Part shown: positions 1 through 64,000 of the stretch, piece after piece
Layout of the letters: each line of letters starts with the position of its first letter
How positions within the stretch are numbered: position 1 is the stretch's first letter
Assembly: GCF_002584535.1 (NCBI RefSeq)
Contig: NZ_NUOT01000061.1
Span: 44,506-108,505, forward strand
Origin: Bacillus cereus
Lineage (GTDB): Bacteria; Bacillota; Bacilli; Bacillales; Bacillaceae_G
DNA: 64,000 bases
Reading direction: 5' to 3'
The notes under the pieces: generated by a model
Database searches by the model: none
What the model was told of the DNA's origin: nothing
What the model saw: only the letters and a program-made list of their open reading frames with translations
Made by a program: the position numbers and the translations under genes

Positions 1-909
1 CAATTTGATCGAAATTTTCCTAAACTAGAAGGTGAAAAGAGGATAGAGGAGTTTTATAAATTATATCCAGCTGCTATTGCCTTTAATTCGCATGAATTAC
101 AGTACGGAAGATATGAAATAGGGGAATTTAAATATGAAAGTGCTATTCAATCTGACCATTTAAATAATGATATTGTAAAGGGAGAGGCCTATTTAAATAC
201 AAATAAAGAAGTTCCTAATGTTATTTTTGTTCATGGTTGGCGAATGGAATCAAATGACCGAGTTAAAAATATTTTTCATAAACGAATTATGGATTTAGGA
301 TGGAATATGTATTATTTTACACTTCCATATCACTTTGAAAGAAAACCCGAGGAATCTCTATACAGTGGCGAATATATGATTAGCGCAAATATTCAACGAA
401 CCATTCAATCGGTCCAACAAGCTGTAGTTGATTTAAGAGCATTAATCGACTGGATAAAAAGGAATAAGAAAGGACAAATAGTATTAATAGGTATTAGTTT
501 AGGTGGGTTTATAACAAATTTAACGGCTCTTGTTGAGAGTAACATTGATGTATTAGCTTCTATACTCTATGCTAACCAATTGTCCTATTCAATATGGAAT
601 ACAAGTCCTGGGAAATTCATTAAAGCTGATTTACAACATCATGGTGTCACATACGAACAATTAATCCAATATTGGAAGGTTACGGAGCCTAGTCAAGCGC
701 TACCAAAGGTGAATAAAGAAAACATTCTATTACTATCAGCAAAATATGATCAATATGTACATTTTCAGGATACTGAGTATTTATGGACTTCTTGGGATAA
801 GCCAACTAGATATATTTATAATTCTGGTCACGCAGGAATTGTACTTAATCGTAATAAAATTGCTACTGATACACTGGGATTTATTTGTAGTCGAATAATG
901 AGAAAGTAG
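1..909 (+). CDS. alpha/beta hydrolase, 5' end outside window
   Basis: The reading frame is open from base 1, so this gene is cut by the window edge; 302 codons and the stop remain. The visible part has the alpha/beta-hydrolase order: an HGW oxyanion-type turn near base 232, the nucleophile elbow G-I-S-L-G-G near base 490, an acidic residue in KYDQY near base 745, and a terminal GHAG histidine near base 828. A later ATG at 244 would start inside the fold, after the HGW motif, and is not credible. No signal peptide can be judged. The substrate cannot be told. No clear terminator follows before the convergent TetR gene. Confidence 0.85.
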   Translation, partial: QFDRNFPKLEGEKRIEEFYKLYPAAIAFNSHELQYGRYEIGEFKYESAIQSDHLNNDIVKGEAYLNTNKEVPNVIFVHGWRMESNDRVKNIFHKRIMDLGWNMYYFTLPYHFERKPEESLYSGEYMISANIQRTIQSVQQAVVDLRALIDWIKRNKKGQIVLIGISLGGFITNLTALVESNIDVLASILYANQLSYSIWNTSPGKFIKADLQHHGVTYEQLIQYWKVTEPSQALPKVNKENILLLSAKYDQYVHFQDTEYLWTSWDKPTRYIYNSGHAGIVLNRNKIATDTLGFICSRIMRK

Positions 910-995
910 TGTGATCGTATTTGTAACATTAAGATGGATAATGATTCATTCATTATAAACAAAAAAATGCGCGCTTACTCTTAATATGAGAAAAA

Positions 996-1613
996 TTAAG
1001 ATTTCTTATATAGTCCTGAGGTATACATCTCTGTTAGTGTAAATACAATTTCCTCTACATCTATTTCCTTCTCATTTCGAACAATTTCCCATAGAAACAT
1101 TTCGTTCATAGAGAACCAACCACGTGCTACTATTGCTTTATTTAATTCATTTCGTGCCAATCCATTTTCCTGAGAATAGGTGATATCTTGCATAATTCGA
1201 TTTATAAAACGTTCTTGAATATCATTCCACTTTCGTTGAATTTCTTTTGACGCACCGATAGCCTCTTCAACGACTTGTAATATATTTCTTTCTTCTTCAG
1301 TTATTTGTAAAAAAGCTCGCGTTTGATTTTGTATCATACTGTGAGCTTCTTTTTTTGTTTTAGGCGAAAAGGAACGTTCGGCAATTTGATAAAAGCGGTT
1401 CATAATATCTTCCATAAGGATAATAAGGAGCTCATCTTTATTTTTAAAATATACATATGCCGTACCATAACCAGTTTCAGCATGTTTAATAATTTGAGAG
1501 ATTGTTGTTTTGTGAAATCCGTTTTCTAAAAAAACATTGCGGGCAGATTTTAATAATTTATTTCTCGTTTCTATAGATCGCTGTTGTCTTGTTGAAAGAA
1601 GACCTTTTTCCAA
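996..1613 (-). CDS. TetR/AcrR family transcriptional regulator
   Basis: About 205 residues, normal for TetR repressors. The N-terminal helix-turn-helix is plain (TRNKLLKSARNVFLENGFHKTTISQI, then GYGTAYVYFKNKDELL), followed by an all-helical ligand-binding half. An upstream GTG at 1622 abuts the AAAGGAG site with no spacing; a TTG at 1613 sits 8 bases after it and is the better start. The gene is divergent from kynU across a 160-base region that holds an inverted repeat on the kyn promoter, so I infer it controls the kynurenine operon and perhaps itself. The ligand is unknown; a tryptophan catabolite such as kynurenine is a reasonable guess, not shown. Confidence 0.85.
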   Translation of the reverse strand: MEKGLLSTRQQRSIETRNKLLKSARNVFLENGFHKTTISQIIKHAETGYGTAYVYFKNKDELLIILMEDIMNRFYQIAERSFSPKTKKEAHSMIQNQTRAFLQITEEERNILQVVEEAIGASKEIQRKWNDIQERFINRIMQDITYSQENGLARNELNKAIVARGWFSMNEMFLWEIVRNEKEIDVEEIVFTLTEMYTSGLYKKS

Positions 1614-1687
1614 ACTGGACACTCCTTTATACTGAAATATCTGAAAATATATTTTTATTCTAGTTGAATCGAGTACAAAAAGTCAAC

Positions 1688-1714
1688 TGACATAATATCA
1701 TTGACGTTATGTCA
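1688..1714. promoter_or_regulatory. inverted repeat, probable TetR operator
   Basis: TGACATAA (1688-1695) is repeated in inverted form as TTATGTCA (1707-1714) with an 11-base centre. It overlaps the -35 box of the kyn promoter (TTGACG at 1701-1706). Position between the TetR gene and kynU makes it the likely operator. Inference from location and symmetry. Confidence 0.6.
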
Positions 1715-1730
1715 ATTTTGATGTTATATT
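1701..1730 (+). promoter_or_regulatory. probable sigma-A promoter of the kyn operon
   Basis: TTGACG (1701-1706), an 18-base spacer and TATATT (1725-1730), preceded by TG one base upstream (extended -10). It lies 43 bases before the kynU start codon. The inverted repeat at 1688-1714 covers its -35 box. Confidence 0.55.
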
Positions 1731-1773
1731 TCAATTAGTTGGAATAAAAAGAAAATTAAGAGAAGGTGAAAGA

Positions 1774-3060
1774 ATGTATCGAGAGCCATTTGAACCATCT
1801 TGCGACTATGCGATTGAATGTGATAAATATGATGAACTTGCTAATTTTCAAAAAGAATTTTATAAGAAAGTAGATACAATATATTTAGATGGTAATTCAT
1901 TAGGATTACTTTCAAAAAGAGCGGAAAAATCTTTACTTACTATGCTAGATTCATGGAAAGAGTATGGTATTGATGGGTGGACAGAAGGAGAACATCCTTG
2001 GTTTTTTCTCTCTGAACAATTAGGTGAATTAACTGCTCCTCTTGTTGGTGCTTTACCTGAAGAGGTAATTGTAACCGGTTCCACGACAACGAATATTCAT
2101 CAAGTCATTGCGACGTTTTATGAACCGAAAGGAATTCGCACAAAAATTCTTGCAGATGAATTGACATTCCCATCAGATATTTATGCGTTGCAAAGCCAAA
2201 TCCGTTTAAAAGGATTAAATCCAGATGAACATCTTGTACGAGTGAAGAGCAGGGATGGTAGGATGCTTCAAGAGGAAGATATTATTGAGGCGATGACTGA
2301 TGATATTGCGTTAATTTTATTGCCTGCAGTGCTATATCGAAGTGGGCAAATTCTTGATATGAAGCGATTAACAGCTGAAGCGCACAAACGTGGTATCCAT
2401 ATTGGTTTTGATTTATGCCATTCCATCGGTTCAATCCCGCATGACTTTAAGGGATGGGATGTTGATTTCGCAGTATGGTGTAATTATAAATATTTAAACG
2501 CAGGGCCTGGTGGTGTTGCTGGATTATATGTAAACAAGAAACATTTTGATCGTCTTCCTGGGCTTTCTGGCTGGTTTAGTTCGAGAAAAGATAAGCAATT
2601 CGATATGGAACATACATTAATGGCAGCTGAACACGCCGGGGCATATCAAATTGGTACACCTCATGTGTTAAGTACAGCGCCGCTAATTGGTTCTCTTGAG
2701 ATTTTCAAAGAAGCTGGCATTGAAAGATTACGAGAAAAATCATTACACATTACTCGTTATATGCTAGATTTAATCAACTATGAACTGAATGGGCTTGGAT
2801 TCACAATTGGAAATCCATTAGAGGACGAGAAACGCGGGGGACATATTTATTTAGAGCATCCCGAAGCTACGCGTATATGTAAAGCATTAAAAGCAAATGG
2901 AGTTATTCCTGATTTCCGTGCACCAAATGGAGTTCGCCTTGCGCCGGTTGCTTTATATAACACGTATGAAGAAGTGTGGAAGTCTGTGCAAATTTTGAAG
3001 AAAATCATGAAAGATGAAGAATATAAAAAATTTGAAAATAAGCGAGAGGTTGTGGCATAA
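1774..3060 (+). CDS. kynU: kynureninase
   Basis: PLP enzyme that cleaves L-kynurenine to anthranilate and alanine in tryptophan degradation. The 428-residue length is standard. Fold-type I aminotransferase features are visible: the YLDGNSLG substrate motif near residue 39, the ST-TTN phosphate region near 102, DLCHS with the PLP-binding aspartate near 214, and [13 protein letters not shown] near 232-244 containing the Schiff-base lysine. The start has AAGGTGA six bases upstream. First gene of a three-gene operon; kynB begins 3 bases after its stop. Confidence 0.96.
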
Positions 3061-3063
3061 GCG

Positions 3064-3693
3064 ATGAAAGAATCTGATTGGATTGATATTTCACAACCAT
3101 TAAATAATGATATCGCGACATGGCCAGGAGATACGCCATTTTCATACGAAGTCTCATGGTCAAAAGAACAAAGCGGATCTGTTAATGTTGGAAAATTAAC
3201 GATGAGTATTCATACAGGTACGCATATTGATGCGCCATTTCATTTTGATAATAACGGAAAAAGAGTACTAGATTTAGATGTTAACGTCTATGTTGGTAAA
3301 GCTCGAATTATAGATGTATCAGGTATCGAAAGTATTGGCGCAAAAGAATTAAAAAAATTCCCTTTAGATGGAATAGAGAGGTTATTACTTCGGACTTCTT
3401 CACATGGAAATGCACAGGAGTTCCCGCAAGTAATTCCGTATTTACGTGCTGATATTGCACCATTTCTTTCGAAAAAAGGCATTCGATTAATCGGGGTAGA
3501 TGTACCTTCTGTGGACCCATTAGATGATAAAGAATTAGCAACCCATCATCAATTATTTAAACACGGTATTCATATCTTAGAAAATGTTGTATTAGACCAT
3601 GTACAAGACGGAGATTATGAACTGATTGCCTTGCCACTTGCATTGACAGATGCGGATGGTAGTCCGGTTCGTGCAGTTTTAAGACCACTATAA
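3064..3693 (+). CDS. kynB: kynurenine formamidase (cyclase family)
   Basis: Hydrolyses N-formylkynurenine to kynurenine and formate, the middle step between KynA and KynU. 209 residues, normal for bacterial KynB. The cyclase-family metal motif HTGTHIDAPFHF is present near residues 50-61, the opening WIDISQPL is typical, and the HHQLF segment near residue 160 supplies a later histidine. It starts three bases after the kynU stop, so translation is probably coupled. Neighbours on both sides are the flanking pathway enzymes, which settles the call. Confidence 0.96.
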   Translation: MKESDWIDISQPLNNDIATWPGDTPFSYEVSWSKEQSGSVNVGKLTMSIHTGTHIDAPFHFDNNGKRVLDLDVNVYVGKARIIDVSGIESIGAKELKKFPLDGIERLLLRTSSHGNAQEFPQVIPYLRADIAPFLSKKGIRLIGVDVPSVDPLDDKELATHHQLFKHGIHILENVVLDHVQDGDYELIALPLALTDADGSPVRAVLRPL

Positions 3694-3731
3694 GAGCAAG
3701 CAGATGATGCATAGAAGGGGTGTTCATTTTT

Positions 3732-4571
3732 ATGAAAGAAAATGAAAAAGTAATTATGGAAAAGGGAATTCATACGGATTTTAAAGAAAATATGACATAC
3801 GGAGAGTATTTACAATTAGATAGTTTGTTAGGAAGTCAAAAAAGATTATCTGATCACCATGATGAAATGTTGTTTATTATTATTCACCAGGCAAGTGAAC
3901 TGTGGATGAAACTCATTTTACATGAACTTAACGCAGCGATTGAATCGATTCAAAATGAAAGGTTAGCACCGGCATTTAAAATGCTTGCACGCGTTTCAAA
4001 AATTCAATCGCAAATTATTCAATCTTGGGATATTCTTGCAACGCTTACGCCATCTGAATATATTGAGTTTCGTGATTCACTCGGTCAAGCATCGGGATTT
4101 CAGTCCTATCAATACCGTATGATTGAATATGCACTTGGTTATAAAACGCCTCATGCATTAAAAATTTATGAAAAAGATCCAGAGTTACATGCTCGTTTGC
4201 ATAAAGCGCTTCATTCAGCAAGTCTTTACGATGTTGCAATTCAGGCGCTTGTAAAAGAGGGATTCCCAATCAATCCAAATGTTTTAAATCGTGATATTAC
4301 ACAGCCTTATGAAGAAGATGCGACAGTTGAAGCTGCATGGTTAGAAGTGTATGCAGATGTAAAAAAATATTGGGATTTATATCAACTGGCTGAAAAGTTA
4401 ATCGACATTGAAGATTGGTTACAGCAGTGGCGATTCCGCCATATGAAAACAGTAGAACGTATTATTGGACATAAAATGGGAACAGGTGGATCATCTGGTG
4501 TTTCTTATTTAAAACGTGTTCTTGATCAACGCTTTTTCCCAGAGCTTTGGAATGTGAGAACGAAATTGTAA
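3732..4571 (+). CDS. kynA: tryptophan 2,3-dioxygenase
   Basis: Haem dioxygenase that opens the indole ring of L-tryptophan to N-formylkynurenine, the first and committed step of the pathway. The chosen ATG (3732) has AAGGGGTG nine bases upstream and gives 279 residues; a GTG at 3720 lies within that ribosome binding site. Family motifs seen: [28 protein letters not shown] near residues 38-54 (distal histidine region), SQSWDIL-type helix, SGFQSYQYR near 113, and the [23 protein letters not shown] stretch near 232-254 with the proximal haem histidine. It is last in the operon although it acts first. Confidence 0.97.
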
Positions 4572-4613
4572 AAAAGTAGCAAAAAGATGATCGAAAGAAC
4601 ATAACCATTAAGT

Positions 4614-4660
4614 TAACAAAAATGAGCCCGATACTGAAAGCATCGGGCTTATTTTTGTTA
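4614..4660. terminator. terminator of the kyn operon
   Basis: A 19-base-pair near-perfect stem (4614-4632 with 4642-4660, core GCCCGAT/ATCGGGC) with a 9-base loop, flanked by an A-run and a T-run, so it could stop transcription from both sides. Confidence 0.85.
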
Positions 4661-4925
4661 GATATAGAATACAAGCTTTTACATTTGGTATACTCAAATA
4701 AGACTTTAATTTATGTGATTTTTTAAGAGTTGTATGGAAGGGAATTTTGATATTTTTGAGTGATATCAAATGGTAACTATTTGGTATACAGGTGTATTTT
4801 TAACCATTTTATGATAGGTCTTGAAAAATCTTACAAAAATAAAAATCATATTTCTACATGATGTAAACAATAAGTTGTATATATTTGGAAAATAAGTATA
4901 TGTGATACACGTTGCAATTAATTCA

Positions 4926-4934
4926 TGCTATAAT
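4926..4934 (+). promoter_or_regulatory. extended -10 promoter element
   Basis: TGCTATAAT, a perfect extended -10, 33 bases before the small ORF at 4968. No good -35 at 17 bases, which extended -10 promoters can tolerate. Confidence 0.45.
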
Positions 4935-4967
4935 CTGTTACACATCTCACAATTAAAGGAGTATTCT

Positions 4968-5042
4968 ATGAATAATTTCCCTAAAAGTTTATTGGTTTTA
5001 TTTCTAATCGTAATATGTAGTTGTATTCTTTTAGGTATGTAA
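4968..5042 (+). CDS. 24-residue hydrophobic peptide
   Basis: ATG with a full AAAGGAG site 6 bases upstream, 24 codons and a stop, closely followed by a strong terminator and preceded by an extended -10 box: a complete miniature transcription unit of about 160 bases. The product (MNNFPKSLLVLF then a run of I, V, L, C) is one membrane-spanning segment with two cysteines. I do not recognise a family. It could be a toxin of the small membrane type, a sporulation peptide or a membrane-protein modulator; none of these can be chosen from sequence. No antisense RNA was identified. Confidence 0.55.
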   Translation: MNNFPKSLLVLFLIVICSCILLGM

Positions 5043-5048
5043 ACATAG

Positions 5049-5087
5049 AAAAAAGGAAGTAAATTTTAATCATTTACTTCCTTTTTT
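5049..5087. terminator. terminator of the 24-residue peptide gene
   Basis: GGAAGTAAAT (5055-5064) pairs with ATTTACTTCC (5072-5081), extended by A-run/T-run to 16 pairs, loop of 7 bases, followed by TTTTTT. Confidence 0.85.
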
Positions 5088-5302
5088 CTGTAGGGAAACT
5101 ATCGTGTTCATAAGCTGTTTAGTACATCAAAAGATACTATAGCATTCATCTTTTTTATTACATCCCTAGAGCAAAGCAATTAGTAACGTTAAATTAATCA
5201 ACAAAAAAATTAAAAAATACCATTAAAGAAAAAAAGGTTCACTATTTCACAGTAGAATAGTAAAGACTATTAGAAGAAAGCAAGTGTTTGGAGGAACGAA
5301 TA

Positions 5303-6220
5303 TTGGATTTTTACATGCTAGAAAATATGTTTAAAAGTAAGAAAGTAAATACATTTCTCGTTTATCAACAAGGTGAGTTAACAACCAAATATTATAAAAC
5401 AAAAGAATGTGCAAACAATTTATATAAAATTAATTCTATTACTAAAAGTATCGTGTCGATTTTAATCGGTATAGCAATAGATAAAGGATACATAAGTGAT
5501 ATACATACTTCTATAGCAAAGTGGATTCCACATGTACCGAAAGAAAAGAAGGGATTAACCATTTATCACTTGCTGACAATGACAACTGGTGAAGAATGGA
5601 AGGAGTTTGGTAATGGAGTTGTATTTCCAAACGATTTTGTGGAATCAGACAATTGGATAAAATACATTTTACAGAAACCATTAATAGAAGAGATAGGAAC
5701 GAAAATGAATTATAATTCAGGTTCTTCCCATTTGTTAAGCTATATCCTACAAGTTGCAACTGGAAAGACAACGGAGCTGTTTGCAAAGGAATATCTATTT
5801 AATCCTTTACAAATTACCGAATATGAGTGGCAACAAGATCCACAAAATATTTATGTTGGTGGATTTGGTGTGAAAATGAAAGGGGAGGATTTGTTAAAAA
5901 TAGGATTATTATGTCTACAGAATGGATTTTGGAGCGGAGAAAAGATTGTATCCTCAAGTTGGATTGAACAATCGAGTAAGCCGCGTTTTTTAACATACGA
6001 GCATGTTGGGGCATATGGCTATCACTGGTGGATATTAGACAATGAAAGATTTCACATACCGTATTATATATTTTTTGCAATGGGATATGGTGGGCAATAT
6101 ATTATCATTGTTCCGCAGTTAGAACTTGTGGCAGTAATAAGTAGTCAAATGCCAAAGCGCGGATTAGTACCACTTAAATTATTTATCGAGTATTTAGAAG
6201 AGATACATAAACATACATAA
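5303..6220 (+). CDS. serine hydrolase, beta-lactamase (class C) family
   Basis: About 305 residues with the penicillin-binding-protein fold. The catalytic S-x-x-K is SITK near residue 44 and the second motif is Y-N-S (MNYNSGS) near residue 135; a late HWW/GYGGQ segment occupies the place of the third motif. TTG at 5303 is chosen because GGAGG ends 8 bases before it; a TTG at 5288 overlaps that site. There is no signal peptide, so it acts in the cytoplasm. Such proteins are usually esterases or peptidases rather than antibiotic-resistance enzymes, and the substrate cannot be told. The gene stands alone, with about 230 AT-rich bases before it and no promoter I can defend. Confidence 0.8.
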   Translation: MDFYMLENMFKSKKVNTFLVYQQGELTTKYYKTKECANNLYKINSITKSIVSILIGIAIDKGYISDIHTSIAKWIPHVPKEKKGLTIYHLLTMTTGEEWKEFGNGVVFPNDFVESDNWIKYILQKPLIEEIGTKMNYNSGSSHLLSYILQVATGKTTELFAKEYLFNPLQITEYEWQQDPQNIYVGGFGVKMKGEDLLKIGLLCLQNGFWSGEKIVSSSWIEQSSKPRFLTYEHVGAYGYHWWILDNERFHIPYYIFFAMGYGGQYIIIVPQLELVAVISSQMPKRGLVPLKLFIEYLEEIHKHT

Positions 6221-6241
6221 ATTTTAGATTGGGCTTTAAAT

Positions 6242-6262
6242 CCCATACCCATCAAGTTAATG
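6242..6262. repeat. copy of short dispersed motif (reverse orientation)
   Basis: CCCATACCCATCAAGTTAATG is the reverse complement of the motif TTARCTTGATGGGYATGG, seen again at 9739-9756 and, diverged, at 20877-20890 and 20938-20954. Probably the B. cereus-group class of short intergenic repeats (bcr type), but I cannot confirm which. Confidence 0.4.
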
Positions 6263-6277
6263 GTGAGTTTGAAATTT

Positions 6278-6451
6278 ATGGCTCAAATCTTCGGTCTTTC
6301 TCATTTAGTTGGTGCTGTAATACTGTTTGTTTTATATATAACTAACAAGAATTCTATGATACGAGTAGAATACGTACTAGGCTATGTAATGGTAGTTGTT
6401 TTCTTTACTATGATGTTTGGCTTGAGAATCGTAAAGAGATTTGATCAGTAA
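6278..6451 (+). CDS. small two-helix membrane protein
   Basis: 57 residues from ATG 6278, which has GGTGAG ten bases upstream; an earlier ATG at 6260 precedes that site. Two hydrophobic helices (residues about 8-22 and 33-50) are joined by a polar turn, ending in a positively charged tail (RIVKRFDQ). No family recognised. A dispersed repeat motif lies directly before it. Confidence 0.5.
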   Translation: MAQIFGLSHLVGAVILFVLYITNKNSMIRVEYVLGYVMVVVFFTMMFGLRIVKRFDQ

Positions 6452-6553
6452 TTGGGGTACAGCCGAGATACGTGTAAAAATAGGTCATAGACTTACTTTT
6501 ATTTCTAATTTCATTTGAAATCGGATTTTTTGTTTTTTATAAAAAGGAGTAAA

Positions 6554-6625
6554 ATGGTGAAGGTTAAAGAGAATAGAAAATTTAGGCGATCTTTTAAAAC
6601 AATGTTGAAATTATATAACTTTTAA
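6554..6625 (+). CDS. 23-residue basic peptide
   Basis: ATG with an excellent AAAAAGGAG site 5 bases upstream encodes 23 residues rich in K and R with a few aromatic residues (MVKVKENRKFRR...). The stop codon lies inside the left arm of a 10-bp hairpin. Good initiation signal plus immediate terminator argues for a real product, but the length gives no statistical support and no family is recognised. Confidence 0.4.
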   Translation: MVKVKENRKFRRSFKTMLKLYNF

Positions 6626-6650
6626 GGGAAGACATTTTGACTTCCCTTAA
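6622..6650. terminator. hairpin after the basic peptide ORF
   Basis: TTAAGGGAAG (6622-6631) and CTTCCCTTAA (6641-6650) form a perfect 10-bp stem with a 9-base loop. The T-run is weak. It also lies just beyond the 3' end of the convergent hydrolase gene at 6697. Confidence 0.55.
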
Positions 6651-6696
6651 TTCGCTTTTAAAGAAGATTATACATCAATCATTTTTTATTTTATTA

Positions 6697-7407
6697 TCAT
6701 TTAACGTATATATGACTTTTCAGCCATTGTCTGAAATACTGCAACTGTTCCTCAGTATGGAAATAGTGTTCTCCATTCTCCATTACTTGCAAATTACAGT
6801 TAAAACGTTTATTAAATTCAGATACAACGTCAAACTCACATAAGTTATCTTCTGAACCATAGAGAATTGAAGTTGGATTATTCCAAGCAACAATAGGATG
6901 TTCTTTCACATAACAGTAGTAATCCCAATAGAGAGTTTGTCCAATAGGTGTAGAAATTTCTTTCTCTATTTTTAGTCTACTCTCACTTACGTTAAACCAT
7001 GTCATCATATTATTTATGATACGTTCCATATTTACCACAGGAGAGAGAAACAAGCACTGCTTCAACGGCTCATGACTATATTCTAATAGACTAAAATACG
7101 CTCCCATGCTACAAGCAAAAATGCTTATATTATTTGATAACGATTTTGCATAGGTCATAATTGTATTAAGGTCTTGGACACAGTTTTGAACTTTGTAAAG
7201 ATAGGTATCATCCTTACGGTCACCATGTTGAGGTAAATCAAAACTAAGCACTTGATAACCTACTGCTGTTGCTTCTTCTGCAAATACAATAATTGAGTTA
7301 TCTGCCTTGTTTGACATGTTACCATGCACCACCACAAATAACTTATCTGATTTGTCACCCCACAAAACCGCTGGAATATTTTCTATTTTAAAATTATTTT
7401 TCATCAT
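6697..7407 (-). CDS. alpha/beta hydrolase
   Basis: 236 residues with a complete alpha/beta-hydrolase set: HGN oxyanion turn near residue 29, the nucleophile elbow C-S-M-G-A near residue 100, an aspartate in YGSEDN near 190 and the terminal histidine in GEHYFH near 217. It has no signal peptide. GGAGGAT precedes the first ATG by about 10 bases. The glycine at the usual first elbow position is replaced by cysteine (ACSMGA), as in some esterase-like members. Substrate unknown. Next to it lies a dead transposase, so the locus has been disturbed. Confidence 0.82.
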   Translation of the reverse strand: MMKNNFKIENIPAVLWGDKSDKLFVVVHGNMSNKADNSIIVFAEEATAVGYQVLSFDLPQHGDRKDDTYLYKVQNCVQDLNTIMTYAKSLSNNISIFACSMGAYFSLLEYSHEPLKQCLFLSPVVNMERIINNMMTWFNVSESRLKIEKEISTPIGQTLYWDYYCYVKEHPIVAWNNPTSILYGSEDNLCEFDVVSEFNKRFNCNLQVMENGEHYFHTEEQLQYFRQWLKSHIYVK

Positions 7408-7469
7408 TACAATTTATCCTCCATGAAATACAAATAATTCGTCATTCCTAATATTACAAATGTATATAC

Positions 7470-8236
7470 CTAAATAAATATTGGCTCTCTTTCTTTAAAA
7501 TCTGTTATTCTTGTATAAGCATGGGCTACATTGCATTGAACCATAAAGTTCTTGATTTTAACAACTTCTTTGTCAGTTTCAAATAATTGTAGCCATTTAA
7601 ACCAATACAAATAGTTGCTGATATATTTAGTTGCAACACCATTAAACTTATTCATCCACTTTTTTAATTTGCTGTGTACAGCATTAATGTGTTGAATATG
7701 GTAAATTCCTTCTTTATGTTTTCCTCTTTTATGAGATTTTCTCGGCGTTTTAGAAGGTTTTGTACCTTTGAAACTCTCTGCAAAGAATACTTCATCAGCC
7801 TCAATTACACCCTCAACAGAGCCTACACCCAAAAATGACCTTATACAATCAAGTATTTTGTGTCTCCAAAAGAAACTTGTTGCAATATTAATCTCTACAA
7901 TTGTAGCACTCTTTCTAATGGAAAAACCTGCAATCATACATTTAGCGTATTTAAGCCAATTATCTAATGTTTTCTTGCTTTTGTAAGTGGCAGAGTTTGT
8001 GAAGTCAGTAAAATTCTTATTACAGGATTTACAAATATATCGTTGCTTCCCTTTATACTTGCCGTTTCTTGATACAGTTTCAGCATTTGTGGGCAGATTT
8101 TTCCCTTGGCAAATCTAAATCCCTTGACTTCTTGTGTTACTTGACCTACTTGTGTACCTAATACAAGTAGGTCTTCTAAATAGGAAAGTAACTGTTCTTG
8201 TTGAGATACTGATAGTTTTTGAATATCTGAAATCAA
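7470..8236 (-). pseudogene. IS1595-family (ISXO2-like) transposase, broken
   Basis: The frame from 8236 reads an N-terminal helix and then CPQ of a zinc ribbon. There it shifts: in the next frame the sequence continues as NAETVSRNGKYKGKQRY, CKSCNKNF and so on into the ORF ending at 7470, so roughly 4 bases are missing after CPQ. The DDE domain follows (EADEVFFAESFKG), but the middle of the domain is gone: KRGK joins directly to HKEGIYHIQH, an in-frame loss of roughly 80-100 residues, probably by recombination between GK-containing stretches. The end (TRITDFKEREPIFI) is intact. Two independent lesions mean it cannot be active. Terminal inverted repeats were not found. Confidence 0.85.
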
Positions 8237-8352
8237 AGAATTAACACTTGTCGTAATAATACCTCCAAACCTGTATGTATATGGCTTAATTATAGTATAT
8301 CTACTATTAATATATTAATTTTCAACATCTATTTAAAACATAGCCAAAATTT

Positions 8353-8390
8353 AAAAAATACTGCCTTCTTTCAGGAGACAGTACTTTTTT
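8353..8390. terminator. terminator of the M29 aminopeptidase gene
   Basis: An 11-pair stem (8353-8363 with 8379-8389, core TACTG/CAGTA) with A-run and T-run on either side; one position pairs only as G.U on the minus strand, which suits the minus-strand gene that ends at 8403. Confidence 0.75.
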
Positions 8391-8402
8391 CCTGACTTAT
8401 TA

Positions 8403-9632
8403 TTAAAACGCCCAGTTTCCTTTACAGAAAATTGGTTCATGTGTGCCATCTGCTGTAATGCCGTCAATATTAAGTTTGGCAGAACCAATCATAAAGTCTT
8501 CGTGTATAATACTAGAGTTTGCCCCATTTTCTGCAAGTTCTTCTTTTGTCATTGTCTTACCACCGATTAAGTTAGTTGCATGGGCATGCCCAATTGCTAA
8601 ATGGCAAGATGCATTTTCATCAAATAACATATTATAGAATAAAATATTTGTATTAGAAATTGGTGAATCATGAGGTACTAATGCAACCTCTCCTAAGAAA
8701 TGAGAACCCTCATCTGTCTCAACTAAATGTTTTAATGCTTCTTCACCAATATCAGCTTTATATTCTACAATGCGTCCATTTTCAAATGTAAGTGTAAAGT
8801 TATCGATAATGTTACCTGCAAATGCTAATGGTTTTGTACTTGATACTTGCCCATTTACACCTGTTTTTAATGGCAATGTAAATACTTCTTCTGTTGGAAT
8901 GTTAGCCATAAATGGTACATTTTTTTCATTTAAGCTACTAGCTCCAGCCCATACATGTTTTTCTGGAAGTTCAATTGTTAAATCTGTTCCAGGACCTGTA
9001 TAATGAAGCGCCTTATAATGTTTTTCATTTAAATAATCTACTTTTTTATGTAATGTTTCATCATGTTTTTTCCATGATTCCACAGGATTCTCTAGATTTG
9101 CACGAGTTGCTTGGAAAATTGCATCCCATAGCTTCTCTTCTTGCTTTTCTAATGTAACATCAGGGAACACCTTTGCTGCCCATTCTTTCGTAGGAACAGA
9201 GATCACGCACCAACTTACTTTATCTGCTTGTAAATAACCGCGGTATACTTCCATTGCTTCTCCAGCAACCTTATGAGAACTTGCAATTCGCTTTGCATCT
9301 ACACCTTTTAATAGATCTGGATTCTCTGCATAGATAGACATAAATGCAGCGCCTTCTTTTGCAAGCTCTTCACGTGCATGCGCCTTCCAAGCAGGGAATT
9401 CTGAGAATGCTTCTTCAGGAGCTAAGTCAAATTTTAAACGTGTTAATACTTCATCGTTCCAATCTACATATACATGCTTTGCGCCTGATTTATATGCTTT
9501 TTCTGTAACAAGGCGGACAAATGGAGCTGCCTCAAGTGGCGCATTAATAGATAATATTTGTCCAGGCTGAATATTAACACCGACATTTACTGCAAGAGTA
9601 GCATACTTTTCTAATGTTTGTTCAAATGACAT
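8403..9632 (-). CDS. aminopeptidase, M29 family
   Basis: Metallo-aminopeptidase of the thermophilic/AmpS-PepS family that removes N-terminal amino acids in the cytoplasm. The ATG at 9632 (MSFEQTLEKYA) has AAAGGAG 8 bases upstream and gives 409 residues, the family length; an in-frame start further up at 9680 adds 16 residues that precede the ribosome binding site. Expected metal-binding regions are present: FTLTFENGRI, TDEGSHFLGEVALVPHDSPIS, the SCHLAIGHAHA histidine cluster and the closing VHEDFMIGS-type segment (IIHEDFMIG). Single gene with its own terminator. Confidence 0.93.
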   Translation of the reverse strand: MSFEQTLEKYATLAVNVGVNIQPGQILSINAPLEAAPFVRLVTEKAYKSGAKHVYVDWNDEVLTRLKFDLAPEEAFSEFPAWKAHAREELAKEGAAFMSIYAENPDLLKGVDAKRIASSHKVAGEAMEVYRGYLQADKVSWCVISVPTKEWAAKVFPDVTLEKQEEKLWDAIFQATRANLENPVESWKKHDETLHKKVDYLNEKHYKALHYTGPGTDLTIELPEKHVWAGASSLNEKNVPFMANIPTEEVFTLPLKTGVNGQVSSTKPLAFAGNIIDNFTLTFENGRIVEYKADIGEEALKHLVETDEGSHFLGEVALVPHDSPISNTNILFYNMLFDENASCHLAIGHAHATNLIGGKTMTKEELAENGANSSIIHEDFMIGSAKLNIDGITADGTHEPIFCKGNWAF

Positions 9633-9738
9633 AGGTATAATCTCCTTTGTGTGAAAGAATTTATTATAAACATAATACACAAAATATTCAAAAATACGAC
9701 CTGTAATCTCTAATCTTACAAAAATGTAAGATTTCTGG

Positions 9739-9756
9739 TTAGCTTGATGGGCATGG
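9739..9756. repeat. copy of short dispersed motif
   Basis: TTAGCTTGATGGGCATGG, followed 8 bases on by AATCCCC. Matches the reverse complement of 6242-6262 and resembles 20938-20954. It sits exactly at the broken 5' end of the gene fragment at 9744. Confidence 0.45.
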
Positions 9757-10010
9757 CTCTAAATCCCCAAACGAAAGAAATTAAATGGCAACATGCGGTA
9801 AGTTGGCTATTATTTCCGCTATTATATGTAATTTATAGTTTAATACGAGGAGCTCTTATTAATTGGCACTCATATTCGTTCTTGGATCCAAGAATAAATG
9901 GTTACGGAAGTGTCTTTTTATATAGTGTAGGAATCGGGATCGCAATTGGATTCATTTGTGTACTTGTAAAAACCCTAGGAAATCGATCTTTAAGATTCCA
10001 AAAAATTTAA
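9744..10010 (+). pseudogene. C-terminal fragment of a Pr6Pr-like membrane protein
   Basis: 88 codons with three hydrophobic helices. The string YSLIRGALINW followed by SFLDPRINGYGSVFLY is what I know from the C-terminal third of Pr6Pr/FAR-17a-like integral membrane proteins, which normally have about 200-220 residues. There is no ribosome binding site, and the frame opens inside a dispersed repeat motif, so the first two thirds appear to be lost at a repeat junction. It might still be expressed as a short protein, but I judge it a remnant. Confidence 0.65.
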
Positions 10011-10022
10011 TATGTCTATTCT

Positions 10023-10075
10023 AAAAGTAAAAACCCCTCTGTTTAACATTTGTCAACAGAGGGGTTTTTACTTTT
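10023..10075. terminator. bidirectional terminator
   Basis: A perfect 21-bp stem (10023-10043 with 10055-10075, core ACCCCTCTGTT) with an 11-base loop, A-run on one side and T-run on the other. Serves the fragment at 9744 and the convergent DUF3889 gene. Confidence 0.9.
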
Positions 10076-10094
10076 GATTGAAAGCCAATGCATG

Positions 10095-10427
10095 TTATCT
10101 ACTGGTTTTCTGAAATATAATCTTCAAAAATTTCTCTGTTTTTGTATCAAACTCTACATCAACAAAAACGCCATATTCCTTTCCATCTTCACGCAGCCAT
10201 AATTTAAATTTTTCTGTTGTTACATTTACTGTCTTTGGTTTTCTTCCAATATGAAGGTAATCAATAATTTGCGCTTTTGGATATTTTTCTTTCGTTTTTT
10301 CTACCGCAAGTTTACCCCATTTTGCATATGGTGGTTGAGCGTGAACAACTGATGAGTGCATATATATATTGCAATATGTTGTAGCAAATACAATTCCTAA
10401 TACGAAACATGTAAAAATACGCTTCAT
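10095..10427 (-). CDS. DUF3889 secreted protein
   Basis: 110 residues with a signal peptide (MKRIFTCFVLGIVFATTY then a small-residue cleavage region near HAQ, residue 31). The mature part PPYAKWGKLAVEKTKEKYPKA.. and DYLHIGR is the DUF3889 pattern, a small secreted domain of Bacillus with no known activity. ATG has GGAG about 7 bases upstream. It is divergent from sleB, but nothing shows it belongs to germination. Confidence 0.8.
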   Translation of the reverse strand: MKRIFTCFVLGIVFATTYCNIYMHSSVVHAQPPYAKWGKLAVEKTKEKYPKAQIIDYLHIGRKPKTVNVTTEKFKLWLREDGKEYGVFVDVEFDTKTEKFLKIIFQKTSR

Positions 10428-10571
10428 AATAAACTCCTTTTAGCCGTTTTTCTTATTGTGTACATGCTGTCTAAATCATATAAGTTTGGATTTTTTGTCT
10501 TCATTACATAAAAGAGTTTTATTTACAAAACATAACCATGAAATCATCACTGCAAATAAGGAGGGAATTAT

Positions 10572-11330
10572 ATGCGTTCTACCGCAATTTTTAAAATACT
10601 GATTTTATTTGTATTAATCGGTATATCTGTAATTGTAAGTAGTGGGCAAACAAGAAATGTGCAAGCTTTTTCTAATCAAGTAATTCAAAGAGGTGCCTCT
10701 GGAGAAGATGTCATTGAATTACAGTCGCGATTAAAATCTAACGGGTTTTATAAAGGAAAAGTAGATGGTGTGTTTGGCTGGGGTACATATTGGGCACTAC
10801 GAAATTTCCAGCAAAAGTTTGGTTTACCTGTAGATGGCTTAGCGGGAGCGAAGACGAAGCAAATGCTTGCGAAAGCAACAAAGTACGAGAAATCGACTGC
10901 TAATAAAGGAAACACAGGTGGTGGACAAGGTAGCAAGCCAACTCAAAATAAAGGTACAAATGTGCCAAATGGTTACTCACAAAATGATATTCAATTAATG
11001 GCGAACGCAGTATATGGTGAATCTCGTGGTGAACCATATTTAGGACAAGTTGCAGTAGCGGCAGTTATTTTGAATCGTGTAACGAGTCCATCATTCCCAA
11101 ATACAGTATCTGGGGTGATTTTTGAACCACGTGCCTTTACAGCAGTTGCTGATGGTCAAATTTATTTAACACCGAATGAAACTGCGAAAAAAGCTGTATT
11201 AGATGCGATTAATGGCTGGGATCCTACTGGAAATGCACTTTATTATTTCAATCCAGATACTGCAACGAGTAAATGGATTTGGAGTCGACCACAAATTAAA
11301 AAAATCGGCAAACATATTTTCTGTAAATAG
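10572..11330 (+). CDS. sleB: spore cortex-lytic transglycosylase SleB
   Basis: Lytic transglycosylase that degrades cortex peptidoglycan at muramic lactam during germination. 252 residues: signal peptide (about 1-32), a peptidoglycan-binding domain (about 37-100, with VIQRGASGEDVIELQSRL and VDGVFGWGTYWALRNFQ), a glycine/lysine/threonine-rich linker (100-135), and the catalytic hydrolase_2 domain with the acidic YGESRGEP motif near residue 155. AAGGAGGGA lies 8 bases before ATG. Followed 15 bases later by ypeB, as in other Bacillus. Expression should be forespore-specific (sigma-G); I could not place a convincing sigma-G promoter. Confidence 0.96.
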   Translation: MRSTAIFKILILFVLIGISVIVSSGQTRNVQAFSNQVIQRGASGEDVIELQSRLKSNGFYKGKVDGVFGWGTYWALRNFQQKFGLPVDGLAGAKTKQMLAKATKYEKSTANKGNTGGGQGSKPTQNKGTNVPNGYSQNDIQLMANAVYGESRGEPYLGQVAVAAVILNRVTSPSFPNTVSGVIFEPRAFTAVADGQIYLTPNETAKKAVLDAINGWDPTGNALYYFNPDTATSKWIWSRPQIKKIGKHIFCK

Positions 11331-11345
11331 AGTGGAGGTGAAGAA

Positions 11346-12686
11346 ATGTTAAGAGGTATCATAATTGTATTGTTAACAATCGGCGTAGTTGGAACTGGGT
11401 ATTGGGGCTATAAAGAACACCAAGAAAAGAATGCGGTTTTAATCCGGGCAGAAAACAGCTATCAGCGTGCTTTTCATGATCTAGCATATGAGGTTGATTT
11501 ATTACACGATAAAATTGGAACAACACTCGCAATGAATTCGCGAACATCGTTATCACCGGCATTAGCTGATGTATGGCGTTTAACATCAGAAGCCCGTTCT
11601 GATGTAGGACAACTCCCTTTAACATTAATGCCGTTTAATAAAACAGAAGAATTTCTCGCGAATATTGGTGATTTTAGTTATCGTACTGCAATTCGTGATT
11701 TAGAGAAAGAGCCTTTAAACGATCAAGAATATAAAGCATTGCAAGGTTTATATTCTAATGCAGCTGATATTCAAGACGAACTTCGGAAAGTACAACATCT
11801 TGTCTTAAAAAATAATTTACGTTGGATGGATGTAGAACTTGCGCTTGCTTCAGATAAAGATCCAGCGGATAACACGATTATTGACGGGCTTAAGACGGTT
11901 GAGAAAAATGTAACATCCTATTCTTCAGATAATTTTGGTCCAACTTTCACAAGTATGCAAAAGGTGAAAAAAGGCGGCTTTGAAGCAACAGGCAAAGCGA
12001 TTTCAAAAGATGAAGCGGCAAAAATTGCAAAATCATTTTTAAATTTAAAAGGCGATGAAAAAGTAGAAGTTGAGAAAAGTGGTAAAGGTGCGAAAGAATC
12101 ATTTTATAGTGTAAAGATTCAAGATCCTAAAACAAAGAATGAATTTTATATGGATATTACCGAAAAAGGTGGATATCCAATATGGGTAATGAATAACCGT
12201 GAAATTAAGGAACAAAAAATCAGTTTACATGACGCAGGAAGTAAAGGATTAACCTTTTTAAAGGACCATAAGTTTACTAATATGGAGCTCTTCGATAGTT
12301 CACAATATGATAATATTGGTGTGTTTACGTACGTTGTGAATGAGAATGATGTGCGTATTTATCCAGAAGCGATTCAAATGAAAATTGCCTTAGATGATGG
12401 ATCGATTGTTGGTTTTTCGGCAAAAGAATATTTAGCATCTCATCAAAAACGGACCATTCCAGCTGCAAAATTAACAGCTGCTGATGCGAGAAAGAAAATC
12501 AATCCAGATGTGAAAGTAATGGAAGAACGTAAAGCGATTATTGTGAATGCTACTCATAAAGAAGTTTTATGTTATGAGTTTGTTGGAACATTAGGAAAAG
12601 ATACGTATCAAATTTTTATTAATGCAAATGACGGAACGGAAGAAAAAGTGAAAAAGATGCAGGCTGTAGAAAAAGTTTATGACTAA
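11346..12686 (+). CDS. ypeB: germination protein YpeB
   Basis: Partner that stabilises and holds SleB inactive in the spore. 446 residues: one N-terminal membrane anchor (about 4-20), a long helical region, then repeated PepSY-like domains in the C-terminal half (AISKDEAAKIAKSFLNLKGDEKVE, KLTAADARKKINPDVKV are the typical openings). GGAGGTGA directly precedes the ATG. Second gene of the sleB operon; the two proteins are known to depend on each other for spore assembly. Confidence 0.95.
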   Translation: MLRGIIIVLLTIGVVGTGYWGYKEHQEKNAVLIRAENSYQRAFHDLAYEVDLLHDKIGTTLAMNSRTSLSPALADVWRLTSEARSDVGQLPLTLMPFNKTEEFLANIGDFSYRTAIRDLEKEPLNDQEYKALQGLYSNAADIQDELRKVQHLVLKNNLRWMDVELALASDKDPADNTIIDGLKTVEKNVTSYSSDNFGPTFTSMQKVKKGGFEATGKAISKDEAAKIAKSFLNLKGDEKVEVEKSGKGAKESFYSVKIQDPKTKNEFYMDITEKGGYPIWVMNNREIKEQKISLHDAGSKGLTFLKDHKFTNMELFDSSQYDNIGVFTYVVNENDVRIYPEAIQMKIALDDGSIVGFSAKEYLASHQKRTIPAAKLTAADARKKINPDVKVMEERKAIIVNATHKEVLCYEFVGTLGKDTYQIFINANDGTEEKVKKMQAVEKVYD

Positions 12687-12712
12687 ACATCAATGATAAA
12701 GTGGTGAAAATA

Positions 12713-13309
12713 ATGAAAATTCTTATATACATGCTTATGATTTGTCTAGCTGTTACAGGATGTAGCATCGGGAAGCAAAATAATGCTCAAGAAAAACCAG
12801 AGCAAAAAAATATTTCCATGAGAAATGTTAATTATCAGGCAAATAATAATAAACCCAATGAAAAGGTTGCAGATCATTTAGCATCTTTAGCCTCTAGTAT
12901 ACCAGGGGTGAAAGATGCAACTGCGGTAGTTATAGGGAAATACGCTGTTGTTGGTATAGATGTAAAAGCGAAATTGGATCGCTCTCGCGTAGAGTCCATC
13001 AAATATTCTGTAGCTGAAAGCTTAAAACATGATCCAAATGGTGCAAATGCAGTTGTTGTGGCTGATATTGATACGTATGAACGATTAAAGCAAATGGGGA
13101 ATCAAATTAAGCGTGGAAATACTGGCGAAGGAATTCTTGAAGAACTTGCTGCAATTGTTGGACGTGTTATGCCACAAGTACCAAATGATTTGATAGAAAA
13201 TAAGGAAACAAATCCGATTAAAGCTAATGATAAACAATTACCGAAGGATGAAGAAAATGAATTAAGAAAAGAACAAGAGGATCAATCGAATAATCATCTG
13301 AAAAGGTAA
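12713..13309 (+). CDS. YhcN/YlaJ-family spore lipoprotein
   Basis: 198 residues from ATG 12713, with a GTGGTGA site 5 bases upstream; an in-frame GTG at 12701 is that site itself. A lipoprotein signal (MKILIYMLMICLAVTGC, cysteine at 17) is followed by a polar linker and the YhcN/YlaJ domain (LASSIPGVKDATAVVIGKYAVVGIDV, then AESLKHDPNGANAVVVADID). The charged tail is rich in K, E and N. Third gene of the sleB-ypeB operon, the arrangement usual in the B. cereus group; it is linked to spore germination by context and family. Confidence 0.9.
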   Translation: MKILIYMLMICLAVTGCSIGKQNNAQEKPEQKNISMRNVNYQANNNKPNEKVADHLASLASSIPGVKDATAVVIGKYAVVGIDVKAKLDRSRVESIKYSVAESLKHDPNGANAVVVADIDTYERLKQMGNQIKRGNTGEGILEELAAIVGRVMPQVPNDLIENKETNPIKANDKQLPKDEENELRKEQEDQSNNHLKR

Positions 13310-13311
13310 GA

Positions 13312-13345
13312 AACACCCCGTGTTATAGGAACACGGGGTGTTTTT
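13312..13345 (+). terminator. terminator of the sleB operon
   Basis: AACACCCCGTGTT (13312-13324) and AACACGGGGTGTT (13330-13342): 13-bp perfect stem, 5-base loop, T-run. Confidence 0.93.
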
Positions 13346-13421
13346 GTTGATTGTTAATATTCAGCTTATTGAAAGCGGAATATATGATGTAATAATATTT
13401 AAGAGGGGGATAGTTGCAATT

Positions 13422-13538
13422 ATGAAAAAGAAAATCGTATGTATAGTTTATAGTCATAGTCTTTGCTTAAGCTTAATCGTTGGCTGTGAACAAAAGAAAG
13501 AAGAAAAAACGCCTTCTCTTTTTATTTACATTTATTGA
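13422..13538 (+). pseudogene. frameshifted lipoprotein remnant
   Basis: ATG with AGAGGGGG upstream begins MKKKIVCIV, and the frame ends in GCEQKKEEKTP, a lipobox cysteine with a charged tail. Between them the hydrophobic core is scrambled: a neighbouring frame reads FIVIVFA over the same bases. A one-base slip therefore broke the signal peptide, and the protein ends after about 38 codons. It overlaps the end of the convergent gene at 13532 by 7 bases. Confidence 0.5.
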
Positions 13539-13936
13539 TATCGTTTTGAAACAATAAATTCTACTAGTGGAATAACAATGAATGAAGAACAAAGTGCAAT
13601 AAATAAAGGGAGATTTTGAATATTATCAAGTGAATATAAGGTCGAAAATCCTTCTGAATAAATCAATAAAATAAACATAATAATGACTAATACAAAATAT
13701 CCAATTTTGAAACTTTTATATGTAATTTGTTGTCCCATTTCATCTTGACTTTCTTTTGAAACGCCGTTTGGATCGCCCCATGTAATATGATTGATTAAAT
13801 AACTAAGTATTAAAGAAGCTCCCCAAATCGTTCCTCCTAAAATCGCTCCCTCAGTTATATATTTATATGTACCATGTATGAATACCCCAAGCAATGATAG
13901 TACAGAAATTAGAAAAATAAACTTCTTCTGATTCAA
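13532..13936 (-). CDS. four-helix membrane protein, unknown
   Basis: 134 residues, TTG start with GGAGGG 7 bases upstream. Four hydrophobic helices (about 7-22, 31-49, 78-95, 108-127) surround a polar central loop (NHITWGDPNGVSKESQDEMGQQI) that recalls small DUF-type Bacillus membrane proteins with a conserved DE(M)GQ motif. No function can be given. Confidence 0.7.
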   Translation of the reverse strand: MNQKKFIFLISVLSLLGVFIHGTYKYITEGAILGGTIWGASLILSYLINHITWGDPNGVSKESQDEMGQQITYKSFKIGYFVLVIIMFILLIYSEGFSTLYSLDNIQNLPLFIALCSSFIVIPLVEFIVSKRYQ

Positions 13937-14169
13937 TATAGTCCCTCCTTACTCACTAACTGTAAAAAACTCTTTACAAATTAATAGTATAAAATTGGTA
14001 GAGGATAATGTCAAATACATTTTACACAAAGATGGAATTTATGGTGATTCTTTATATTATAATTTAGTAATGTATTAGAAGCTAAAAAAAGATTTCACTC
14101 TAATTTGAATGTAAAAGTTAATGTTCGCATATATTTGGAAGGGATGTCAGATAAAATCAGGGGGTATAT

Positions 14170-15339
14170 ATGTCCACACTGTTAAAAGCTGGTGCAGATG
14201 CTGGAAATAACGGATTGAAACTAATGGTGAAAGGGCAACAGCCGATTTATATTCCAAGTATTTATTCACTATATATTGGGGAGCCTACAGGTTTATTAGA
14301 CGAAGAGGATGTACCGATTTCTGAAATTGAAAAACATATTGATGTAACAATTTGTTCCCCATCCCTTATGTTAAACAACGTGCGTTATATTGTGGGGCAG
14401 AAAGTGATTAATGATCAGCTAAAAGGAACAGAGATTGAGAAAAAATCTGATAAATCTACAGATGAATTAATGGTATTAACGATTTTATCAGGTTTAGCAA
14501 TTAGTGCTATGCGTCATAGTCCCAAATTGGATCATATTAATATTCGTTACGATTTATCAGTTGCTCTTCCGATGCAAATTATTACACAAGAAATTGCATC
14601 GGAAAACGCTAACCGTTATATGGGAAATCATAAAGTTATTTTTCATTATCCGAACGGAAGAGATGTAACGGTAAATGTCTCCATTGAGTTTTGCAAATGT
14701 TTACCTGAAGGTGCATCTGGTACTTGGGGGATTATATACGATGAAGATGGAAATGTCTTAAAACATAAAGTGGAAGGTGAAAAAAGTTCAACGACTGAGA
14801 TAGATTTCGTTGACAAAACATTATTATCATTTGATATAGGAGCGGGGACAACCGAAGAAGTCGTTTCGTTTGGAGTGAATTTTAGACCGCAATTAAGTAA
14901 AGGGCTGTCATACGGTGTGAAAGAAACCTTATTACAAATAATTACGAGATGGAATCGGAAGTATCCAACAAAAACAATAGATAGTATTACAGAGTTCAAT
15001 CAAATTTATTTATATGAGAAACACCCAAGGCATGCACTATTAGTAGCAGAATCCCAACAAGCACTTCTAGGCTTAGCTGCACGGGTTGCGACAGATATTA
15101 TTAATAAAATTGATGATATGAAAGATGATCCATATGTATTTATCTATGGTGGAGGCGCGGTTATCATTAAAAATAGTTTGGAACTTATTTTAAAACAAAA
15201 AGGCCGTTTAAAAAATGTGATATTTGTAGATAATCCTCTTTTTACAAATGCACGCGGATTACTAGTTTATACATGTTCACCGCGATATAGAGAACATAAA
15301 CAAAAAGAATTAGGATTTACAAACTTAACAATTAGTTAG
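14170..15339 (+). CDS. ParM/StbA-like actin-family ATPase
   Basis: 389 residues with the actin-fold nucleotide motifs: phosphate-1 loop ADAGNNGLKL (residues 8-17), phosphate-2 loop SFDIGAGTTE near 222-231 and adenosine motif YGGGA near 323. These match ParM/StbA/Alp filament ATPases that push plasmids apart. GGGGG lies 7 bases before the ATG. A small gene follows 5 bases later, in the place of the DNA-binding adaptor. I see no plasmid replication gene nearby, so this is a chromosomal or island-borne segregation-type cassette. A role in organising some other cargo is equally possible. Confidence 0.85.
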   Translation: MSTLLKAGADAGNNGLKLMVKGQQPIYIPSIYSLYIGEPTGLLDEEDVPISEIEKHIDVTICSPSLMLNNVRYIVGQKVINDQLKGTEIEKKSDKSTDELMVLTILSGLAISAMRHSPKLDHINIRYDLSVALPMQIITQEIASENANRYMGNHKVIFHYPNGRDVTVNVSIEFCKCLPEGASGTWGIIYDEDGNVLKHKVEGEKSSTTEIDFVDKTLLSFDIGAGTTEEVVSFGVNFRPQLSKGLSYGVKETLLQIITRWNRKYPTKTIDSITEFNQIYLYEKHPRHALLVAESQQALLGLAARVATDIINKIDDMKDDPYVFIYGGGAVIIKNSLELILKQKGRLKNVIFVDNPLFTNARGLLVYTCSPRYREHKQKELGFTNLTIS

Positions 15340-15344
15340 CTGGT

Positions 15345-15686
15345 GTGAGTATGCGGTGTAAGAGGTATAAATGTGGCGATCGGGTAAAAGTATATTTAAA
15401 TAAATCTGTATCTCCTGAGATGCTAGCTTGGATTAATAAGCAATCTGATATAACGAGATTTTTTTTATATGGCGCCGAGCAATTGTTTAAACAAGTAGGA
15501 GATATTGATGTATCTAAAACTTTACCAATTGATCATGTTTTTTTTACGTATGTTGAACCTACTTCTATGTTTAAAATCGAAGTAAATCCTTTAAGAAACG
15601 TAATCAGGAGAAAGAACAAAAATACCGAATGTGTAGAAAATACACCTTGGGAGTCAATTAATGAGTTGGATTGTCCATACTTTTAA
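15345..15686 (+). CDS. small partner of the ParM-like ATPase (ParR-like?)
   Basis: 113 residues if the GTG at 15345 is used, 111 from ATG 15351; the weak GGTGTGAG site does not decide. The first half (VKVYLNKSVSPEMLAWINKQ, then TRFFLYGAEQLF) looks like a short beta strand followed by helices, as in ribbon-helix-helix ParR adaptors; the tail is basic then acidic. It lies 5 bases after the ParM-like gene and ends with a terminator, so the two form an operon. Adaptor function is inferred from position and this pattern only. Confidence 0.6.
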   Translation: MSMRCKRYKCGDRVKVYLNKSVSPEMLAWINKQSDITRFFLYGAEQLFKQVGDIDVSKTLPIDHVFFTYVEPTSMFKIEVNPLRNVIRRKNKNTECVENTPWESINELDCPYF

Positions 15687-15704
15687 AGTAAATCAAAATA
15701 GATT

Positions 15705-15745
15705 GCCCACCACTTTACATATGAAATTAGGGGTGGGCTTTTTTG
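15705..15745 (+). terminator. terminator of the ParM-like operon
   Basis: GCCCACC (15705-15711) and GGTGGGC (15732-15738) followed by seven Ts. Confidence 0.85.
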
Positions 15746-15804
15746 TTGATTACAGTTTTGAACAATAAGGGGGTATAGCAACGATCCATTCTTTTGGGGT
15801 CACT

Positions 15805-15848
15805 AAAAATAGCCACAATCTGTTTTAGAAAAGATTGTGGCTATTTTT
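15805..15848. terminator. second terminator hairpin
   Basis: A perfect 16-bp stem (15805-15820 with 15833-15848, core AGCCACAATC) with a 12-base loop and A/T tails; isolates the ParM-like cassette from the ThiF operon. In the remaining 160 bases up to 16011 I see AT-rich promoter-like sequence but no small precursor or ThiS-like gene. Confidence 0.8.
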
Positions 15849-16010
15849 AATCTAATTTGCAACTTTTAATCGCAATAAGGGGTGAAAATTTTTAATTTTT
15901 TTTACAAATAACTCACAAAAGTAACATATTTTTATCTTACTTTATATATAAGGATTATTTGGTAAGTATTATTACTCAAAATAGTTACTACATATAAGGG
16001 AGACTACAAA

Positions 16011-16859
16011 ATGGATATGGATTCATATTATTGGGAAATGGTCAAGAAGAATATTGGTGTATATTCTGAACAGGAACAAGAATGTCTTCGAAATAAGAAG
16101 GTCATTATTTTTGGATTAGGTGGGGTAGGAGGATATGAAGCAATTCTCTTCTCTCGGATGGGGGTTGGACATATTACTGGTGTTGATCCAGATGAATTTG
16201 AAGTCTCTAATATTAACAGACAAATGTTAGCGCTTTCTAGTGTTGTAGGTGAACCAAAAGCAAAAGTTGCAGAACAGGTAGTGAAAGATATACATCCCTA
16301 TATATCAACAAACTTCTTACAAACAAAAGTAGATGAAGATAATGTAACCGAACTTATAAAAGGGCACGATATTGTAGTAGAAGCTGTTGATGATATGCCT
16401 TCAAGAGTTATTATTCATAGAACTGCTAGAGAATTAGGTATACCAAGTGTAGGGATGTCAGGTAGTCCTCCTACAAGAGGGTTTGTTTCTACATTCTTCC
16501 CAACAGGAGTTCCTTATGAAGAAGCATTGAATGTATCAATTGTAGGACATAAATTAACAAATCCAGAATTAAGACAACAAGTTGCGGATATAAAGAAAAG
16601 TCGTGCTTGGTATTCTGTAGAAAAAGGGGCACCAAAAAAGTGGGCACAAGATTTTTGTGATGGAAAAGTGGGATGGATCATTACACCAATGCGTGCTCAT
16701 CTATTATCCCTATTTAGTTTTCATGAAGCAATACAAGTATTAACTGGTCGTGAACCTCTAGCTAGAGCCCCTAAAGGAATTGTTATTGATATGGATAGTC
16801 ATATCCCTGTTCAAGTAAAAGAAGCCCCAAAGGATGGTTGGGATTATAAAACGCTGTAG
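16011..16859 (+). CDS. ThiF/E1-like adenylyltransferase, first copy
   Basis: 282 residues of the ThiF/MoeB/E1 fold, which adenylates a carboxylate with ATP. Seen: nucleotide loop GLGGVGG (35-41), DPDEFEVSNINRQ (59-71, with the ATP-contacting N-x-N-R), and the magnesium aspartate region EAVDDMPSR (124-132). The zinc CxxC pairs of ThiF/MoeB are absent; only two cysteines exist (residue 25 and one in DFCDG), so a thioester mechanism is unlikely. AGGGAG precedes ATG by 8 bases. First of five tightly packed genes. It shares the ending WDYKTL with the next gene, its paralogue. No ubiquitin-like or ThiS protein is encoded nearby, so the substrate is likely a small carboxylate or a peptide. Confidence 0.85.
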   Translation: MDMDSYYWEMVKKNIGVYSEQEQECLRNKKVIIFGLGGVGGYEAILFSRMGVGHITGVDPDEFEVSNINRQMLALSSVVGEPKAKVAEQVVKDIHPYISTNFLQTKVDEDNVTELIKGHDIVVEAVDDMPSRVIIHRTARELGIPSVGMSGSPPTRGFVSTFFPTGVPYEEALNVSIVGHKLTNPELRQQVADIKKSRAWYSVEKGAPKKWAQDFCDGKVGWIITPMRAHLLSLFSFHEAIQVLTGREPLARAPKGIVIDMDSHIPVQVKEAPKDGWDYKTL

Positions 16860-16871
16860 GAGGAAAATAAT

Positions 16872-17738
16872 ATGTTAACCAAAAATAAAGATACGCAAAA
16901 GATGTATGAAGAAAGTTTCACGCGAAATATTGGTGTTATTTCTGTAGAAGAGCAAGAAAAATTAAAAAATGCTCGCGTTACTGTAGTTGGAGCAGGGGGG
17001 GTAGGAGGAATTACACTCATCCAACTGGCAAGAATGGGCGTAAGTTCTCTACATGTAATTGACCAAGATGTATTTGAAACAAGCAATATCAATCGACAAA
17101 TGCTAAGTTCTATTAGTAGATTAGGAAAATCTAAAGCAGACGTCGCTTTAGAAGTTTTAAAGGACATTAATCCCTTATTACAAGTAGACGTAACAAAAGA
17201 ATTTGTTACCGAAGAGAATGCGTTAGAGCTTCTGAAAAATACAGATCTCATTATAGATGCAACTGATAATTTAGTAGCGAGAGTCATTATCCATCGTACA
17301 GCCAGGATATTAGGGATTCCTTCTATATGGATTGCAGTTACACCTCCTTTTAGAGGTGGCGTGATGTCTTTAGCTCCTGACTCTGTGCCCTATGAAATTG
17401 CATTAGGATATCCATCTTATCAGCAAGAGCTAACACCAGAAATGAAAAATATAATTCATGAATTAAAAGATGGACGTGCTCTTCATTCTGTCAAGCATGG
17501 TGCGGATGAGAAATGGGCAAATAGTTACGTACAAAAAGATCTTCCATGGACTGTACTGTCTCCTGTTGCAAATATTGTAGGTATTCTAGCAAGCTTTGAA
17601 GCATTTAAATTTATAATAAATCGAGAAGATTTAAAACCTGTCATAAGTCCAAATCTAATACAAATTAATCTTTCCAATCAAAATATGGTACATGTATCTG
17701 CACCTGAAAATGATAGTTGGGATTATACAACATTATAG
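16872..17738 (+). CDS. ThiF/E1-like adenylyltransferase, second copy
   Basis: 288 residues, paralogue of the preceding gene (shared NIGV, EEQE, INRQML, RVIIHRTAR, WDYxTL). Seen: GAGGVGG (40-46), DQDVFETSNINRQ (64-76) and DATDNLVAR near residue 136. The protein contains no cysteine at all, so it can neither form a thioester nor bind zinc through cysteines. AGGAGG lies before the ATG, 12 bases after the first copy. The pair may form a heterodimer, as E1 enzymes act as dimers, or act one after the other. Product and partner unknown. Confidence 0.85.
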   Translation: MLTKNKDTQKMYEESFTRNIGVISVEEQEKLKNARVTVVGAGGVGGITLIQLARMGVSSLHVIDQDVFETSNINRQMLSSISRLGKSKADVALEVLKDINPLLQVDVTKEFVTEENALELLKNTDLIIDATDNLVARVIIHRTARILGIPSIWIAVTPPFRGGVMSLAPDSVPYEIALGYPSYQQELTPEMKNIIHELKDGRALHSVKHGADEKWANSYVQKDLPWTVLSPVANIVGILASFEAFKFIINREDLKPVISPNLIQINLSNQNMVHVSAPENDSWDYTTL

Positions 17739-17753
17739 ATGAGGTAAGAGAAT

Positions 17754-18191
17754 ATGCTTCCTTTTTTGTTACTTGGAATTATTGTTATACTTTCTCTGCT
17801 TGTAAAGGATTATGTGCTAGCTGGTGTAGCTTGTTTATTAGGCGTTTTACTTGCTGTTGGACAAAGAACTTTATTACATCTTATTCAACAATATTCTTTT
17901 CCAATTGGTATTTTCTTTCTCATGCTCTTCCTTTTAGTGCCAATTACATCTGGAAAGATTACAAGTGAAAGCGTAATAAAATTAATTACTTCTCCTATCG
18001 GCTTAGGTTCCATTCTAGCAGGTTTTACTGTGTCATACATAGGAGGAAAAGGAGTAGGAGTTTTAACTATGAACCCTACGATTTTGTTAGGTGTCTTAGT
18101 AGGGACTCTTGTTGCCGTATTATTTACAAAAGGGTTACCGGCAGGATTAATTATTGCTGCTGGAATAATAGCTATCGTTTCTATGAAATGA
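17754..18191 (+). CDS. DUF441 (YtwI-type) membrane protein
   Basis: 145 residues, four to five hydrophobic helices. The pattern VPITSGKI near residue 62, a central SYIGGKGVGVLTMNP loop and the ending GLPAGLIIAAGI agree with DUF441 membrane proteins. GAGGTAAGAG lies 4-8 bases before the ATG. DUF441 proteins have no proven role; a place in this operon between activating enzymes and a secreted hydrolase suggests transport of the product or precursor, which is inference. Confidence 0.75.
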   Translation: MLPFLLLGIIVILSLLVKDYVLAGVACLLGVLLAVGQRTLLHLIQQYSFPIGIFFLMLFLLVPITSGKITSESVIKLITSPIGLGSILAGFTVSYIGGKGVGVLTMNPTILLGVLVGTLVAVLFTKGLPAGLIIAAGIIAIVSMK

Positions 18192-18205
18192 AAGGAACAT
18201 TCTAA

Positions 18206-19270
18206 ATGAAGATAAAATGGACACATATTAGTTTAGTAGGTTTATTTTTGATAATTCTTATGTCGGGTTGCTCTAATAGTACAGAAACTTCTCAAAACGC
18301 TCAAACTTCTAAAGTGGTAAAAGAAAAATTAGAAATTCAGCAAGGAGAAGAAAAATTACATTTACTTCATAAAAACTTAAATAATAAAAAACAGTATACA
18401 TCCGATGAAGTAATCTTATTTTTAGAACCATTTAGTGTACCGACTGCTCAAGCATTTGATGTACCAAAATATTCGTGGATGGATGAGTATGCTAGAAAAG
18501 GGTATGATACTTGGGCTATGGATTTCAGAGGGTTTGGTCATTCTTCTCACCCTCAAGAAATGTCAGAACCTCCTTCCAAAAATCGCCCGGTTATTCATTT
18601 GAATGATGCGACAAAGGATCTAGAAACAATCGTAACTTGGATCAAAAAGAAGAGAAATGTGAAAAAAATTCATATCGTTGGATGGTCATATGGAGGCGTT
18701 GTTGCTGGTAATTATGCGATAACCCATCCTCAAGACATTAATAAAATCATTCTATACGGATATATGCATGGATTCGAGCTACCTATGATGACAAAACCTC
18801 TTGAAAATCCATTACAACCTAATCAATTTAATCCTGAGGCATCAGCCTATCAAATGGTGGACTTTGATAAAGGAATGCATCATTGGCATATGATGATGGG
18901 AAATAAAAAAATCGTTACAAATGAAGCGATGGATGCCGTAAAACAAGTATTTATCAATTCGGATCCTATGAGTGAGAAAAACAATCAAATGATCCGTCGA
19001 CCAGTTGGTCCACTAGAAGATTTATATTCTATTTGGAATAATCGTCCTTTATATGATGTATCTAAGATTACTGCTCCAGTACTTGTCATTTATGGAGAAG
19101 ATGATCTATTTGCAGATCGAAATATGATGTCAAAATTAACAGGCGCAAAACAAAAAAAAGAAGTTGTCATCCCTGATGCAACACACTGGGCTGTTTATGA
19201 AAAAAATCATTCCATCCTATTTGAACAAGTATTAAACTTTATAGAAATGAAAGAAGGAAAAAAGAAATGA
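18206..19270 (+). CDS. lipoprotein alpha/beta hydrolase
   Basis: 354 residues. Lipobox LMSGC puts the lipidated cysteine near residue 22, so the enzyme is anchored outside the membrane. The hydrolase fold shows FRGFGHS near residue 109, nucleophile elbow G-W-S-Y-G-G near 160, aspartate in YGEDDLF near 297 and histidine in DATHWAVY near 325. Its 3' end overlaps the next start (ATGA at 19267-19270), so the two are translationally coupled. Being extracytoplasmic, it probably works on an exported or incoming ester, amide or thioester related to the pathway. Confidence 0.82.
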   Translation: MKIKWTHISLVGLFLIILMSGCSNSTETSQNAQTSKVVKEKLEIQQGEEKLHLLHKNLNNKKQYTSDEVILFLEPFSVPTAQAFDVPKYSWMDEYARKGYDTWAMDFRGFGHSSHPQEMSEPPSKNRPVIHLNDATKDLETIVTWIKKKRNVKKIHIVGWSYGGVVAGNYAITHPQDINKIILYGYMHGFELPMMTKPLENPLQPNQFNPEASAYQMVDFDKGMHHWHMMMGNKKIVTNEAMDAVKQVFINSDPMSEKNNQMIRRPVGPLEDLYSIWNNRPLYDVSKITAPVLVIYGEDDLFADRNMMSKLTGAKQKKEVVIPDATHWAVYEKNHSILFEQVLNFIEMKEGKKK

Positions 19271-20682
19271 ACAAGCACATAACAATATTAGATGCAACTT
19301 TACGTGAAGGGGAACAACAATGTGGTGTTCGTTTTTCTAAGGAAGACAAAATTACACTACTTCATATGTTGGAAAATTTCGGAGTACCCCTTATTGAGGT
19401 TGGACATCCAGGCATTTCTAAAGAAGAAGAAGAAATTTGCAGAGAAGTTGCCGCCTCTGCAAAGCAAGCTGACATATTGATGCATGCTCGTGCGAAAAAA
19501 GAAGAAGTTCATGCGGTTTATCGTGCTGGGGCTGATTGGGTAGGAATTTGGGCGTCTATTAATCCTATTTCTTTACAAACAAAGTATACGAATCGATCAA
19601 AAGATTACGTTGTAAATCAAGTGAAACAAGCGATTGAAGAGGCTAAATCTTTAGGAATGAAAATCCGATTTACGATTGAAGATGCCTCACGAACCGCATG
19701 GGAGGATATCTGCCACCTTGGAGAAGTTGCTTATGAAGCTGGAGCAAATCGAATTAGTTTAGCAGACACTGTAGGAATTTGGGAGCCGAGTCATTGTGCG
19801 GAAATCGTGAAAAAGGCTGTTGAGGCATTCCCTTGTGAAATTGAAGTTCATCTTCATAATGATTTAGGGCTAGCAATGGCAAATGCTCTTGCTGCTATTG
19901 ATGCCGGAGCATCTGTCATTGACGCGACTTTGTGTGGAATAGGTGAACGGGCCGGGATTGTTGATTTACTAAATTTATCAGTATTGTTATCTCAAAAATA
20001 TAATCAATACTTTCAACTAAAAATGATTCCCGAATTAACCCAATCTCTTCAATTGGCAACGGGTTGTAAGGTAGATCATTGGAGACCGATTATTGGAAAA
20101 AATGTATTTACCCATACCGCACCATATCATAAAAAAGCTGTTAAGCAAAATTCTTCTGCCTATGAAGGTGTTCAACCTGAAATGATAGGAAGAGTACGGA
20201 GGATGCAACAAAAAAACATAGAAAGAAAAGGACCTCAGCTTTCAAAGTCTTTTCGAATTAGTAAACCATTTGTAAAGGGAGCATCTGAACTTTTATACCA
20301 TCGCGATGGTCCAGGAGAACGTTGGGTACAGATGGATTATAGAACTGATGAACGTGCTTCATTTTATGTCATACAACGTGTATTTTATGACAACCATATG
20401 GATGAGAACTTAGCGGGACATGTAGATACTCACGCACATCATTGTGATAGTGCTTTTATTTTCTGGGGGAATAGAGTAGATGGTACAGGTCTTATATGTG
20501 AAGTGGAAATTGAAGAAGAATTACAAATCATTGAGAGTCCTGCATCTGTTTTTATTCCAGCAGGGTTAAAACATAGGTACAAGTACCTTTCAGGTACAGG
20601 AACGTATACAAACATTGTACTAGCGCCTAATTATAACTCTAGTTTATTAGAGGAAAACTCGTCAAAAGCATTCGTATATTGA
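19267..20682 (+). CDS. homocitrate/isopropylmalate-synthase-like enzyme fused to a cupin
   Basis: 471 residues in two parts. Residues 1-270 are an HMGL-like TIM barrel with the catalytic LREGEQ (12-17), an arginine-rich strand and the metal motif H195-x-H197-N-D, all conserved, so Claisen condensation of acetyl-CoA (or another acyl-CoA) with a 2-oxo acid is expected. GKNVFTH near 278 is the usual linker motif of homocitrate synthases. Residues about 335-465 are a cupin: H385, H389, H391, H392 and H436 (PAGLKHRY) can bind metal. NifV and LeuA do not carry a cupin, so this is not ordinary lysine, leucine or nitrogenase metabolism. It ends the operon. Confidence 0.8.
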   Translation: MNKHITILDATLREGEQQCGVRFSKEDKITLLHMLENFGVPLIEVGHPGISKEEEEICREVAASAKQADILMHARAKKEEVHAVYRAGADWVGIWASINPISLQTKYTNRSKDYVVNQVKQAIEEAKSLGMKIRFTIEDASRTAWEDICHLGEVAYEAGANRISLADTVGIWEPSHCAEIVKKAVEAFPCEIEVHLHNDLGLAMANALAAIDAGASVIDATLCGIGERAGIVDLLNLSVLLSQKYNQYFQLKMIPELTQSLQLATGCKVDHWRPIIGKNVFTHTAPYHKKAVKQNSSAYEGVQPEMIGRVRRMQQKNIERKGPQLSKSFRISKPFVKGASELLYHRDGPGERWVQMDYRTDERASFYVIQRVFYDNHMDENLAGHVDTHAHHCDSAFIFWGNRVDGTGLICEVEIEEELQIIESPASVFIPAGLKHRYKYLSGTGTYTNIVLAPNYNSSLLEENSSKAFVY

Positions 20683-20789
20683 TTAAATATAGGACAGTTT
20701 TTTTATCTGTTACTGTTATGATGATGTTTTAGTAAACCATCTGACTGATAAGAATATAAACAGTCTCAATGTTCTTTATGTAAAAAAAT

Positions 20790-20837
20790 AAAAACAGATC
20801 GTATTCAATATGTTCTTTGAATGCTATCTGTTTTTTT
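20790..20837 (+). terminator. terminator after the ThiF operon
   Basis: AACAGAT ... ATCTGTTTTTTT with an inner ATTCAA/TTGAAT stem; about 110 bases after the last gene. Confidence 0.75.
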
Positions 20838-20876
20838 AATGGCTCCAAAAAGAAAGAATTGTTGCCGTACCCTATT

Positions 20877-20954
20877 GCTATCAAGTTAAGAAACATATTG
20901 TTCTTCAATACGAAAAAATGAGGATACCTCAAAATAATAGCTTGATGGACATGC
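20877..20954. repeat. short element bounded by inverted repeat motif
   Basis: GCTATCAAGTTAAG (20877-20890) and ATAGCTTGATGGACATG (20937-20953) are inverted copies of the dispersed motif seen at 6242 and 9739. The bases between hold nothing coding. Could be a small non-autonomous repeat or the remains of one. Confidence 0.4.
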
Positions 20955-20962
20955 GGCGATCC

Positions 20963-21137
20963 CCTAATAAACTATCCTAATAGTCCAGAAAGAATAAACT
21001 CTTTATGGGTAATTGAGCATCTTATTAAGGGAGCAAAAAATAATTGGATTTCAAGGTTAGAATCTATTTTTTATGACAGATGAATTATCAAGAGAAAATC
21101 TAGAAACTGATATCTTAGCAGAAGAAGGTGTAGAGTA
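20963..21137 (+). pseudogene. gene remnant, unknown
   Basis: One frame reads YPNSPERINSLWVIEHLIKG and on to ESIFYDR before a stop; after a one-base slip the next frame continues from MTDELSRENLETDIL to a stop at 21137. The composition is protein-like, and the slip suggests the 3' end of a lost gene. No ribosome binding site and no family recognised. With the repeat just upstream, this stretch (20683-21200) holds only debris. Confidence 0.3.
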
Positions 21138-21148
21138 AAAAGGAGAGA

Positions 21149-21178
21149 GGCAGCTGAGATGCACGTATCTCAGTTGCC
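21149..21178. terminator. hairpin after the GH25 lysozyme gene
   Basis: GGCAGCTGAGAT (21149-21160) pairs with ATCTCAGTTGCC (21167-21178), 12 pairs with one G.U, 6-base loop. On the minus strand it is followed by a T-rich stretch, so it probably ends the lysozyme transcript. Confidence 0.6.
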
Positions 21179-21200
21179 CCTAGTAGAGGTTGTCCACTAT

Positions 21201-22226
21201 TTAACAATCGGGACATGCAGAAAGTAATTGATAATCGATATAGCTAGGGTCATAGTAAATGAATTGGTTTCCACCTAAGTTTAGCCATCCATTTTGTTCG
21301 TAATATACTTTATAAGCTTCGTTATGATGTAATGTTCGAATCACATTGCCACTCATAGAAGGTTGATCTCGTAAATTTACATTATCGCCTGTAATTGTAG
21401 CAATCCCTATATAGTTACAGTAACAAATATAACTAGGATCATAAAAAACAAATTCATTCCCACCTAAGTTTAACCATCCATGTTGTTCGTAAAATACTTT
21501 ATAGGACTCATTACGATGCAATGTTCCAATGACATTGCCACTCATAGAAGGTTGATCTCGTAAATTCACATTATCACCTGCGATAGTAGCAATTCCTATA
21601 TAGGAGCTATTAGGTCCATTGTTGTTATTATTTCCGTTATCCAAATCCACATAGGATATATTGCAATCGACATTGCTATTAATGCCTTGTACACTTCCGG
21701 TATCTGTGTATTGCCAAATATCACATTCCATTCCTGCCCCTCTTGGATTATAACGTGCAACCCACAATAAAGTATCTTGTAAGCGTGAAACGTTTAGACT
21801 ATTTTGAAAGAAATATAGATTGCTGTAAACGCCGGTATTTATATACCCTGCATTTTTCAATTCTGTTAAAAATGCATTCACAGCATCTGTTAATGTATCC
21901 GGATCTAAATTTGCATCATTAACTTCTACATCGACAAATACAGGTGCAGTTAATGTTACGCTCTGTAAATTTTTAATGAAGAAAGCAGCCTCTTGTCTTG
22001 CATCATTAACAGAGATTGCCCGAAAAAAGTGATAAGCTCCTGTAAGGATGCCAACACTATTTGCACCATTGATATTGTATTGAAAGGTTGGGTCGACAAA
22101 ATTGGTGCCTTGCTCAGAACCTTCTGTTACCTTTGCAATCATAAAGTTTACTTGATTTGGATTATTCTTTACTTCGTTCCAATCAATATTTCCCTCATGG
22201 TGACTCACATCAATTCCAAATGGCAT
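21201..22226 (-). CDS. GH25 lysozyme with two SH3-like repeats
   Basis: 341 residues. Residues 1-195 are a glycoside hydrolase 25 (muramidase) domain: GIDVSHHEG (D6), AYHFFRA near 64, the catalytic FVDVEV (D99, E101) and WQYTDTG near 171. An asparagine/glycine linker follows, then two SH3-type cell-wall-binding modules (208-268 and 271-332) that are about 85% alike, plainly a recent duplication (DNA 21423-21605 and 21231-21416). No signal peptide, as in phage endolysins and some spore-associated Bacillus lysozymes. AGGAG precedes the ATG by about 9 bases. It may be a former phage lysin or a mother-cell/spore lysozyme. It lies beside a transposase fragment. Confidence 0.9.
   Translation of the reverse strand: MPFGIDVSHHEGNIDWNEVKNNPNQVNFMIAKVTEGSEQGTNFVDPTFQYNINGANSVGILTGAYHFFRAISVNDARQEAAFFIKNLQSVTLTAPVFVDVEVNDANLDPDTLTDAVNAFLTELKNAGYINTGVYSNLYFFQNSLNVSRLQDTLLWVARYNPRGAGMECDIWQYTDTGSVQGINSNVDCNISYVDLDNGNNNNNGPNSSYIGIATIAGDNVNLRDQPSMSGNVIGTLHRNESYKVFYEQHGWLNLGGNEFVFYDPSYICYCNYIGIATITGDNVNLRDQPSMSGNVIRTLHHNEAYKVYYEQNGWLNLGGNQFIYYDPSYIDYQLLSACPDC
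21231..21605 (-). repeat. tandem duplication of the SH3-like module
   Basis: Two direct copies of about 185 bases (21423-21605 and 21231-21416) inside the GH25 gene; each contains the string GDNVNLRDQPSMSGNVI and WLNLGGN in translation. Confidence 0.8.
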
Positions 22227-22308
22227 GATATAACACTCCTAATTTGTTTATTTAATTTTTTGAGGTATTATACTACTTTATATTCTCAGTCTATTAAATT
22301 GTTAATGG

Positions 22309-22980
22309 ATGTGTATGGGTACTTATACCTTTTCTACTATTTGGGGTGATGTTTCAGACATGTTGTCCACTGTATATCCTGGTTCCGGTGGAAGTGGAAA
22401 AGCGTCTGATGTAAAGATCCAATTAGAATATGATTTATTAAGTGGCCAATTTCTGCATGTTCAGATTGCGCCTGGTAAACAAAACGATGTGAACTATGGA
22501 AGAGAAATTCAATCAACAGTAGATTTACAAGATCTATGTATTCGAGATTTAGGCTATTTTAGTTTATCTGATTTTGATGCTATCCAACAAAAGGAAACTT
22601 ATTATCTTTCAAGATTAAAAATGAATACAAAGCTTTATCAAAAGAATGTAACCGCTATGTATTTTAAAAATGGCGTTTTAAAAAAGAACTCTCAATTTTT
22701 CAACATAGCTCTAGAAGAAATCATGCAACAATTACAACCCGGTGAATTATATGAGATTCTACTAGCTTATGTTGGTCGAGATTATAAATTTCCTGTCCGT
22801 GTTGTTATTTATAAACTAACGGCCGAATAAAAAGAACAACGCTTTAAAGCTCGAGCCTATAAAGAAAAAAAGAAACGTATTACCTATAGGGAATGAACAA
22901 AGAAGTTACAAGAAATTGTACCCTATAAAGGTTATCGTATTTGTTTTGAATTGAATGTACTTTCCATTACACATGATGTT
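22309..22980 (+). pseudogene. IS4-family (IS231-like) transposase fragment
   Basis: The 173-codon frame reads GGSGKASDVKIQLEYDLL, SGQFLHV, then DLCIRDLGYF and YYLSRLK..., which is the central DDE region of IS231/IS4 transposases as I know them. The N-terminal third is missing. After TAA at 22828 the similarity runs on (EQRFKARAYKEKKKRITYRE), meets another stop, and then shows scattered traces to about 22980. It is therefore broken at both ends and dead. Inverted repeats of the element were not found. Confidence 0.8.
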
Positions 22981-23121
22981 GTATGATAATGATTTTTACT
23001 TTTATATGGAGTTCTTTCCATTCCTTATATGTATTCTTAAGTATATTTATCATCATTTCAGTGGGGAAATTTACTTCTATTGTCTGTTACTCGATTCATT
23101 TTTTTCTGTGATTTCTTATGA

Positions 23122-23982
23122 TTAAACTGATAAGTAGGACAGCCTTTCACCTGTGTTTTTATTCGGAATACGCCACCAGCATATGGGTTGATTTGGATTC
23201 ATTCTTGTTCGGGCAGTAGTAATGTATAATTCTGTTAAGTTAGATCCTCCAAATGTACATGAAGTTACATTGAGTGCTGGAACTGGCACTGTTAAAATCT
23301 TTTCACCAGTCATTGGATTCCATCTTGTGATTTTAGCGCCGCCCCAATGTGCAATCCATAAACAACCTTCTTCATCAATTGTCATACCATCAGGTAATCC
23401 TTCGTCATTAGGAATCCTAATGATATCAATTGGGTTACTAATTGTTCCAGTGTGTATATCATAATCAAAACGAGTGACTTTTTTAGTATGCGTGTCAATG
23501 AAGTAAAGATACCGATGGTCAGGTGACCAAGCTAAGCCGTTGGATGTATTTACATTATTTAATTGCTTTTTTACGCTAAAATCAGTATCTAAGAAATATA
23601 AAGAACCTGCTGTATTGACTCCATATAAATCGGTAGTGCCCGACCAAAATCGTCCGGCAGGATCACACTTTCCATCATTAAAGCGATTTTCCAGCAGATG
23701 AGGTTCTGGGTCATGAATGTGCTTCAGTTCCTCTGTTTCAAGATTAAGAGAATGAAAACCCTGCTTCATTGCTAATATCATCCCACCGGATGTATCTGAA
23801 ACGACACACCCGATTTGTTGGTCAAATAAAATTTCGCGATTACTATTTGTAGCCGGGTTATATATAAATAACTTTTTTTCGAGAATATCAACCCAGTATA
23901 GTAGTTGTTTCTGTTCATCCCAACAAGGGCCTTCTCCTAAACTTGCTCGTGCATCGACAACTAATTCTAATTTTTCTAACAA
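23122..23982 (-). CDS. SMP-30/gluconolactonase-family lactonase
   Basis: 286 residues, six-bladed beta-propeller of the SMP-30/LRE family, which hydrolyses sugar lactones with a bound divalent metal. Metal ligands are in place: E in LGEGPCWDE near residue 17, N in NTSNGLAWSPD near 149 and D in GLPDGMTIDEEG near 201; RFNDGKCDPAGRFW near 100 is also diagnostic. The start lies 6-10 bases after AGGAGA. Single gene; the substrate sugar is unknown. The 290 bases before 23122 hold only the IS231-like tail. Confidence 0.9.
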   Translation of the reverse strand: MLEKLELVVDARASLGEGPCWDEQKQLLYWVDILEKKLFIYNPATNSNREILFDQQIGCVVSDTSGGMILAMKQGFHSLNLETEELKHIHDPEPHLLENRFNDGKCDPAGRFWSGTTDLYGVNTAGSLYFLDTDFSVKKQLNNVNTSNGLAWSPDHRYLYFIDTHTKKVTRFDYDIHTGTISNPIDIIRIPNDEGLPDGMTIDEEGCLWIAHWGGAKITRWNPMTGEKILTVPVPALNVTSCTFGGSNLTELYITTARTRMNPNQPICWWRIPNKNTGERLSYLSV

Positions 23983-24109
23983 TGTATTTTTCTCCTTTCC
24001 AAAAAGCTAGCCTATATACATTCGTTGAAAGGGGGCATACACCCTTTGTCTCAGAAAAATTTGACAATAAAAGTGTAGTAAATTATTATATGTAAAAATA
24101 ACTTATAAC

Positions 24110-24402
24110 AAAAATAGCAATGAAGAGAAGAGTAGTTAAGAATGATTGCATACAGAGAACTCCGGTAGCTGAGAAGGAGGAGTAAGAATCTTAATGAAAA
24201 AAGACTTGGAGCTTCGCAAGGAACTAATTAATTTAGGGATGATGCGGCGGGTTCTCCCGTTATAGAGATAGGGTATAAGCGAATTGAGCCGTACCTGAAG
24301 AGATTAATATGGTGACATATTAATAAACTGAGGTGGTACCACGAAGTAAACAACTCTCGTTCTCAAGATGAATAATCTTGGGGGTGGGAGTTGTTTTATT
24401 TT
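24110..24402 (+). promoter_or_regulatory. T-box leader of the class I LysRS gene
   Basis: The T-box sequence AGGTGGTACCACG is at 24331-24343 and is followed by a terminator (AACAACTC at 24349-24356 with GAGTTGTT at 24388-24395 and a T-rich tail). Stem I carries the AGAGA bulge (near 24155) and a CTCC/GGAG apical stem. By alignment with the Trp leader later in this window the specifier is probably AAA (Lys) at about 24199-24201. Uncharged tRNA binding would favour antitermination. A functional T-box upstream of class I LysRS is reported for B. cereus 14579. Confidence 0.92.
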
Positions 24403-24452
24403 GAAAAAGAAGGTAGAAAATAAATATTAAATTTCATAGGGGTGAATTGTAC

Positions 24453-26012
24453 ATGCATTGGGCTTATCAAATAGCACATGAACTGATTCGAAAATATCCA
24501 AATAAAGAAACATTTGTATGCGCATCTGGAATTAGTCCTTCCGGTTCTGTTCATATAGGTAATTTTCGAGAAATCATTACGACTTACTTTGTTGTAAAAG
24601 CACTTCAAGATTTAGGCAAAAAGACACGATTTATATTTTCATGGGATGATTATGACCGGTTTAGAAAAGTTCCGAAAAACATTGATCCATCATTTAAGAA
24701 GTATATAGGTATGCCATACTGTGATATTCCAGATCCATATGGTTGTCATAAATCGTATGCAGAGCATTTTGAAAAAGAATTTGAAAAATCGTTGGAGGCT
24801 TTTGGAATTGAAGTAGAGTTTATTTATCAACATGAAGAATATAGAACTGGGAGATATAATCAACATATACTACACTCATTAAAAAGAAGAAAAGAAATCT
24901 ACGATATATTAATGAAATTTAAAACGAGCGAATCGTCCGAAGATGAGCGAAAAACTTTTTATCCAATTACACTATATTGTAAGCAATGCTGCAAAGATTC
25001 AACAAAAATAACAAATTTTGATGAAACATTGGAAACAATCCAATATGAATGTGAGTGTGGGAATCGCAACGTATTATCAATAATGCAAACGAGTCATATA
25101 AAATTAAATTGGAAAATTGATTGGCCGATGAGATGGATGATGGAAGATGTGATTTTTGAACCAGGAGGTAGAGATCATTCAGCTGAAACAGGTAGTTATA
25201 ATGTTTCGAAGGAGATAGTTAGAAAAATCTTTCATTATGAGGCACCACATTATGTTGCCTATGATTTTATCGGAATAAAAGGTGACAATCAAAAAATGTC
25301 TAGTTCTGCTGGGAATATAATTACTCCAAGTGAGTTATTGAATGTGTATGTGCCAGAAGTCATTCTATTTATGTTTTCAAAATATAAACCAAATGCTACA
25401 TTCCATATTGGTATGGATGAGGATGTACTTCGCAATTATACAGAGTATGAAAGGTACACGGAATGTTATCAAAATAAAATGTTAAATAATGAAGATTTAT
25501 GTGGTGCATTGAAGCTTTCAAGAACGAATACTGAAAAAGCTAGACTACCAAAGTTTAATCAAGTAGCAGGTATCTTACCATTAGTGAATTTTGATAATCA
25601 AATTTTACAGGAAGTATTAGCAAAAACAGATGCAGACTATAGCTTGATTGACATCATGAAAATAAGTAACCGTGTAGAACACTGGATTCGAAATTTACAG
25701 CCTCAAAAAATGATTGAAGTGAACCAAGAGAAAGATTGGGATTTTTACGAATTATTAGAAGACATACAGAAAAAATGGGTCTTGGAAGTTTGTGAAATAG
25801 TTCGTACGAATGTAAATAATCTCAATTTAATGGAACATATTTATGCAATTTGTCAGAATGAAAATAAAAAGGTAATGAAAGAGAATCAAAAATTACTTTT
25901 TAAAATCATTTATAGACTTGTTCTCAATCAACCGAGTGGTCCGAGGATACCTTTACTTATACATGTAATAGGTGTTGAAAAAATGGTATCATTATTAGAT
26001 TTTCAAGACTAA
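24453..26012 (+). CDS. lysK: lysyl-tRNA synthetase, class I
   Basis: Charges tRNA with lysine. It is of the rare class I type: Rossmann motifs ISPSGSVHIGN (HIGH equivalent) near residue 27 and KMSSSAGN (KMSKS equivalent) near 283, and a zinc-like CKQC...CECG cluster near 180-205. 519 residues from ATG 24453, which has GGGGTG 8 bases upstream. Most Bacillus use class II LysS; the B. cereus group keeps both, and the class I enzyme is thought to act mainly in stationary phase together with class II on an unusual tRNA. Controlled by the T-box in front of it. Confidence 0.95.
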   Translation: MHWAYQIAHELIRKYPNKETFVCASGISPSGSVHIGNFREIITTYFVVKALQDLGKKTRFIFSWDDYDRFRKVPKNIDPSFKKYIGMPYCDIPDPYGCHKSYAEHFEKEFEKSLEAFGIEVEFIYQHEEYRTGRYNQHILHSLKRRKEIYDILMKFKTSESSEDERKTFYPITLYCKQCCKDSTKITNFDETLETIQYECECGNRNVLSIMQTSHIKLNWKIDWPMRWMMEDVIFEPGGRDHSAETGSYNVSKEIVRKIFHYEAPHYVAYDFIGIKGDNQKMSSSAGNIITPSELLNVYVPEVILFMFSKYKPNATFHIGMDEDVLRNYTEYERYTECYQNKMLNNEDLCGALKLSRTNTEKARLPKFNQVAGILPLVNFDNQILQEVLAKTDADYSLIDIMKISNRVEHWIRNLQPQKMIEVNQEKDWDFYELLEDIQKKWVLEVCEIVRTNVNNLNLMEHIYAICQNENKKVMKENQKLLFKIIYRLVLNQPSGPRIPLLIHVIGVEKMVSLLDFQD

Positions 26013-26122
26013 GTAGAATGGTAAATAGATCACAGTTAAAAAAAGAAGAAGAAGGGGAATCGAGTATTTTACAACAAGCTTGAACGTGAAAAAGAGTTAA
26101 ATATTTTTTTAATAACATAACT

Positions 26123-26160
26123 AGAACATAAGGACTTGTATTTACGAACCCTTATGTTCT
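26123..26160. terminator. hairpin downstream of the LysRS gene
   Basis: AGAACATAAGG (26123-26133) pairs with CCTTATGTTCT (26150-26160); 11 bp, 16-base loop, no strong T-run. The rest of the 264-base gap holds nothing I can support. Confidence 0.5.
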
Positions 26161-26276
26161 TAAGAATGTAACTGAAAGATTACTGCATTTTTGTAAAGAT
26201 GTTATCGCGTATAGGTTTTTGGACATTCACCATCGGTTAGTTTATAAAACCAATATTTTTTAAATTGCTAAATACT

Positions 26277-26915
26277 TTATTTTATTAACTTTCCCATACA
26301 AACTATCCCATTAGATCGATTTCCATTCATTGTAGTATACTCTACTTTCTCATATGCTAGTTGTTTAAAATCCCTCATCCATTCCTTTACTCGCTCTTCA
26401 CTATGATGACGCAAAATAGCTTCATCTGGTAATTCAAATACACCGTATATATCATACTTTTGATAGAATTGTTCGTATCGTTTTACATTACGATCATCTT
26501 GATTTAATAGAAAGTCATTAATATAAACCACTCCATTAGGTTTTAAGACTCTTTTAATTTCATCTAAAATTTCTTGTTGTTCCTCGTTACTATGAACACA
26601 AGTTAGTACTGCAAATAATAGTACAGAGTCAAAAAAGTTATCAGAAAATGCTAGTTTTTTATCTTCAACGACACTAAAATGAATACTTGTATCATCTAAT
26701 TTTGCTCGTTTAATCATTTCTTCTGAGAAATCAACGCCATAAAGATTGGAAAAATGTGCTTTTCTTAACTGGCGTAATGTCCTTCCGTAGCCACATCCAT
26801 AGTCTAAAATAGTAGCTCCTTGCTTTACATGTGTTTGAAATAAATCAAATCGAAAAGGGGTTGTAAATTGCTTTTCATGTGCGACCTCGTTCCAATATTG
26901 CTTTTGCTGTTTCAT
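26277..26915 (-). CDS. class I SAM-dependent methyltransferase
   Basis: 212 residues of the methyltransferase-11 type. Motif I is ILDYGCGYGRTLRQL near residues 34-48, followed by NLYGVDFSEEMI (acidic residue for the ribose of SAM) near 57 and LLFAVLTCV and RVLKPNGVVYINDF near 134. The opening KQQKQYWNEVAHEKQF is typical of small-molecule methyltransferases of this family. No neighbour tells the acceptor. It starts with ATG after AAGGAATGGG. The gap to the next gene upstream has no feature but AT-rich sequence. Confidence 0.85.
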   Translation of the reverse strand: MKQQKQYWNEVAHEKQFTTPFRFDLFQTHVKQGATILDYGCGYGRTLRQLRKAHFSNLYGVDFSEEMIKRAKLDDTSIHFSVVEDKKLAFSDNFFDSVLLFAVLTCVHSNEEQQEILDEIKRVLKPNGVVYINDFLLNQDDRNVKRYEQFYQKYDIYGVFELPDEAILRHHSEERVKEWMRDFKQLAYEKVEYTTMNGNRSNGIVCMGKLIK

Positions 26916-27060
26916 TGGTTATCCCATTCCTTTCTTGTAGTTTTCATTTGATTATAGTATTTGCACTAAGGAAAAAATAGACTTCAAAAACACTGAATTT
27001 TTTGATATAAGAAATAATATTTAAATTAACTAATAATAAACTTGTATTTTAAAAGGGAAG

Positions 27061-27087
27061 AAAAGGGATGTAATAGCATCCCTTTTT
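27061..27087. terminator. terminator of the two-component operon
   Basis: AAAAGGGATG (27061-27070) and CATCCCTTTTT (27077-27087); the A-run provides the U-tract for the minus-strand operon. Confidence 0.85.
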
Positions 27088-27104
27088 CTACACCGCATCT
27101 TACA

Positions 27105-27710
27105 TCATATCCAACCTTTTTCATCAGCAATACGAATGGCTTGAAATCTTGATTCAGCTTCAAGTTTTTGAATGGAGGATGATAAATAATTTCTAACCGT
27201 TCCGTTTGTTAAATACAATGTTTTACCGATTTCTCTCGTTGTCATTCCGGTTTTAACCATACGGAGTATTTCTGCTTCACGGTCAGTTAGTGGGTTATCT
27301 TCTTTTAAAAACAGCGTAGCAGCTAGATCTGTACTTACTATACGTTCACCATTCATTACTTTATGAATCGCTTCAATAAGAAATTCAATTGGTTCGTCCT
27401 TTAGTAAATATGCTTCCACTTTTGCGTCCATCGCTTTTTGTAAGTATCCTGGACGAGCAAAAGTTGTAACAATCATTATTTTACAGGGATGTCCAATAGT
27501 TCTTAATTTGTCTGCGATTTCAAGTCCAGTAATGTCGGGGATCTCGATATCGAGAAGACACACATCGGGTCGATGTTTTGTAATAATGTTCCAAGCATCT
27601 AGCCCATTTGAAACATCTGCAATCACTTCAATGTCATCTTCTAGTTTTAATAGAGAAACGAGGGCTCCGCGAAGCATCTTTTGATCTTCCGCAATTACAA
27701 TACGAATCAT
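27105..27710 (-). CDS. NarL/LuxR-type response regulator (DesR-like)
   Basis: 201 residues. Receiver domain with the acidic pair ED (8-9), phospho-acceptor D54 (CLLDIEIPD) and lysine in YLLKDEP near 104; C-terminal LuxR helix-turn-helix (LTDREAEILRMVKTGMTTREIGKTLYLTNGTVRNYLS). Partner of the kinase that starts 34 bases upstream in the same direction. DesR, which controls membrane-lipid desaturation in B. subtilis, is the closest well-known pattern, but no desaturase gene is here, so the target is open; the DUF418 gene upstream is one candidate. Confidence 0.9.
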   Translation of the reverse strand: MIRIVIAEDQKMLRGALVSLLKLEDDIEVIADVSNGLDAWNIITKHRPDVCLLDIEIPDITGLEIADKLRTIGHPCKIMIVTTFARPGYLQKAMDAKVEAYLLKDEPIEFLIEAIHKVMNGERIVSTDLAATLFLKEDNPLTDREAEILRMVKTGMTTREIGKTLYLTNGTVRNYLSSSIQKLEAESRFQAIRIADEKGWI

Positions 27711-27744
27711 TTTACTGCCGCCTTTCTTGTATCGTTTTACAAGA

Positions 27745-28863
27745 CTAATTTGATTTTACTAGGTTTGTTGAAATAGGTATCTTTAAAATTATCGTTGTGC
27801 CGTTGTTTCTTAATGTATGTATATCTACTGTGCCATGTATCATCTTCATTCGTTCCCGAATTGATTGAACTCCAAATCCAAGTGAATCATGTTGAAAGCC
27901 AATTCCATCATCGTGTATTTTTATTTGAAACCATTTTGTATCCATTTTTTGAACGATTGTACAATGGTTTGCTTGGCTATGCCTTAGAATATTTGTAATG
28001 GCCTCTCTTATAGAGAGGGCAACCATTGTTTCCGCAACATTTGTCAGCAAAGGTGCGTTTCCGGTTGCATGAATTGTGAATTGGATACCGGCTGTTCGTA
28101 ATAACTCACGTAGGTGATTTAATTCACTTTCAATTGATATATATTTCATATCAGTAACAAGTTCACGTACTTGTTTTAATGCAAAACGTGATGTGTCTAA
28201 AATATCATTTAATTCCTGTTTCGCCTGTGTTGTGTCCTTTTCTATTAATCGTATTGTCAGTTCACTTTTCAGTTTAATCATTGTTAATGTTTGTCCGAGT
28301 GTATCATGAAGGTCTCTGGCAATGCGGTGTCTTTCTTCTTCTTGGATATATCTTTCAATTTGAGAGTTTGCGGCGCTTAGCTCTTTTTGTAAAGATTTTG
28401 CTTTTTCCCGGACGTGGATGACAAATGGCTGTATAAGTTGAAGAATAAAGACAAGAAGAAAAGAAGTTTTTAATATGGAAAAAGGCTGACCAAAGGTATA
28501 CCAACTAACTAGAAAAAACATCATTGCGATGCCTGCTGTACCGATGCCGATATACAATTTAGATTGGGCTCTTCCTAATAAATTCCCGATGACAAAACCA
28601 TACAAAAGTAGCCGTGATTCGATGAATATTGCAAGTAGTGCAAATAATACGCAGCTAAATAAACTAGAAAAGAGAAGGCGCCAATCTCTATACCACAATG
28701 CGAAGTAAAAAGACAACAAAACGAGCAGTAAAAGAACAATTTTTAAGAATAAGTTAATGGTTGTTTCTGCTCGAATTACATTGTAAATCAAAAGGACAAT
28801 AAAAATAATATCTAAGTATAAGTACTTTTCAATTTGATCGTGGGGATAAATTTTTTTAAACAT
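27745..28863 (-). CDS. sensor histidine kinase (DesK-like)
   Basis: 372 residues: four to six membrane helices in the first 150, a coiled-coil linker (REKAKSLQKELSAANSQIERY), HisKA_3 box EEERHRIARDLHDTLGQTL near 176-194 with the phospho-histidine, and HATPase with AIREAITNILRHSQA, DDGIGF and FGVQSIRERMKMIHG. Short membrane loops mean it probably senses the membrane itself, as DesK does. Operon with the response regulator that follows. The -35/-10 region is not clear. Confidence 0.9.
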   Translation of the reverse strand: MFKKIYPHDQIEKYLYLDIIFIVLLIYNVIRAETTINLFLKIVLLLLVLLSFYFALWYRDWRLLFSSLFSCVLFALLAIFIESRLLLYGFVIGNLLGRAQSKLYIGIGTAGIAMMFFLVSWYTFGQPFSILKTSFLLVFILQLIQPFVIHVREKAKSLQKELSAANSQIERYIQEEERHRIARDLHDTLGQTLTMIKLKSELTIRLIEKDTTQAKQELNDILDTSRFALKQVRELVTDMKYISIESELNHLRELLRTAGIQFTIHATGNAPLLTNVAETMVALSIREAITNILRHSQANHCTIVQKMDTKWFQIKIHDDGIGFQHDSLGFGVQSIRERMKMIHGTVDIHTLRNNGTTIILKIPISTNLVKSN

Positions 28864-28946
28864 TTTACTACCCTCCTACTAAGATGGAATAAGACTTTAT
28901 AATAAGTTCTATTTCATGGTAAAGTACACAAAATCTTAAAAAGAGC

Positions 28947-28983
28947 GATTCTTAGTGAGAATGGTGAAATCCCACTAAGAATC
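28947..28983. terminator. bidirectional hairpin after the DUF418 gene
   Basis: GATTCTTAGTGAGA (28947-28960) against TCCCACTAAGAATC (28970-28983), 13 of 14 paired, 9-base loop, T-rich on both outer sides. It separates the DUF418 gene from the kinase gene, so the latter has its own promoter or depends on read-through. Confidence 0.8.
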
Positions 28984-28987
28984 ATTT

Positions 28988-30130
28988 TTACTTAATGAAA
29001 CCAGATGTGTATCTTCGTGCGGCCTCCATTGGACCAAATTTAAATCTTGCTAGCCAAAATGTTGCGAAATACATTTCAAAGAAGCAGATACAAAGCCAAA
29101 TAAAGACAATCGATAATGAGTTCATTTTCCCGCCAAGGCTAAAGCCCCAACCGTAAAAGAGAATGGAAGAAAGAATATTTTGAAGAACATAACAGCTAAG
29201 AGACATTTTCCCTACATTTTCAAGGTGCTGCCATAACCAAAAGTGTTCAAATCTTTCTATCATTTTAGCAATCAATGCAATATACAAAATAGAAAGGAAA
29301 GGTGCAAATAAATAGCGAGTTGGTAAATCAAAGATACCGCCTGGAATAAAGATTAACAGATTGAGAGGGACACCAATCATAATGCCGATATTAAGCATTT
29401 TTGTACGAATTCTTTTCCCGTTTTCATCAGGGGAGAAGGCGCCAGCGCGCATAAGACGTATTCCTAATAGGAAAAGGACAATATTCATTGGGATAACAAA
29501 AATTACTTCTAGTCGATTTGCGATAAAGTTTGTTAGGCGATAATGGATTTGTTCAAACCAAGTTCCATCACTATAAAGGGTTATAATTTCATTAGCGTTA
29601 CCTAGCGAAATGTTACTTCCTATGAATTTTAAATACATAAATATAGCAAGAATGAAAAGCATAGCAGCCCCGTGAAAGATACCTAACATTTTCATAGCTC
29701 GATTAATCCATTTGTCACCAAGTTTAATAATAAAAGCAACAATTATTGCGGTTATGCCGTAACTCATTAAAATATCATATTCCATAACCAAGGTGAAATG
29801 AATGAAACCTTCTAATAAAAGTATAAAAGAAGTCCATAGGTAAACGCCAGGCCATGTATTGCCTTTGCGTAAAGATTGTTGGTATTTGAGTTCAAGTCCT
29901 ATACCAAACATAATTGTTAATAAACCGAGAAGTTTTCCGTTCACAAAAAATAGAACGAGTAGACGAATGAAATCATTAACTGACATCCACCAAATTGCAT
30001 GATCAAACGTAAAGATATAAGAAACATCCCCTAGATATGCAAAAATCCAAATGTTTGTACCAAGTGTTCCTAATACAGCAAAGCCCCTTAATATATCAAG
30101 CAAACGAATTCTTTTGTTGTTATTACTCAT
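28988..30130 (-). CDS. DUF418 family membrane protein (YeiB-type)
   Basis: 380 residues with eight to ten membrane helices. Opening RIRLLDILRGFAVLGTLGTNI and the closing GPMEAARRYTSGF are hallmark pieces of DUF418/YeiB proteins; ILFYGWGFSLGGKM fits the same domain. The family resembles membrane acyltransferases, but no reaction is proven. ATG has GGAG 4-8 bases upstream. It lies upstream of the DesKR-like pair on the same strand with a terminator between. Confidence 0.85.
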   Translation of the reverse strand: MSNNNKRIRLLDILRGFAVLGTLGTNIWIFAYLGDVSYIFTFDHAIWWMSVNDFIRLLVLFFVNGKLLGLLTIMFGIGLELKYQQSLRKGNTWPGVYLWTSFILLLEGFIHFTLVMEYDILMSYGITAIIVAFIIKLGDKWINRAMKMLGIFHGAAMLFILAIFMYLKFIGSNISLGNANEIITLYSDGTWFEQIHYRLTNFIANRLEVIFVIPMNIVLFLLGIRLMRAGAFSPDENGKRIRTKMLNIGIMIGVPLNLLIFIPGGIFDLPTRYLFAPFLSILYIALIAKMIERFEHFWLWQHLENVGKMSLSCYVLQNILSSILFYGWGFSLGGKMNSLSIVFIWLCICFFEMYFATFWLARFKFGPMEAARRYTSGFIK

Positions 30131-30331
30131 TATTCTCCTCTTTTCTTATGATTTTGTCATTATTGTATCTTCAAAAAGGAATATTTTGTATGCACTGGTG
30201 TCAGTTAAAGCAAATGACACCTGTCATATAGGAAAAGAAATGAAGTATTAAAATAGTCATGCAATGATTTCTTAAAAATAAGTAAGAAAAAATATGGTAG
30301 TATATGTTTACGTAGAGGTTATAAGAAAGAA

Positions 30332-30480
30332 ATGAAAAAATGGTTAAAAAATCGTAACAAGCCTAAGTGCCTGTTCTTCCTCTGAAGAAAATAAACGGCC
30401 TACGAACGGCATGGTAATGATTGGGGACGAACAATTTACTTTACCTGTTTTTGAACGTTACAAAGATTTACCAAAATAAC
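30332..30480 (+). pseudogene. remnant of a small lipoprotein
   Basis: ATG AAA AAA TGG opens like a lipoprotein signal (MKKWLK) but runs to a stop after 17 codons. In the next frame the same stretch reads IVTSLSACSSEENKRPTNG and continues to VFERYKDLPK and a stop. The hydrophobic core of the signal is mostly missing, so a deletion with a frameshift has removed it. The remaining bases between 30131 and 30616 hold only this and a hairpin. Confidence 0.5.
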
Positions 30481-30508
30481 TGGATCCATATTTATATTGA
30501 AATGTAAC

Positions 30509-30540
30509 AGCTCCTTCAAATTCTTTTGAGGGAGCTTTAC
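30509..30540 (+). terminator. terminator hairpin
   Basis: AGCTCCTTCAAA (30509-30520) and TTTGAGGGAGCT (30525-30536), 12 pairs including one T.G, short loop, weak T tail. Follows the lipoprotein remnant. Confidence 0.65.
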
Positions 30541-30615
30541 TTCGTGAATCACAGCGTACTTTCAGAGTATAATGAAGTTAACTTTAAAAATAGCATAATA
30601 GCCTGAGGTGATAAT

Positions 30616-31641
30616 ATGAGGATAAATATAGTGATATCTGGATATGGAACTGTTGGAAAAGAGTTTGTAAGATTAGTATTTGAGAAAGCGTCATATATAA
30701 AAGAGATGTACAGCATAGAACTTGTTTGTACTGGAGTTATTGGAAGTACAGTCAATCTCTATAACGTCAACGGTTTACATATAAAAGAATTATTAACGTA
30801 TGGTACAGGTTCTTATGCGTTGGGGAAATATCTCAGCCGCTATCCACTTGATAATAGTGAAAAAATTCCTGTTGGTCATGTATTAATAGAATCAACACCA
30901 ACTAATTTTCAAACTGGTGAACCTGGAAGAACGTATATCGAAACAGCGATTGAAAACCATATGGATGTAGTAGCTATTTCGAAAGGAGCACTTGTTACCG
31001 CGTGGAAAGAAATAAAGGAAAAAGCAACACAAGCAAACGCAAGCATTCGTTACAGTGGGGCAACTGCAGCTGCACTCCCCACGTTAGATATTGGACAATT
31101 TAGTTTAGCTGGATGTCAAATTGAGAGTATGGAAGGTATTTTAAATGGGACGACAAATTATATTCTTACAAAGATGTACGAAGAAGATATAACATTTGAG
31201 GAAGCATTGTATCAAGCTCAGCAAAAAGGAATCGCTGAAACAAACTCATCATTAGACATAAGTGGAATGGATAGTGCTTGTAAACTCTTATTATTGGCAA
31301 ATAGTCTGCTGCAAGCAGAGTGTTCATTAAATTCTATATCTATAAAAGGAATAGAGAGCATTACGAAACAAGATATACTGAAAGCAAAAGAACAAGGTAA
31401 ATCTTTGAAACTAATTGGATCGGTATATAAAGATCATTCAGGAAATCTGAAACTTGAAGTATGCCCGCGTGAAATAGAGAAAGGACATCCATTGGCTTAT
31501 GTAAATGGAACGGAAAAAGGAATTACTTTTCATACTGATACGATGGGGAAAGTTACTTCAATCGGGGGAGCCTCGAGTCCAAGAGGAGCAGCAGCGGCAG
31601 CTCTGAAAGACTTAATTAATTTGTATCGAAAAGATGTGTGA
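30616..31641 (+). CDS. homoserine dehydrogenase family protein
   Basis: NAD(P)H-dependent enzyme that would reduce aspartate semialdehyde to homoserine. 341 residues: Rossmann GYGTVGKEF (residues 9-17), catalytic-region NGTTNYILTKM near 178 and GIAETNSSLDISGMDSACKLLLL near 203-225. The C-terminal ACT domain found in the roughly 430-residue threonine-pathway enzyme is absent, so it is not feedback-regulated by that route. It is probably a second copy with another role, or a relative acting on another semialdehyde. GAGGTGA precedes ATG. Single gene. Confidence 0.85.
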   Translation: MRINIVISGYGTVGKEFVRLVFEKASYIKEMYSIELVCTGVIGSTVNLYNVNGLHIKELLTYGTGSYALGKYLSRYPLDNSEKIPVGHVLIESTPTNFQTGEPGRTYIETAIENHMDVVAISKGALVTAWKEIKEKATQANASIRYSGATAAALPTLDIGQFSLAGCQIESMEGILNGTTNYILTKMYEEDITFEEALYQAQQKGIAETNSSLDISGMDSACKLLLLANSLLQAECSLNSISIKGIESITKQDILKAKEQGKSLKLIGSVYKDHSGNLKLEVCPREIEKGHPLAYVNGTEKGITFHTDTMGKVTSIGGASSPRGAAAAALKDLINLYRKDV

Positions 31642-31671
31642 TGGAAAAATCTAGTTTTAGATTAAAATTCA

Positions 31672-31700
31672 TTGACAAATAAATATTTTTATGTTATTAT
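31672..31700 (+). promoter_or_regulatory. sigma-A promoter of the MBL hydrolase gene
   Basis: TTGACA (31672-31677), exactly 17 bases, TATTAT (31695-31700); about 95 bases upstream of the start codon, so the leader is long. Confidence 0.65.
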
Positions 31701-31794
31701 TAATTATTTTACACTTGATTTAAAAACCTTAGCGTGATACATTTTAGTAAGTAAAATAACTTCACTAATTTATGTACCGAGGGGGACTTGTAAT

Positions 31795-32514
31795 ATGAAA
31801 ATAGAAAACGGTCTAGCTGTGTTGAAATTAAAAATTCAAGAATTCGAATTAAATCCAACATTACTTTGGGATGGAAAAAAAGCTATATTAGTCGATACTG
31901 GTATGCCGGGCCAATTAGAAGCGATTTGCGATACGATGATTGGTATTGGAGTGCCTTTTGAACAATTACAAGCAGTGATTTTAACCCATCAAGATATAGA
32001 CCATATTGGAAGTCTTCCTGAATTACAGCAGAAAGCAGATCATTTTATTGAAGTGTACGCCCATGAATTGGACAAACCTTACATTGAAGGACAGCTGCCC
32101 CTTATTAAAGGAGATCCAAATAAAATGAGTGAAGAGAAATGGGCGGCACTTCCAGATGTTGTGCAAGCACTATATAAAAATCCGCCGACAGCTAAAGTAA
32201 ATTGGACATTAGAAGATGGACAAAGACTACCATTTTTAGAGGGTATCGAAGTGATTCATACTCCAGGACATACTCCAGGACATATCAGTTTATATAGTGA
32301 AAAATATAAAACATTAATTGTGGGTGACGCGATGGTATGCGTTGATGGAAACTTAAAAGGACCTGTTCCGCACACAACGCCAGACATGAAAAAAGCTACA
32401 GAATCACTTAGAAGATTTTTAGAATTTGATATAGAGACGGTAATTTGTTATCACGGTGGTATTTGTAATTCGAATGTGAAGGAGCAGATTGAGAGATTAG
32501 TAGAAGATAGATAA
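31795..32514 (+). CDS. MBL-fold metallohydrolase
   Basis: 239 residues with the metallo-beta-lactamase motif THQDIDHIG (T-H-x-D-x-D-H, near residues 63-71), HTPGHTPGHISLY near 155, GDAMVCVDG near 175 and a late HGG (YHGGICN). The first histidine of HxHxDH is Q in position three (H-Q-D-I-D-H), as in several members of this subfamily. The group includes glyoxalase II-like and lactone hydrolases; no evidence chooses among them. GAGGGGG lies upstream of ATG, and the promoter at 31672 serves it. No partner gene. Confidence 0.85.
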   Translation: MKIENGLAVLKLKIQEFELNPTLLWDGKKAILVDTGMPGQLEAICDTMIGIGVPFEQLQAVILTHQDIDHIGSLPELQQKADHFIEVYAHELDKPYIEGQLPLIKGDPNKMSEEKWAALPDVVQALYKNPPTAKVNWTLEDGQRLPFLEGIEVIHTPGHTPGHISLYSEKYKTLIVGDAMVCVDGNLKGPVPHTTPDMKKATESLRRFLEFDIETVICYHGGICNSNVKEQIERLVEDR

Positions 32515-32617
32515 CATTTGCGCACTTATATATTATAAGTGTTAAATTTATGAATCATATTTGATAGTATTCCAGAATATGTTATGATAAATATCGAGTT
32601 AAATAGTTTATATGTAA

Positions 32618-32712
32618 TCCACTAGGGGTGCCTCTATACAGGCTGAGATCAAAAATATATTTTTGAGACCCTTAGGACCTGATCTGGGTAATACTGGCGT
32701 AGGGAAGTGGAA
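32618..32712 (+). promoter_or_regulatory. TPP riboswitch (THI element)
   Basis: Conserved core GGGGTGC (32625-32631), CTGAGA (32663-32668), then ACCTGATCTGGGTAATACTGG and CGTAGGGAAG, with closing helix CCACT/AGTGG. Binds thiamine pyrophosphate; precedes a terminator and tenA, so thiamine should switch tenA off. Confidence 0.96.
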
Positions 32713-32757
32713 GTGACAGAAGAGGATATTTATTAAAATATTGATGATGTCCAAACC

Positions 32758-32790
32758 ACTTTCTTTACGTGTGTAAAGAAAGTTTTTTTA
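32758..32790 (+). terminator. riboswitch terminator before tenA
   Basis: ACTTTCTTTAC (32758-32768) and GTAAAGAAAGT (32773-32783) with a 7-T tail; expression platform of the TPP riboswitch. Confidence 0.88.
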
Positions 32791-32852
32791 TTTTGTACAT
32801 CTATTTGAAGTAGGTGCAAGTTTTAATCAAAACGTTTATGGGAGGGTTTATC

Positions 32853-33542
32853 ATGTCATTTTCACAGTTATTACGTAAAGAAGTTAATCCGATTTGGGAA
32901 GCAAGTTTTAATCATTCGTTTGTTACAAAACTAGGAGATGGAACATTAGATGTAGCTAGTTTCCGCTATTATGTTCTGCAAGATTCATATTATCTAAGTC
33001 ATTTCGCAAGAGTCCAATCGTTAGGAGCAGCGAAAGCTATTGAATTAGAAACAACGGCTCGTATGGCATACCATGCACAAAATACATATCAGGCTGAATT
33101 ATCACTACATGAGAATTTTGCGAAAAAACTAGGTATTACGGCGGAAGAAAAAGAATCATTCGTTCCTGCTCCAACTGCTTATGCATATACATCACATATG
33201 TATCGTGCTGCATATGAAGGACATTTAGGGGATATTATCGCAGCAATTTTGCCGTGCTATTGGCTTTATTATGAAATTGGTGAACGTTTAAAAGAATGTC
33301 AACCTAAAGAACCGATTTATCAAGAATGGATTTCCGCATATGGCTCTGACTGGTTCCGTACTTTAGTAGAAGAGCAAATTGCTAGATTAGATGCGATTGC
33401 GGAAACAGTAACAGAAGCTGATCGTAAGCGAATGAAACAACACTTTGTAATTAGCAGTCAATATGAATATTCATTTTGGGAGATGGCTTACACATTAGAA
33501 AAGTGGCCAGTGGAAGAACAAGTAGAAGATGTAGGTATATAA
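32853..33542 (+). CDS. tenA: aminopyrimidine aminohydrolase (thiaminase II)
   Basis: TenA converts aminomethyl-pyrimidine to HMP for thiamine salvage. ATG 32853 has GGGAGGG 8 bases upstream and gives 229 residues; an ATG-like start at 32814 lies before that site. Family motifs: YYVLQDSYYL near residue 37, RVQSLGAAKA, PTAYAYTSHM near 110, the catalytic cysteine in ILPCYWLYYEIGE near 135 and YEYSFWEMAY with the late acidic residue near 212. It stands alone behind a TPP riboswitch and not in a larger thi operon. Confidence 0.95.
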   Translation: MSFSQLLRKEVNPIWEASFNHSFVTKLGDGTLDVASFRYYVLQDSYYLSHFARVQSLGAAKAIELETTARMAYHAQNTYQAELSLHENFAKKLGITAEEKESFVPAPTAYAYTSHMYRAAYEGHLGDIIAAILPCYWLYYEIGERLKECQPKEPIYQEWISAYGSDWFRTLVEEQIARLDAIAETVTEADRKRMKQHFVISSQYEYSFWEMAYTLEKWPVEEQVEDVGI

Positions 33543-33567
33543 GGAAAAGATAGATGCAAGGGTATAG

Positions 33568-33598
33568 AAAATGACTAACTTAGTTTAGTCATTTTTTT
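33568..33598 (+). terminator. terminator of tenA
   Basis: AAATGACTAA (33568-33577) pairs with TTAGTCATTT (33585-33594), followed by further Ts. Confidence 0.8.
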
Positions 33599-33612
33599 GT
33601 ATGGATTTATCC

Positions 33613-33649
33613 ATGTAATCAATTAATTTTAGTAATTAATTGGTTACAT
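33613..33649. repeat. 16-bp inverted repeat upstream of the secreted hydrolase
   Basis: ATGTAATCAATTAATT (33613-33628) against AATTAATTGGTTACAT (33634-33649); one mismatch, 5-base centre, 154 bases before the next gene. No T-run, so an operator or repressor site is more likely than a terminator. A second symmetry AGAGATTA/TAATCTCT lies at 33713-33729. Confidence 0.45.
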
Positions 33650-33802
33650 ATTATAAAAAAATTACACAATAAAAAAGAGGTGGAAGGTAGTTTATATTGA
33701 ATGTTAGGGAGGAGAGATTATTAATCTCTTTAACACTTTTTATTTCCTTACAATACTAAATGTTGTATTAAAAAAATTTAATTTTGAAAGGAGTCAATAA
33801 AT

Positions 33803-35335
33803 ATGAGAATGAGAAAACGAATAGGGAATAAGTTTTTACTCGTTAGTACAATTTGTATGATAAGTGTTCCTTTTGTTTCACATGCTGAGGAAGAAATTTC
33901 ACCTACAAATTTTGCTATTTCTTCAAGTCTGTATGAGGGGGGGAATACAGATGTATTGAAAACAAGTTTTTATCCCAATACATATAATAATCCGTTCAAC
34001 CATCCATTCACCTCAATGTTAAAAGAGTCAAACTCAAATATGAAAGAAATAGACAATGCGGATGATGAAAATCCTGTTATATCTACTACTCTTAAATTTA
34101 TCCGTTATATGCATACTGAAAATTATAAATCTGCATTTGATTTAACTTCTCGCTCTTTACAGAAGATAATATCTGAAGAATGGCTGGAGAGTTATTGGAA
34201 GGCACTCCCGGTACAATTACAAGCAGGTTCTTTTATTGGCATTGGAGAGGTAAAACAAAAAGAGACAAATTCCGTTCATACAAATGTAGAGATTGGATTG
34301 GTTTTTGAAAAATTTACTGTGCCTTTACTAATTAAATTAGATCCATCTGGAAAAATAGATGACTTTCAACTTAGTATGTCGTATCGTACTGTTGCAGAGC
34401 GACCATCATATAGTAAGCCGGAATCATTTGTTGAAAAAGAAGTAGTAGTCGGAAGTGGCGCGTTTCCATTACCAGGAACATTGTCTGTTCCAAAGGGAGA
34501 GGGGCCGTTCCCAGCGGTAATTCTTGTTCAAGGATCTGGAGCAAGTGATCAGGATGAAACTGCGTTTGCTTTAAAACCATTTCGCGATTTAGCTGAAGGT
34601 CTTGCTTCGAAGGGAATTGCTGTTCTTCGTTATAATAAAAGAACATATGAACATGGATTGAAGACACAATTTAGTCCTTTTTATACAGTTGATAAAGAGA
34701 CAACGGATGATGCACTTCTTGCAACTCGTTTTCTTCAAAATGAATCTATGATAGATAAGAATCAAATTTATATTCTTGGCCATAGTCAAGGTGGAATGAT
34801 GGTTCCAAAAATGATCGAAAAAGACCAAAATCAAAATATTGCTGGAGCAATTGTGATGGGAGGACCCGCTCGTACGATCCAAGATGTTGTTTTGGATCAG
34901 CTTGAGTATCTTTTTTCTATTGGAGGAATGAAACCTGAAGAATATAAATTTTACAAATCGCAATTTGAATTATTAAATGATCCTAATTTTTCTAGCAAAA
35001 ACCCTCCAAAAGATTTTTATTTAGGATCACCAGTATTTTGGGATTCTATCCGTAAAACTAAAGCAGCAGAAATGTCCAAAGAACAAAAGACACCTCTTCT
35101 TATTATTCAAGGAGAAAGAGACTATCAAGTTCAATCAAAAATCGAAATTCCTCTTTGGAAAGAACAATTAAAAGAACGAGATAACGTAGATTATCGACTG
35201 TATCCGAAGTTAAATCACTTCTTTACAGAAGGTGATGGGGAATTAAGTAGACCGGATGAATATTATAGTCCTGCCAATATCCCTGAGTATGTTATTAATG
35301 ATATCGCTACTTGGGTGCAAGAAAGATCGAAATAA
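33803..35335 (+). CDS. secreted alpha/beta hydrolase with N-terminal DUF3887 domain
   Basis: 510 residues. Signal peptide with cleavage near SHA-EEE (residue 28). Residues about 90-190 form a small cystatin-like/DUF3887 domain (TLKFIRYMHTENYKSAFDL, LVFEKFTVPLLIKLD), and the rest is an alpha/beta hydrolase: nucleophile elbow G-H-S-Q-G-G near residue 328, an acidic residue in GERDYQV near 443 and histidine in KLNHFFTEGDG near 475. It is therefore an exported esterase or peptidase. AAAGGAG precedes ATG. The same domain pair is common in Bacillus extracellular hydrolases, but the substrate is not known. Confidence 0.85.
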   Translation: MRMRKRIGNKFLLVSTICMISVPFVSHAEEEISPTNFAISSSLYEGGNTDVLKTSFYPNTYNNPFNHPFTSMLKESNSNMKEIDNADDENPVISTTLKFIRYMHTENYKSAFDLTSRSLQKIISEEWLESYWKALPVQLQAGSFIGIGEVKQKETNSVHTNVEIGLVFEKFTVPLLIKLDPSGKIDDFQLSMSYRTVAERPSYSKPESFVEKEVVVGSGAFPLPGTLSVPKGEGPFPAVILVQGSGASDQDETAFALKPFRDLAEGLASKGIAVLRYNKRTYEHGLKTQFSPFYTVDKETTDDALLATRFLQNESMIDKNQIYILGHSQGGMMVPKMIEKDQNQNIAGAIVMGGPARTIQDVVLDQLEYLFSIGGMKPEEYKFYKSQFELLNDPNFSSKNPPKDFYLGSPVFWDSIRKTKAAEMSKEQKTPLLIIQGERDYQVQSKIEIPLWKEQLKERDNVDYRLYPKLNHFFTEGDGELSRPDEYYSPANIPEYVINDIATWVQERSK

Positions 35336-35449
35336 GAATAGGGACAGTATCATTTAATTACGATTTTCTACATGTAAGATAAAATCATTTTTAAAATACC
35401 AACTTTTGGATAGGAAAAGAACAAGAAGTAGTACAAAAGGCTAATTTGA

Positions 35450-35480
35450 AAATCCCGCTAATTTACAAATAGCGGGATTT
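35450..35480. terminator. bidirectional terminator
   Basis: AAATCCCGCTA (35450-35460) and TAGCGGGATTT (35470-35480); 11 bp, 9-base loop. After it (35481-35690) I see no convincing gene; VGLRCFLGMLL in one frame may be a membrane-protein scrap. Confidence 0.8.
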
Positions 35481-35696
35481 GTCATTTCTTTATACAAATC
35501 TAGATCTCTATTGTCAAGTATAGCCTTGTTTTTTTGTTTACTTTTTAGTACTAGTAGGATTAAGATGTTTTTTAGGAATGTTATTATTTGCATGCATATA
35601 CACGATAATTTGGTGGAAGTGAGAAACATGCTAAAAAACAAGAAAATTTGCTTAGTAATATAGAAGAAAGATAGAAAAAAGAAAGGGATGAGAGTT

Positions 35697-36464
35697 TTGA
35701 AGAAACTTGATGTGCTTTTAATGGTACTCAGCTTCCTGTTCCCAATTGCAGGTATTATGAAAAAAATTCCTCTTGAATTGTCATTTTATTTAGGAGGACT
35801 GTTGTTTTTCACGAGCTTTGGAAGCTATTATGCAAAACGAATGTATTCACGAATATGTAGTTGGCTCGCTTACACTATATTTATCACATTCTTGCTCTCA
35901 ATTTGGAACCAATACGTAACAACTAGCTCGTTACTAGCAAACGCAAAAATCGCTGCATGTATTGCGGTAATTCCACTTATACTCCGATTCCGTACCTATG
36001 CAATTACTTTAGGATTACTGACATTATGGGGTGGTTTATTGTGGGATATAAAACAAACCCAATCATTAGCTGTTCTTGGACGTGTTCTGAACTTATTAAC
36101 TTCAGAAAGACTGTATCTACTCTTACTAGTAGTCGGATTTATACTTGGTGGGTTGTTTGCCAACATGCTAAAGCGTGGTAGTATCAATGAAAAACAAGAA
36201 ACAACAAATCTATTCAAACAAAAAAAGAAACGAATTAAACCGAATTTTAAAATTCGCATTCCGAGTTTACCAAGATTGAAAGTGAAGATACCAAAGTTCA
36301 GTAGAAAATCTTCTAACCCAAAAGAAGCACGTACGTATGAACCAAATCGTAAAGAAAGAGTGCCAATGTATCATACAACGCAAACGGAGCATCAACATCA
36401 TGAAATAGAAACAACGCAAGGTCAAACAAGAATGGAACGAAGAAGAAATCGTTATAATGCGTAG
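35697..36464 (+). CDS. membrane protein with long basic tail, unknown
   Basis: About 255 residues from TTG 35697, which has AAAGGG 9 bases upstream; ATG 35688 abuts that site and is less likely. Residues 1-155 hold five to six membrane helices. Residues 165-255 are a soluble tail, very basic then rich in proline, histidine and charged residues (KKKRIKPNFKIRIPSLPRLKV, HHEIETTQGQTRMERRRNRY). I recognise no family. Such a tail suggests binding to nucleic acid, phospholipid or cell-wall polymer, an inference only. A terminator follows. Confidence 0.7.
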   Translation: MKKLDVLLMVLSFLFPIAGIMKKIPLELSFYLGGLLFFTSFGSYYAKRMYSRICSWLAYTIFITFLLSIWNQYVTTSSLLANAKIAACIAVIPLILRFRTYAITLGLLTLWGGLLWDIKQTQSLAVLGRVLNLLTSERLYLLLLVVGFILGGLFANMLKRGSINEKQETTNLFKQKKKRIKPNFKIRIPSLPRLKVKIPKFSRKSSNPKEARTYEPNRKERVPMYHTTQTEHQHHEIETTQGQTRMERRRNRYNA

Positions 36465-36487
36465 AGGAGATTCCTAGACAAATATTT

Positions 36488-36534
36488 AAAAACGCAATGC
36501 CCTATTTTATGATGAAAGGGTACTGCGTTTTTTT
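36488..36534 (+). terminator. terminator hairpin
   Basis: AAAAACGCA (36488-36496) and TGCGTTTTT with extra Ts (36524-36534), long inner loop with CCT/AGGG pairing. Confidence 0.75.
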
Positions 36535-36649
36535 AATTACGTATATTAGATAGATTCTGATGAAAAAAGTGATTGAATTTTCAGATTTTATTGACAAAAC
36601 ATAAACAATCCGATAATATCATACTTAAATTTAAATAATAAAAATCGTT

Positions 36650-36932
36650 GACTAAGAAAAGTACGTTTAATTGATGCGTTACAGAGAGCTGGAGATGGTG
36701 CGATCCAGTACGATAGATTATACTGAATGGGCTTAGGAGAGGTACGTTGAAACGTTAGGAGTATGCGACCCGGGTTCCGCCGTTATAAGGATGAGGATAT
36801 CGAATTTGTTTTTCCGTATCCAAAAACGAAAGGGTTCTTAGTCTATGTGACAAAGAATCAAAAGAGGTGGCACCACGGTATAATCGTATATATCGCCCTC
36901 TACATGCTTTAATGCATGTAGGGGGCTTTTTG
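36650..36932 (+). promoter_or_regulatory. tryptophan T-box leader of orphan trpB
   Basis: The T-box string AGAGGTGGCACCACGG is at 36863-36878. Stem I shows the AGAGAG bulge near 36686, a CTGG/CCAG apical stem and the specifier TGG (Trp) at 36728-36730 in the context CTGAATGGGC. The terminator is GCCCTCTACATGC (36895-36907) against GCATGTAGGGGGC (36914-36926) plus Ts. Uncharged tRNA-Trp should induce trpB. Confidence 0.95.
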
Positions 36933-36984
36933 CGTTCACACGCTTTTTTTATTCAACAATTAATAACTAAAGGGAGGAAGTAAC

Positions 36985-38175
36985 ATGAATTTATTACATG
37001 CGGAAAATGGATATTTTGGAAAATTCGGAGGTAGTTTTGTACCAGAACAACTACAAGAGGCTTTAATTCATCTAGAGGATGCATTTAATCAATATAAAGA
37101 TGATCCAGAGTTTATAAAAGAATATGAATACTATCTCAAAGAATATGTAGGGCGGCCTAATCCACTTTACTATGCAAAGCGTTTGAGTGAAGAAATTGGT
37201 GGTGCAAAAATCTATTTGAAAAGAGAAGATCTTAATCATACTGGAGCACATAAAATTAACAATGTATTAGGACAAATTTTACTCGCAAAGAGAATGGGAG
37301 CAAAACGTATCATTGCAGAGACTGGAGCGGGACAGCATGGAGTGGCTACAGCTACTGCATGCGCTATGTTCGGAATAGATTGCACGATTTATATGGGAGG
37401 AATGGATACAGGACGTCAACAATTAAATGTATTTCGTATGGAATTATTAGGAGCAAAGGTAATTGCTGTACAAGAAGGGGGACGCACTCTGAAAGAAGCA
37501 GTAGATGCGGCGCTTGAAGATTACGCTCAAAACTATGAAAGTACATTTTATTTATTAGGTTCTGCACTGGGACCACATCCGTATCCAACAATTGTTCGTC
37601 ATTTCCAAGCGGTAATTGGAAGAGAAGCAAGAGCACAGCACATTGAAAAAGAACAACGTCTACCTGATTATTTGGTTGCTTGTGTAGGTGGTGGAAGTAA
37701 TGCGATTGGTTTATTTGCCCCATTTTATAATGATAAAGAAGTAAATATGGTAGGTGTTGAACCAGGTGGTAAAGGGATTGAAACAGGTATGCATGTAGCA
37801 CCACTTACAGCAGGAGAGCCTGGTATTATCCACGGATTTAAGTGTTATATGATGAAAGACGAGAATGGAGAAATTGCAGATGCACACTCCATTGCCGCGG
37901 GATTGGACTATCAAGGTGTTGGACCAGAGCATAGTTATTATAAAGAAACAGGTCGTGCAGAATATGTAACAATTAATGATAACGAAGCGATAGAAGCGTT
38001 TCATAAATTGTCTCGTGTAGAAGGTATTATTCCTGCATTAGAAAGTTCCCATGCAGTGGCGTATGCAATGAAATTAGCAGCAACTTTACGAAACGATCAA
38101 AGTATTATTGTTAATTTATCAGGACGCGGTGATAAAGATGTACAACAAGTGTTTGAAATGAATAATCGAAAATAA
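36985..38175 (+). CDS. trpB: tryptophan synthase beta chain
   Basis: Makes tryptophan from serine and indole with PLP. 396 residues: [15 protein letters not shown] near 79-93 carries the Schiff-base lysine, [12 protein letters not shown] near 112, the phosphate loop GGGSNAIG near 230 and the E in GVEPGG near 254. Length and the HTGAHKINN context are those of the ordinary TrpB1 type. No trpA or other trp gene adjoins it, so it is an orphan copy, and the T-box in front gives it tryptophan-specific control separate from a main trp operon that would be elsewhere. GGAGG precedes ATG by 6 bases. Confidence 0.95.
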
Positions 38176-38194
38176 ATGTATGTCGAAGGATTTA

Positions 38195-38236
38195 AAAAGC
38201 GATTTTCGGTTCAGTTTTGGGCAGAAAATCGCTTTT
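38195..38236 (+). terminator. terminator of trpB
   Basis: AAAAGCGATTTTC (38195-38207) and GAAAATCGCTTTT (38224-38236), 13-bp perfect stem. Confidence 0.88.
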
Positions 38237-38431
38237 CTATGTGTTTTTTTCTTGTGAATTTAGCATACTTACATTTATCCTGCATTAACGAGCATTTGGT
38301 TCAACTAATAATTAAGGCCCCTCTCTGATTAAAGTTTCACTTTATTGTACGGCCTTAAAATAGGTTGCTAAGTATTATTTTATTTAATATTCTTAAGTGG
38401 GGAAGAGAATACATTGTTGGAGGTGTTAATA

Positions 38432-38848
38432 TTGCTTATTATCATCGCTATATCAGCATGTCTTTTAATGTGTATTAGTATATTGCATGTTTACTGGGCA
38501 TTTGGCGGAAAATGGGGGATAAATGCAGTGATTCCAACTGAGTCAGGAGAAAAAACTTTCACTCCTGGAATGGGTATGACATTATTAGTTGCGCTCTTAT
38601 TAAGCATTGCAGCTTTATTTTTACTATGGGAGATAGAAATAATTCCTTCATTTATCCCTCAAATGATCATTCGAAGTGGTTCTTGGATTTGTATGTTGGT
38701 GTTTGGATTAAGAGTGGTTGGAGAATTTAATTATTTTGGCATCTTTAAAAAGAAAAAAGATACGTATTTTGCTAAAATGGACAGCATGTTGTTTATTCCA
38801 CTATGTGCTTTTTTATCTTTTTCATTCTTTTTAGCTATTATTTCATAA
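38432..38848 (+). CDS. DUF3995 membrane protein
   Basis: 138 residues from TTG 38432, which has GGAGGTG 6 bases upstream; the TTG at 38414 precedes that site. Four membrane helices. The string HVYWAFGGKWGINAVIP near residue 20 and LRVVGEFNYFG near 96 are characteristic of DUF3995. No function is known. It stands alone. Confidence 0.85.
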   Translation: MLIIIAISACLLMCISILHVYWAFGGKWGINAVIPTESGEKTFTPGMGMTLLVALLLSIAALFLLWEIEIIPSFIPQMIIRSGSWICMLVFGLRVVGEFNYFGIFKKKKDTYFAKMDSMLFIPLCAFLSFSFFLAIIS

Positions 38849-38917
38849 AAAAACAAAGAGGCTATTTTATATATGTTACACTAAACATTATAGCATTTTA
38901 TGAATAGAGGGAAATAA

Positions 38918-39949
38918 ATGATAGAAACAATAGAAAAAATAAAAAAAGTCGTCAATGAAATGCAAGAAGATGAAGCGAAAGAGTTACTTCAAGGTATTTT
39001 AGTGCAATTAGATTTGTTAAAAAATAATTACAACGAAGACTCATTTACATATTTAACGAGCATTCCGAACGAATTGATAGATAATAAATTGCATAAGAAA
39101 AATATATCCGAGAGCACGCACATTCATATTACTTTTGGGGAATCTAGTGCAGGTTGTTTAAAGTACATGTTAAAGAAAAAGAAATTGCAGCAAGAGTATG
39201 TTATTTCATTTTCAGAGTTTTTTTCGATTGGTCCAATCAATCAGCTGGAGACAATCGCTGGACAACATTTGAGACAGCAATGGTTATCGAAAAACTTAAA
39301 TTTAGAAGATTTATATTTTGAAGAAGAATATTTACCAAAGTTTATTCAATCATTAAAAGAACTACAGTCTATTCCAAGGGATACGCCAATTACGATTTGG
39401 AGTGGAGAGAATGCAAATGAACATGTTGGACTATGTTTTGCAATTGTTCATTTGAGAAATAAGAAAAATATTCGAATCATTAATACAGCAGAGGCTCATA
39501 AAGAGTTGTTTCAAAAAGAGAATGAAATTTATGGGATTCACGGGACGAGTGCGTTAACGCCCGAGCAGCTAGCAACAATTTATGAGACGTATGAGAAGGG
39601 TACAGTACTTACTGAAAAATCGCGACAACAATTTGAACAAGAATGGCAGCGGTTTTCTGAAACGAAAAATTTATTACGAATTTGGGAAAATCATAAAGTT
39701 TCATCTGTGCAAGAAACTTACTTCGATTCTTTTATCATTGAATGTGCAAAGAACCTGGAGAGAGAAAGAGCAGAAGAACAATTTTATAAATCAGCGAGGC
39801 TTATTGGAGAAGTTCTTGGTCAGATAGAACAGTCAGTTGGCGATGTTTTTCTTGAATATCGTTTGCGTACGTTAATTAAACAAGGTGTATTCGAAATGGA
39901 AGGGACTTTGGAAGCGATGCGCTATTATAGTGTTCGGTTAAAAAAGTGA
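38918..39949 (+). CDS. DUF1835/DUF3658 domain protein
   Basis: 343 residues. Residues about 66-190 fit DUF1835 (HITFGESSAGCLKYML, SEFFSIGPI, WSGENANEHVGLCF), and about 215-330 fit DUF3658 (LTPEQLATIYETYEKG and RLRTLIKQGVFEMEG). The pair is common in Bacillus as a cytoplasmic protein of unknown role. AGAGGGAAATAA precedes the ATG. Terminator downstream. Confidence 0.85.
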   Translation: MIETIEKIKKVVNEMQEDEAKELLQGILVQLDLLKNNYNEDSFTYLTSIPNELIDNKLHKKNISESTHIHITFGESSAGCLKYMLKKKKLQQEYVISFSEFFSIGPINQLETIAGQHLRQQWLSKNLNLEDLYFEEEYLPKFIQSLKELQSIPRDTPITIWSGENANEHVGLCFAIVHLRNKKNIRIINTAEAHKELFQKENEIYGIHGTSALTPEQLATIYETYEKGTVLTEKSRQQFEQEWQRFSETKNLLRIWENHKVSSVQETYFDSFIIECAKNLERERAEEQFYKSARLIGEVLGQIEQSVGDVFLEYRLRTLIKQGVFEMEGTLEAMRYYSVRLKK

Positions 39950-40009
39950 CAAACATTAGGTGCTGTTTCGAATGTAGTGTAGGTAATGTATACTGGTTAA
40001 TTAATAGTA

Positions 40010-40045
40010 AAAAAGTGCTTATGTCATGTCACATAGGCACTTTTT
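40010..40045 (+). terminator. terminator of the DUF1835 gene
   Basis: AAAAAGTGCTTATGT (40010-40024) and ACATAGGCACTTTTT (40031-40045), one T.G pair, T-run. The following 220 bases hold a palindrome (40264-40281) but no gene. Confidence 0.88.
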
Positions 40046-40263
40046 TTGTATACAGAAGTTTTTATATTAGATATCGTATTGACGTTTGAATTTAAAAATC
40101 TCTGTGCTTTATAAAAAGTTTAATCAAAGCTCATTTCGACCTCTTTGATTTAAGAGATAAAGTTTTACATCTTTTTTACTTCAAGAAGAGAAGAGTGGTT
40201 GATTGAATCCTTAAATCTCTCCGCGTTATTTTGGGCTACATAAATAAGCTACATATAAAAGCA

Positions 40264-40281
40264 ATCCAACATATGTTGGAT
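40264..40281. promoter_or_regulatory. 18-bp perfect palindrome before the tyrosine-rich protein
   Basis: ATCCAACATATGTTGGAT is fully symmetric and lies 31 bases upstream of the start codon at 40313, a typical place for a regulator site. No known protein can be matched to it. Confidence 0.4.
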
Positions 40282-40312
40282 AAAGTAATAAATCATAGGA
40301 GGTGATTTTGTT

Positions 40313-40729
40313 ATGTATAATCAACAAACTTATTTTCCATATGTAGATTATAATCAAACAACATACTATAATCCGCAAATTTCTGGCTATGAAACATCTG
40401 ATGAAATGAGGGATGTGGAACTTGAGGAATATCGACCTGATGATGCAGAAGATGCACCCACGTCACCACCACCATCTCAAGCTCCTTCTGTACCATCAAC
40501 GTTCGCTGCTCCTGCACAAAGCGGTAATATAAAATCATGGATGTGTAATTGTTTAGGGAGATGGGGATACTTACGTTTACACCGACCAGGTCCGTTTGGA
40601 AGAGATTTATGGTTTTTCCCAACTGAGGTAAGAAGAAATGGAGTATCAGGTTACACATGGCGAGCTGGTCGTCGCCAAAAAGTTAGTTATCGATATCAAC
40701 AAATTAGTAATTTCATGTGCTTTGCTTAG
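40313..40729 (+). CDS. tyrosine- and arginine-rich small protein, possible spore-coat type
   Basis: 138 residues. N-terminal third rich in Tyr, Gln and Asn (MYNQQTYFPYVDYNQ), then an acidic stretch, a Pro/Ser/Ala linker (about 46-70), and a basic aromatic C-terminal domain (GRWGYLRLHRPGPFGRD, YRYQQISNF) with three cysteines. No membrane helix or signal peptide. AGGAGGTGA lies 9 bases before ATG. The composition recalls Bacillus spore-coat or exosporium proteins, but I do not recognise the family, so sporulation is only a guess. Confidence 0.6.
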   Translation: MYNQQTYFPYVDYNQTTYYNPQISGYETSDEMRDVELEEYRPDDAEDAPTSPPPSQAPSVPSTFAAPAQSGNIKSWMCNCLGRWGYLRLHRPGPFGRDLWFFPTEVRRNGVSGYTWRAGRRQKVSYRYQQISNFMCFA

Positions 40730-40758
40730 CAAAAAATAAACTAAGAAAAAAGAATTTT

Positions 40759-40802
40759 AGCAGGTGAGAGGAAAATACTTTCTTCTTGCCTGCTTTTTTT
40801 GA
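40759..40802 (+). terminator. terminator hairpin
   Basis: AGCAGG (40759-40764) and CCTGCT (40789-40794) with inner GAGAGGAAAA/TTTCTTCTT pairing and a 7-T tail. Confidence 0.75.
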
Positions 40803-40935
40803 AAATGCCATTATTTAATTGTTTTTCAATATATAAAGTAAGATCATAACAAAAAATTTACAATTTTCTTATTTTTGTTAAGTTATAATTTATATTGAAT
40901 TGATTTTTACAAATACATGAAAGTGGGGGAGTGCA

Positions 40936-42171
40936 ATGTCTTTAAAAAACAAGGTTGGTAGAAAAATAGAAGATGGTATTCATTTAGCTTCTGCAGATTT
41001 TAAAGAAGATGCTTATGAGATTTATAAAGAATCACGTAAATTACAACCTATTTTATTCGTATGTAAGAGTGAATTGTGGACAGAATGGCTTATTACAAGA
41101 TATGAAGATGCATTACCACTTTTAAAGGATTCTCGCTTGAAAAAAAATCCCGAAAATGTATTTTCTCAAGAGGGGTTAAAACCATTTCATTCTCTTGAGA
41201 ATAGTGACTATTTAACGAAGCATATGTTAAATTCAGATTCACCTGATCATAGTCGTTTGCGAGCACTTGTTCAAAAAGCGTTTACTCCTAAAATGATTTC
41301 ACAATTAGATGAACGTATTCAGAATATCGCAGATACTTTATTAGACCGAGTAGAACATACAAATTCTCTGAACCTTGTGAATGATTATGCATTCCCATTA
41401 CCTATCAATGTAATTAGTGAAATGCTCGGTATTCCAAAAGAAGATCAAGAAAAGTTTAGAGTGTGGTCACATGAGGTAATTGCTTCACCTGAAACGCCAG
41501 AAGAAATAAAGGATAATGAAATGAAATTATCTGAATTTATTACATATCTTCAATATTTGGTTGATGTGAAAAGAAAAGAGCCGAAAGAAGACTTAGTTAG
41601 TGCATTAATTCAAGCTGAAAGTGAAGGAAGTAAGTTAAGTGCGCCAGAGCTTTATTCAATGATTATGTTACTTATTGTAGCCGGGCATGAAACAACTGTG
41701 AATCTAATTACAAATACTGTATTAGCTTTACTAGAGAATACAGATCAACTACAGTTATTAAAAGAAAAGCCAGAATTTATTGATTCAGCAATTGAAGAAG
41801 GATTACGTTATTATTCTCCAGTTGAAATTACGACGGCACGTTGGGCATCTGAACCTTTTGTAATTCATGATCAAGAGATTCAAAAGGGGGATATGGTAAT
41901 CATTTCACTAGCATCAGCAAATCGTGATGAGAATGTCTTTATGAATCCGGACGTATTTGATATTACGAGGGAAAATAACCGCCACATTGCATTTGGACAT
42001 GGAAGTCATTTTTGTTTAGGAGCACCGCTTGCTCGTTTAGAAGCAAAAATTGCAATTGCTACATTGCTAAAACGTATGCCTAATATACAAATAAAAGGTG
42101 AGCGAGAAAAAATTAAGTGGCAGGGGAATTATTTAATGCGATCTTTAGAGGAATTACCATTATCTTTCTAG
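40936..42171 (+). CDS. cytochrome P450 (CYP107-like)
   Basis: 411 residues, soluble bacterial P450. Haem-binding FGHGSHFCLGAPLARLEA near residues 354-371 with the proximal cysteine, I-helix AGHETT near 249 and the K-helix E-x-x-R in EEGLRY near 286. Class I/CYP107-type P450s use ferredoxin partners, and none is encoded here. GTGGGGG lies close upstream of the ATG. It is followed after 274 bases by the MFS/Vat pair, and a second P450 lies at 45872; the two share the C-terminal motif and differ elsewhere. The substrate is unknown. Confidence 0.93.
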   Translation: MSLKNKVGRKIEDGIHLASADFKEDAYEIYKESRKLQPILFVCKSELWTEWLITRYEDALPLLKDSRLKKNPENVFSQEGLKPFHSLENSDYLTKHMLNSDSPDHSRLRALVQKAFTPKMISQLDERIQNIADTLLDRVEHTNSLNLVNDYAFPLPINVISEMLGIPKEDQEKFRVWSHEVIASPETPEEIKDNEMKLSEFITYLQYLVDVKRKEPKEDLVSALIQAESEGSKLSAPELYSMIMLLIVAGHETTVNLITNTVLALLENTDQLQLLKEKPEFIDSAIEEGLRYYSPVEITTARWASEPFVIHDQEIQKGDMVIISLASANRDENVFMNPDVFDITRENNRHIAFGHGSHFCLGAPLARLEAKIAIATLLKRMPNIQIKGEREKIKWQGNYLMRSLEELPLSF

Positions 42172-42244
42172 AATAGGTATTTGTGACATGCATATATTTT
42201 AAATTGTTCACATAGAGTATGTATGTGTAATTTTAAATCGAAAC

Positions 42245-42276
42245 GGAAGGGTGAAGACATCCCAATGATCAACTAA
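42245..42276 (+). other. possible short leader ORFs of the MFS attenuator
   Basis: GGAAGGGTGA (42245-42254) is followed by ATG ATC AAC TAA (42265-42276), a three-codon leader, and by a GTG frame (42251-42268, MKTSQ) whose TGA overlaps that ATG. Very short translated leaders are used by antibiotic-responsive attenuators; whether this one is translated is not known. Confidence 0.3.
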
Positions 42277-42323
42277 TTCTATTTTTCAAGAAATCTTCGT
42301 TAAAAAACGAAATATTCTTCTGA

Positions 42324-42445
42324 ATAGGATTAGTATGTACATTTTTATATGTAAAAGGGATGTATTTTCGCGCTGCGAATAGACCTGTCTTTTATAATAT
42401 GATTGTGCTGCCTCCTATTTAGAATGTGGAATAGGAGGCTTTTTT
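42324..42445 (+). promoter_or_regulatory. putative attenuator with terminator over the MFS ribosome binding site
   Basis: GCCTCCTATT (42410-42419) and AATAGGAGGC (42430-42439) form a perfect 10-bp stem, followed by six Ts and then the start codon at 42446. The right arm contains the gene's Shine-Dalgarno GGAGG, so the hairpin both terminates and hides the site. Upstream AATAGGA (42324-42330) repeats part of the right arm and can pair with TCCTATT (42413-42419) as an antiterminator. A TATAAT at 42393-42398 might start transcription too late for this; the promoter is unresolved. Confidence 0.65.
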
Positions 42446-43717
42446 ATGTCAATGGATGTAGAAACAAAACAAAAGGCTAGTGTATCTGTAGTATTAAAAA
42501 ATCGATTTGTGCAAGCAATTATTGCTTCAGCATTATTTCTCCAGATAGGAATTTGGATCCGAAACTTTGCGGTACTGCTGTATGTAATGGATATGACGAA
42601 TGGTGATGCATTTGCTATTTCAATGATTTCAGTTGCAGAATTTGCACCAATTTTCATTTTTTCATTTATAGGAGGCACATTCGCGGATAGGTGGAAACCA
42701 AAAAGAACGATGATTTGGTGCGAAGCTTTAAGTTCTTTATCAGTATTTGCAGTATTGCTTACGCTGATCTTTGGAAGTTGGAAAGTTGTATTTTTCGTCA
42801 CACTTATCTCTGCAATTCTTTCGCAATTTTCACAGCCTTCAGGTATGAAATTATTTAAACAACATCTATCTACAGAAGAAGTACAGTTGGCTATGTCATT
42901 ATATCAAACCATTTTTGCGATTTTCATGGTATTAGGTCCTATACTTGGAACGTTTATATTTCAAGCCTTCGGAATTTACACTTCTATTATTGTGACAGGT
43001 ATTGCTTTTTTATTTGCGGCTTTAGTTTTGTTATTTCTGCCAAAAGATGTTGAAGAACAAGAAGAAAAGAAAAAAATGAGTTTGCTGCAAGAAATGGTGG
43101 ATGGAATTAAATATGTAAAAGCAAAGAAAGCATTAACATTACTCGGTATTTGTTTTATGGCAGCAGGATTAGGGATTGGACTGATTCAGCCACTCGGTAT
43201 TTTTATCGTGACAGAACAATTAGATCTATCAAAAGAAAGCTTACAATGGCTATTAACTGTAAATGGTGCTGGAATGATTATTGGCGGAGCTTTAGCGATG
43301 GTATTTGCGAAAAATATTGCGCCGCAAAAGATGTTAATTTTAGGAATGTTAGCACAGGCAATTGGCATCGGTATCATTGGGTTTTCTACAAATTTATGGA
43401 TCACACTTATCGCTCAGTTTTTCAGTGGTTTAGCTCTTCCTTGTATCCAAATTGGGATAAACACACTTATTATTCAAAATTCGGATACAGACTTTATTGG
43501 ACGGGTAAATGGAATTTTGAGTCCTTTATTTACAGGTTCAATGGTATTAACGATGAGCATTGCTGGTTCATTAAAAGAAGTATTTTCACTAAGTACAATG
43601 TATGAAGGAACAGCATTACTATTTATTATTGGTTCATTATTTATTTTACCAATATATAATTTGAAACCAGTAGTAGGAACTTCAAATGAGGAGGGTGTCG
43701 TCCAACATGAATCCTAA
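42446..43717 (+). CDS. MFS drug-efflux transporter (macrolide-efflux type)
   Basis: 423 residues with twelve membrane helices. Motif A is [16 protein letters not shown] near residue 73-88, and the layout resembles MefA-type antibiotic exporters. The SD GGAGG (42434-42438) is 7 bases before ATG and inside the stem of the attenuator, so expression should be low unless the leader is opened. Its 3' end overlaps the Vat start by 11 bases; both are co-expressed. Substrate may be a macrolide, streptogramin or similar ribosome-acting compound, by inference from its partner. Confidence 0.85.
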
Positions 43718-44339
43718 TCCGAATGTGAAATATCCTATCGAAAGTAACAAGAGTGTTCATTTTATTAAAAATACAATAACAAAACCAAATATTATTGTTG
43801 GAGATTATTCTTATTATGATTCGAAAAACGGGGAAACATTTGAAGATCAAGTGCTATATCATTATGAAATTTTTGGAGACCAATTGGTTATGGGGAAATT
43901 TTGCTGCATAGCACCCGGTGTTACATTTATAATGAATGGCGCAAATCATAGAATGGATGGATTTTCAGCGTATCTATTTAATATTTTCGGTCATGGATGG
44001 GAAAGATTCACACCGGAACTTTCTGACTTACCATTTAAAGGAGATATGGTTATTGGAAATGATGTATGGATTGGTATGGATGCGACAATTATGCCTGGAG
44101 TGAAGATAGGGGACGGAGCAATTATTGCTACAAAATCTGTTGTCACTAAAGATATTCCACCGTACACAATTGTCGGTGGCAATCCTGCCGTTGAAATTAA
44201 AAAGAGATTTTCAGACGAAATCATAAATGGACTATTAGAAATAAAGTGGTGGCACTTGGATATAAAAAGTATTTCTGAAAATATTAATGCGATTGTAAGT
44301 GGGGATATGGAAGCGTTGAAAAAATTATTAGACGCTTAA
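43707..44339 (+). CDS. Vat-family streptogramin A acetyltransferase-like enzyme
   Basis: 210 residues from ATG 43707, with GGAGGG 11 bases upstream and inside the end of the MFS gene; the 43686 start lies before that site. The left-handed beta-helix hexapeptide repeat is plain ([35 protein letters not shown]), and the N-terminal GDYSYYD..., FCCIAPGV and ANHRMDG segments are those of Vat/xenobiotic acetyltransferases, with the histidine at ANHR likely catalytic. Translational coupling to an efflux gene supports an antibiotic-resistance role. Terminator follows. Confidence 0.85.
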
Positions 44340-44354
44340 GTGTGAAAAATATGC

Positions 44355-44397
44355 AAAAAAGGAGGGCTCCATGATTAAAGATGAGTCCTCCTTTTTT
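44355..44397. terminator. bidirectional terminator
   Basis: AAAAAAGGAGGGCTC (44355-44369) and GAGTCCTCCTTTTTT (44383-44397), one G.U; ends the MFS-Vat operon and the convergent gene at 44375. Confidence 0.88.
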
Positions 44398-44791
44398 CAT
44401 TCATTTTATCAATTTTATAAACAAAACCACCATCACACCATAAGTCGTAACAAAATGTTTCTGGTTTAGATAGAAGGGTTTGGGAGCGCTCAACCCACCT
44501 TAAAATATCTGTATTCGTTGAATTTGCAGCACTTTGTAAGATATTTTGAAGTGATTCTATATTATATGTATTTCCGCTAGTCCGAATAGCATCTCCAACT
44601 AATAGATATAAACAATGAAGAAAAAAAACTTGGTTGGGGCAATTTGTATCACTTGCAATATTCAGTATCATTTCCGCGACATTAGTGATATTGCATACCG
44701 ATAAGTCCCAGTCTTGTTCAGGGAAAATAGCATCTTCGGTATAAGCCCATTCAATAATTTCTTTCGTTGTTGGATTCCACGGATCTTTCAT
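44375..44791 (-). CDS. unknown cytoplasmic protein
   Basis: 138 residues from ATG 44791, which has AAAGGAG 8 bases upstream; the upstream start at 44830 is before that site. Opens MKDPWNPTTKEIIEWAY; no signal, no helix, several cysteines (DLSVCNITN, FLHCLYL, YDLWCDGG). Predominantly helical. No family recognised. The 3' end reaches into the shared terminator. Confidence 0.7.
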   Translation of the reverse strand: MKDPWNPTTKEIIEWAYTEDAIFPEQDWDLSVCNITNVAEMILNIASDTNCPNQVFFLHCLYLLVGDAIRTSGNTYNIESLQNILQSAANSTNTDILRWVERSQTLLSKPETFCYDLWCDGGFVYKIDKMNEKRRTHL

Positions 44792-44980
44792 TATGCAATC
44801 TCCTTTATCATTTATAAAATAATAAATCAATTATATAACAGAAAAAAAGTTTGAGGAAAATGTTTCTCTTGTCTAATTCTACATGATCATTCTTAAGCGT
44901 AGTATCAATACAAATAAAAAATAGAAGTATCATACCTCTCAAATTTGTTAATGATAAAAGAATAAGGAGGTGTGATACTT

Positions 44981-45136
44981 ATGGCACAAGATGTTTTATG
45001 TGAAGTAAACAACTGTCAATTTTGGGGTAACGGAAACAAATGTAATGCAGAGGCAATTTATGTAGTGAGCCATAAAGGTAACAAAGCATCTACAACGGAA
45101 GAAACTGATTGCAAAACCTTCATTCCTGAAGCTTAA
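44981..45136 (+). CDS. DUF1540 small cysteine protein
   Basis: 51 residues: MAQDVLCEVNNCQFWGNGNKCNAEAIYV..., ending DCKTFIPEA. The spacing C-x4-C-x7-C...C is the DUF1540 pattern, thought to bind metal and often linked to sporulation. AAGGAGGTG lies 10 bases before ATG. Too short for a normal gene screen but clearly coding. Weak terminator follows. Confidence 0.88.
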   Translation: MAQDVLCEVNNCQFWGNGNKCNAEAIYVVSHKGNKASTTEETDCKTFIPEA

Positions 45137-45141
45137 ATAAT

Positions 45142-45175
45142 AAGGGGTAACCGTAGGTGGTTGCCCTTTTAATAA
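45142..45175 (+). terminator. terminator of the DUF1540 gene
   Basis: AAGGGGTAACC (45142-45152) and GGTTGCCCTTTT (45159-45170), with a small internal loop. Confidence 0.7.
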
Positions 45176-45233
45176 TTATAGTATTGATAATAAATTTCAT
45201 TTTCATTCACTGTATTTTCTTTTTTGTAGTTTT

Positions 45234-45731
45234 CTATATTTTTTTCATGAGAGAAGTAATCCAAGCTAGTTCATGCTCAATGCGTGATTTACTTTGCTGT
45301 ACGACTTCCGAAATAAAAAGTGATGTTTCAGATAAAGATTGAATAGATGTTAATTGTGTATATAGCACATTTTGACGAGTCGTTAAAACTTCTTTTCGAG
45401 CTTCGTAATCCAGCTTCTCAAACAATGCAACACGTACAAGAAATTCAGCATCATTAGAAGCTAGTTTCTCTGGAAACTCTCGCATCATTTCATAAAAGAT
45501 TTCTTCACCCGTTTGAGTTAAGGCATAAATGTTACGGTTTGGTTTACCTATTTGTTGATGGACCTTTTTTGTAATTGCTCCCATATCTTCAAAACGCCGA
45601 AGAGCCGGATAGAGCATGTTATGATTGAGTTCAAAATTTTCTCCAAGACGATTTTGAATGTTTTTCTTTATTTCATAACCATACTTTGGTCCAGAAGTTA
45701 ATTCTGCGAGTAGTAAAATATCAACATACAT
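45234..45731 (-). CDS. PadR-family transcriptional regulator
   Basis: 165 residues. N-terminal winged helix (ILLLAELTSGPKYGYEIKKNIQ, LNHNMLYPALRRFEDMGAITK, YALTQTGEEIFYEMM) and a helical C-terminal part for dimerisation. It is divergent from a P450 gene across a 140-base region that holds a PadR-type palindrome (45784-45802), so it probably represses the P450, itself, or both, in response to a small aromatic or hydrophobic compound. The ATG is at 45731, with a GGGGG-type site upstream. Confidence 0.9.
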   Translation of the reverse strand: MYVDILLLAELTSGPKYGYEIKKNIQNRLGENFELNHNMLYPALRRFEDMGAITKKVHQQIGKPNRNIYALTQTGEEIFYEMMREFPEKLASNDAEFLVRVALFEKLDYEARKEVLTTRQNVLYTQLTSIQSLSETSLFISEVVQQSKSRIEHELAWITSLMKKI

Positions 45732-45783
45732 ATGTATTCCCCCTAATTTTTCTCAAGTTTTTATCCGTAAATATCTCCTTTAT

Positions 45784-45802
45784 ATATGTTAAAATAACAT
45801 AT
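45784..45802. promoter_or_regulatory. PadR-type operator palindrome
   Basis: ATATGTTA (45784-45791), centre AAA, TAACATAT (45795-45802). PadR-family sites are typically ATGT...ACAT dyads, and this gives ATGTTAaaaTAACAT between the PadR and P450 genes. Confidence 0.65.
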
Positions 45803-45871
45803 GTTAGTCTATACATCTTTGAACTGCCTACCTATTACTTTTTATTTTAATAGAAAAGGGAGGAAAGAACT

Positions 45872-47083
45872 ATGAATTCGCCTGAAAATGTAATTTTGGT
45901 TCATGAAATTTCAAAGCTTAAAACAAAAGAAAAGCTGTGGAATCCTTATGAGTGGTATAAGCATATGAGAGAAAATCATCCGGTCTATTATGATGCGGAG
46001 CAAGATGTATGGAATGTCTTTTTATATGATGATGTGAACCGTGTTTTATCTGATTATCGCCTATTTTCAAGCAGAAGAGATCGTCGTCAATTTTCCATTC
46101 CTCCTTTAGAAACAAGAGTAAATTTAAATTCTTCTGATCCTCCAGAGCATCGAAACATTCGATCAATTGTTTCAAAAGCATTTACCCCAAGAAGTCTTCA
46201 GCAGTGGAAACCACGGATACAAGCAATTGCAAATGAACTTGTGCAAGATATGAATCATTTTGATGAAATCGATATTGTAGAGCAGTTTGCTGCACCTCTA
46301 CCTGTAACTGTTATTTCTGATTTATTAGGTGTTCCAACAACAGACAGAAAACAAATTAAGATGTGGTCAGATATTTTGTTCATGCCATATAGCAAAGAGA
46401 AGTTTAGCGATTTAGATACACAGAAAGAAGTCACTTTACATGAATTTAAAGCTTATCTTCTCCCAATTGTTCAAGAGAAACGGTACCATTTGAAAGAAGA
46501 TATTATTTCAGACCTGATCAGAGCAGAGTATGAAGGAGAAAGATTGACTGACGAGGAAATTGTTACATTTTCATTAGGACTATTAGCCGCGGGGAATGAA
46601 ACCACTACAAACCTTATTATTAATAGCTTTTATTGCTTTTTAGTAGATGCACCTGGGGTATATAAAGAGTTAGGCGAAAGTCCAGAGCTGATTCCTAAAG
46701 CGATAGAAGAGGTACTACGTTATCGTTTCCCAGTTACATTAGCCCGTACTATAACAGAAGATACAACAATATTTGGACCAAAAATGAAAAAAGGACAAAT
46801 GATTGTTACGTGGATAAGTGCTGCCAACTTAGATGAGAATAAATTTCCGCAAGCAGATCGCTTTGATTTACATCGATCTGGAAATGAAAAACATTTAACA
46901 TTTGGCAAAGGACCACACTTTTGTTTAGGGGCACCACTCGCTCGTTTAGAAGCTGAAGTTGCATTAACTACGTTTATTAGCAATTTTAAAAAGCTAGAGC
47001 TTTCACCATCCTTTCATTTAGCGAACTGTGTATTAGAGAATGAACAAACGTTAAAACAACTTCCTATTCTTTTGAAGGAATAA
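45872..47083 (+). CDS. cytochrome P450 (CYP109/YjiB-like)
   Basis: 403 residues. Haem motif FGKGPHFCLGAPLARLEAEV near residues 346-365, I-helix AAGNETT near 243 and E-x-x-R in EEVLRYR near 279. The I-helix AGNET replaces the usual AG-D/E-T. The opening and SAANLDENKFPQ pattern recall CYP109 and YjiB, which hydroxylate fatty acids, steroids and terpenoids in vitro; the natural substrate is unknown. GGGAGG lies 10 bases before ATG. Divergent from a PadR regulator; followed by a hairpin. Confidence 0.93.
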   Translation: MNSPENVILVHEISKLKTKEKLWNPYEWYKHMRENHPVYYDAEQDVWNVFLYDDVNRVLSDYRLFSSRRDRRQFSIPPLETRVNLNSSDPPEHRNIRSIVSKAFTPRSLQQWKPRIQAIANELVQDMNHFDEIDIVEQFAAPLPVTVISDLLGVPTTDRKQIKMWSDILFMPYSKEKFSDLDTQKEVTLHEFKAYLLPIVQEKRYHLKEDIISDLIRAEYEGERLTDEEIVTFSLGLLAAGNETTTNLIINSFYCFLVDAPGVYKELGESPELIPKAIEEVLRYRFPVTLARTITEDTTIFGPKMKKGQMIVTWISAANLDENKFPQADRFDLHRSGNEKHLTFGKGPHFCLGAPLARLEAEVALTTFISNFKKLELSPSFHLANCVLENEQTLKQLPILLKE

Positions 47084-47098
47084 AGCGTATTAAAAAAT

Positions 47099-47133
47099 GA
47101 AAACCCCTATTTTATGTAGGTGTTTTCATTTTT
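47099..47133 (+). terminator. terminator of the P450 gene
   Basis: GAAAACCCCTA (47099-47109) and TAGGTGTTTTC (47117-47127), one mismatch, T-run. Confidence 0.8.
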
Positions 47134-47243
47134 TTAATATGTTTTTTATAATATCTAAGATATTTTCAAACGAATTTAAAAATATCTCTTGACATGAAAC
47201 GCTTTTCATAAATTATAACTAAGTTGGGTTTGACAAAGTAAAT

Positions 47244-47366
47244 ATGGAAACGATACCTGATTTATCTGTTTATCCTACTATTTACGAACAAGAAGCCATC
47301 CGATTTCAGTGGAAGGAAATAGAGGAATCAACTGCCCATATAATCCTGATTCGTGAAGGCTACTAA
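47244..47366 (+). other. possible short ORF or gene scrap
   Basis: 40 codons from ATG 47244 (METIPDLSVYPTIYEQE...). Composition looks protein-like, but there is no ribosome binding site and no family recognised; probably debris. The rest of the 338-base gap holds only a terminator and AT-rich sequence. Confidence 0.2.
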
Positions 47367-47421
47367 TTAGTGGTTTCACTTTATATGAGCATGTTTATTT
47401 ATAGAAAGTGGTGACGAAACA

Positions 47422-48282
47422 ATGAAATTAATTGCGATTGATTTAGATGGAACTCTTCTTTCAAGAAATAAAATGATTAGTAAAGAAAATGCAGAAGCGA
47501 TTCAAAAATGTCAGGAGCAGGGGCATGTGATAGCGATTTGTACAGGACGTTCTATTGTCGATATTGAACGACTTTTACTGGAAGCGAATTTACAGTGTCC
47601 AATTATTGCAGAAAACGGAGCTCTTATTTATACGAATCAAAAAATGATGAAAAGATATCCAATTCAAAATAAACAAGCCTTTGAAATTGTCGAGTATCTT
47701 GAACAAAATCGTATGTATTATCAACTGTATACAGATCGAGGTGTATACGTTCCGGCGTATGGTGAAGAAAGTGTAAATCATGAAATAGAATGGATAAAAA
47801 GATCAAATAAAGATATGGATCAGCAAGAGCTTGAGGTCATCGCAGCACTGTATCTTGAACATACAGCATTTCATATCACAGAAAGCTGTAAATCAATATT
47901 AGCAGAAGAGATTTATGTGCATAAGCTTTTACCATTTTCCTATAACATAGAGAAATTACAAAAATTAAAAAGGCATTTTCAACATAATACAGAGCTAGCA
48001 ATTACTGCTTCATATTGGCATAATTTAGAGATTAACCATCGTGACGCTCAAAAGGGTAATGGTTTATATACTTTAGCTGAACATCTTAATATTCCGGTAG
48101 AGAATACCGTTGCGATAGGCGATGGTCTTAACGATATTTCAATGATGGAAAAAGCACATATGTCTATCGCGATGGGAAATGCAGTAGACGAAATTAAAAA
48201 GATTTGTCACTATGAAACACGATCGAATGAAGAACATGGTGTTGCACATGCTCTTTATCAATATGTCATAGAAAAAAAGTAA
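47422..48282 (+). CDS. HAD-IIB (Cof-type) phosphatase
   Basis: 286 residues. Opening AIDLDGTLLS (residues 4-13) with the two catalytic aspartates, then AICTGRS near 36, the Cof-type cap domain, K in RDAQKGNGL near 212 and GDGLNDISMMEKA near 232 with the metal aspartates. These are HAD motifs I-IV of the Cof/YwtE type, which dephosphorylate sugar phosphates, riboflavin precursors or other small compounds. GTGGTGA precedes ATG. Single gene with a terminator; substrate unknown. Confidence 0.92.
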   Translation: MKLIAIDLDGTLLSRNKMISKENAEAIQKCQEQGHVIAICTGRSIVDIERLLLEANLQCPIIAENGALIYTNQKMMKRYPIQNKQAFEIVEYLEQNRMYYQLYTDRGVYVPAYGEESVNHEIEWIKRSNKDMDQQELEVIAALYLEHTAFHITESCKSILAEEIYVHKLLPFSYNIEKLQKLKRHFQHNTELAITASYWHNLEINHRDAQKGNGLYTLAEHLNIPVENTVAIGDGLNDISMMEKAHMSIAMGNAVDEIKKICHYETRSNEEHGVAHALYQYVIEKK

Positions 48283-48309
48283 AAAAGAATCCACAAAGGA
48301 TTCTTTTTT
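48281..48309 (+). terminator. terminator of the HAD gene
   Basis: AAAAAAGAATCC (48281-48292) and GGATTCTTTTTT (48298-48309), 12-bp stem, 5-base loop. The 300 bases up to 48612 show no gene. Confidence 0.9.
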
Positions 48310-48611
48310 ACTTTTATTAGGGGTAAGGTATTCTATGAGATTCATAGAAGCCTTATTACAGCTCATTATATAGAATATATTGGTAGTATTGTATATATTT
48401 TTAAATTATTTTGTGAATAATTTGTGAATTTTTTAATTCTATTACACGTATGGAAAGGCAGTTATATACCATTTTGAACACTTTTTAATTGAAAAATAAA
48501 ATTTATTTGAATAATTATGCTCTTGCTATATACCTATGAGAACATTATTCGTATAATGGAGAAGCGTGATTAAAAATTGGTATTAAATTTACATATAGAG
48601 GTGGAAAGAGA

Positions 48612-50393
48612 ATGAATGCTCGGCTATTGGAACTCATTGATGTAAACACAATAGAAACCATGGCAGAACAATTTTATAAATTAACAAACATTTCACATCA
48701 ACTTCTTGATCAAAATATGGCATGTGTTTTTTCATTTGGTATGAATCGAGAAGAAAATAAACAACTTACAAAGATTGAAATTCCGTTTTTTTTACATGAG
48801 CAACATCTTGGTTCATTTGTTGCCTGTTCAATAAAAAATGACATTCTTACTTGTCAAAAATACTTCGAAATGCTTTCAAAACTCATTGTAGATAGTGCAA
48901 TGAATAAACTTCAAAACCAAACAAAAAACATACATTTACTTTCTCAAAAAGAAGAACAGCTACACACAATCTTACAAAATATGCCCATTATGGTTGATGC
49001 TCTTGATAAAAATGGAAAATTTATATTATGGAACCGGGAATGTGAGCTCGTAACAGGTTATGCTGCAGAAGAAATCGTTGGGAATCCAAAAGCGCTTGAA
49101 CTGCTATACCCTGATGAAAGTTATCGCAAGCAAATGCAAAAGAAATTTTCGGTTCGTGGAAAAAGTTTTCGAGATTGGGAAATGAATTTAACATGCAAAA
49201 ATGGAGAAATAAAAACAATCATGTGGTCAAATATTTCAGAACAGTTCCCAGTACCTGGCTATAGCTATTGGGCAGTTGGAGTTGATATTACTCATCGAAA
49301 AGGAATTGAAGAGCAATTAAAGCAACAAACATCTGAACTAGAGCTTATTTTCAAAGCATTACCTGATTTGTGCTTTTTAACCGAGGCTGATGGAACAATT
49401 ATAGATTATAAAGCCGGTTCGCCAGCTAAGTTTTACGTACCGGCAGAATCTTTTATGGGGAAAAAGTTTTATGAGGTCTTGCCTTCACCCGTTGCACAGC
49501 AATTTCGTGAAGCAATTCACCAAGTGCAGCATAAAGAATCAACTGTTATTGTTGAATACCCACTCACACTTAAGGGCAGTATTAGTTTCTTTGAAGCTAG
49601 ATGTTTACCATTGTTAAAAGATAAGGTCATGATTATTGTCCGTGATATTACGGAACGTAAAAAGACTGAAGAGTTATTGAATAAATCAGATACACTTGCG
49701 GCAATTGGACAATTAGCTGCAGGGGTAGCCCATGAAGTCCGAAATCCATTGACTGTGATTAAAGGATTTATTCAATTATTTCAAATTAATCAAGCAGACC
49801 AAGATAAATATTTTGAACTTATGCTATCAGAAATTGAAAGAATTGAAGCTATACTTCATGAGTTTTTATCGATTGCAAAAACTGATGTTATTCCAACTGA
49901 AAAGAAGAATCTCTGTTTCATATTAAAAAATGTCGTTTCGTTAATCAATACGAAGGCAATCATGACAAATATTCAAATTAATCTTCATATAGAATCAAAA
50001 GAATTAATCATTGATTGTTGTGAAAATCAATTAAAACAAGTCTTTATTAATATTTTACAAAACTCAATTGAAGCAATGCCAGATGGAGGAGAAATATCTA
50101 TTTACGTGAAAAAATCAGAGCGTGAGGAGGTTATTATTAATATAGTTGATGAGGGCTTAGGAATTCCTGAAGAAAGAATAAAAAGACTTGGTGAACCTTT
50201 TTATAGTACGAAAGAAAAAGGAACTGGCATTGGGCTAATGCTCAGTTATAAAATTATTGAAAGTCATCAAGGAAGAATTAGCATAATGAGTGAGGTAGGA
50301 GTAGGAACATCAGTTACAATTTATTTACCTATGTTTCAAAGTGAGCAGGTTACTTCTCATTCAGCGATGCCATCTATAACAAAGGCTTTGTAA
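48612..50393 (+). CDS. PAS-domain sensor histidine kinase (sporulation-kinase type)
   Basis: 593 residues, soluble. Residues 1-100 are a PocR-like or related N-terminal sensory region; two PAS domains follow (about 115-235 with ALDKNGKFILWNRECELVTGY and EMNLTCKNGEIK, and about 245-350 with LTEADGTIIDYKAG). Then HisKA with LAAGVAHEVRNPLTVIKGF near 366-384 and HATPase with NILQNSIEAMPDGG, DEGLGIPEERI and KGTGIGLM. The layout matches cytoplasmic Bacillus sporulation kinases such as KinA and KinE, and no response regulator adjoins it, so it may feed the Spo0F phosphorelay. RBS GAGGTGGAAAG precedes ATG. Confidence 0.9.
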   Translation: MNARLLELIDVNTIETMAEQFYKLTNISHQLLDQNMACVFSFGMNREENKQLTKIEIPFFLHEQHLGSFVACSIKNDILTCQKYFEMLSKLIVDSAMNKLQNQTKNIHLLSQKEEQLHTILQNMPIMVDALDKNGKFILWNRECELVTGYAAEEIVGNPKALELLYPDESYRKQMQKKFSVRGKSFRDWEMNLTCKNGEIKTIMWSNISEQFPVPGYSYWAVGVDITHRKGIEEQLKQQTSELELIFKALPDLCFLTEADGTIIDYKAGSPAKFYVPAESFMGKKFYEVLPSPVAQQFREAIHQVQHKESTVIVEYPLTLKGSISFFEARCLPLLKDKVMIIVRDITERKKTEELLNKSDTLAAIGQLAAGVAHEVRNPLTVIKGFIQLFQINQADQDKYFELMLSEIERIEAILHEFLSIAKTDVIPTEKKNLCFILKNVVSLINTKAIMTNIQINLHIESKELIIDCCENQLKQVFINILQNSIEAMPDGGEISIYVKKSEREEVIINIVDEGLGIPEERIKRLGEPFYSTKEKGTGIGLMLSYKIIESHQGRISIMSEVGVGTSVTIYLPMFQSEQVTSHSAMPSITKAL

Positions 50394-50417
50394 TCGAGAT
50401 TAATTTCCATTGACGGT

Positions 50418-50465
50418 AAAGAAAAGAGGTCATCTTATCACCCTATAAGATAGCCTCTTTTCTTT
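50418..50465. terminator. bidirectional terminator
   Basis: AAAGAAAAGAGG (50418-50429) and CCTCTTTTCTTT (50454-50465), with inner ATCTTAT/ATAAGAT stem. Confidence 0.9.
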
Positions 50466-50466
50466 G

Positions 50467-51147
50467 TTATCCAGCGAATTGTACTGCAGTTTTAGCATGT
50501 AAAAAAGCAGTATCAAATACAGGAATAGAAAGATCTTTTTGTGAAATGAGTAACGGAATTTCAGTACAACCTAATAAAATTCCTTCTGCACCATTTTCAA
50601 TAAGTTTTTGAATGATTTGTAAGAAACGTACTTTGGACTGCTTTGAAATAATTCCTTTACTTAATTCATAGAGAATGACATTATGAATGAAATTCCGGTC
50701 ATCTTCTTTCGGAATCATTGTTTCAATTCCATAATTAGCTAATCTTGTTTTATAAAATTCCTGTTCCATTGTTTGTTTTGTTCCAAGTAAACCAATTCGT
50801 TTCACATCGTGTTCAACAATTTCTTCAGCACTTACATCACCAATGTGGAGAAGGGGAATAGAGATTGCTTGTTCTACTTCTTCCGCAAATTGATGTACTG
50901 TATTTGAGCACATAAGTATACAATCTGCACCAGAATTCTCTATTTTTTTTGCTACTTGAACGAGTTGTTTTTGCACTTCTTCATATTGTTGATTTTGTAA
51001 TAAATTCGTCACTTCGCCAAAATCCATGCTATAAAGGACAAGCTTTGCATTTTGATTATACTGAGATAGAGTTAGTGTATTAATATGTTTATAATAAAGA
51101 GACGTTGATTCCCAGCTTAATCCACCAATTAATCCGATTATTTTCAT
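50467..51147 (-). CDS. aspartate/glutamate racemase family protein
   Basis: 226 residues of the Asp/Glu/hydantoin racemase fold. The two catalytic cysteines are in MCSNTVH near residue 81 and LGCTEIPLL near 195, and the opening GLIGGLSWESTSLYY is typical of YgeA/RacD aspartate-racemase-like proteins. It would interconvert the L and D forms of aspartate or a related acid. The start is at ATG 51147 after GGGAGGG. Single gene, convergent with the kinase. Confidence 0.9.
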   Translation of the reverse strand: MKIIGLIGGLSWESTSLYYKHINTLTLSQYNQNAKLVLYSMDFGEVTNLLQNQQYEEVQKQLVQVAKKIENSGADCILMCSNTVHQFAEEVEQAISIPLLHIGDVSAEEIVEHDVKRIGLLGTKQTMEQEFYKTRLANYGIETMIPKEDDRNFIHNVILYELSKGIISKQSKVRFLQIIQKLIENGAEGILLGCTEIPLLISQKDLSIPVFDTAFLHAKTAVQFAG

Positions 51148-51306
51148 GTCAAATCCCTCCCGTAAACATGCTTTATTTAACTTATTATTCCATAATTCCG
51201 ATAAGAATACAATGTTTTAATTGTTTATTTTTCGAAAAATAAAAATAGTGGGAAAAGTGTTGGGATTAATTTGCGTTAATGCAATAATACAAGTTACAAA
51301 CGAATA

Positions 51307-51419
51307 CTTATCTAGAGAGGTGGAGGGAACGGCCCGATGAAACCTCAGCAACCCTTATTTACTACAAAATAGGAAGGTGCTAATTGCGCAAAGGACATAT
51401 TGTCTTTTGAAAGATAAGA
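51307..51419 (+). promoter_or_regulatory. SAM-I (S-box) riboswitch
   Basis: CTTATC opens the P1 helix (51308-51313), closed by GATAAG (51413-51418). Conserved core AGAGGTGGAGGGAACGGCCC, then GATGAAACCTCAGCAACC and AAGGTGCTAATT. Binds S-adenosylmethionine. The downstream terminator is at 51441-51470. Controls the ECF transporter genes that follow. Confidence 0.96.
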
Positions 51420-51440
51420 GGATCATATATTCATATGCAA

Positions 51441-51470
51441 ATGGCCTCTTATAGCAGAGGTCATTTTTTA
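51441..51470 (+). terminator. riboswitch terminator
   Basis: ATGGCCTCT (51441-51449) and AGAGGTCAT (51456-51464) followed by Ts; one G.U pair. Expression platform of the SAM-I element. Confidence 0.88.
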
Positions 51471-51557
51471 TTGGGAAGAAAGGAAGTGAAGGCTCATAAT
51501 TCAATGTTTTTTTACATAGGACTAATAGAAACTCACTAAAATGAGAGGAGAATTCAT

Positions 51558-52106
51558 ATGAACAAATTATCTACAAAATTAGTCGTAGCAATTGGAATCG
51601 GTTCTGCAATATATGGTGTATTAGGTCTATGGGGATTTTCAATTGCACCAAACACATTTATCAAGCCTGCTTTGGCTATATTAACAATATTTGGTGCGAT
51701 TTTCGGGCCATTTGCAGGACTTTTGATTGGTCTTATCGGTCATACGGTGACAGATACCATCGCTGGATGGGGAGTATGGTGGGGATGGGTACTTAGCTCA
51801 GGTATTATTGGATTTACGATGGGACTTGTACAAAAACGAGCAAGTTTCAGTGTGAAAAATGGAATATTTCGTAATAGAGATATTTCATATTTTGCTATAA
51901 CAGGTTTAATTGGGATTGTCGTTGCAATGATATTTGCTGGTGCTTTTGATATTATCATTATGGGTGAACCTTTGGATAAAATTGTTATTCAAGTACTTGG
52001 TGCAACGATTGCAGATGTCCTTGTATTCTTAATTCTAGGTTTACCAATCACACTGGGATTAGCGAAAGCAAATAAAAAACATACACATTTGAAGATTGAA
52101 AAGTAG
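51558..52106 (+). CDS. ECF transporter S component, UPF0397 family
   Basis: Membrane substrate-binding subunit of a vitamin-type ECF importer. 182 residues with five to six helices; [41 protein letters not shown] and the ending [11 protein letters not shown] are UPF0397 hallmarks. It is often annotated as an HMP or thiamine component, but here the operon lies behind a SAM riboswitch, which points to methionine or a precursor such as methylthio compounds. GAGAGGAGAA precedes the ATG. It is followed by the energising ATPase and T component. Confidence 0.92.
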
Positions 52107-52116
52107 GGAGATTATT

Positions 52117-53817
52117 ATGAAGCCGATTATTTCCTTTGAACAATTTACATTTCAATATAAACAAGTGACAGAACCTACTTTAAAGGATGTTACATTCCGT
52201 ATTTACCCAGGCGAAAAAGTATTGATTGCCGGTCGAAGTGGATCAGGAAAGTCAACATTGGCCCATTGTATAAATGGGCTTATCCCTTTTTCATATGAGG
52301 GATCAAGTACTGGGAACATTTCAATATGTGGTAAGGATCCGCGAAAAGGCAGTATTTTTGAACAAAGCAAGCATGTAGGAACTATTTTACAAGATCAAGA
52401 TTCTCAGTTTATTGGTTTAACCGTAGGAGAAGATGTTGCTTTTTCATTAGAAAACGATTGTGTAGAACAGGAGAAGATGAAGGCCGTTGTTATGGACTCA
52501 CTACAGAAAGTACAGATGCATACGTTTCATTCACGAAGCCCACATGAATTATCTGGTGGTCAAAAACAAACTGTTTCTCTTGCAGGACTGTTAACAACAC
52601 ATGCTGACATATTACTATTTGATGAGCCATTAGCAAACTTAGACCCCATGAGTAGTTTGAAAACAGTAGAACTTATACGAAAGGTGCATCAACAATTTAA
52701 TAAAACAGTTGTTATTATTGAGCATAGAATAGAAGAAATACTAAAGTTAGACCTTGATAAAATCATATTAATAGAAGAAGGAAAAATTGTAGCAATTGAT
52801 TCGCCAGAAAAAATTTTACAAACAAACATGCTACAAAAAATAGGGTTAAGAGAGCCTGTATATATTGAAGCGTTAAAAAATATAAAAATGAATACTTTAA
52901 ATGAAGAATTATATCCAATTGAAACGCTAGATCATGAGAAAGTGAATAAAGCGATCAAGCAATGGATGTTACATTCTACTATGTCTAAAAAACAACCTAA
53001 AAAAGAAATCTTATGCGAAATAGAAAATATATCATTTTCATATTCGCACAAAGATTTTACATTAAGGGACATATCACTCTCTATACAAAGAGGAGAAATT
53101 GTAGCGTTATTAGGCCATAATGGTGCAGGTAAATCTACATTTGCACATACATTAACGGGAATGAACAAAACGAAGAAAGGAGAGATTGTATTTGATAATG
53201 AAAATATAAGTTCATGGTCTATCCGAAAGCGTGGAGAAGTGATCTCCTATGTCATGCAAAATCCTAATCACATGATTACACAATCTACTGTTTGGGATGA
53301 AGTTGCTTTCTCATTAAAATTAAAGAAAGTTTCTAGCGCAGAAATAAATAAACGAGTGGAAGAGGTATTGCGAATTTGTGGATTATATCCATTTCGAAAT
53401 TGGCCAATTCAAGCGTTAAGTTACGGACAAAAAAAGAGGCTTACTATTGCATCGGTTTTAACAAGAGATCCGAAGCTTATCATCTTAGACGAGCCAACAG
53501 CAGGACAAGATTATTTTCATTATCAACAATTTATGTCCTGTATAAGTCTATTAGCGATACAAGGAATATCATTCATCTTTATTACACATGATATGAACCT
53601 AGCTTTAGAATATGCAGACCGCGCAGTTGTCCTCCATAAAGGGAAAATACTTGCTGATGGTACTGTTTCAAATGTATTAACAAATAGCGAAGTATTACAA
53701 CAATCTAATTTAGGGGAAAGTTCGCTAATAACATTAGTAAAATTGAGTAAAGTCCCTTATCCAGAAGTTTTTGTACAAATGTATATGGAGGCAAAAAGGA
53801 GGGGAGATTATGAATAA
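52117..53817 (+). CDS. ECF transporter tandem ATP-binding protein (A-A' fusion)
   Basis: 566 residues from ATG 52117 after GTAGGGAGA; an earlier ATG at 52096 falls inside the S gene. Two complete ABC ATPase domains: first Walker A GRSGSGKST (near residue 42), signature LSGGQKQ (near 148) and Walker B ILLFDEP; second Walker A GHNGAGKST (near 333), signature LSYGQKKRL and Walker B LIILDEP. The second signature LSYGQ is usual for A' domains. It powers uptake with the S and T proteins. Its end overlaps the T gene by 8 bases. Confidence 0.94.
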   Translation: MKPIISFEQFTFQYKQVTEPTLKDVTFRIYPGEKVLIAGRSGSGKSTLAHCINGLIPFSYEGSSTGNISICGKDPRKGSIFEQSKHVGTILQDQDSQFIGLTVGEDVAFSLENDCVEQEKMKAVVMDSLQKVQMHTFHSRSPHELSGGQKQTVSLAGLLTTHADILLFDEPLANLDPMSSLKTVELIRKVHQQFNKTVVIIEHRIEEILKLDLDKIILIEEGKIVAIDSPEKILQTNMLQKIGLREPVYIEALKNIKMNTLNEELYPIETLDHEKVNKAIKQWMLHSTMSKKQPKKEILCEIENISFSYSHKDFTLRDISLSIQRGEIVALLGHNGAGKSTFAHTLTGMNKTKKGEIVFDNENISSWSIRKRGEVISYVMQNPNHMITQSTVWDEVAFSLKLKKVSSAEINKRVEEVLRICGLYPFRNWPIQALSYGQKKRLTIASVLTRDPKLIILDEPTAGQDYFHYQQFMSCISLLAIQGISFIFITHDMNLALEYADRAVVLHKGKILADGTVSNVLTNSEVLQQSNLGESSLITLVKLSKVPYPEVFVQMYMEAKRRGDYE

Positions 53818-54637
53818 ATCAGATTTATTTTATATAGATAATTATACATATTTTCATCGTATGGACGGCGCAATTAAATTGTTGTTATTTATAATTTGGA
53901 TGACTCTTACATTTATATTTTTTGATTTTCGTATTTTATTATGCTTGTTTTTCATTGGTTGTTTAGGGTTAGTGATTGCTAAAATCCCTTTAAAAAAAAT
54001 TGTAATTATATTTAGTGTTATTTTCACATTTAGTATGCTAAATTCATTGATGATTTTATTGATTACACCAACCCATGGATCTGAGTTAACTGGTACAAGT
54101 ACAGCATTTTTGTATATTGGATATGCTACTATCACGTTTGAAACACTCTTTTATGCTCTTACGCTCTCATTAAAGTATTTTACATTATTACCATTTACAC
54201 TTATTTTCATATACACAACGCATCCAAGTGAGTTCGCTAGCAGTCTATATAAAATTGGATTACCGTATAAGATTGCCTACGCGATAAATATCGCGCTTCG
54301 CTACATACCGAATATACAAGCGGAATACCAATTGATTAAGCACGCTCAAGAAGCAAGAGGTGTACCATTTGAAAGAGGAGAAGCGGATTTTTGGGAACGT
54401 ATTAAAAACCGGATACTCATCTTTTGGCCACTTGTTACTCACTCTTTAGAGCGAATTGATACTGTTTCAAATGCAATGGATTTACGCGGATTCGGAAAAA
54501 AAGAGAAACGAACATGGTATTTTACAACAAAAGCAAAACAAGAGGATTATATAGGATTCATTATCGGCATTATCATTTTAGTATTTGCCATTTACCTAAA
54601 GTTTAATATTTTTAAAGGGTTTTGGTATCCACTTTAA
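53810..54637 (+). CDS. ECF transporter T component
   Basis: 275 residues from ATG 53810, with AGGAGGGGAG 3-6 bases upstream and overlapping the ATPase stop. Six to seven membrane helices. The coupling helix motifs of T components are present: ALRYIPNIQAEYQLIKHAQEARGV (A-R-G at residue 185) and NAMDLRGFG (R-G near 225). Holds the two ATPase domains and the S component together. Last gene of the operon. Confidence 0.94.
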   Translation: MNKSDLFYIDNYTYFHRMDGAIKLLLFIIWMTLTFIFFDFRILLCLFFIGCLGLVIAKIPLKKIVIIFSVIFTFSMLNSLMILLITPTHGSELTGTSTAFLYIGYATITFETLFYALTLSLKYFTLLPFTLIFIYTTHPSEFASSLYKIGLPYKIAYAINIALRYIPNIQAEYQLIKHAQEARGVPFERGEADFWERIKNRILIFWPLVTHSLERIDTVSNAMDLRGFGKKEKRTWYFTTKAKQEDYIGFIIGIIILVFAIYLKFNIFKGFWYPL

Positions 54638-54666
54638 GTTTCTCGATGTTATACAGATAAAATTTA

Positions 54667-54690
54667 GGCACTCGCGAAGTGTCTTTTTAA
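54667..54690 (+). terminator. terminator of the ECF operon
   Basis: AGGCACT (54667-54673) and AGTGTCT (54679-54685), one G.U, T-run. Confidence 0.7.
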
Positions 54691-54799
54691 ATTTAGCCAA
54701 GACATGCTCAAAAATCATATAAAAACATACTGTATAATACGAACCCGTTAATAAACAATCAATTTATTCATTAGTTTTATACTAAAAGGAGGAGAAAAC

Positions 54800-54898
54800 A
54801 TGAGTTTCGGTGGTTCTTGTGGTTTTGGTGGAGGTTTTGCATTATTAGTTGTGCTATTTATTTTATTAATTATTGTTGGATGCAGCTGCTGGGGTTGA
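54800..54898 (+). CDS. YjcZ-family sporulation peptide
   Basis: 32 residues: a Gly/Ser/Phe-rich start (MSFGGSCGFGGGFALLV) then one hydrophobic helix ending in GCSCWG. The YjcZ/YxzE family of small Bacillus sporulation-associated membrane peptides has just this form. AAAGGAGGAG lies 8 bases before ATG. Too short for length-based finding but clearly coding. Confidence 0.88.
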   Translation: MSFGGSCGFGGGFALLVVLFILLIIVGCSCWG

Positions 54899-55000
54899 GG
54901 GTATTAAAAACTATCCATTTATTTAATCATTCGTCACAGAATTATGTAATTAGAAAAACTATTAAAGGTACTTTTTAGTATCAATACGAGATTCAATCCG

Positions 55001-55026
55001 AAAAAGGAGCTATCATGCTCCTTTTT
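55001..55026 (+). terminator. terminator hairpin
   Basis: AAAAAGGAGC (55001-55010) and GCTCCTTTTT (55017-55026). Near-identical hairpins lie at 56980 and 57535. Confidence 0.85.
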
Positions 55027-55141
55027 ATATTGAAATTTTACCGAAATAACAAAGTGAACCTTCAAAAAAATTGTTGAATTTACATACTTTTTCATTGTAA
55101 ATATTTGTGATTAAAAGGCGAGTTTTTATTATTCACGATAG

Positions 55142-55453
55142 TTATTGGTTTTGATTCCCTGGTTTCTTTTGACTGTTAGGCATAATTTCATCGGCAAACT
55201 CTACATTTGTCAAATTTACTTTGGATGGAATAAATGTTTTTGTCGTATTTTGAACACCTTGGAATAAACGTTGAATAGGGTTCATCATATTTGAATTACG
55301 TGTTGCTACTACACTAAAAACTGTTCCTAATCCTAGTAAAGAGAACCAAATCCAGCTTCTATTGTTATTCCGTCTATTTCTAAATAATTTAAACATTTGC
55401 TGAGTTCTTCTTCCAGAATTGAATAGTGACATCAAGAAGTTAAGAGTATTCAT
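55142..55453 (-). CDS. small membrane protein, DUF3918-like
   Basis: 103 residues. A basic region (GRRTQQMFKLFRNRRNNNR) precedes one membrane helix (SWIWFSLLGLGTVFSVV, residues 33-49), and the tail is hydrophilic. The pattern resembles DUF3918 proteins of Bacillus, but the resemblance is weak. GGGGG precedes ATG. Function unknown. Confidence 0.65.
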   Translation of the reverse strand: MNTLNFLMSLFNSGRRTQQMFKLFRNRRNNNRSWIWFSLLGLGTVFSVVATRNSNMMNPIQRLFQGVQNTTKTFIPSKVNLTNVEFADEIMPNSQKKPGNQNQ

Positions 55454-55578
55454 TTTTTACCCCCTGTAAAAATAATTAGGAAAAAGAAACACTAAGTTTA
55501 ATTCCATATGATTTATGTTGCAATATTTTATAGAAATTTATGATGCTAATTTATGCTAATATTTCTTAATTCTTTTTT

Positions 55579-55658
55579 CCTAAAAACCCTAAGTGTACTT
55601 GCAGGCTCCCTCATTCCAAAGGAAAACATGTACAGGTCAATTGGGTTTTTAGGATTTA
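55579..55658. other. long imperfect inverted repeat
   Basis: CCTAAAAACCC (55581-55591) is matched by GGGTTTTTAGG about 55 bases on, with further partial pairing around TGTAC inside. It lies in a 676-base stretch (55454-56129) with no convincing gene; one short frame at 55829 (MSEETHRQVYYTTQG) may be a gene scrap. Confidence 0.4.
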
Positions 55659-56129
55659 AAGTTCATTTGTTTACATAATGTTTTTTAATCAATGAGATGA
55701 AGTATATTGAAAATGAGTTGAAAAGGAATGATATTCATTTTCTATATCATTTATAGAACAAAATGCATTGTAATTTATTCTAAATAGTTGCCGGAATAGA
55801 AAAAAAGAAGTGCCACATAATAACAGAAATGAGTGAAGAGACACATCGTCAAGTGTACTACACTACACAAGGTTATTTATTGCATAACATATCATCTGTT
55901 TTTTAAACTAAATAAAAAGAAAAACTTGAGAAGCGACTAAATTCATTTTTTAAACGAGAATCGGCTTTAACGTTATCAGGAACGTATAACAAAATAATAT
56001 TGACGCTTATAGCTAACAAATGGAAATACTCATGTACTAAAATGAATTTTAGTATGCATTATTTTTAGAGATATCTTTTTCTAGAAAAAGAGTTGGAAAT
56101 GATTTTAGATTGTTGAGGTGATTACATAT

Positions 56130-56924
56130 ATGCCAATGTTGAATGTGGACGGTAGTAGTCTGTATTATATCGTTAAGGGAAAAGGGGTTCCTATTGTTTT
56201 TATTCATCCTCCTGTACTTACTTGTGTGAATTTTGAGTATCAAATAGAGGAATTATCTCGAAATTTTAAGGTGATTGCTTTTGATATTAGAGGGCACGGA
56301 AGAAGTCAGTATTCAGAACAACCGATTACCTATCCACTGATTGCTGAAGACATTAGATGTTTGTTGGATCATTTGGAAATTAAGAAAGCATTTGTATGTG
56401 GATATTCGACTGGAAGCTCTATCGCATTAGAATTTTTATTGGCTTTTGCTGAAAAAGTGTTAGGGGCTATTCTAATTGGGGGAATGTCAGAAGTGAGGGA
56501 TGGGTATCTAAAGAATAAGATTTCACTTGGCATGAAACTGGCAAAAGCGGGGGCAGTTTCATTTTTAGCATGGTCTATTTCATGGAGTAACTCAAATACA
56601 CATAAATTGTTCATACAGATGTTTAAAGAAGCGCGAAAAGGGAATGCCAAAAATATCTGGCAGTATTATCGTTATAGTTTGCATTATAATTGTACGAATC
56701 AGCTTAGAAATATTCAGCATCCGGTTTTATTGGTGTATGGTAAGAAGGATAAAGTATTTTATAGTCATGCCAAATTATTGCATGAAAAATTGCCATGTAA
56801 TGAATTAAAATTCATTGATCACGTAAAGCATCAAATTCCTACAAAAGCAGCGAAGTGCCTAAATGAAATGATTCAGCAGTTTGCTTTTATTCATACTGAT
56901 ATGAATCTTTTTATTTATCCATAA
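56130..56924 (+). CDS. alpha/beta hydrolase
   Basis: 264 residues from ATG 56130, with GAGGTG 9 bases upstream; GTG 56118 is that site. Seen: IHPPVLTC loop near residue 28, FDIRGHGRS near 52, nucleophile elbow G-Y-S-T-G-S near 90, aspartate in YGKKDKVFY near 209 and a terminal histidine in DHVKHQIPT near 236. All family positions are filled. The elbow has T for the usual x, as in several peroxidase-like or esterase members. Single gene, substrate unknown. Confidence 0.82.
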   Translation: MPMLNVDGSSLYYIVKGKGVPIVFIHPPVLTCVNFEYQIEELSRNFKVIAFDIRGHGRSQYSEQPITYPLIAEDIRCLLDHLEIKKAFVCGYSTGSSIALEFLLAFAEKVLGAILIGGMSEVRDGYLKNKISLGMKLAKAGAVSFLAWSISWSNSNTHKLFIQMFKEARKGNAKNIWQYYRYSLHYNCTNQLRNIQHPVLLVYGKKDKVFYSHAKLLHEKLPCNELKFIDHVKHQIPTKAAKCLNEMIQQFAFIHTDMNLFIYP

Positions 56925-56979
56925 AAAAACATATTGATTTCGAAGTTATATGTGTTTATTGCTCCAAAGATTTAATGAG

Positions 56980-57003
56980 AAAGGAGCTACCATGCTCCTT
57001 TTT
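56980..57003 (+). terminator. terminator hairpin
   Basis: AAAGGAGC (56980-56987) and GCTCCTTTTT (56994-57003). From here to 57534 I see no gene I can support; a 68-codon membrane-like frame at 57340-57546 (minus strand) starts within the next hairpin. Confidence 0.8.
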
Positions 57004-57534
57004 ATAATTGATATGTTAAAGAGTAGGGATCATTCAAGAGTTATTTCTCCTAAATATGTTGAATTATTTTTGTATACTGGTGATTGATACTGATTGAGTC
57101 TTTTGAATGTAAAACCTAATCAGTACATATGTGAGTAGTGATACAACTATGTTAGGTAATAAAAAATGGAGTAAAGAAGGAATATCTACAAGATGGGGAT
57201 AGTCAAGACCTTTTACAGGGATGAAAAACTGCTATCTTAATGGATCTTTTGGAAAAAATTTGATTGAGCGTGAAATTCCATCCAAAATGAAGTCAAATAG
57301 GTAGTAGAGCATCGATTTTATTTTTTGAAAAGCATATGCTTATACAAAGCCAGAGAATGCTGTTGTTAAAAAGATAAGGATTATTGGAACAAAACTTTCA
57401 AATAAACCGTAAGAAAACCAGTGATATACACCAAAATAAATTGAGGAAAGAGTAAGGCTCATCTGAAAAATGAATCCCTCGAACATTGTATATCCCATCA
57501 AAAACCAATATGTCTCCTTTATAGAGTCAAAAAT

Positions 57535-57559
57535 AAAAAGGAGCATAGGAGCCCCTTTT
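57535..57559 (-). terminator. terminator of the KinB-like kinase gene
   Basis: AAAAAGGAGC (57535-57544) against GCCCCTTTT (57551-57559) on the plus strand; the minus strand reads GGGGCTCC...GCTCCTTTTT with one G.U, directly after the kinase stop. Confidence 0.8.
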
Positions 57560-58835
57560 AAATCAACATGTTAGTGTTTTTAGTAATCTCATTACTTTGT
57601 GGAAATGTAATCGTTAAAGTGGTTCCTTTATTAACAACACTATTTATATCTAAAGTACCATTCATCGTTTCAATAATTTTCAATGCAACCATCGTACCTA
57701 AACCTGTTCCTTTTGTTTTTGTACTAAAATAAGGTTCCCCAAATCGGTTGATTTGCTCTTGTGTCATACCAATTCCACTATCTTTAATGACAATAGTAAT
57801 TTTGTTTTCACAAACAGATGATTTGACACTTAGTTTTCCGCCGTTTGGCATCGCTTCTATACTGTTCTTTATTAAGTTTAAAAAGCATTGCTGAAAATGT
57901 TGTGTATTCCCGGTGATGGAACCTGTTTCTAATTTCTCAGAAACATTTATAGAATTCATATTACATAATGGCATCATCATACTTATTACTCTTTTTAATT
58001 CTTGATCTATTACAATGTTATCAATTTTTTGTGATGCCGGCTTAGCAAATGTTAAGTAGTCATCAATGATAACCTGCGCGCGGTTTAGTTCTCCAAGAAT
58101 ATGTTCAATATATTGTTCGCGCGATTCTTGTGATAAATTTGGAGTTTTAAGGAGTTGAGTAAAGCCTTTTACTACGGTAAGGGGATTTCTTACTTCATGT
58201 GAAATACTCGCAGCAAGTTGACTCACAATCTCCATCTTCTCCATTTTTACTAGTTTTGACCGCATAATAACGGCATCTCTTAAAACTTCATTTATATACA
58301 CAACAAATAACATGATAATAGGAGGCAGTATAATAAAATAAGCGATATATAATTTTGTAATTGGGAAATCCGATAAAACTACAGCGATAAAGGTTGTAAG
58401 TAAAGCAAGGAAAAAAGGTAAAATCATTGATATAATAAGCTTTTTTCTTCTGCTTAATTGATTGAATTTAGAAGAATAATAGGCAGTACAAATAAGCATG
58501 GTAATATAAACAATAACTGTTAAAAAGTTAACACCGTAAAAAACAAACCGAATCAATAGCATGATAGATAATAAAGCAATTCCAACTGGTAAACCGCCAT
58601 AAAGTGTACCTATTAAAAATGGGATTTGTCTCAAATCATGAACACAATTTTCATCGATGTATATAGGGAATTTCATGCATAAAATTAATGGTACACTAGT
58701 GCAAATAACAATAAGTGTTTTTTTGTATTTTTTGAAAAATATTCTATTATTATATAGAAAGTAAAAAACAAAGACGCTAATTAAAATGTAAAGCAAATTA
58801 TTTAATACGTTTTGATTGATATATATAAAATCCAT
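57558..58835 (-). CDS. membrane sensor histidine kinase, KinB-like
   Basis: 425 residues. Six membrane helices in residues 1-190 form a 5TM-LYT-type sensor (DLRQIPFLIGTLYGGLPVGIA near residue 67), then HisKA with LAASISHEVRNPLTVVKGFTQLL near 207-229 and HATPase with NLIKNSIEAMPNGG, DSGIGMTQEQI and KGTGLGTMVALKI. This is the layout of B. subtilis KinB. No response regulator is next to it, so it may feed the phosphorelay. ATG with GAGG about 9 bases upstream. Confidence 0.88.
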   Translation of the reverse strand: MDFIYINQNVLNNLLYILISVFVFYFLYNNRIFFKKYKKTLIVICTSVPLILCMKFPIYIDENCVHDLRQIPFLIGTLYGGLPVGIALLSIMLLIRFVFYGVNFLTVIVYITMLICTAYYSSKFNQLSRRKKLIISMILPFFLALLTTFIAVVLSDFPITKLYIAYFIILPPIIMLFVVYINEVLRDAVIMRSKLVKMEKMEIVSQLAASISHEVRNPLTVVKGFTQLLKTPNLSQESREQYIEHILGELNRAQVIIDDYLTFAKPASQKIDNIVIDQELKRVISMMMPLCNMNSINVSEKLETGSITGNTQHFQQCFLNLIKNSIEAMPNGGKLSVKSSVCENKITIVIKDSGIGMTQEQINRFGEPYFSTKTKGTGLGTMVALKIIETMNGTLDINSVVNKGTTLTITFPQSNEITKNTNMLI

Positions 58836-58935
58836 CTAGCATGCCTCATTATTGTAGTTTTCGATACTATAAGTTATTATACAGAAAAAACATAACTTCT
58901 TCATGTATTAATTATTTTACTACAATGAAGGAGGA

Positions 58936-59823
58936 TTACTTTTTCATACTCATTTTGTTACGCGCAAATTCCCATTCTAAATAAAACTCTTCAACTGATG
59001 TATAGCGTTGATTTCTATTTTTGTCTACCGCACGCGATACTACGTCATACAATTCTTTTCCTGCTTCCCATTTAGCGAAAGTGTGATTGCGTCCGCCTCC
59101 TAATAACACAAAAGCGGTTGCCCCCATATTAAATACATTTGTTTTCTCATCAATTACTGCGCCAAGCTCGAATTCCTCTGGTGACATAAATCGTGATGAT
59201 CCCCAAAGTCTTCCCATTGTATTGATATAGGGTTTCTTTTTATATAAGTCGATATCACAAATTTTTATTTTGTTTGTTTTAAAATCATATAAAATACTTC
59301 CGTCATAAAAATCTATTGCTACATAGTTTTTTCTTTCAACATGTACATGGAAAGAAAAAATATGATCGAGTGAAGTAAGACGCTCTTCAATTGATAATTG
59401 TTTATAGCGATAAAATGGAGAATTTGGATCACTGTAATTTGTTGGTGTTGGAAATGAACAATGTGAATGAAGGCATTCTCCGTTAAACCAATTAAAGATT
59501 GCTACATAACCATTCTGCACTTCAAAATGGTCTATCAATTCAACTAAATAGTTATGTTTTAACTCTTCATAAAGTAACATAGCTTGTTTAAGAGTTACTA
59601 TTGCATCTGCTGGATTACCTGCATAATTCATTGTTTTTGCTCCAGCAAATTTAACAAGCATCTTCTTTCCATTTTTTTCGATACCAAAGCAAATATTCCC
59701 TGAATCTTGTTGATCAAAGACTGCAAATATTTTTCCAAGACTGGCAAGCCAATTGAAGTCGTGTTGCTCTTTTAATTGAAAAGTGACATCATTTAAATGA
59801 ATTGTAATCGGAATTCCGTTCAT
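58936..59823 (-). CDS. atypical serine/threonine protein kinase-like protein
   Basis: 295 residues of the protein-kinase fold. Lysine of beta-3 is K58 (KMLVKFA). The catalytic loop reads VAIDFYDGSI with the aspartate at 172 but no HR before it and no N at the usual place; the Mg motif DFG is replaced by DID (191-193, CDIDLY). M-S-P-E-E (214-218) stands for APE. GGGRNHTFAKWEAGKEL and YTSVEEF occur towards the end. Activity is possible but not certain. ATG has GAGGTG upstream; single gene. Confidence 0.75.
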   Translation of the reverse strand: MNGIPITIHLNDVTFQLKEQHDFNWLASLGKIFAVFDQQDSGNICFGIEKNGKKMLVKFAGAKTMNYAGNPADAIVTLKQAMLLYEELKHNYLVELIDHFEVQNGYVAIFNWFNGECLHSHCSFPTPTNYSDPNSPFYRYKQLSIEERLTSLDHIFSFHVHVERKNYVAIDFYDGSILYDFKTNKIKICDIDLYKKKPYINTMGRLWGSSRFMSPEEFELGAVIDEKTNVFNMGATAFVLLGGGRNHTFAKWEAGKELYDVVSRAVDKNRNQRYTSVEEFYLEWEFARNKMSMKK

Positions 59824-59937
59824 TTTGCACCTCGTATTCTATATAATTAGATTAAATATTATTATATTCAAGAAAGATAATGAAAAAACCTGTTTTACTT
59901 AGTTAGAAGGCTAAGTAATTCAAATGGAAGGTGAAAA

Positions 59938-60456
59938 ATGGATAAACAAATAACCATTGAACCATATAATATAAATTGGCATAAGGAATTTGTAGAAGAG
60001 AAAAAGAAATTTGTTGCACTACTAAAAAAAGAAATTATAGCAATCGAACATATTGGAAGTACGTCAATAAAAGGTTTAGATGCTAAACCCATCATTGATA
60101 TGATGATAGGTGTTAAAAATTTAAATTTGGTTGATCGTTGGATAGAACCATTGCAAACAATAGGATATGAATATGTATTTCATAAGCACTTTCCACAGAG
60201 ACGTTTTTTTAGAAAAGGGAAATGGAGAGCAGGTACACATCATTTACACGTTTATACATACGGTGGTCAAGAGTGGAAGAACAATTTATTATTTCGTGAT
60301 TTTATGAGAAATCATGAATGGGCACATATTGAATACAGACAATTAAAACAAGAGCTTGCCATGAAGTATCCATTTGATCGAGTGTCATATACTAATGCCA
60401 AAGAACCTTTTATTCAAAAGATCATTGCACTGGCGAAAGAAAATCTATACATATAA
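59938..60456 (+). CDS. GrpB family protein (UPF0157)
   Basis: 172 residues. Contains the GrpB/UPF0157 nucleotidyltransferase-like signature IEHIGSTSIKGLDAKPIIDMMIGV (residues 37-60; G-S-T-x(n)-D-x-x) and HHLHVYTYGGQEWKNNLLFRD. The family resembles nucleotidyltransferases, but no reaction is established. GGAAGGTG lies 7-9 bases before ATG. Single gene. Confidence 0.9.
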   Translation: MDKQITIEPYNINWHKEFVEEKKKFVALLKKEIIAIEHIGSTSIKGLDAKPIIDMMIGVKNLNLVDRWIEPLQTIGYEYVFHKHFPQRRFFRKGKWRAGTHHLHVYTYGGQEWKNNLLFRDFMRNHEWAHIEYRQLKQELAMKYPFDRVSYTNAKEPFIQKIIALAKENLYI

Positions 60457-60596
60457 AAATTAAGGTGGGAAATTTGATTTTTAGTTCACATAAAGTATTT
60501 CTCATCTTATTCTAATCTTTCTTTCATTCTTTTTTCTTTTTTGATTGCTACAATTTGGAATGTAGTGATGTTTTGAAATTGAAAGAGGGATGCAAA

Positions 60597-61127
60597 ATGA
60601 AGAAAATGTTCGGAAGTCAAATTTTTCATTTGTTTATAAAAGTTATAGGAGTTTGTGTTATTGCATTTAGTGTTATGGTATATATCGCAAATTTTATGCT
60701 AGGAGATCAAATAGAATTAAAAAGTGTAAATAAAACTCTTGGATCTCTTGGTGAATATGGCACGATTGCAGCTATATCGCTTTGGTTTTTACACCATATT
60801 TGGTTATTTTTGCACAAAAATAAAATATCTAAATTTAAGTATATGAAAGAGTTATATATGTTAGCAAAGAAATATCATATGTTTATTGGTTATGCTGTAT
60901 TAGCTGTTGCAACAACACATGGAGTTTATTTTTTTATAAAGGGAAGTCACCACATGATACAGATTTACAGTGGTATATTTACTTTTTGCATTTTAGTATT
61001 ACTGAGCTCTGTTGGAATTCTTTTGAATAGGAGTAAAAACAGAAATAAATCGGTATTATATCGAAACTTACATCAAATGATTGCGATTTTATTTGGATTA
61101 GGATTGATAATTCATTTAATGCTATAG
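60597..61127 (+). CDS. cytochrome b-like four-to-five-helix membrane protein
   Basis: 176 residues from ATG 60597 after AAAGAGGGATG; the ORF start at 60555 lacks a site. Five membrane helices. Histidines that could hold haem lie at helix ends: LHHIWLFLH (near 72), KYHMFIGYAVLAVATTHGVYFF (near 104-116) and NLHQMIAILFGLGLIIHLML (near 160-174). The pattern recalls cytochrome b561/ferric-reductase-like domains. It is 12 bases before the response regulator gene, so it belongs to that operon and may be its sensor partner or target. Confidence 0.7.
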   Translation: MKKMFGSQIFHLFIKVIGVCVIAFSVMVYIANFMLGDQIELKSVNKTLGSLGEYGTIAAISLWFLHHIWLFLHKNKISKFKYMKELYMLAKKYHMFIGYAVLAVATTHGVYFFIKGSHHMIQIYSGIFTFCILVLLSSVGILLNRSKNRNKSVLYRNLHQMIAILFGLGLIIHLML

Positions 61128-61139
61128 GAGGAATTAAAA

Positions 61140-61814
61140 TTGCATCACATATTAATAATTGAAGATGAAGAAAGTTTAGCTGAATTTTTAGAATTAGAAT
61201 TAAAATATGAAGGATATGCAGTAGAGGTACAATATGATGGGCGAAAAGGATTGGAAGCAGCCCTAGAGAAGAACTATGATATTATACTTCTTGATTTGAT
61301 GTTACCGGGACTGAGTGGAATTGAAGTATGTCGTAGACTGCGTGCGACAAAGAATACTCCCATTATTATGTTAACAGCGCGTGATAGTATTATGGATCGC
61401 GTTACAGGATTAGATAGCGGTGCTGATGATTACTTACCGAAACCATTTGCAATTGAAGAACTCCTGGCAAGAATACGAGTTATATTTAGACGCGAACAAA
61501 AAGAAGAAAGTAAGTCAACACTATTGCTTGCTTTTAAAGATTTACAGTTACATGTAGAATCAAGAACGCTAAGAAAAAATGATGAGATCATTGAATTAAC
61601 GAACAAAGAATTTGAGTTATTACTCACGTTTATGAAGAATATTAACAGAGTGCTTACACGAGATATACTTTTAGAGCAAGTGTGGGGTTACGATGCGATT
61701 GTGGAAACAAATATTGTTGATGTATATGTTCGCTATTTACGAAACAAATTACATGGGATAGATAAGGAGGAGTATATCCAGACTGTTAGAGGAGCTGGGT
61801 ATGTGATGAGATGA
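61140..61814 (+). CDS. OmpR/PhoB-type response regulator
   Basis: 224 residues. Receiver with D8-E9-type acidic pair (IEDEES), phospho-acceptor in DIILLDLMLPG near residue 51 and lysine in LPKPFAIEELLARIR near 101; C-terminal winged helix (LTNKEFELLLTFMKN, DILLEQVWGYDAIVETNIVDVYVRYLRNKL). TTG start with AGGAGG 9 bases upstream. The ending TGA overlaps the kinase start by 4 bases (ATGA). Confidence 0.93.
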   Translation: MHHILIIEDEESLAEFLELELKYEGYAVEVQYDGRKGLEAALEKNYDIILLDLMLPGLSGIEVCRRLRATKNTPIIMLTARDSIMDRVTGLDSGADDYLPKPFAIEELLARIRVIFRREQKEESKSTLLLAFKDLQLHVESRTLRKNDEIIELTNKEFELLLTFMKNINRVLTRDILLEQVWGYDAIVETNIVDVYVRYLRNKLHGIDKEEYIQTVRGAGYVMR

Positions 61815-63238
61815 TTAAAGATTTTGTACAGCGCATTCGACACCTTCCGATAAAATGGAAACTAACTCTTTGGTCAACCACGTTATTATTTATCTTATTC
61901 GCTTTATATAATATTTTACAGTTTATTGTGATTAATCAGTGGTCAGTAGAATATGAAAAGAAACAAATGAACAGGCAAGTAAAAGAAATAGCAGCATATT
62001 TTACTGATAAAAAAGAAACACTTTCTAACCAAACGATTGAAAACAGTAAGGACTTTCTTAATAATATGAATGATAAGCATCAGATTATTCGAATTTTAGA
62101 TAAAGATGGACAACCAGTTGTCTCAGTTTCTCGTGATTTTAATCCGAAGTGGACTTCTCCTAAAGCGGTTACTCAGCCTGAAACTTATATAAAGAGACAC
62201 TTAGAAGATAGGATATTAATAGAACGGATGCCAATTCAAACAGCAACATTTAAGGGGACAATTGAGGTTGGGGAAAATTTAGAGGCCTTCGATCACTTGT
62301 TAAAAATTATTTTCGTTGTAATGGTTGCAGCTGGTATTGGTGGACTTATACTTAGTTTTTTAGGTGGGAGGATTATTGCTAAACAACTTTTATTAAGTGT
62401 TCAGAATATAACTGATACGATGAATCGAATTAAAACAAACGGATTAAAAGAAAGAGTTCCCGTACGAGAAAATAATGATGAACTTGCGAAGTTAGGCTTT
62501 CTATTTAATGAACTAATGGATGATGTAGAAAGGTCTTTTTTACAACAAAAGCAGTTTGTTGAAGATGCTTCACATGAACTTCGAACACCTCTTACAATTA
62601 TTCAAGGACATTTATCCATGTTAAACCGTTGGGGAAAGGATGATCCTGTTATTTTACAAAAATCACTTCAATCTAGTTTGAAAGAAGTGGATCGATTGAA
62701 TAAGTTAGTTTCAGAATTATTAGAGTTATCCAGAACAGAATCGGAGCAAATTCCTGCATCATCAGTCGAGCTTGTACATGTAAATACTGTGTTAAAACAA
62801 GTAATCCAAAATTTTGAAGTTCTTCAAACCGAATTTGAATTTGATATACAATTATATGCCGAAGAGGCTTACGCGGCTATACCAGCACCTTACTTAGAGC
62901 AAATAATAATTATCATACTAGATAACGCAATTAAATATACCAAAACAAATGATAAATACATTTGTATTCAAACGAATATACAAACTGAAAATATTATCAT
63001 ACGTATTATAGATCATGGCGTCGGAATACCCGAATCAGATTTACCATATGTACTTAATCGTTTTTATAGAGTAGATAAAGCAAGGAGTCGTAAGGAGGGG
63101 GGAAATGGCCTAGGGCTTTCCATCGCAAAACGACTTATAGAAAAATATAATGGAAATATTATATTAGAAAGTAAGGAAAAAGAAGGTACATCAGTTACAA
63201 TTTCGTTTCCTTATGTCGCACATAAAAATGAGAAATAG
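61811..63238 (+). CDS. sensor histidine kinase with HAMP domain
   Basis: 475 residues. Membrane helices at about 17-37 and 163-184 frame an extracytoplasmic sensor loop; HAMP (about 185-240), HisKA QQKQFVEDASHELRTPLTIIQGH near 247-269 with the phospho-histidine, and HATPase with IIILDNAIKYTKTNDK, DHGVGIPESDLPYVLNRFYRVDKARS and GGNGLGLSIAKRL. Typical partner of the PhoB-type regulator, with which it overlaps. Signal unknown; the BcrC-like gene downstream suggests envelope stress. Confidence 0.93.
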   Translation: MIKDFVQRIRHLPIKWKLTLWSTTLLFILFALYNILQFIVINQWSVEYEKKQMNRQVKEIAAYFTDKKETLSNQTIENSKDFLNNMNDKHQIIRILDKDGQPVVSVSRDFNPKWTSPKAVTQPETYIKRHLEDRILIERMPIQTATFKGTIEVGENLEAFDHLLKIIFVVMVAAGIGGLILSFLGGRIIAKQLLLSVQNITDTMNRIKTNGLKERVPVRENNDELAKLGFLFNELMDDVERSFLQQKQFVEDASHELRTPLTIIQGHLSMLNRWGKDDPVILQKSLQSSLKEVDRLNKLVSELLELSRTESEQIPASSVELVHVNTVLKQVIQNFEVLQTEFEFDIQLYAEEAYAAIPAPYLEQIIIIILDNAIKYTKTNDKYICIQTNIQTENIIIRIIDHGVGIPESDLPYVLNRFYRVDKARSRKEGGNGLGLSIAKRLIEKYNGNIILESKEKEGTSVTISFPYVAHKNEK

Positions 63239-63347
63239 ATGAGAAAAGTTTTAAGGTATTTTCATATTGCTGTTGTATACTGTGTAAAGCGATAAAACTT
63301 GTACTTCTTTAAAGTACGAATGTAATGAAAATAAGGAGAGAGCGGGT

Positions 63348-63947
63348 ATGAACTACACAGTATTTCAATGGATTAATAATTTAGCAGGAACCTCAAGCAT
63401 TTTAGATAAGTTCATGATTATGATTACAAATAGCGCGCTTTATGTGGCAGCTCTTTTTATGCTTATTTTATGGTTTAGTAATGCAAAAAAAGAAATGGCA
63501 ATTCAAAAACAATATACTGTTGTATATGCTGTTCTTACAGTTGGAGTTTCATTGTTATTAAATGTTTTTATTCATGCAGTATATTATCATGCAAGACCTT
63601 TTGTAACTTATCATGTTCATCAATTAGTACCACATGCAGTAGATTCATCATTTGTAAGTGATCATTCTGTACTCGTATTCTCAATAGCATTTACAATGTT
63701 ATTGAGAGGAGAAAGGTTAAAATATATCGCATTAATTTGGGCAGTACTAGTTGGAGTTTCACGTATTTACGTTGGTGTCCATTATCCAGCAGATATAATT
63801 GGTGGAGCATTCCTGTCATTTATAACTTGTGGCATAGTAATGCAAAGTACACGGAAATTAGAGCCATTCATACAAATGGTATTTAGAATCTATGGATCCG
63901 TTTCGAAACGAATTCCATTATTATCGAAATATAATCATACACTTTAA
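63348..63947 (+). CDS. PAP2-type undecaprenyl-diphosphatase, BcrC-like
   Basis: Recycles the lipid carrier of cell-wall synthesis by removing phosphate from undecaprenyl diphosphate outside the membrane; excess gives bacitracin tolerance. 199 residues, five to six helices. PAP2 motifs: HARPF near residue 82, SSFVSDHSVL near 101-110 (with the catalytic histidine) and SRIYVGVHYPADIIGG near 142-157. AAGGAGAG precedes ATG by 8 bases. It follows the kinase by 109 bases with its own promoter region. The window ends 93 bases after the stop. Confidence 0.9.
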   Translation: MNYTVFQWINNLAGTSSILDKFMIMITNSALYVAALFMLILWFSNAKKEMAIQKQYTVVYAVLTVGVSLLLNVFIHAVYYHARPFVTYHVHQLVPHAVDSSFVSDHSVLVFSIAFTMLLRGERLKYIALIWAVLVGVSRIYVGVHYPADIIGGAFLSFITCGIVMQSTRKLEPFIQMVFRIYGSVSKRIPLLSKYNHTL

Positions 63948-64000
63948 TCCTAGAAGTCACTAGAAAAGAACCTAATCATAAATGAAGTGAACCCTGAAAA

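Follow-up and report, generated by a model that had tools for sequence, protein, structure and literature searches.

A conserved five-gene cassette of Bacillus cereus with two ThiF-type enzymes and its proposed route to an activated homocitrate-like acid

What do two ThiF-type enzymes do in a compact gene set that also encodes an aldolase, a small membrane protein and a hydrolase with a lipobox? The question is raised by a locus of Bacillus cereus (assembly GCF_002584535.1, contig NZ_NUOT01000061.1, positions 44,506-108,505), a stretch of 64,000 nt which we call the window and in whose numbering all coordinates are given. A sequence-only reading had proposed an operon that makes and activates a molecule derived from an organic acid.

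The cassette and its conservation

The cassette spans positions 16011-20682 on the forward strand. The first gene, thiF1 (16011..16859, 282 aa), encodes an E1/ThiF-like adenylating enzyme (Pfam ThiF 2.9e-37) with the C-terminus WDYKTL, and is followed by its paralogue thiF2 (16872..17738, 288 aa, Pfam ThiF 1e-45) with the C-terminus WDYTTL. Next come a gene for a DUF441 small membrane protein (17754..18191, 145 aa), a gene for an alpha/beta hydrolase (18206..19270, 354 aa) and a gene for a homocitrate-synthase-like HMGL enzyme with a cupin-like domain (19267..20682, 471 aa, Pfam HMGL-like 9.3e-67 and HCS_D2 2e-8). The ORF coordinates agree with the earlier description of five co-directional genes with gaps of 12-15 bases, the intergenic gaps being 12, 15 and 14 bases and the hydrolase and aldolase genes overlapping by 4 bases (ATGA).

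The terminators described on both sides find a match in three terminator-like hairpins on the same strand, which fold far more strongly than shuffled sequence. Upstream are a hairpin with a T-run at 15696..15750 (-17 kcal/mol, z -3.2) and a long hairpin flanked by A and T runs at 15805..15860 (-22.9 kcal/mol, z -6.5), and downstream is a hairpin with a T-run at 20780..20842 (-18.9 kcal/mol, z -6.6). A simple terminator scan listed none of the three, and a fourth folded stretch, 20690-20760, was no better than its shuffles (z -0.17).

The DUF441 membrane protein (Pfam DUF441 1.4e-26) and the lipid-anchored hydrolase (Abhydrolase_1 1.9e-24) were both recognised correctly from the sequence, the latter carrying the sequence LMSGC, which we take to be a lipobox motif. 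Across nine aligned hydrolase copies, the nucleophile region GWS(W/Y)G is conserved, as are an Asp and a His.

Orthologues of ThiF1 and ThiF2 were found as an intact pair in 10 other genomes, from Bacillus-like bacteria, the Brevibacillus family, one Paenibacillaceae MAG and two cyanobacteria (Oscillatoria). Five of these genomes were reached through relatives of the aldolase and five more through ThiF2; in the scan of genome contigs a single-protein query returned nothing, and a two-row alignment recovered the relatives. Exact peptide patterns, run against the genome contigs, pointed to five loci for close aldolase relatives (59-71% identity), and all five of those genomes have the ThiF pair. 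The DUF441 gene and the aldolase-cupin gene accompany the pair in 10/10 of the other genomes and the hydrolase in 9/10, with all five genes together in 8/10; in one fragmented genome (G851) the hydrolase was not found at E 1e-15. In the Paenibacillaceae MAG, three contigs between them carry the ThiF pair with DUF441, the aldolase, and a tandem pair of hydrolases (44% and 42%). A chance neighbourhood is rejected, because the gene set recurs across genera and is present, though unlinked, in one genome. The cassette is a real, conserved unit: in all intact cases found, ThiF1, ThiF2, DUF441 and the aldolase-cupin occur together.

The unit is also rare, the query genome being its sole carrier in samples of 397, 388 and 398 genomes. 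No near DNA match was present among 72,556 plasmid records, searches of plasmid and phage proteins gave no record above 60% identity, and IMG/VR held no aldolase relative and one weak ThiF match; spread by plasmid or phage finds no support in these searches. Relatives of the window sought through a neighbouring gene reached a best identity of 72%. In the open-licence PMC literature, we found neither a prior description of the cassette or its route nor a paper linking DUF441 with ThiF.

The aldolase and its cupin-like domain

The earlier reading of a homocitrate-synthase-like enzyme with intact LREGEQ and HxHND motifs holds. The DxTLREGxQ catalytic and HxHND-type metal motifs are present on an HMGL barrel, and D9, R13, E14, H195, H197, D199, H73, R134 and H288 are invariant in 23/23 aligned proteins of the aldolase-cupin family, of which 22 also match HCS_D2. 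H73 and R134, which presumably bind the far carboxylate of the acceptor, are common to the homocitrate synthases of Sulfolobus (6ktq), Lys4 (3ivs) and Thermus (3a9i/2ztj). They are missing from the methylthioalkylmalate synthase 6e1j, and the four host 2-isopropylmalate synthases, members of the same HMGL superfamily that pass the IPMS cut-offs, differ here by Leu at position 73 and Gln/Glu at position 134. R75 does not discriminate, and at position 198 within HxHND some members of the sister family described below have D, as isopropylmalate synthases do.

On the curated models, the aldolase scores 293.1 against a cut-off of 413.55 for the homocitrate synthase equivalog TIGR02146 and 264.7 against 462.9 for the NifV model TIGR02660; the isopropylmalate synthase model NF002085 gives 287.0 against 517, almost as high as the best homocitrate synthase score, and the other IPMS models listed leave it further below their cut-offs. 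The HMGL part of the structural model (pLDDT 81.8 for the whole aldolase-cupin) is nearest to 6ktq. By its residues and the HCS_D2 match, the aldolase domain seems closer to homocitrate synthase than to 2-isopropylmalate synthase, at scores below the curated cut-offs of both. It resembles LysS/NifV and the Sulfolobus enzyme in the barrel, the metal and catalytic residues, H73, R134 and HCS_D2, and differs from them in these equivalog scores and in its C-terminal cupin-like domain.

This domain, described earlier as a cupin fusion, is the weakest-supported part. The C-terminal stretch of about 351-451 is modelled as beta strands with moderate confidence, a two-row profile gave a weak cupin match in the PDB (6j4b, E 0.0079), and Cupin_2 matches 8/23 family members (best 0.00099), but in the window protein itself Pfam detects no cupin at E values up to 1. 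A PDB sequence search with the cupin piece alone gave nothing useful. Among the cupin motif residues, D394 is present in 23/23 proteins, and H389, H391 and H436 are present in at least 90% and lost in the family member L023. Other members of the HMGL enzyme class carry a regulatory domain where the cupin-like domain sits.

The same two-domain architecture, at about 40% identity over most of the length, is found in sister aldolase-cupins of NRPS-like clusters in P. aeruginosa (a locus we assume to be PA1217), Xenorhabdus and Streptomyces. The cassette aldolases form their own clade apart from this sister family (support 100/100). The neighbours at 19 sister loci, counted by direct tblastn with families named from one locus, include AMP-binding (16), TauD-like (16), asparagine-synthase-like (15), PhyH (15) and methyltransferase (7) proteins, and the DNA searched there gave no match to ThiF1 or ThiF2. 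Assigning the Xenorhabdus relatives to the ioc/leu beta-lactone cluster proved wrong, that cluster having other genes, given as leuABCD, leuO and iocS in PMC9177418.

The ThiF pair

The ATP motifs GxGGVG and NxNRQ, with Lys and Asp, are kept by both ThiFs in 10/10 aligned sequences, as had been claimed. The description of the pair as cysteine-poor is true. In the window, ThiF1 has two cysteines and ThiF2 none, neither has a CxxC, and the CxxC zinc motifs are missing from 22/22 ThiFs; however, Cys216 of ThiF1 is invariant in 11/11 copies, whereas no cysteine position is common to all copies of ThiF2. Cys216 lies 3 columns before a Cys found in three of seven host E1-type proteins, the other four having none there, a comparison of register limited by the C-terminal halves, which do not align in HMMER. 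Because ThiF1 has this invariant Cys near the E1 position, the pair is asymmetric at the level of sequence.

Both proteins score below the ThiF/MoeB equivalog TIGR02356 (101.7 for ThiF1 and 126 for ThiF2, cut-off 275.25). Their best NCBIfam match, ahead of ThiF, is PRK08223, with further matches to PRK14851, PRK14852 and the Rv1355c family, all below the curated cut-offs; we take PRK08223, PRK14851 and PRK14852 to be families of the ThiF-oxidase kind. Rv1355c is a ThiF-oxidase fusion, and TyzB and OxzB are ThiF homologues that cyclise N-acyl amino acids to oxazolones in an ATP-dependent manner, according to PMC10404671. These matches would suit an OxzB/TyzB-like role, in which the pair closes an azlactone or lactone on an acylated amino acid and the aldolase supplies an unusual acyl or amino acid precursor by chain elongation. 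We consider this unlikely, since the PRK08223 scores of 123 and 141.1 lie below the cut-off of 266 and both partners of the OxzB/TyzB pathway, an N-acyltransferase and a nitroreductase, are missing from the eight window proteins scanned with Pfam. OxzB/TyzB, like the pair proposed here, apply a ThiF domain to small acids, but with one ThiF rather than two.

The pair seems rather unlikely to be a heterodimeric E1 that serves a ubiquitin-like or some other protein encoded elsewhere, the aldolase and hydrolase assisting that modification indirectly. Modelling covered single chains, with a pLDDT of 78.8 for the AlphaFold model of ThiF2. Uba4, MoeB and ThiF are among the best structural matches, and the invariant ThiF1 Cys near the E1 position also fits such an enzyme. 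In agreement with the earlier observation that no ThiS or ubiquitin-like gene lies nearby, no ThiS/MoaD family, E2 or JAB was found among the eight window proteins scanned with Pfam, the neighbours in other genomes being read by eye. The absence of CxxC zinc motifs from all the ThiFs also argues against an E1, which moreover leaves the co-occurring aldolase-cupin unexplained.

A similarly low probability is given to a homocitrate- or citrate-like metal chelator. Such chelators are usually built by NIS synthetases, which the ThiF pair would replace, and the surface hydrolase would free the metal during uptake. A homocitrate-synthase-like aldolase, two enzymes that would activate a polycarboxylic acid and a surface hydrolase would all be in keeping with this, but the five genes include no iron transporter, receptor or Fur-type regulator, and an amine donor gene is absent.

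It is very improbable that the pair modifies a short ribosomal peptide at its C-terminus, in the manner of microcin C or pantocin: the sequence and fold matches do include MccB and PaaA, but the N-terminal part of MccB has no counterpart in the ThiFs, because MccB aligns only from about residue 100 onward, the intergenic gaps are just 12-15 bases, and eight upstream regions hold no small ORF with a ribosome site common across lineages (two Brevibacillus regions share one short ORF, not found in the other regions examined).

A tentative pathway and its meaning

We tentatively propose that the five genes form a compact small-molecule pathway, in which a ThiF heterodimer would activate a newly made homocitrate-like acid, which is closed or conjugated and then hydrolysed at the surface. 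The aldolase-cupin would use 2-oxoglutarate or oxaloacetate as the 2-oxo diacid that it condenses with an acyl-CoA, giving a homocitrate-like hydroxy tricarboxylate, with the cupin-like domain either regulating the aldolase or altering the product via a bound metal. The putative ThiF1-ThiF2 heterodimer would adenylate a carboxylate of this product, which Cys216 of ThiF1 may briefly hold as a thioester. The activated acid might then form a lactone or anhydride by ring closure or couple with a nucleophile, much as ThiF cyclases form oxazolones; DUF441 may help the product across the membrane, and the surface-anchored hydrolase would open an ester, lactone or amide outside the cytosol. A point against this reading is that no gene of the cassette would supply an amine, thiol or other nucleophile. 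The sequence-only reading had suggested a single functional unit centred on an activated organic acid; this is supported by the conservation of the gene set and by the intact ATP motifs and aldolase residues, with details of the cysteines and the aldolase corrected. The outcome that reading had named as refuting, a lack of conservation of the neighbourhood in other genomes, did not occur.

A related logic is seen in the cystargolide and belactosin beta-lactone pathways, where, according to PMC11427300, a malate-synthase-type condensation is followed by ATP-dependent activation. There CysF, an adenylate-forming ligase, and a methyltransferase serve the activation; the five cassette genes include neither. 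A bolder version of the proposed pathway, which we regard as doubtful, is a horizontally spread minimal pathway whose heterodimeric E1-type enzyme, akin to those that activate ubiquitin, acts on a homocitrate-like metabolite instead of a protein through a thioester on ThiF1 Cys216, yielding a new class of secreted tricarboxylate derivatives that the surface hydrolase matures or inactivates.

The five genes appear to produce a homocitrate-like acid and to activate it, along a route of which we found no published account; they also place a DUF441 protein in a functional context. To our knowledge, few ThiF/E1-type enzymes act on small metabolites or short peptides, the oxazolones being a small-metabolite example and microcin C and pantocin short-peptide examples. 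If the proposed pathway is true, the cassette would be an example of an E1 heterodimer working outside protein modification and would represent a natural-product type of only five parts, convenient to express and assay, in which two ThiFs are tied to a homocitrate-synthase-like cupin fusion.

The five-gene cassette is conserved

Window positions 16011-20682 contain five plus-strand genes. The first four are 12, 15, and 14 bases apart, and the last two overlap by 4 bases; Pfam assigns the first two to ThiF, the third to DUF441, the fourth to alpha/beta hydrolase, and the fifth to HMGL-like plus HCS_D2. The ORF coordinates agree with the single-strand layout of the sequence-only reading, including its 12- to 15-base gaps and 4-base overlap, and the terminators it placed on both sides correspond to three flanking hairpins with z-scores against shuffles of -3.2, -6.5, and -6.6. 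A simple terminator scan picked up none of the three, and a fourth stretch checked beside the operon did not fold better than shuffles. Just upstream (14170-15686) lies a gene for an actin-like protein (ALP_N and MreB-like_C) with a small gene immediately behind it, an arrangement as in plasmid segregation systems; downstream, a short ORF (22309-22830) has a Pfam match to a DDE transposase (DDE_Tnp_1).

Scanning the genome contigs with a single window protein gave no match. Query patterns built from the window aldolase aligned with a P. aeruginosa plasmid relative (41 to 43% identity) yielded 51 loci, five with close relatives (59 to 71%): Bacillus sp. DNRA2, where the hydrolase lies upstream on the opposite strand, Brevibacillus porteri, two Oscillatoria, and a Paenibacillaceae MAG (G004). 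The complete gene set is found at four of these five loci, and a ThiF2 search detected the ThiF pair in all five genomes. In the MAG, the pair and DUF441 share one contig, the aldolase is on a second, and a third carries two tandem lipoprotein hydrolases (44 and 42% identical; L082:11291-13470) apart from the other cassette genes.

Among 39 genomes in the B. porteri family, 6 have the ThiF pair (one of them, G817, as a remnant); it also occurs in 2 of 193 in the family of genome G001 and in 1 of 11 and 2 of 8 in two further sets, and only in the query genome in overlapping order, class, and phylum samples of 397, 388, and 398 genomes. The order sample seems to lack a close relative of the window, since a neighboring window protein matches at 72% at best. 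The search for a conserved gene neighborhood, a check set beforehand, found an intact pair in 10 other genomes, each counted once: DUF441 and the aldolase accompany it in all 10, the hydrolase in 9, and all five genes stand in one place in 8. DUF441 is present in all 11 cassettes, window included; no hydrolase was found at E 1e-15 in the fragmented genome G851. The ORFs flanking the cassette, read by eye, vary from lineage to lineage.

The ThiF-associated aldolases make up a single clade in a tree of the family (support 100/100), and the Paenibacillaceae copy adjoins the Oscillatoria pair (87/91, below the starred threshold), a placement that hints at transfer between phyla. The G817 remnant (L076:6980-7824) is a decayed thiF with a stop, its N-terminal half nearest ThiF1 and its C-terminal half nearest ThiF2; recombination between the two paralogues seems to have caused the loss. 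None of the other cassette genes matched in the 16 kb around it, and G817 has no aldolase of the cassette kind, the best matches being at most 35% identical.

The ThiF pair

Both paralogues keep intact ATP motifs, and none of the 22 copies has a CxxC, extending what had been noted for the window pair. The second ThiF is indeed cysteine-free in the window; other ThiF2 copies have one to three cysteines with no position common to all, one position being shared by five Brevibacillus and two Oscillatoria copies. Cys216 of ThiF1 is kept in all 11 copies, of which five, from Brevibacillus, are nearly identical. When ThiF1 is aligned by MAFFT with seven E1-type proteins from host genomes, three of the seven have a cysteine three columns after Cys216, in a CDTxG- or CAEGG-type motif, and the other four have none at that place. 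This register is plausible rather than proven, because the HMMER alignment with E1-type proteins stops short of the region. W(D/N)(Y/N)xxL forms the extreme C-terminus of every one of the 22 copies (window 16839-16856 and 17718-17735).

The AlphaFold model of ThiF2 (pLDDT 78.8) structurally matches Uba4, MoeB, AclA, and ThiF. The top NCBIfam match of the ThiFs is PRK08223, under its cutoff, and the Rv1355c family matches too. The ThiF homologues OxzB and TyzB are described in one report as ATP-dependent oxazolone cyclases (PMC10404671). We infer that ThiF1 and ThiF2 form a heterodimer.

The aldolase-cupin and the hydrolase

The catalytic and metal residues of the aldolase are invariant in all 23 aligned proteins, HCS_D2 matches 22 of the 23 family members, and the top Foldseek match is the Sulfolobus homocitrate synthase (34% identity). 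H73 and R134, which we take to read the far carboxylate of 2-oxoglutarate, are also present in the Sulfolobus, Lys4, and Thermus homocitrate synthases and are missing from a methylthioalkylmalate synthase. We call the enzyme homocitrate synthase-like, rather than a homocitrate synthase itself, because it scores under the homocitrate equivalog cutoffs and one isopropylmalate synthase model scores it 287.0, nearly equal to 293.1 for the homocitrate model. Most of the weight of that near-equal score is offset by four host enzymes above isopropylmalate synthase cutoffs, in which Leu replaces H73 and Gln or Glu replaces R134.

Conserved H389, H391, D394, and H436 (the His lost in the sister locus L023), Cupin_2 matches in 8 of the 23 family members, and a predicted structure rich in beta suggest a cupin-like C-terminal domain; this part of the fusion is the least certain element of an operon description that is otherwise accurate. 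Nine aligned hydrolases share the lipobox Cys, the GWS(W/Y)G nucleophile region, Asp, and His, and no relatives were found in the PDB at E 1e-6.

Sister loci and the proposed pathway

The sister aldolase-cupins comprise 19 loci (L001, L007-L020, L023, L026, L044, and L051), some shortened by contig ends. Neighbors were counted by tblastn with L044 and L007 proteins and named via Pfam on L044, giving relatives of AMP-binding and TauD-like proteins at 16 loci each, asparagine-synthase-like and PhyH at 15 each, a methyltransferase at 7, and MFS at 4; L020 has none of the six. The P. aeruginosa plasmid cluster (L001:14118-24000) ends with a short stretch annotated as AMP-binding, after which come Mor, GemA, Gam, and transposase genes; by annotation, a Mu-like prophage seems to lie beside or inside the cluster.

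Judged by family membership, a putative AMP-forming activating enzyme is a recurring neighbor of the same kind of condensing enzyme, belonging to the AMP-binding family at the sister loci, whereas in the cassette it belongs to the ThiF family. This recurrence is the main comparative support for the ThiF-adenylation step.

We found no published description of the five-gene set in the open-license PMC literature. From the conserved gene set and its enzyme classes we infer a substrate, a bond formed, and transport, in a scheme that we put forward tentatively and consider somewhat doubtful as a whole: the operon would make a homocitrate-like acid, the ThiF pair would activate it, and a closed or conjugated product would be released, on which the surface hydrolase would act.
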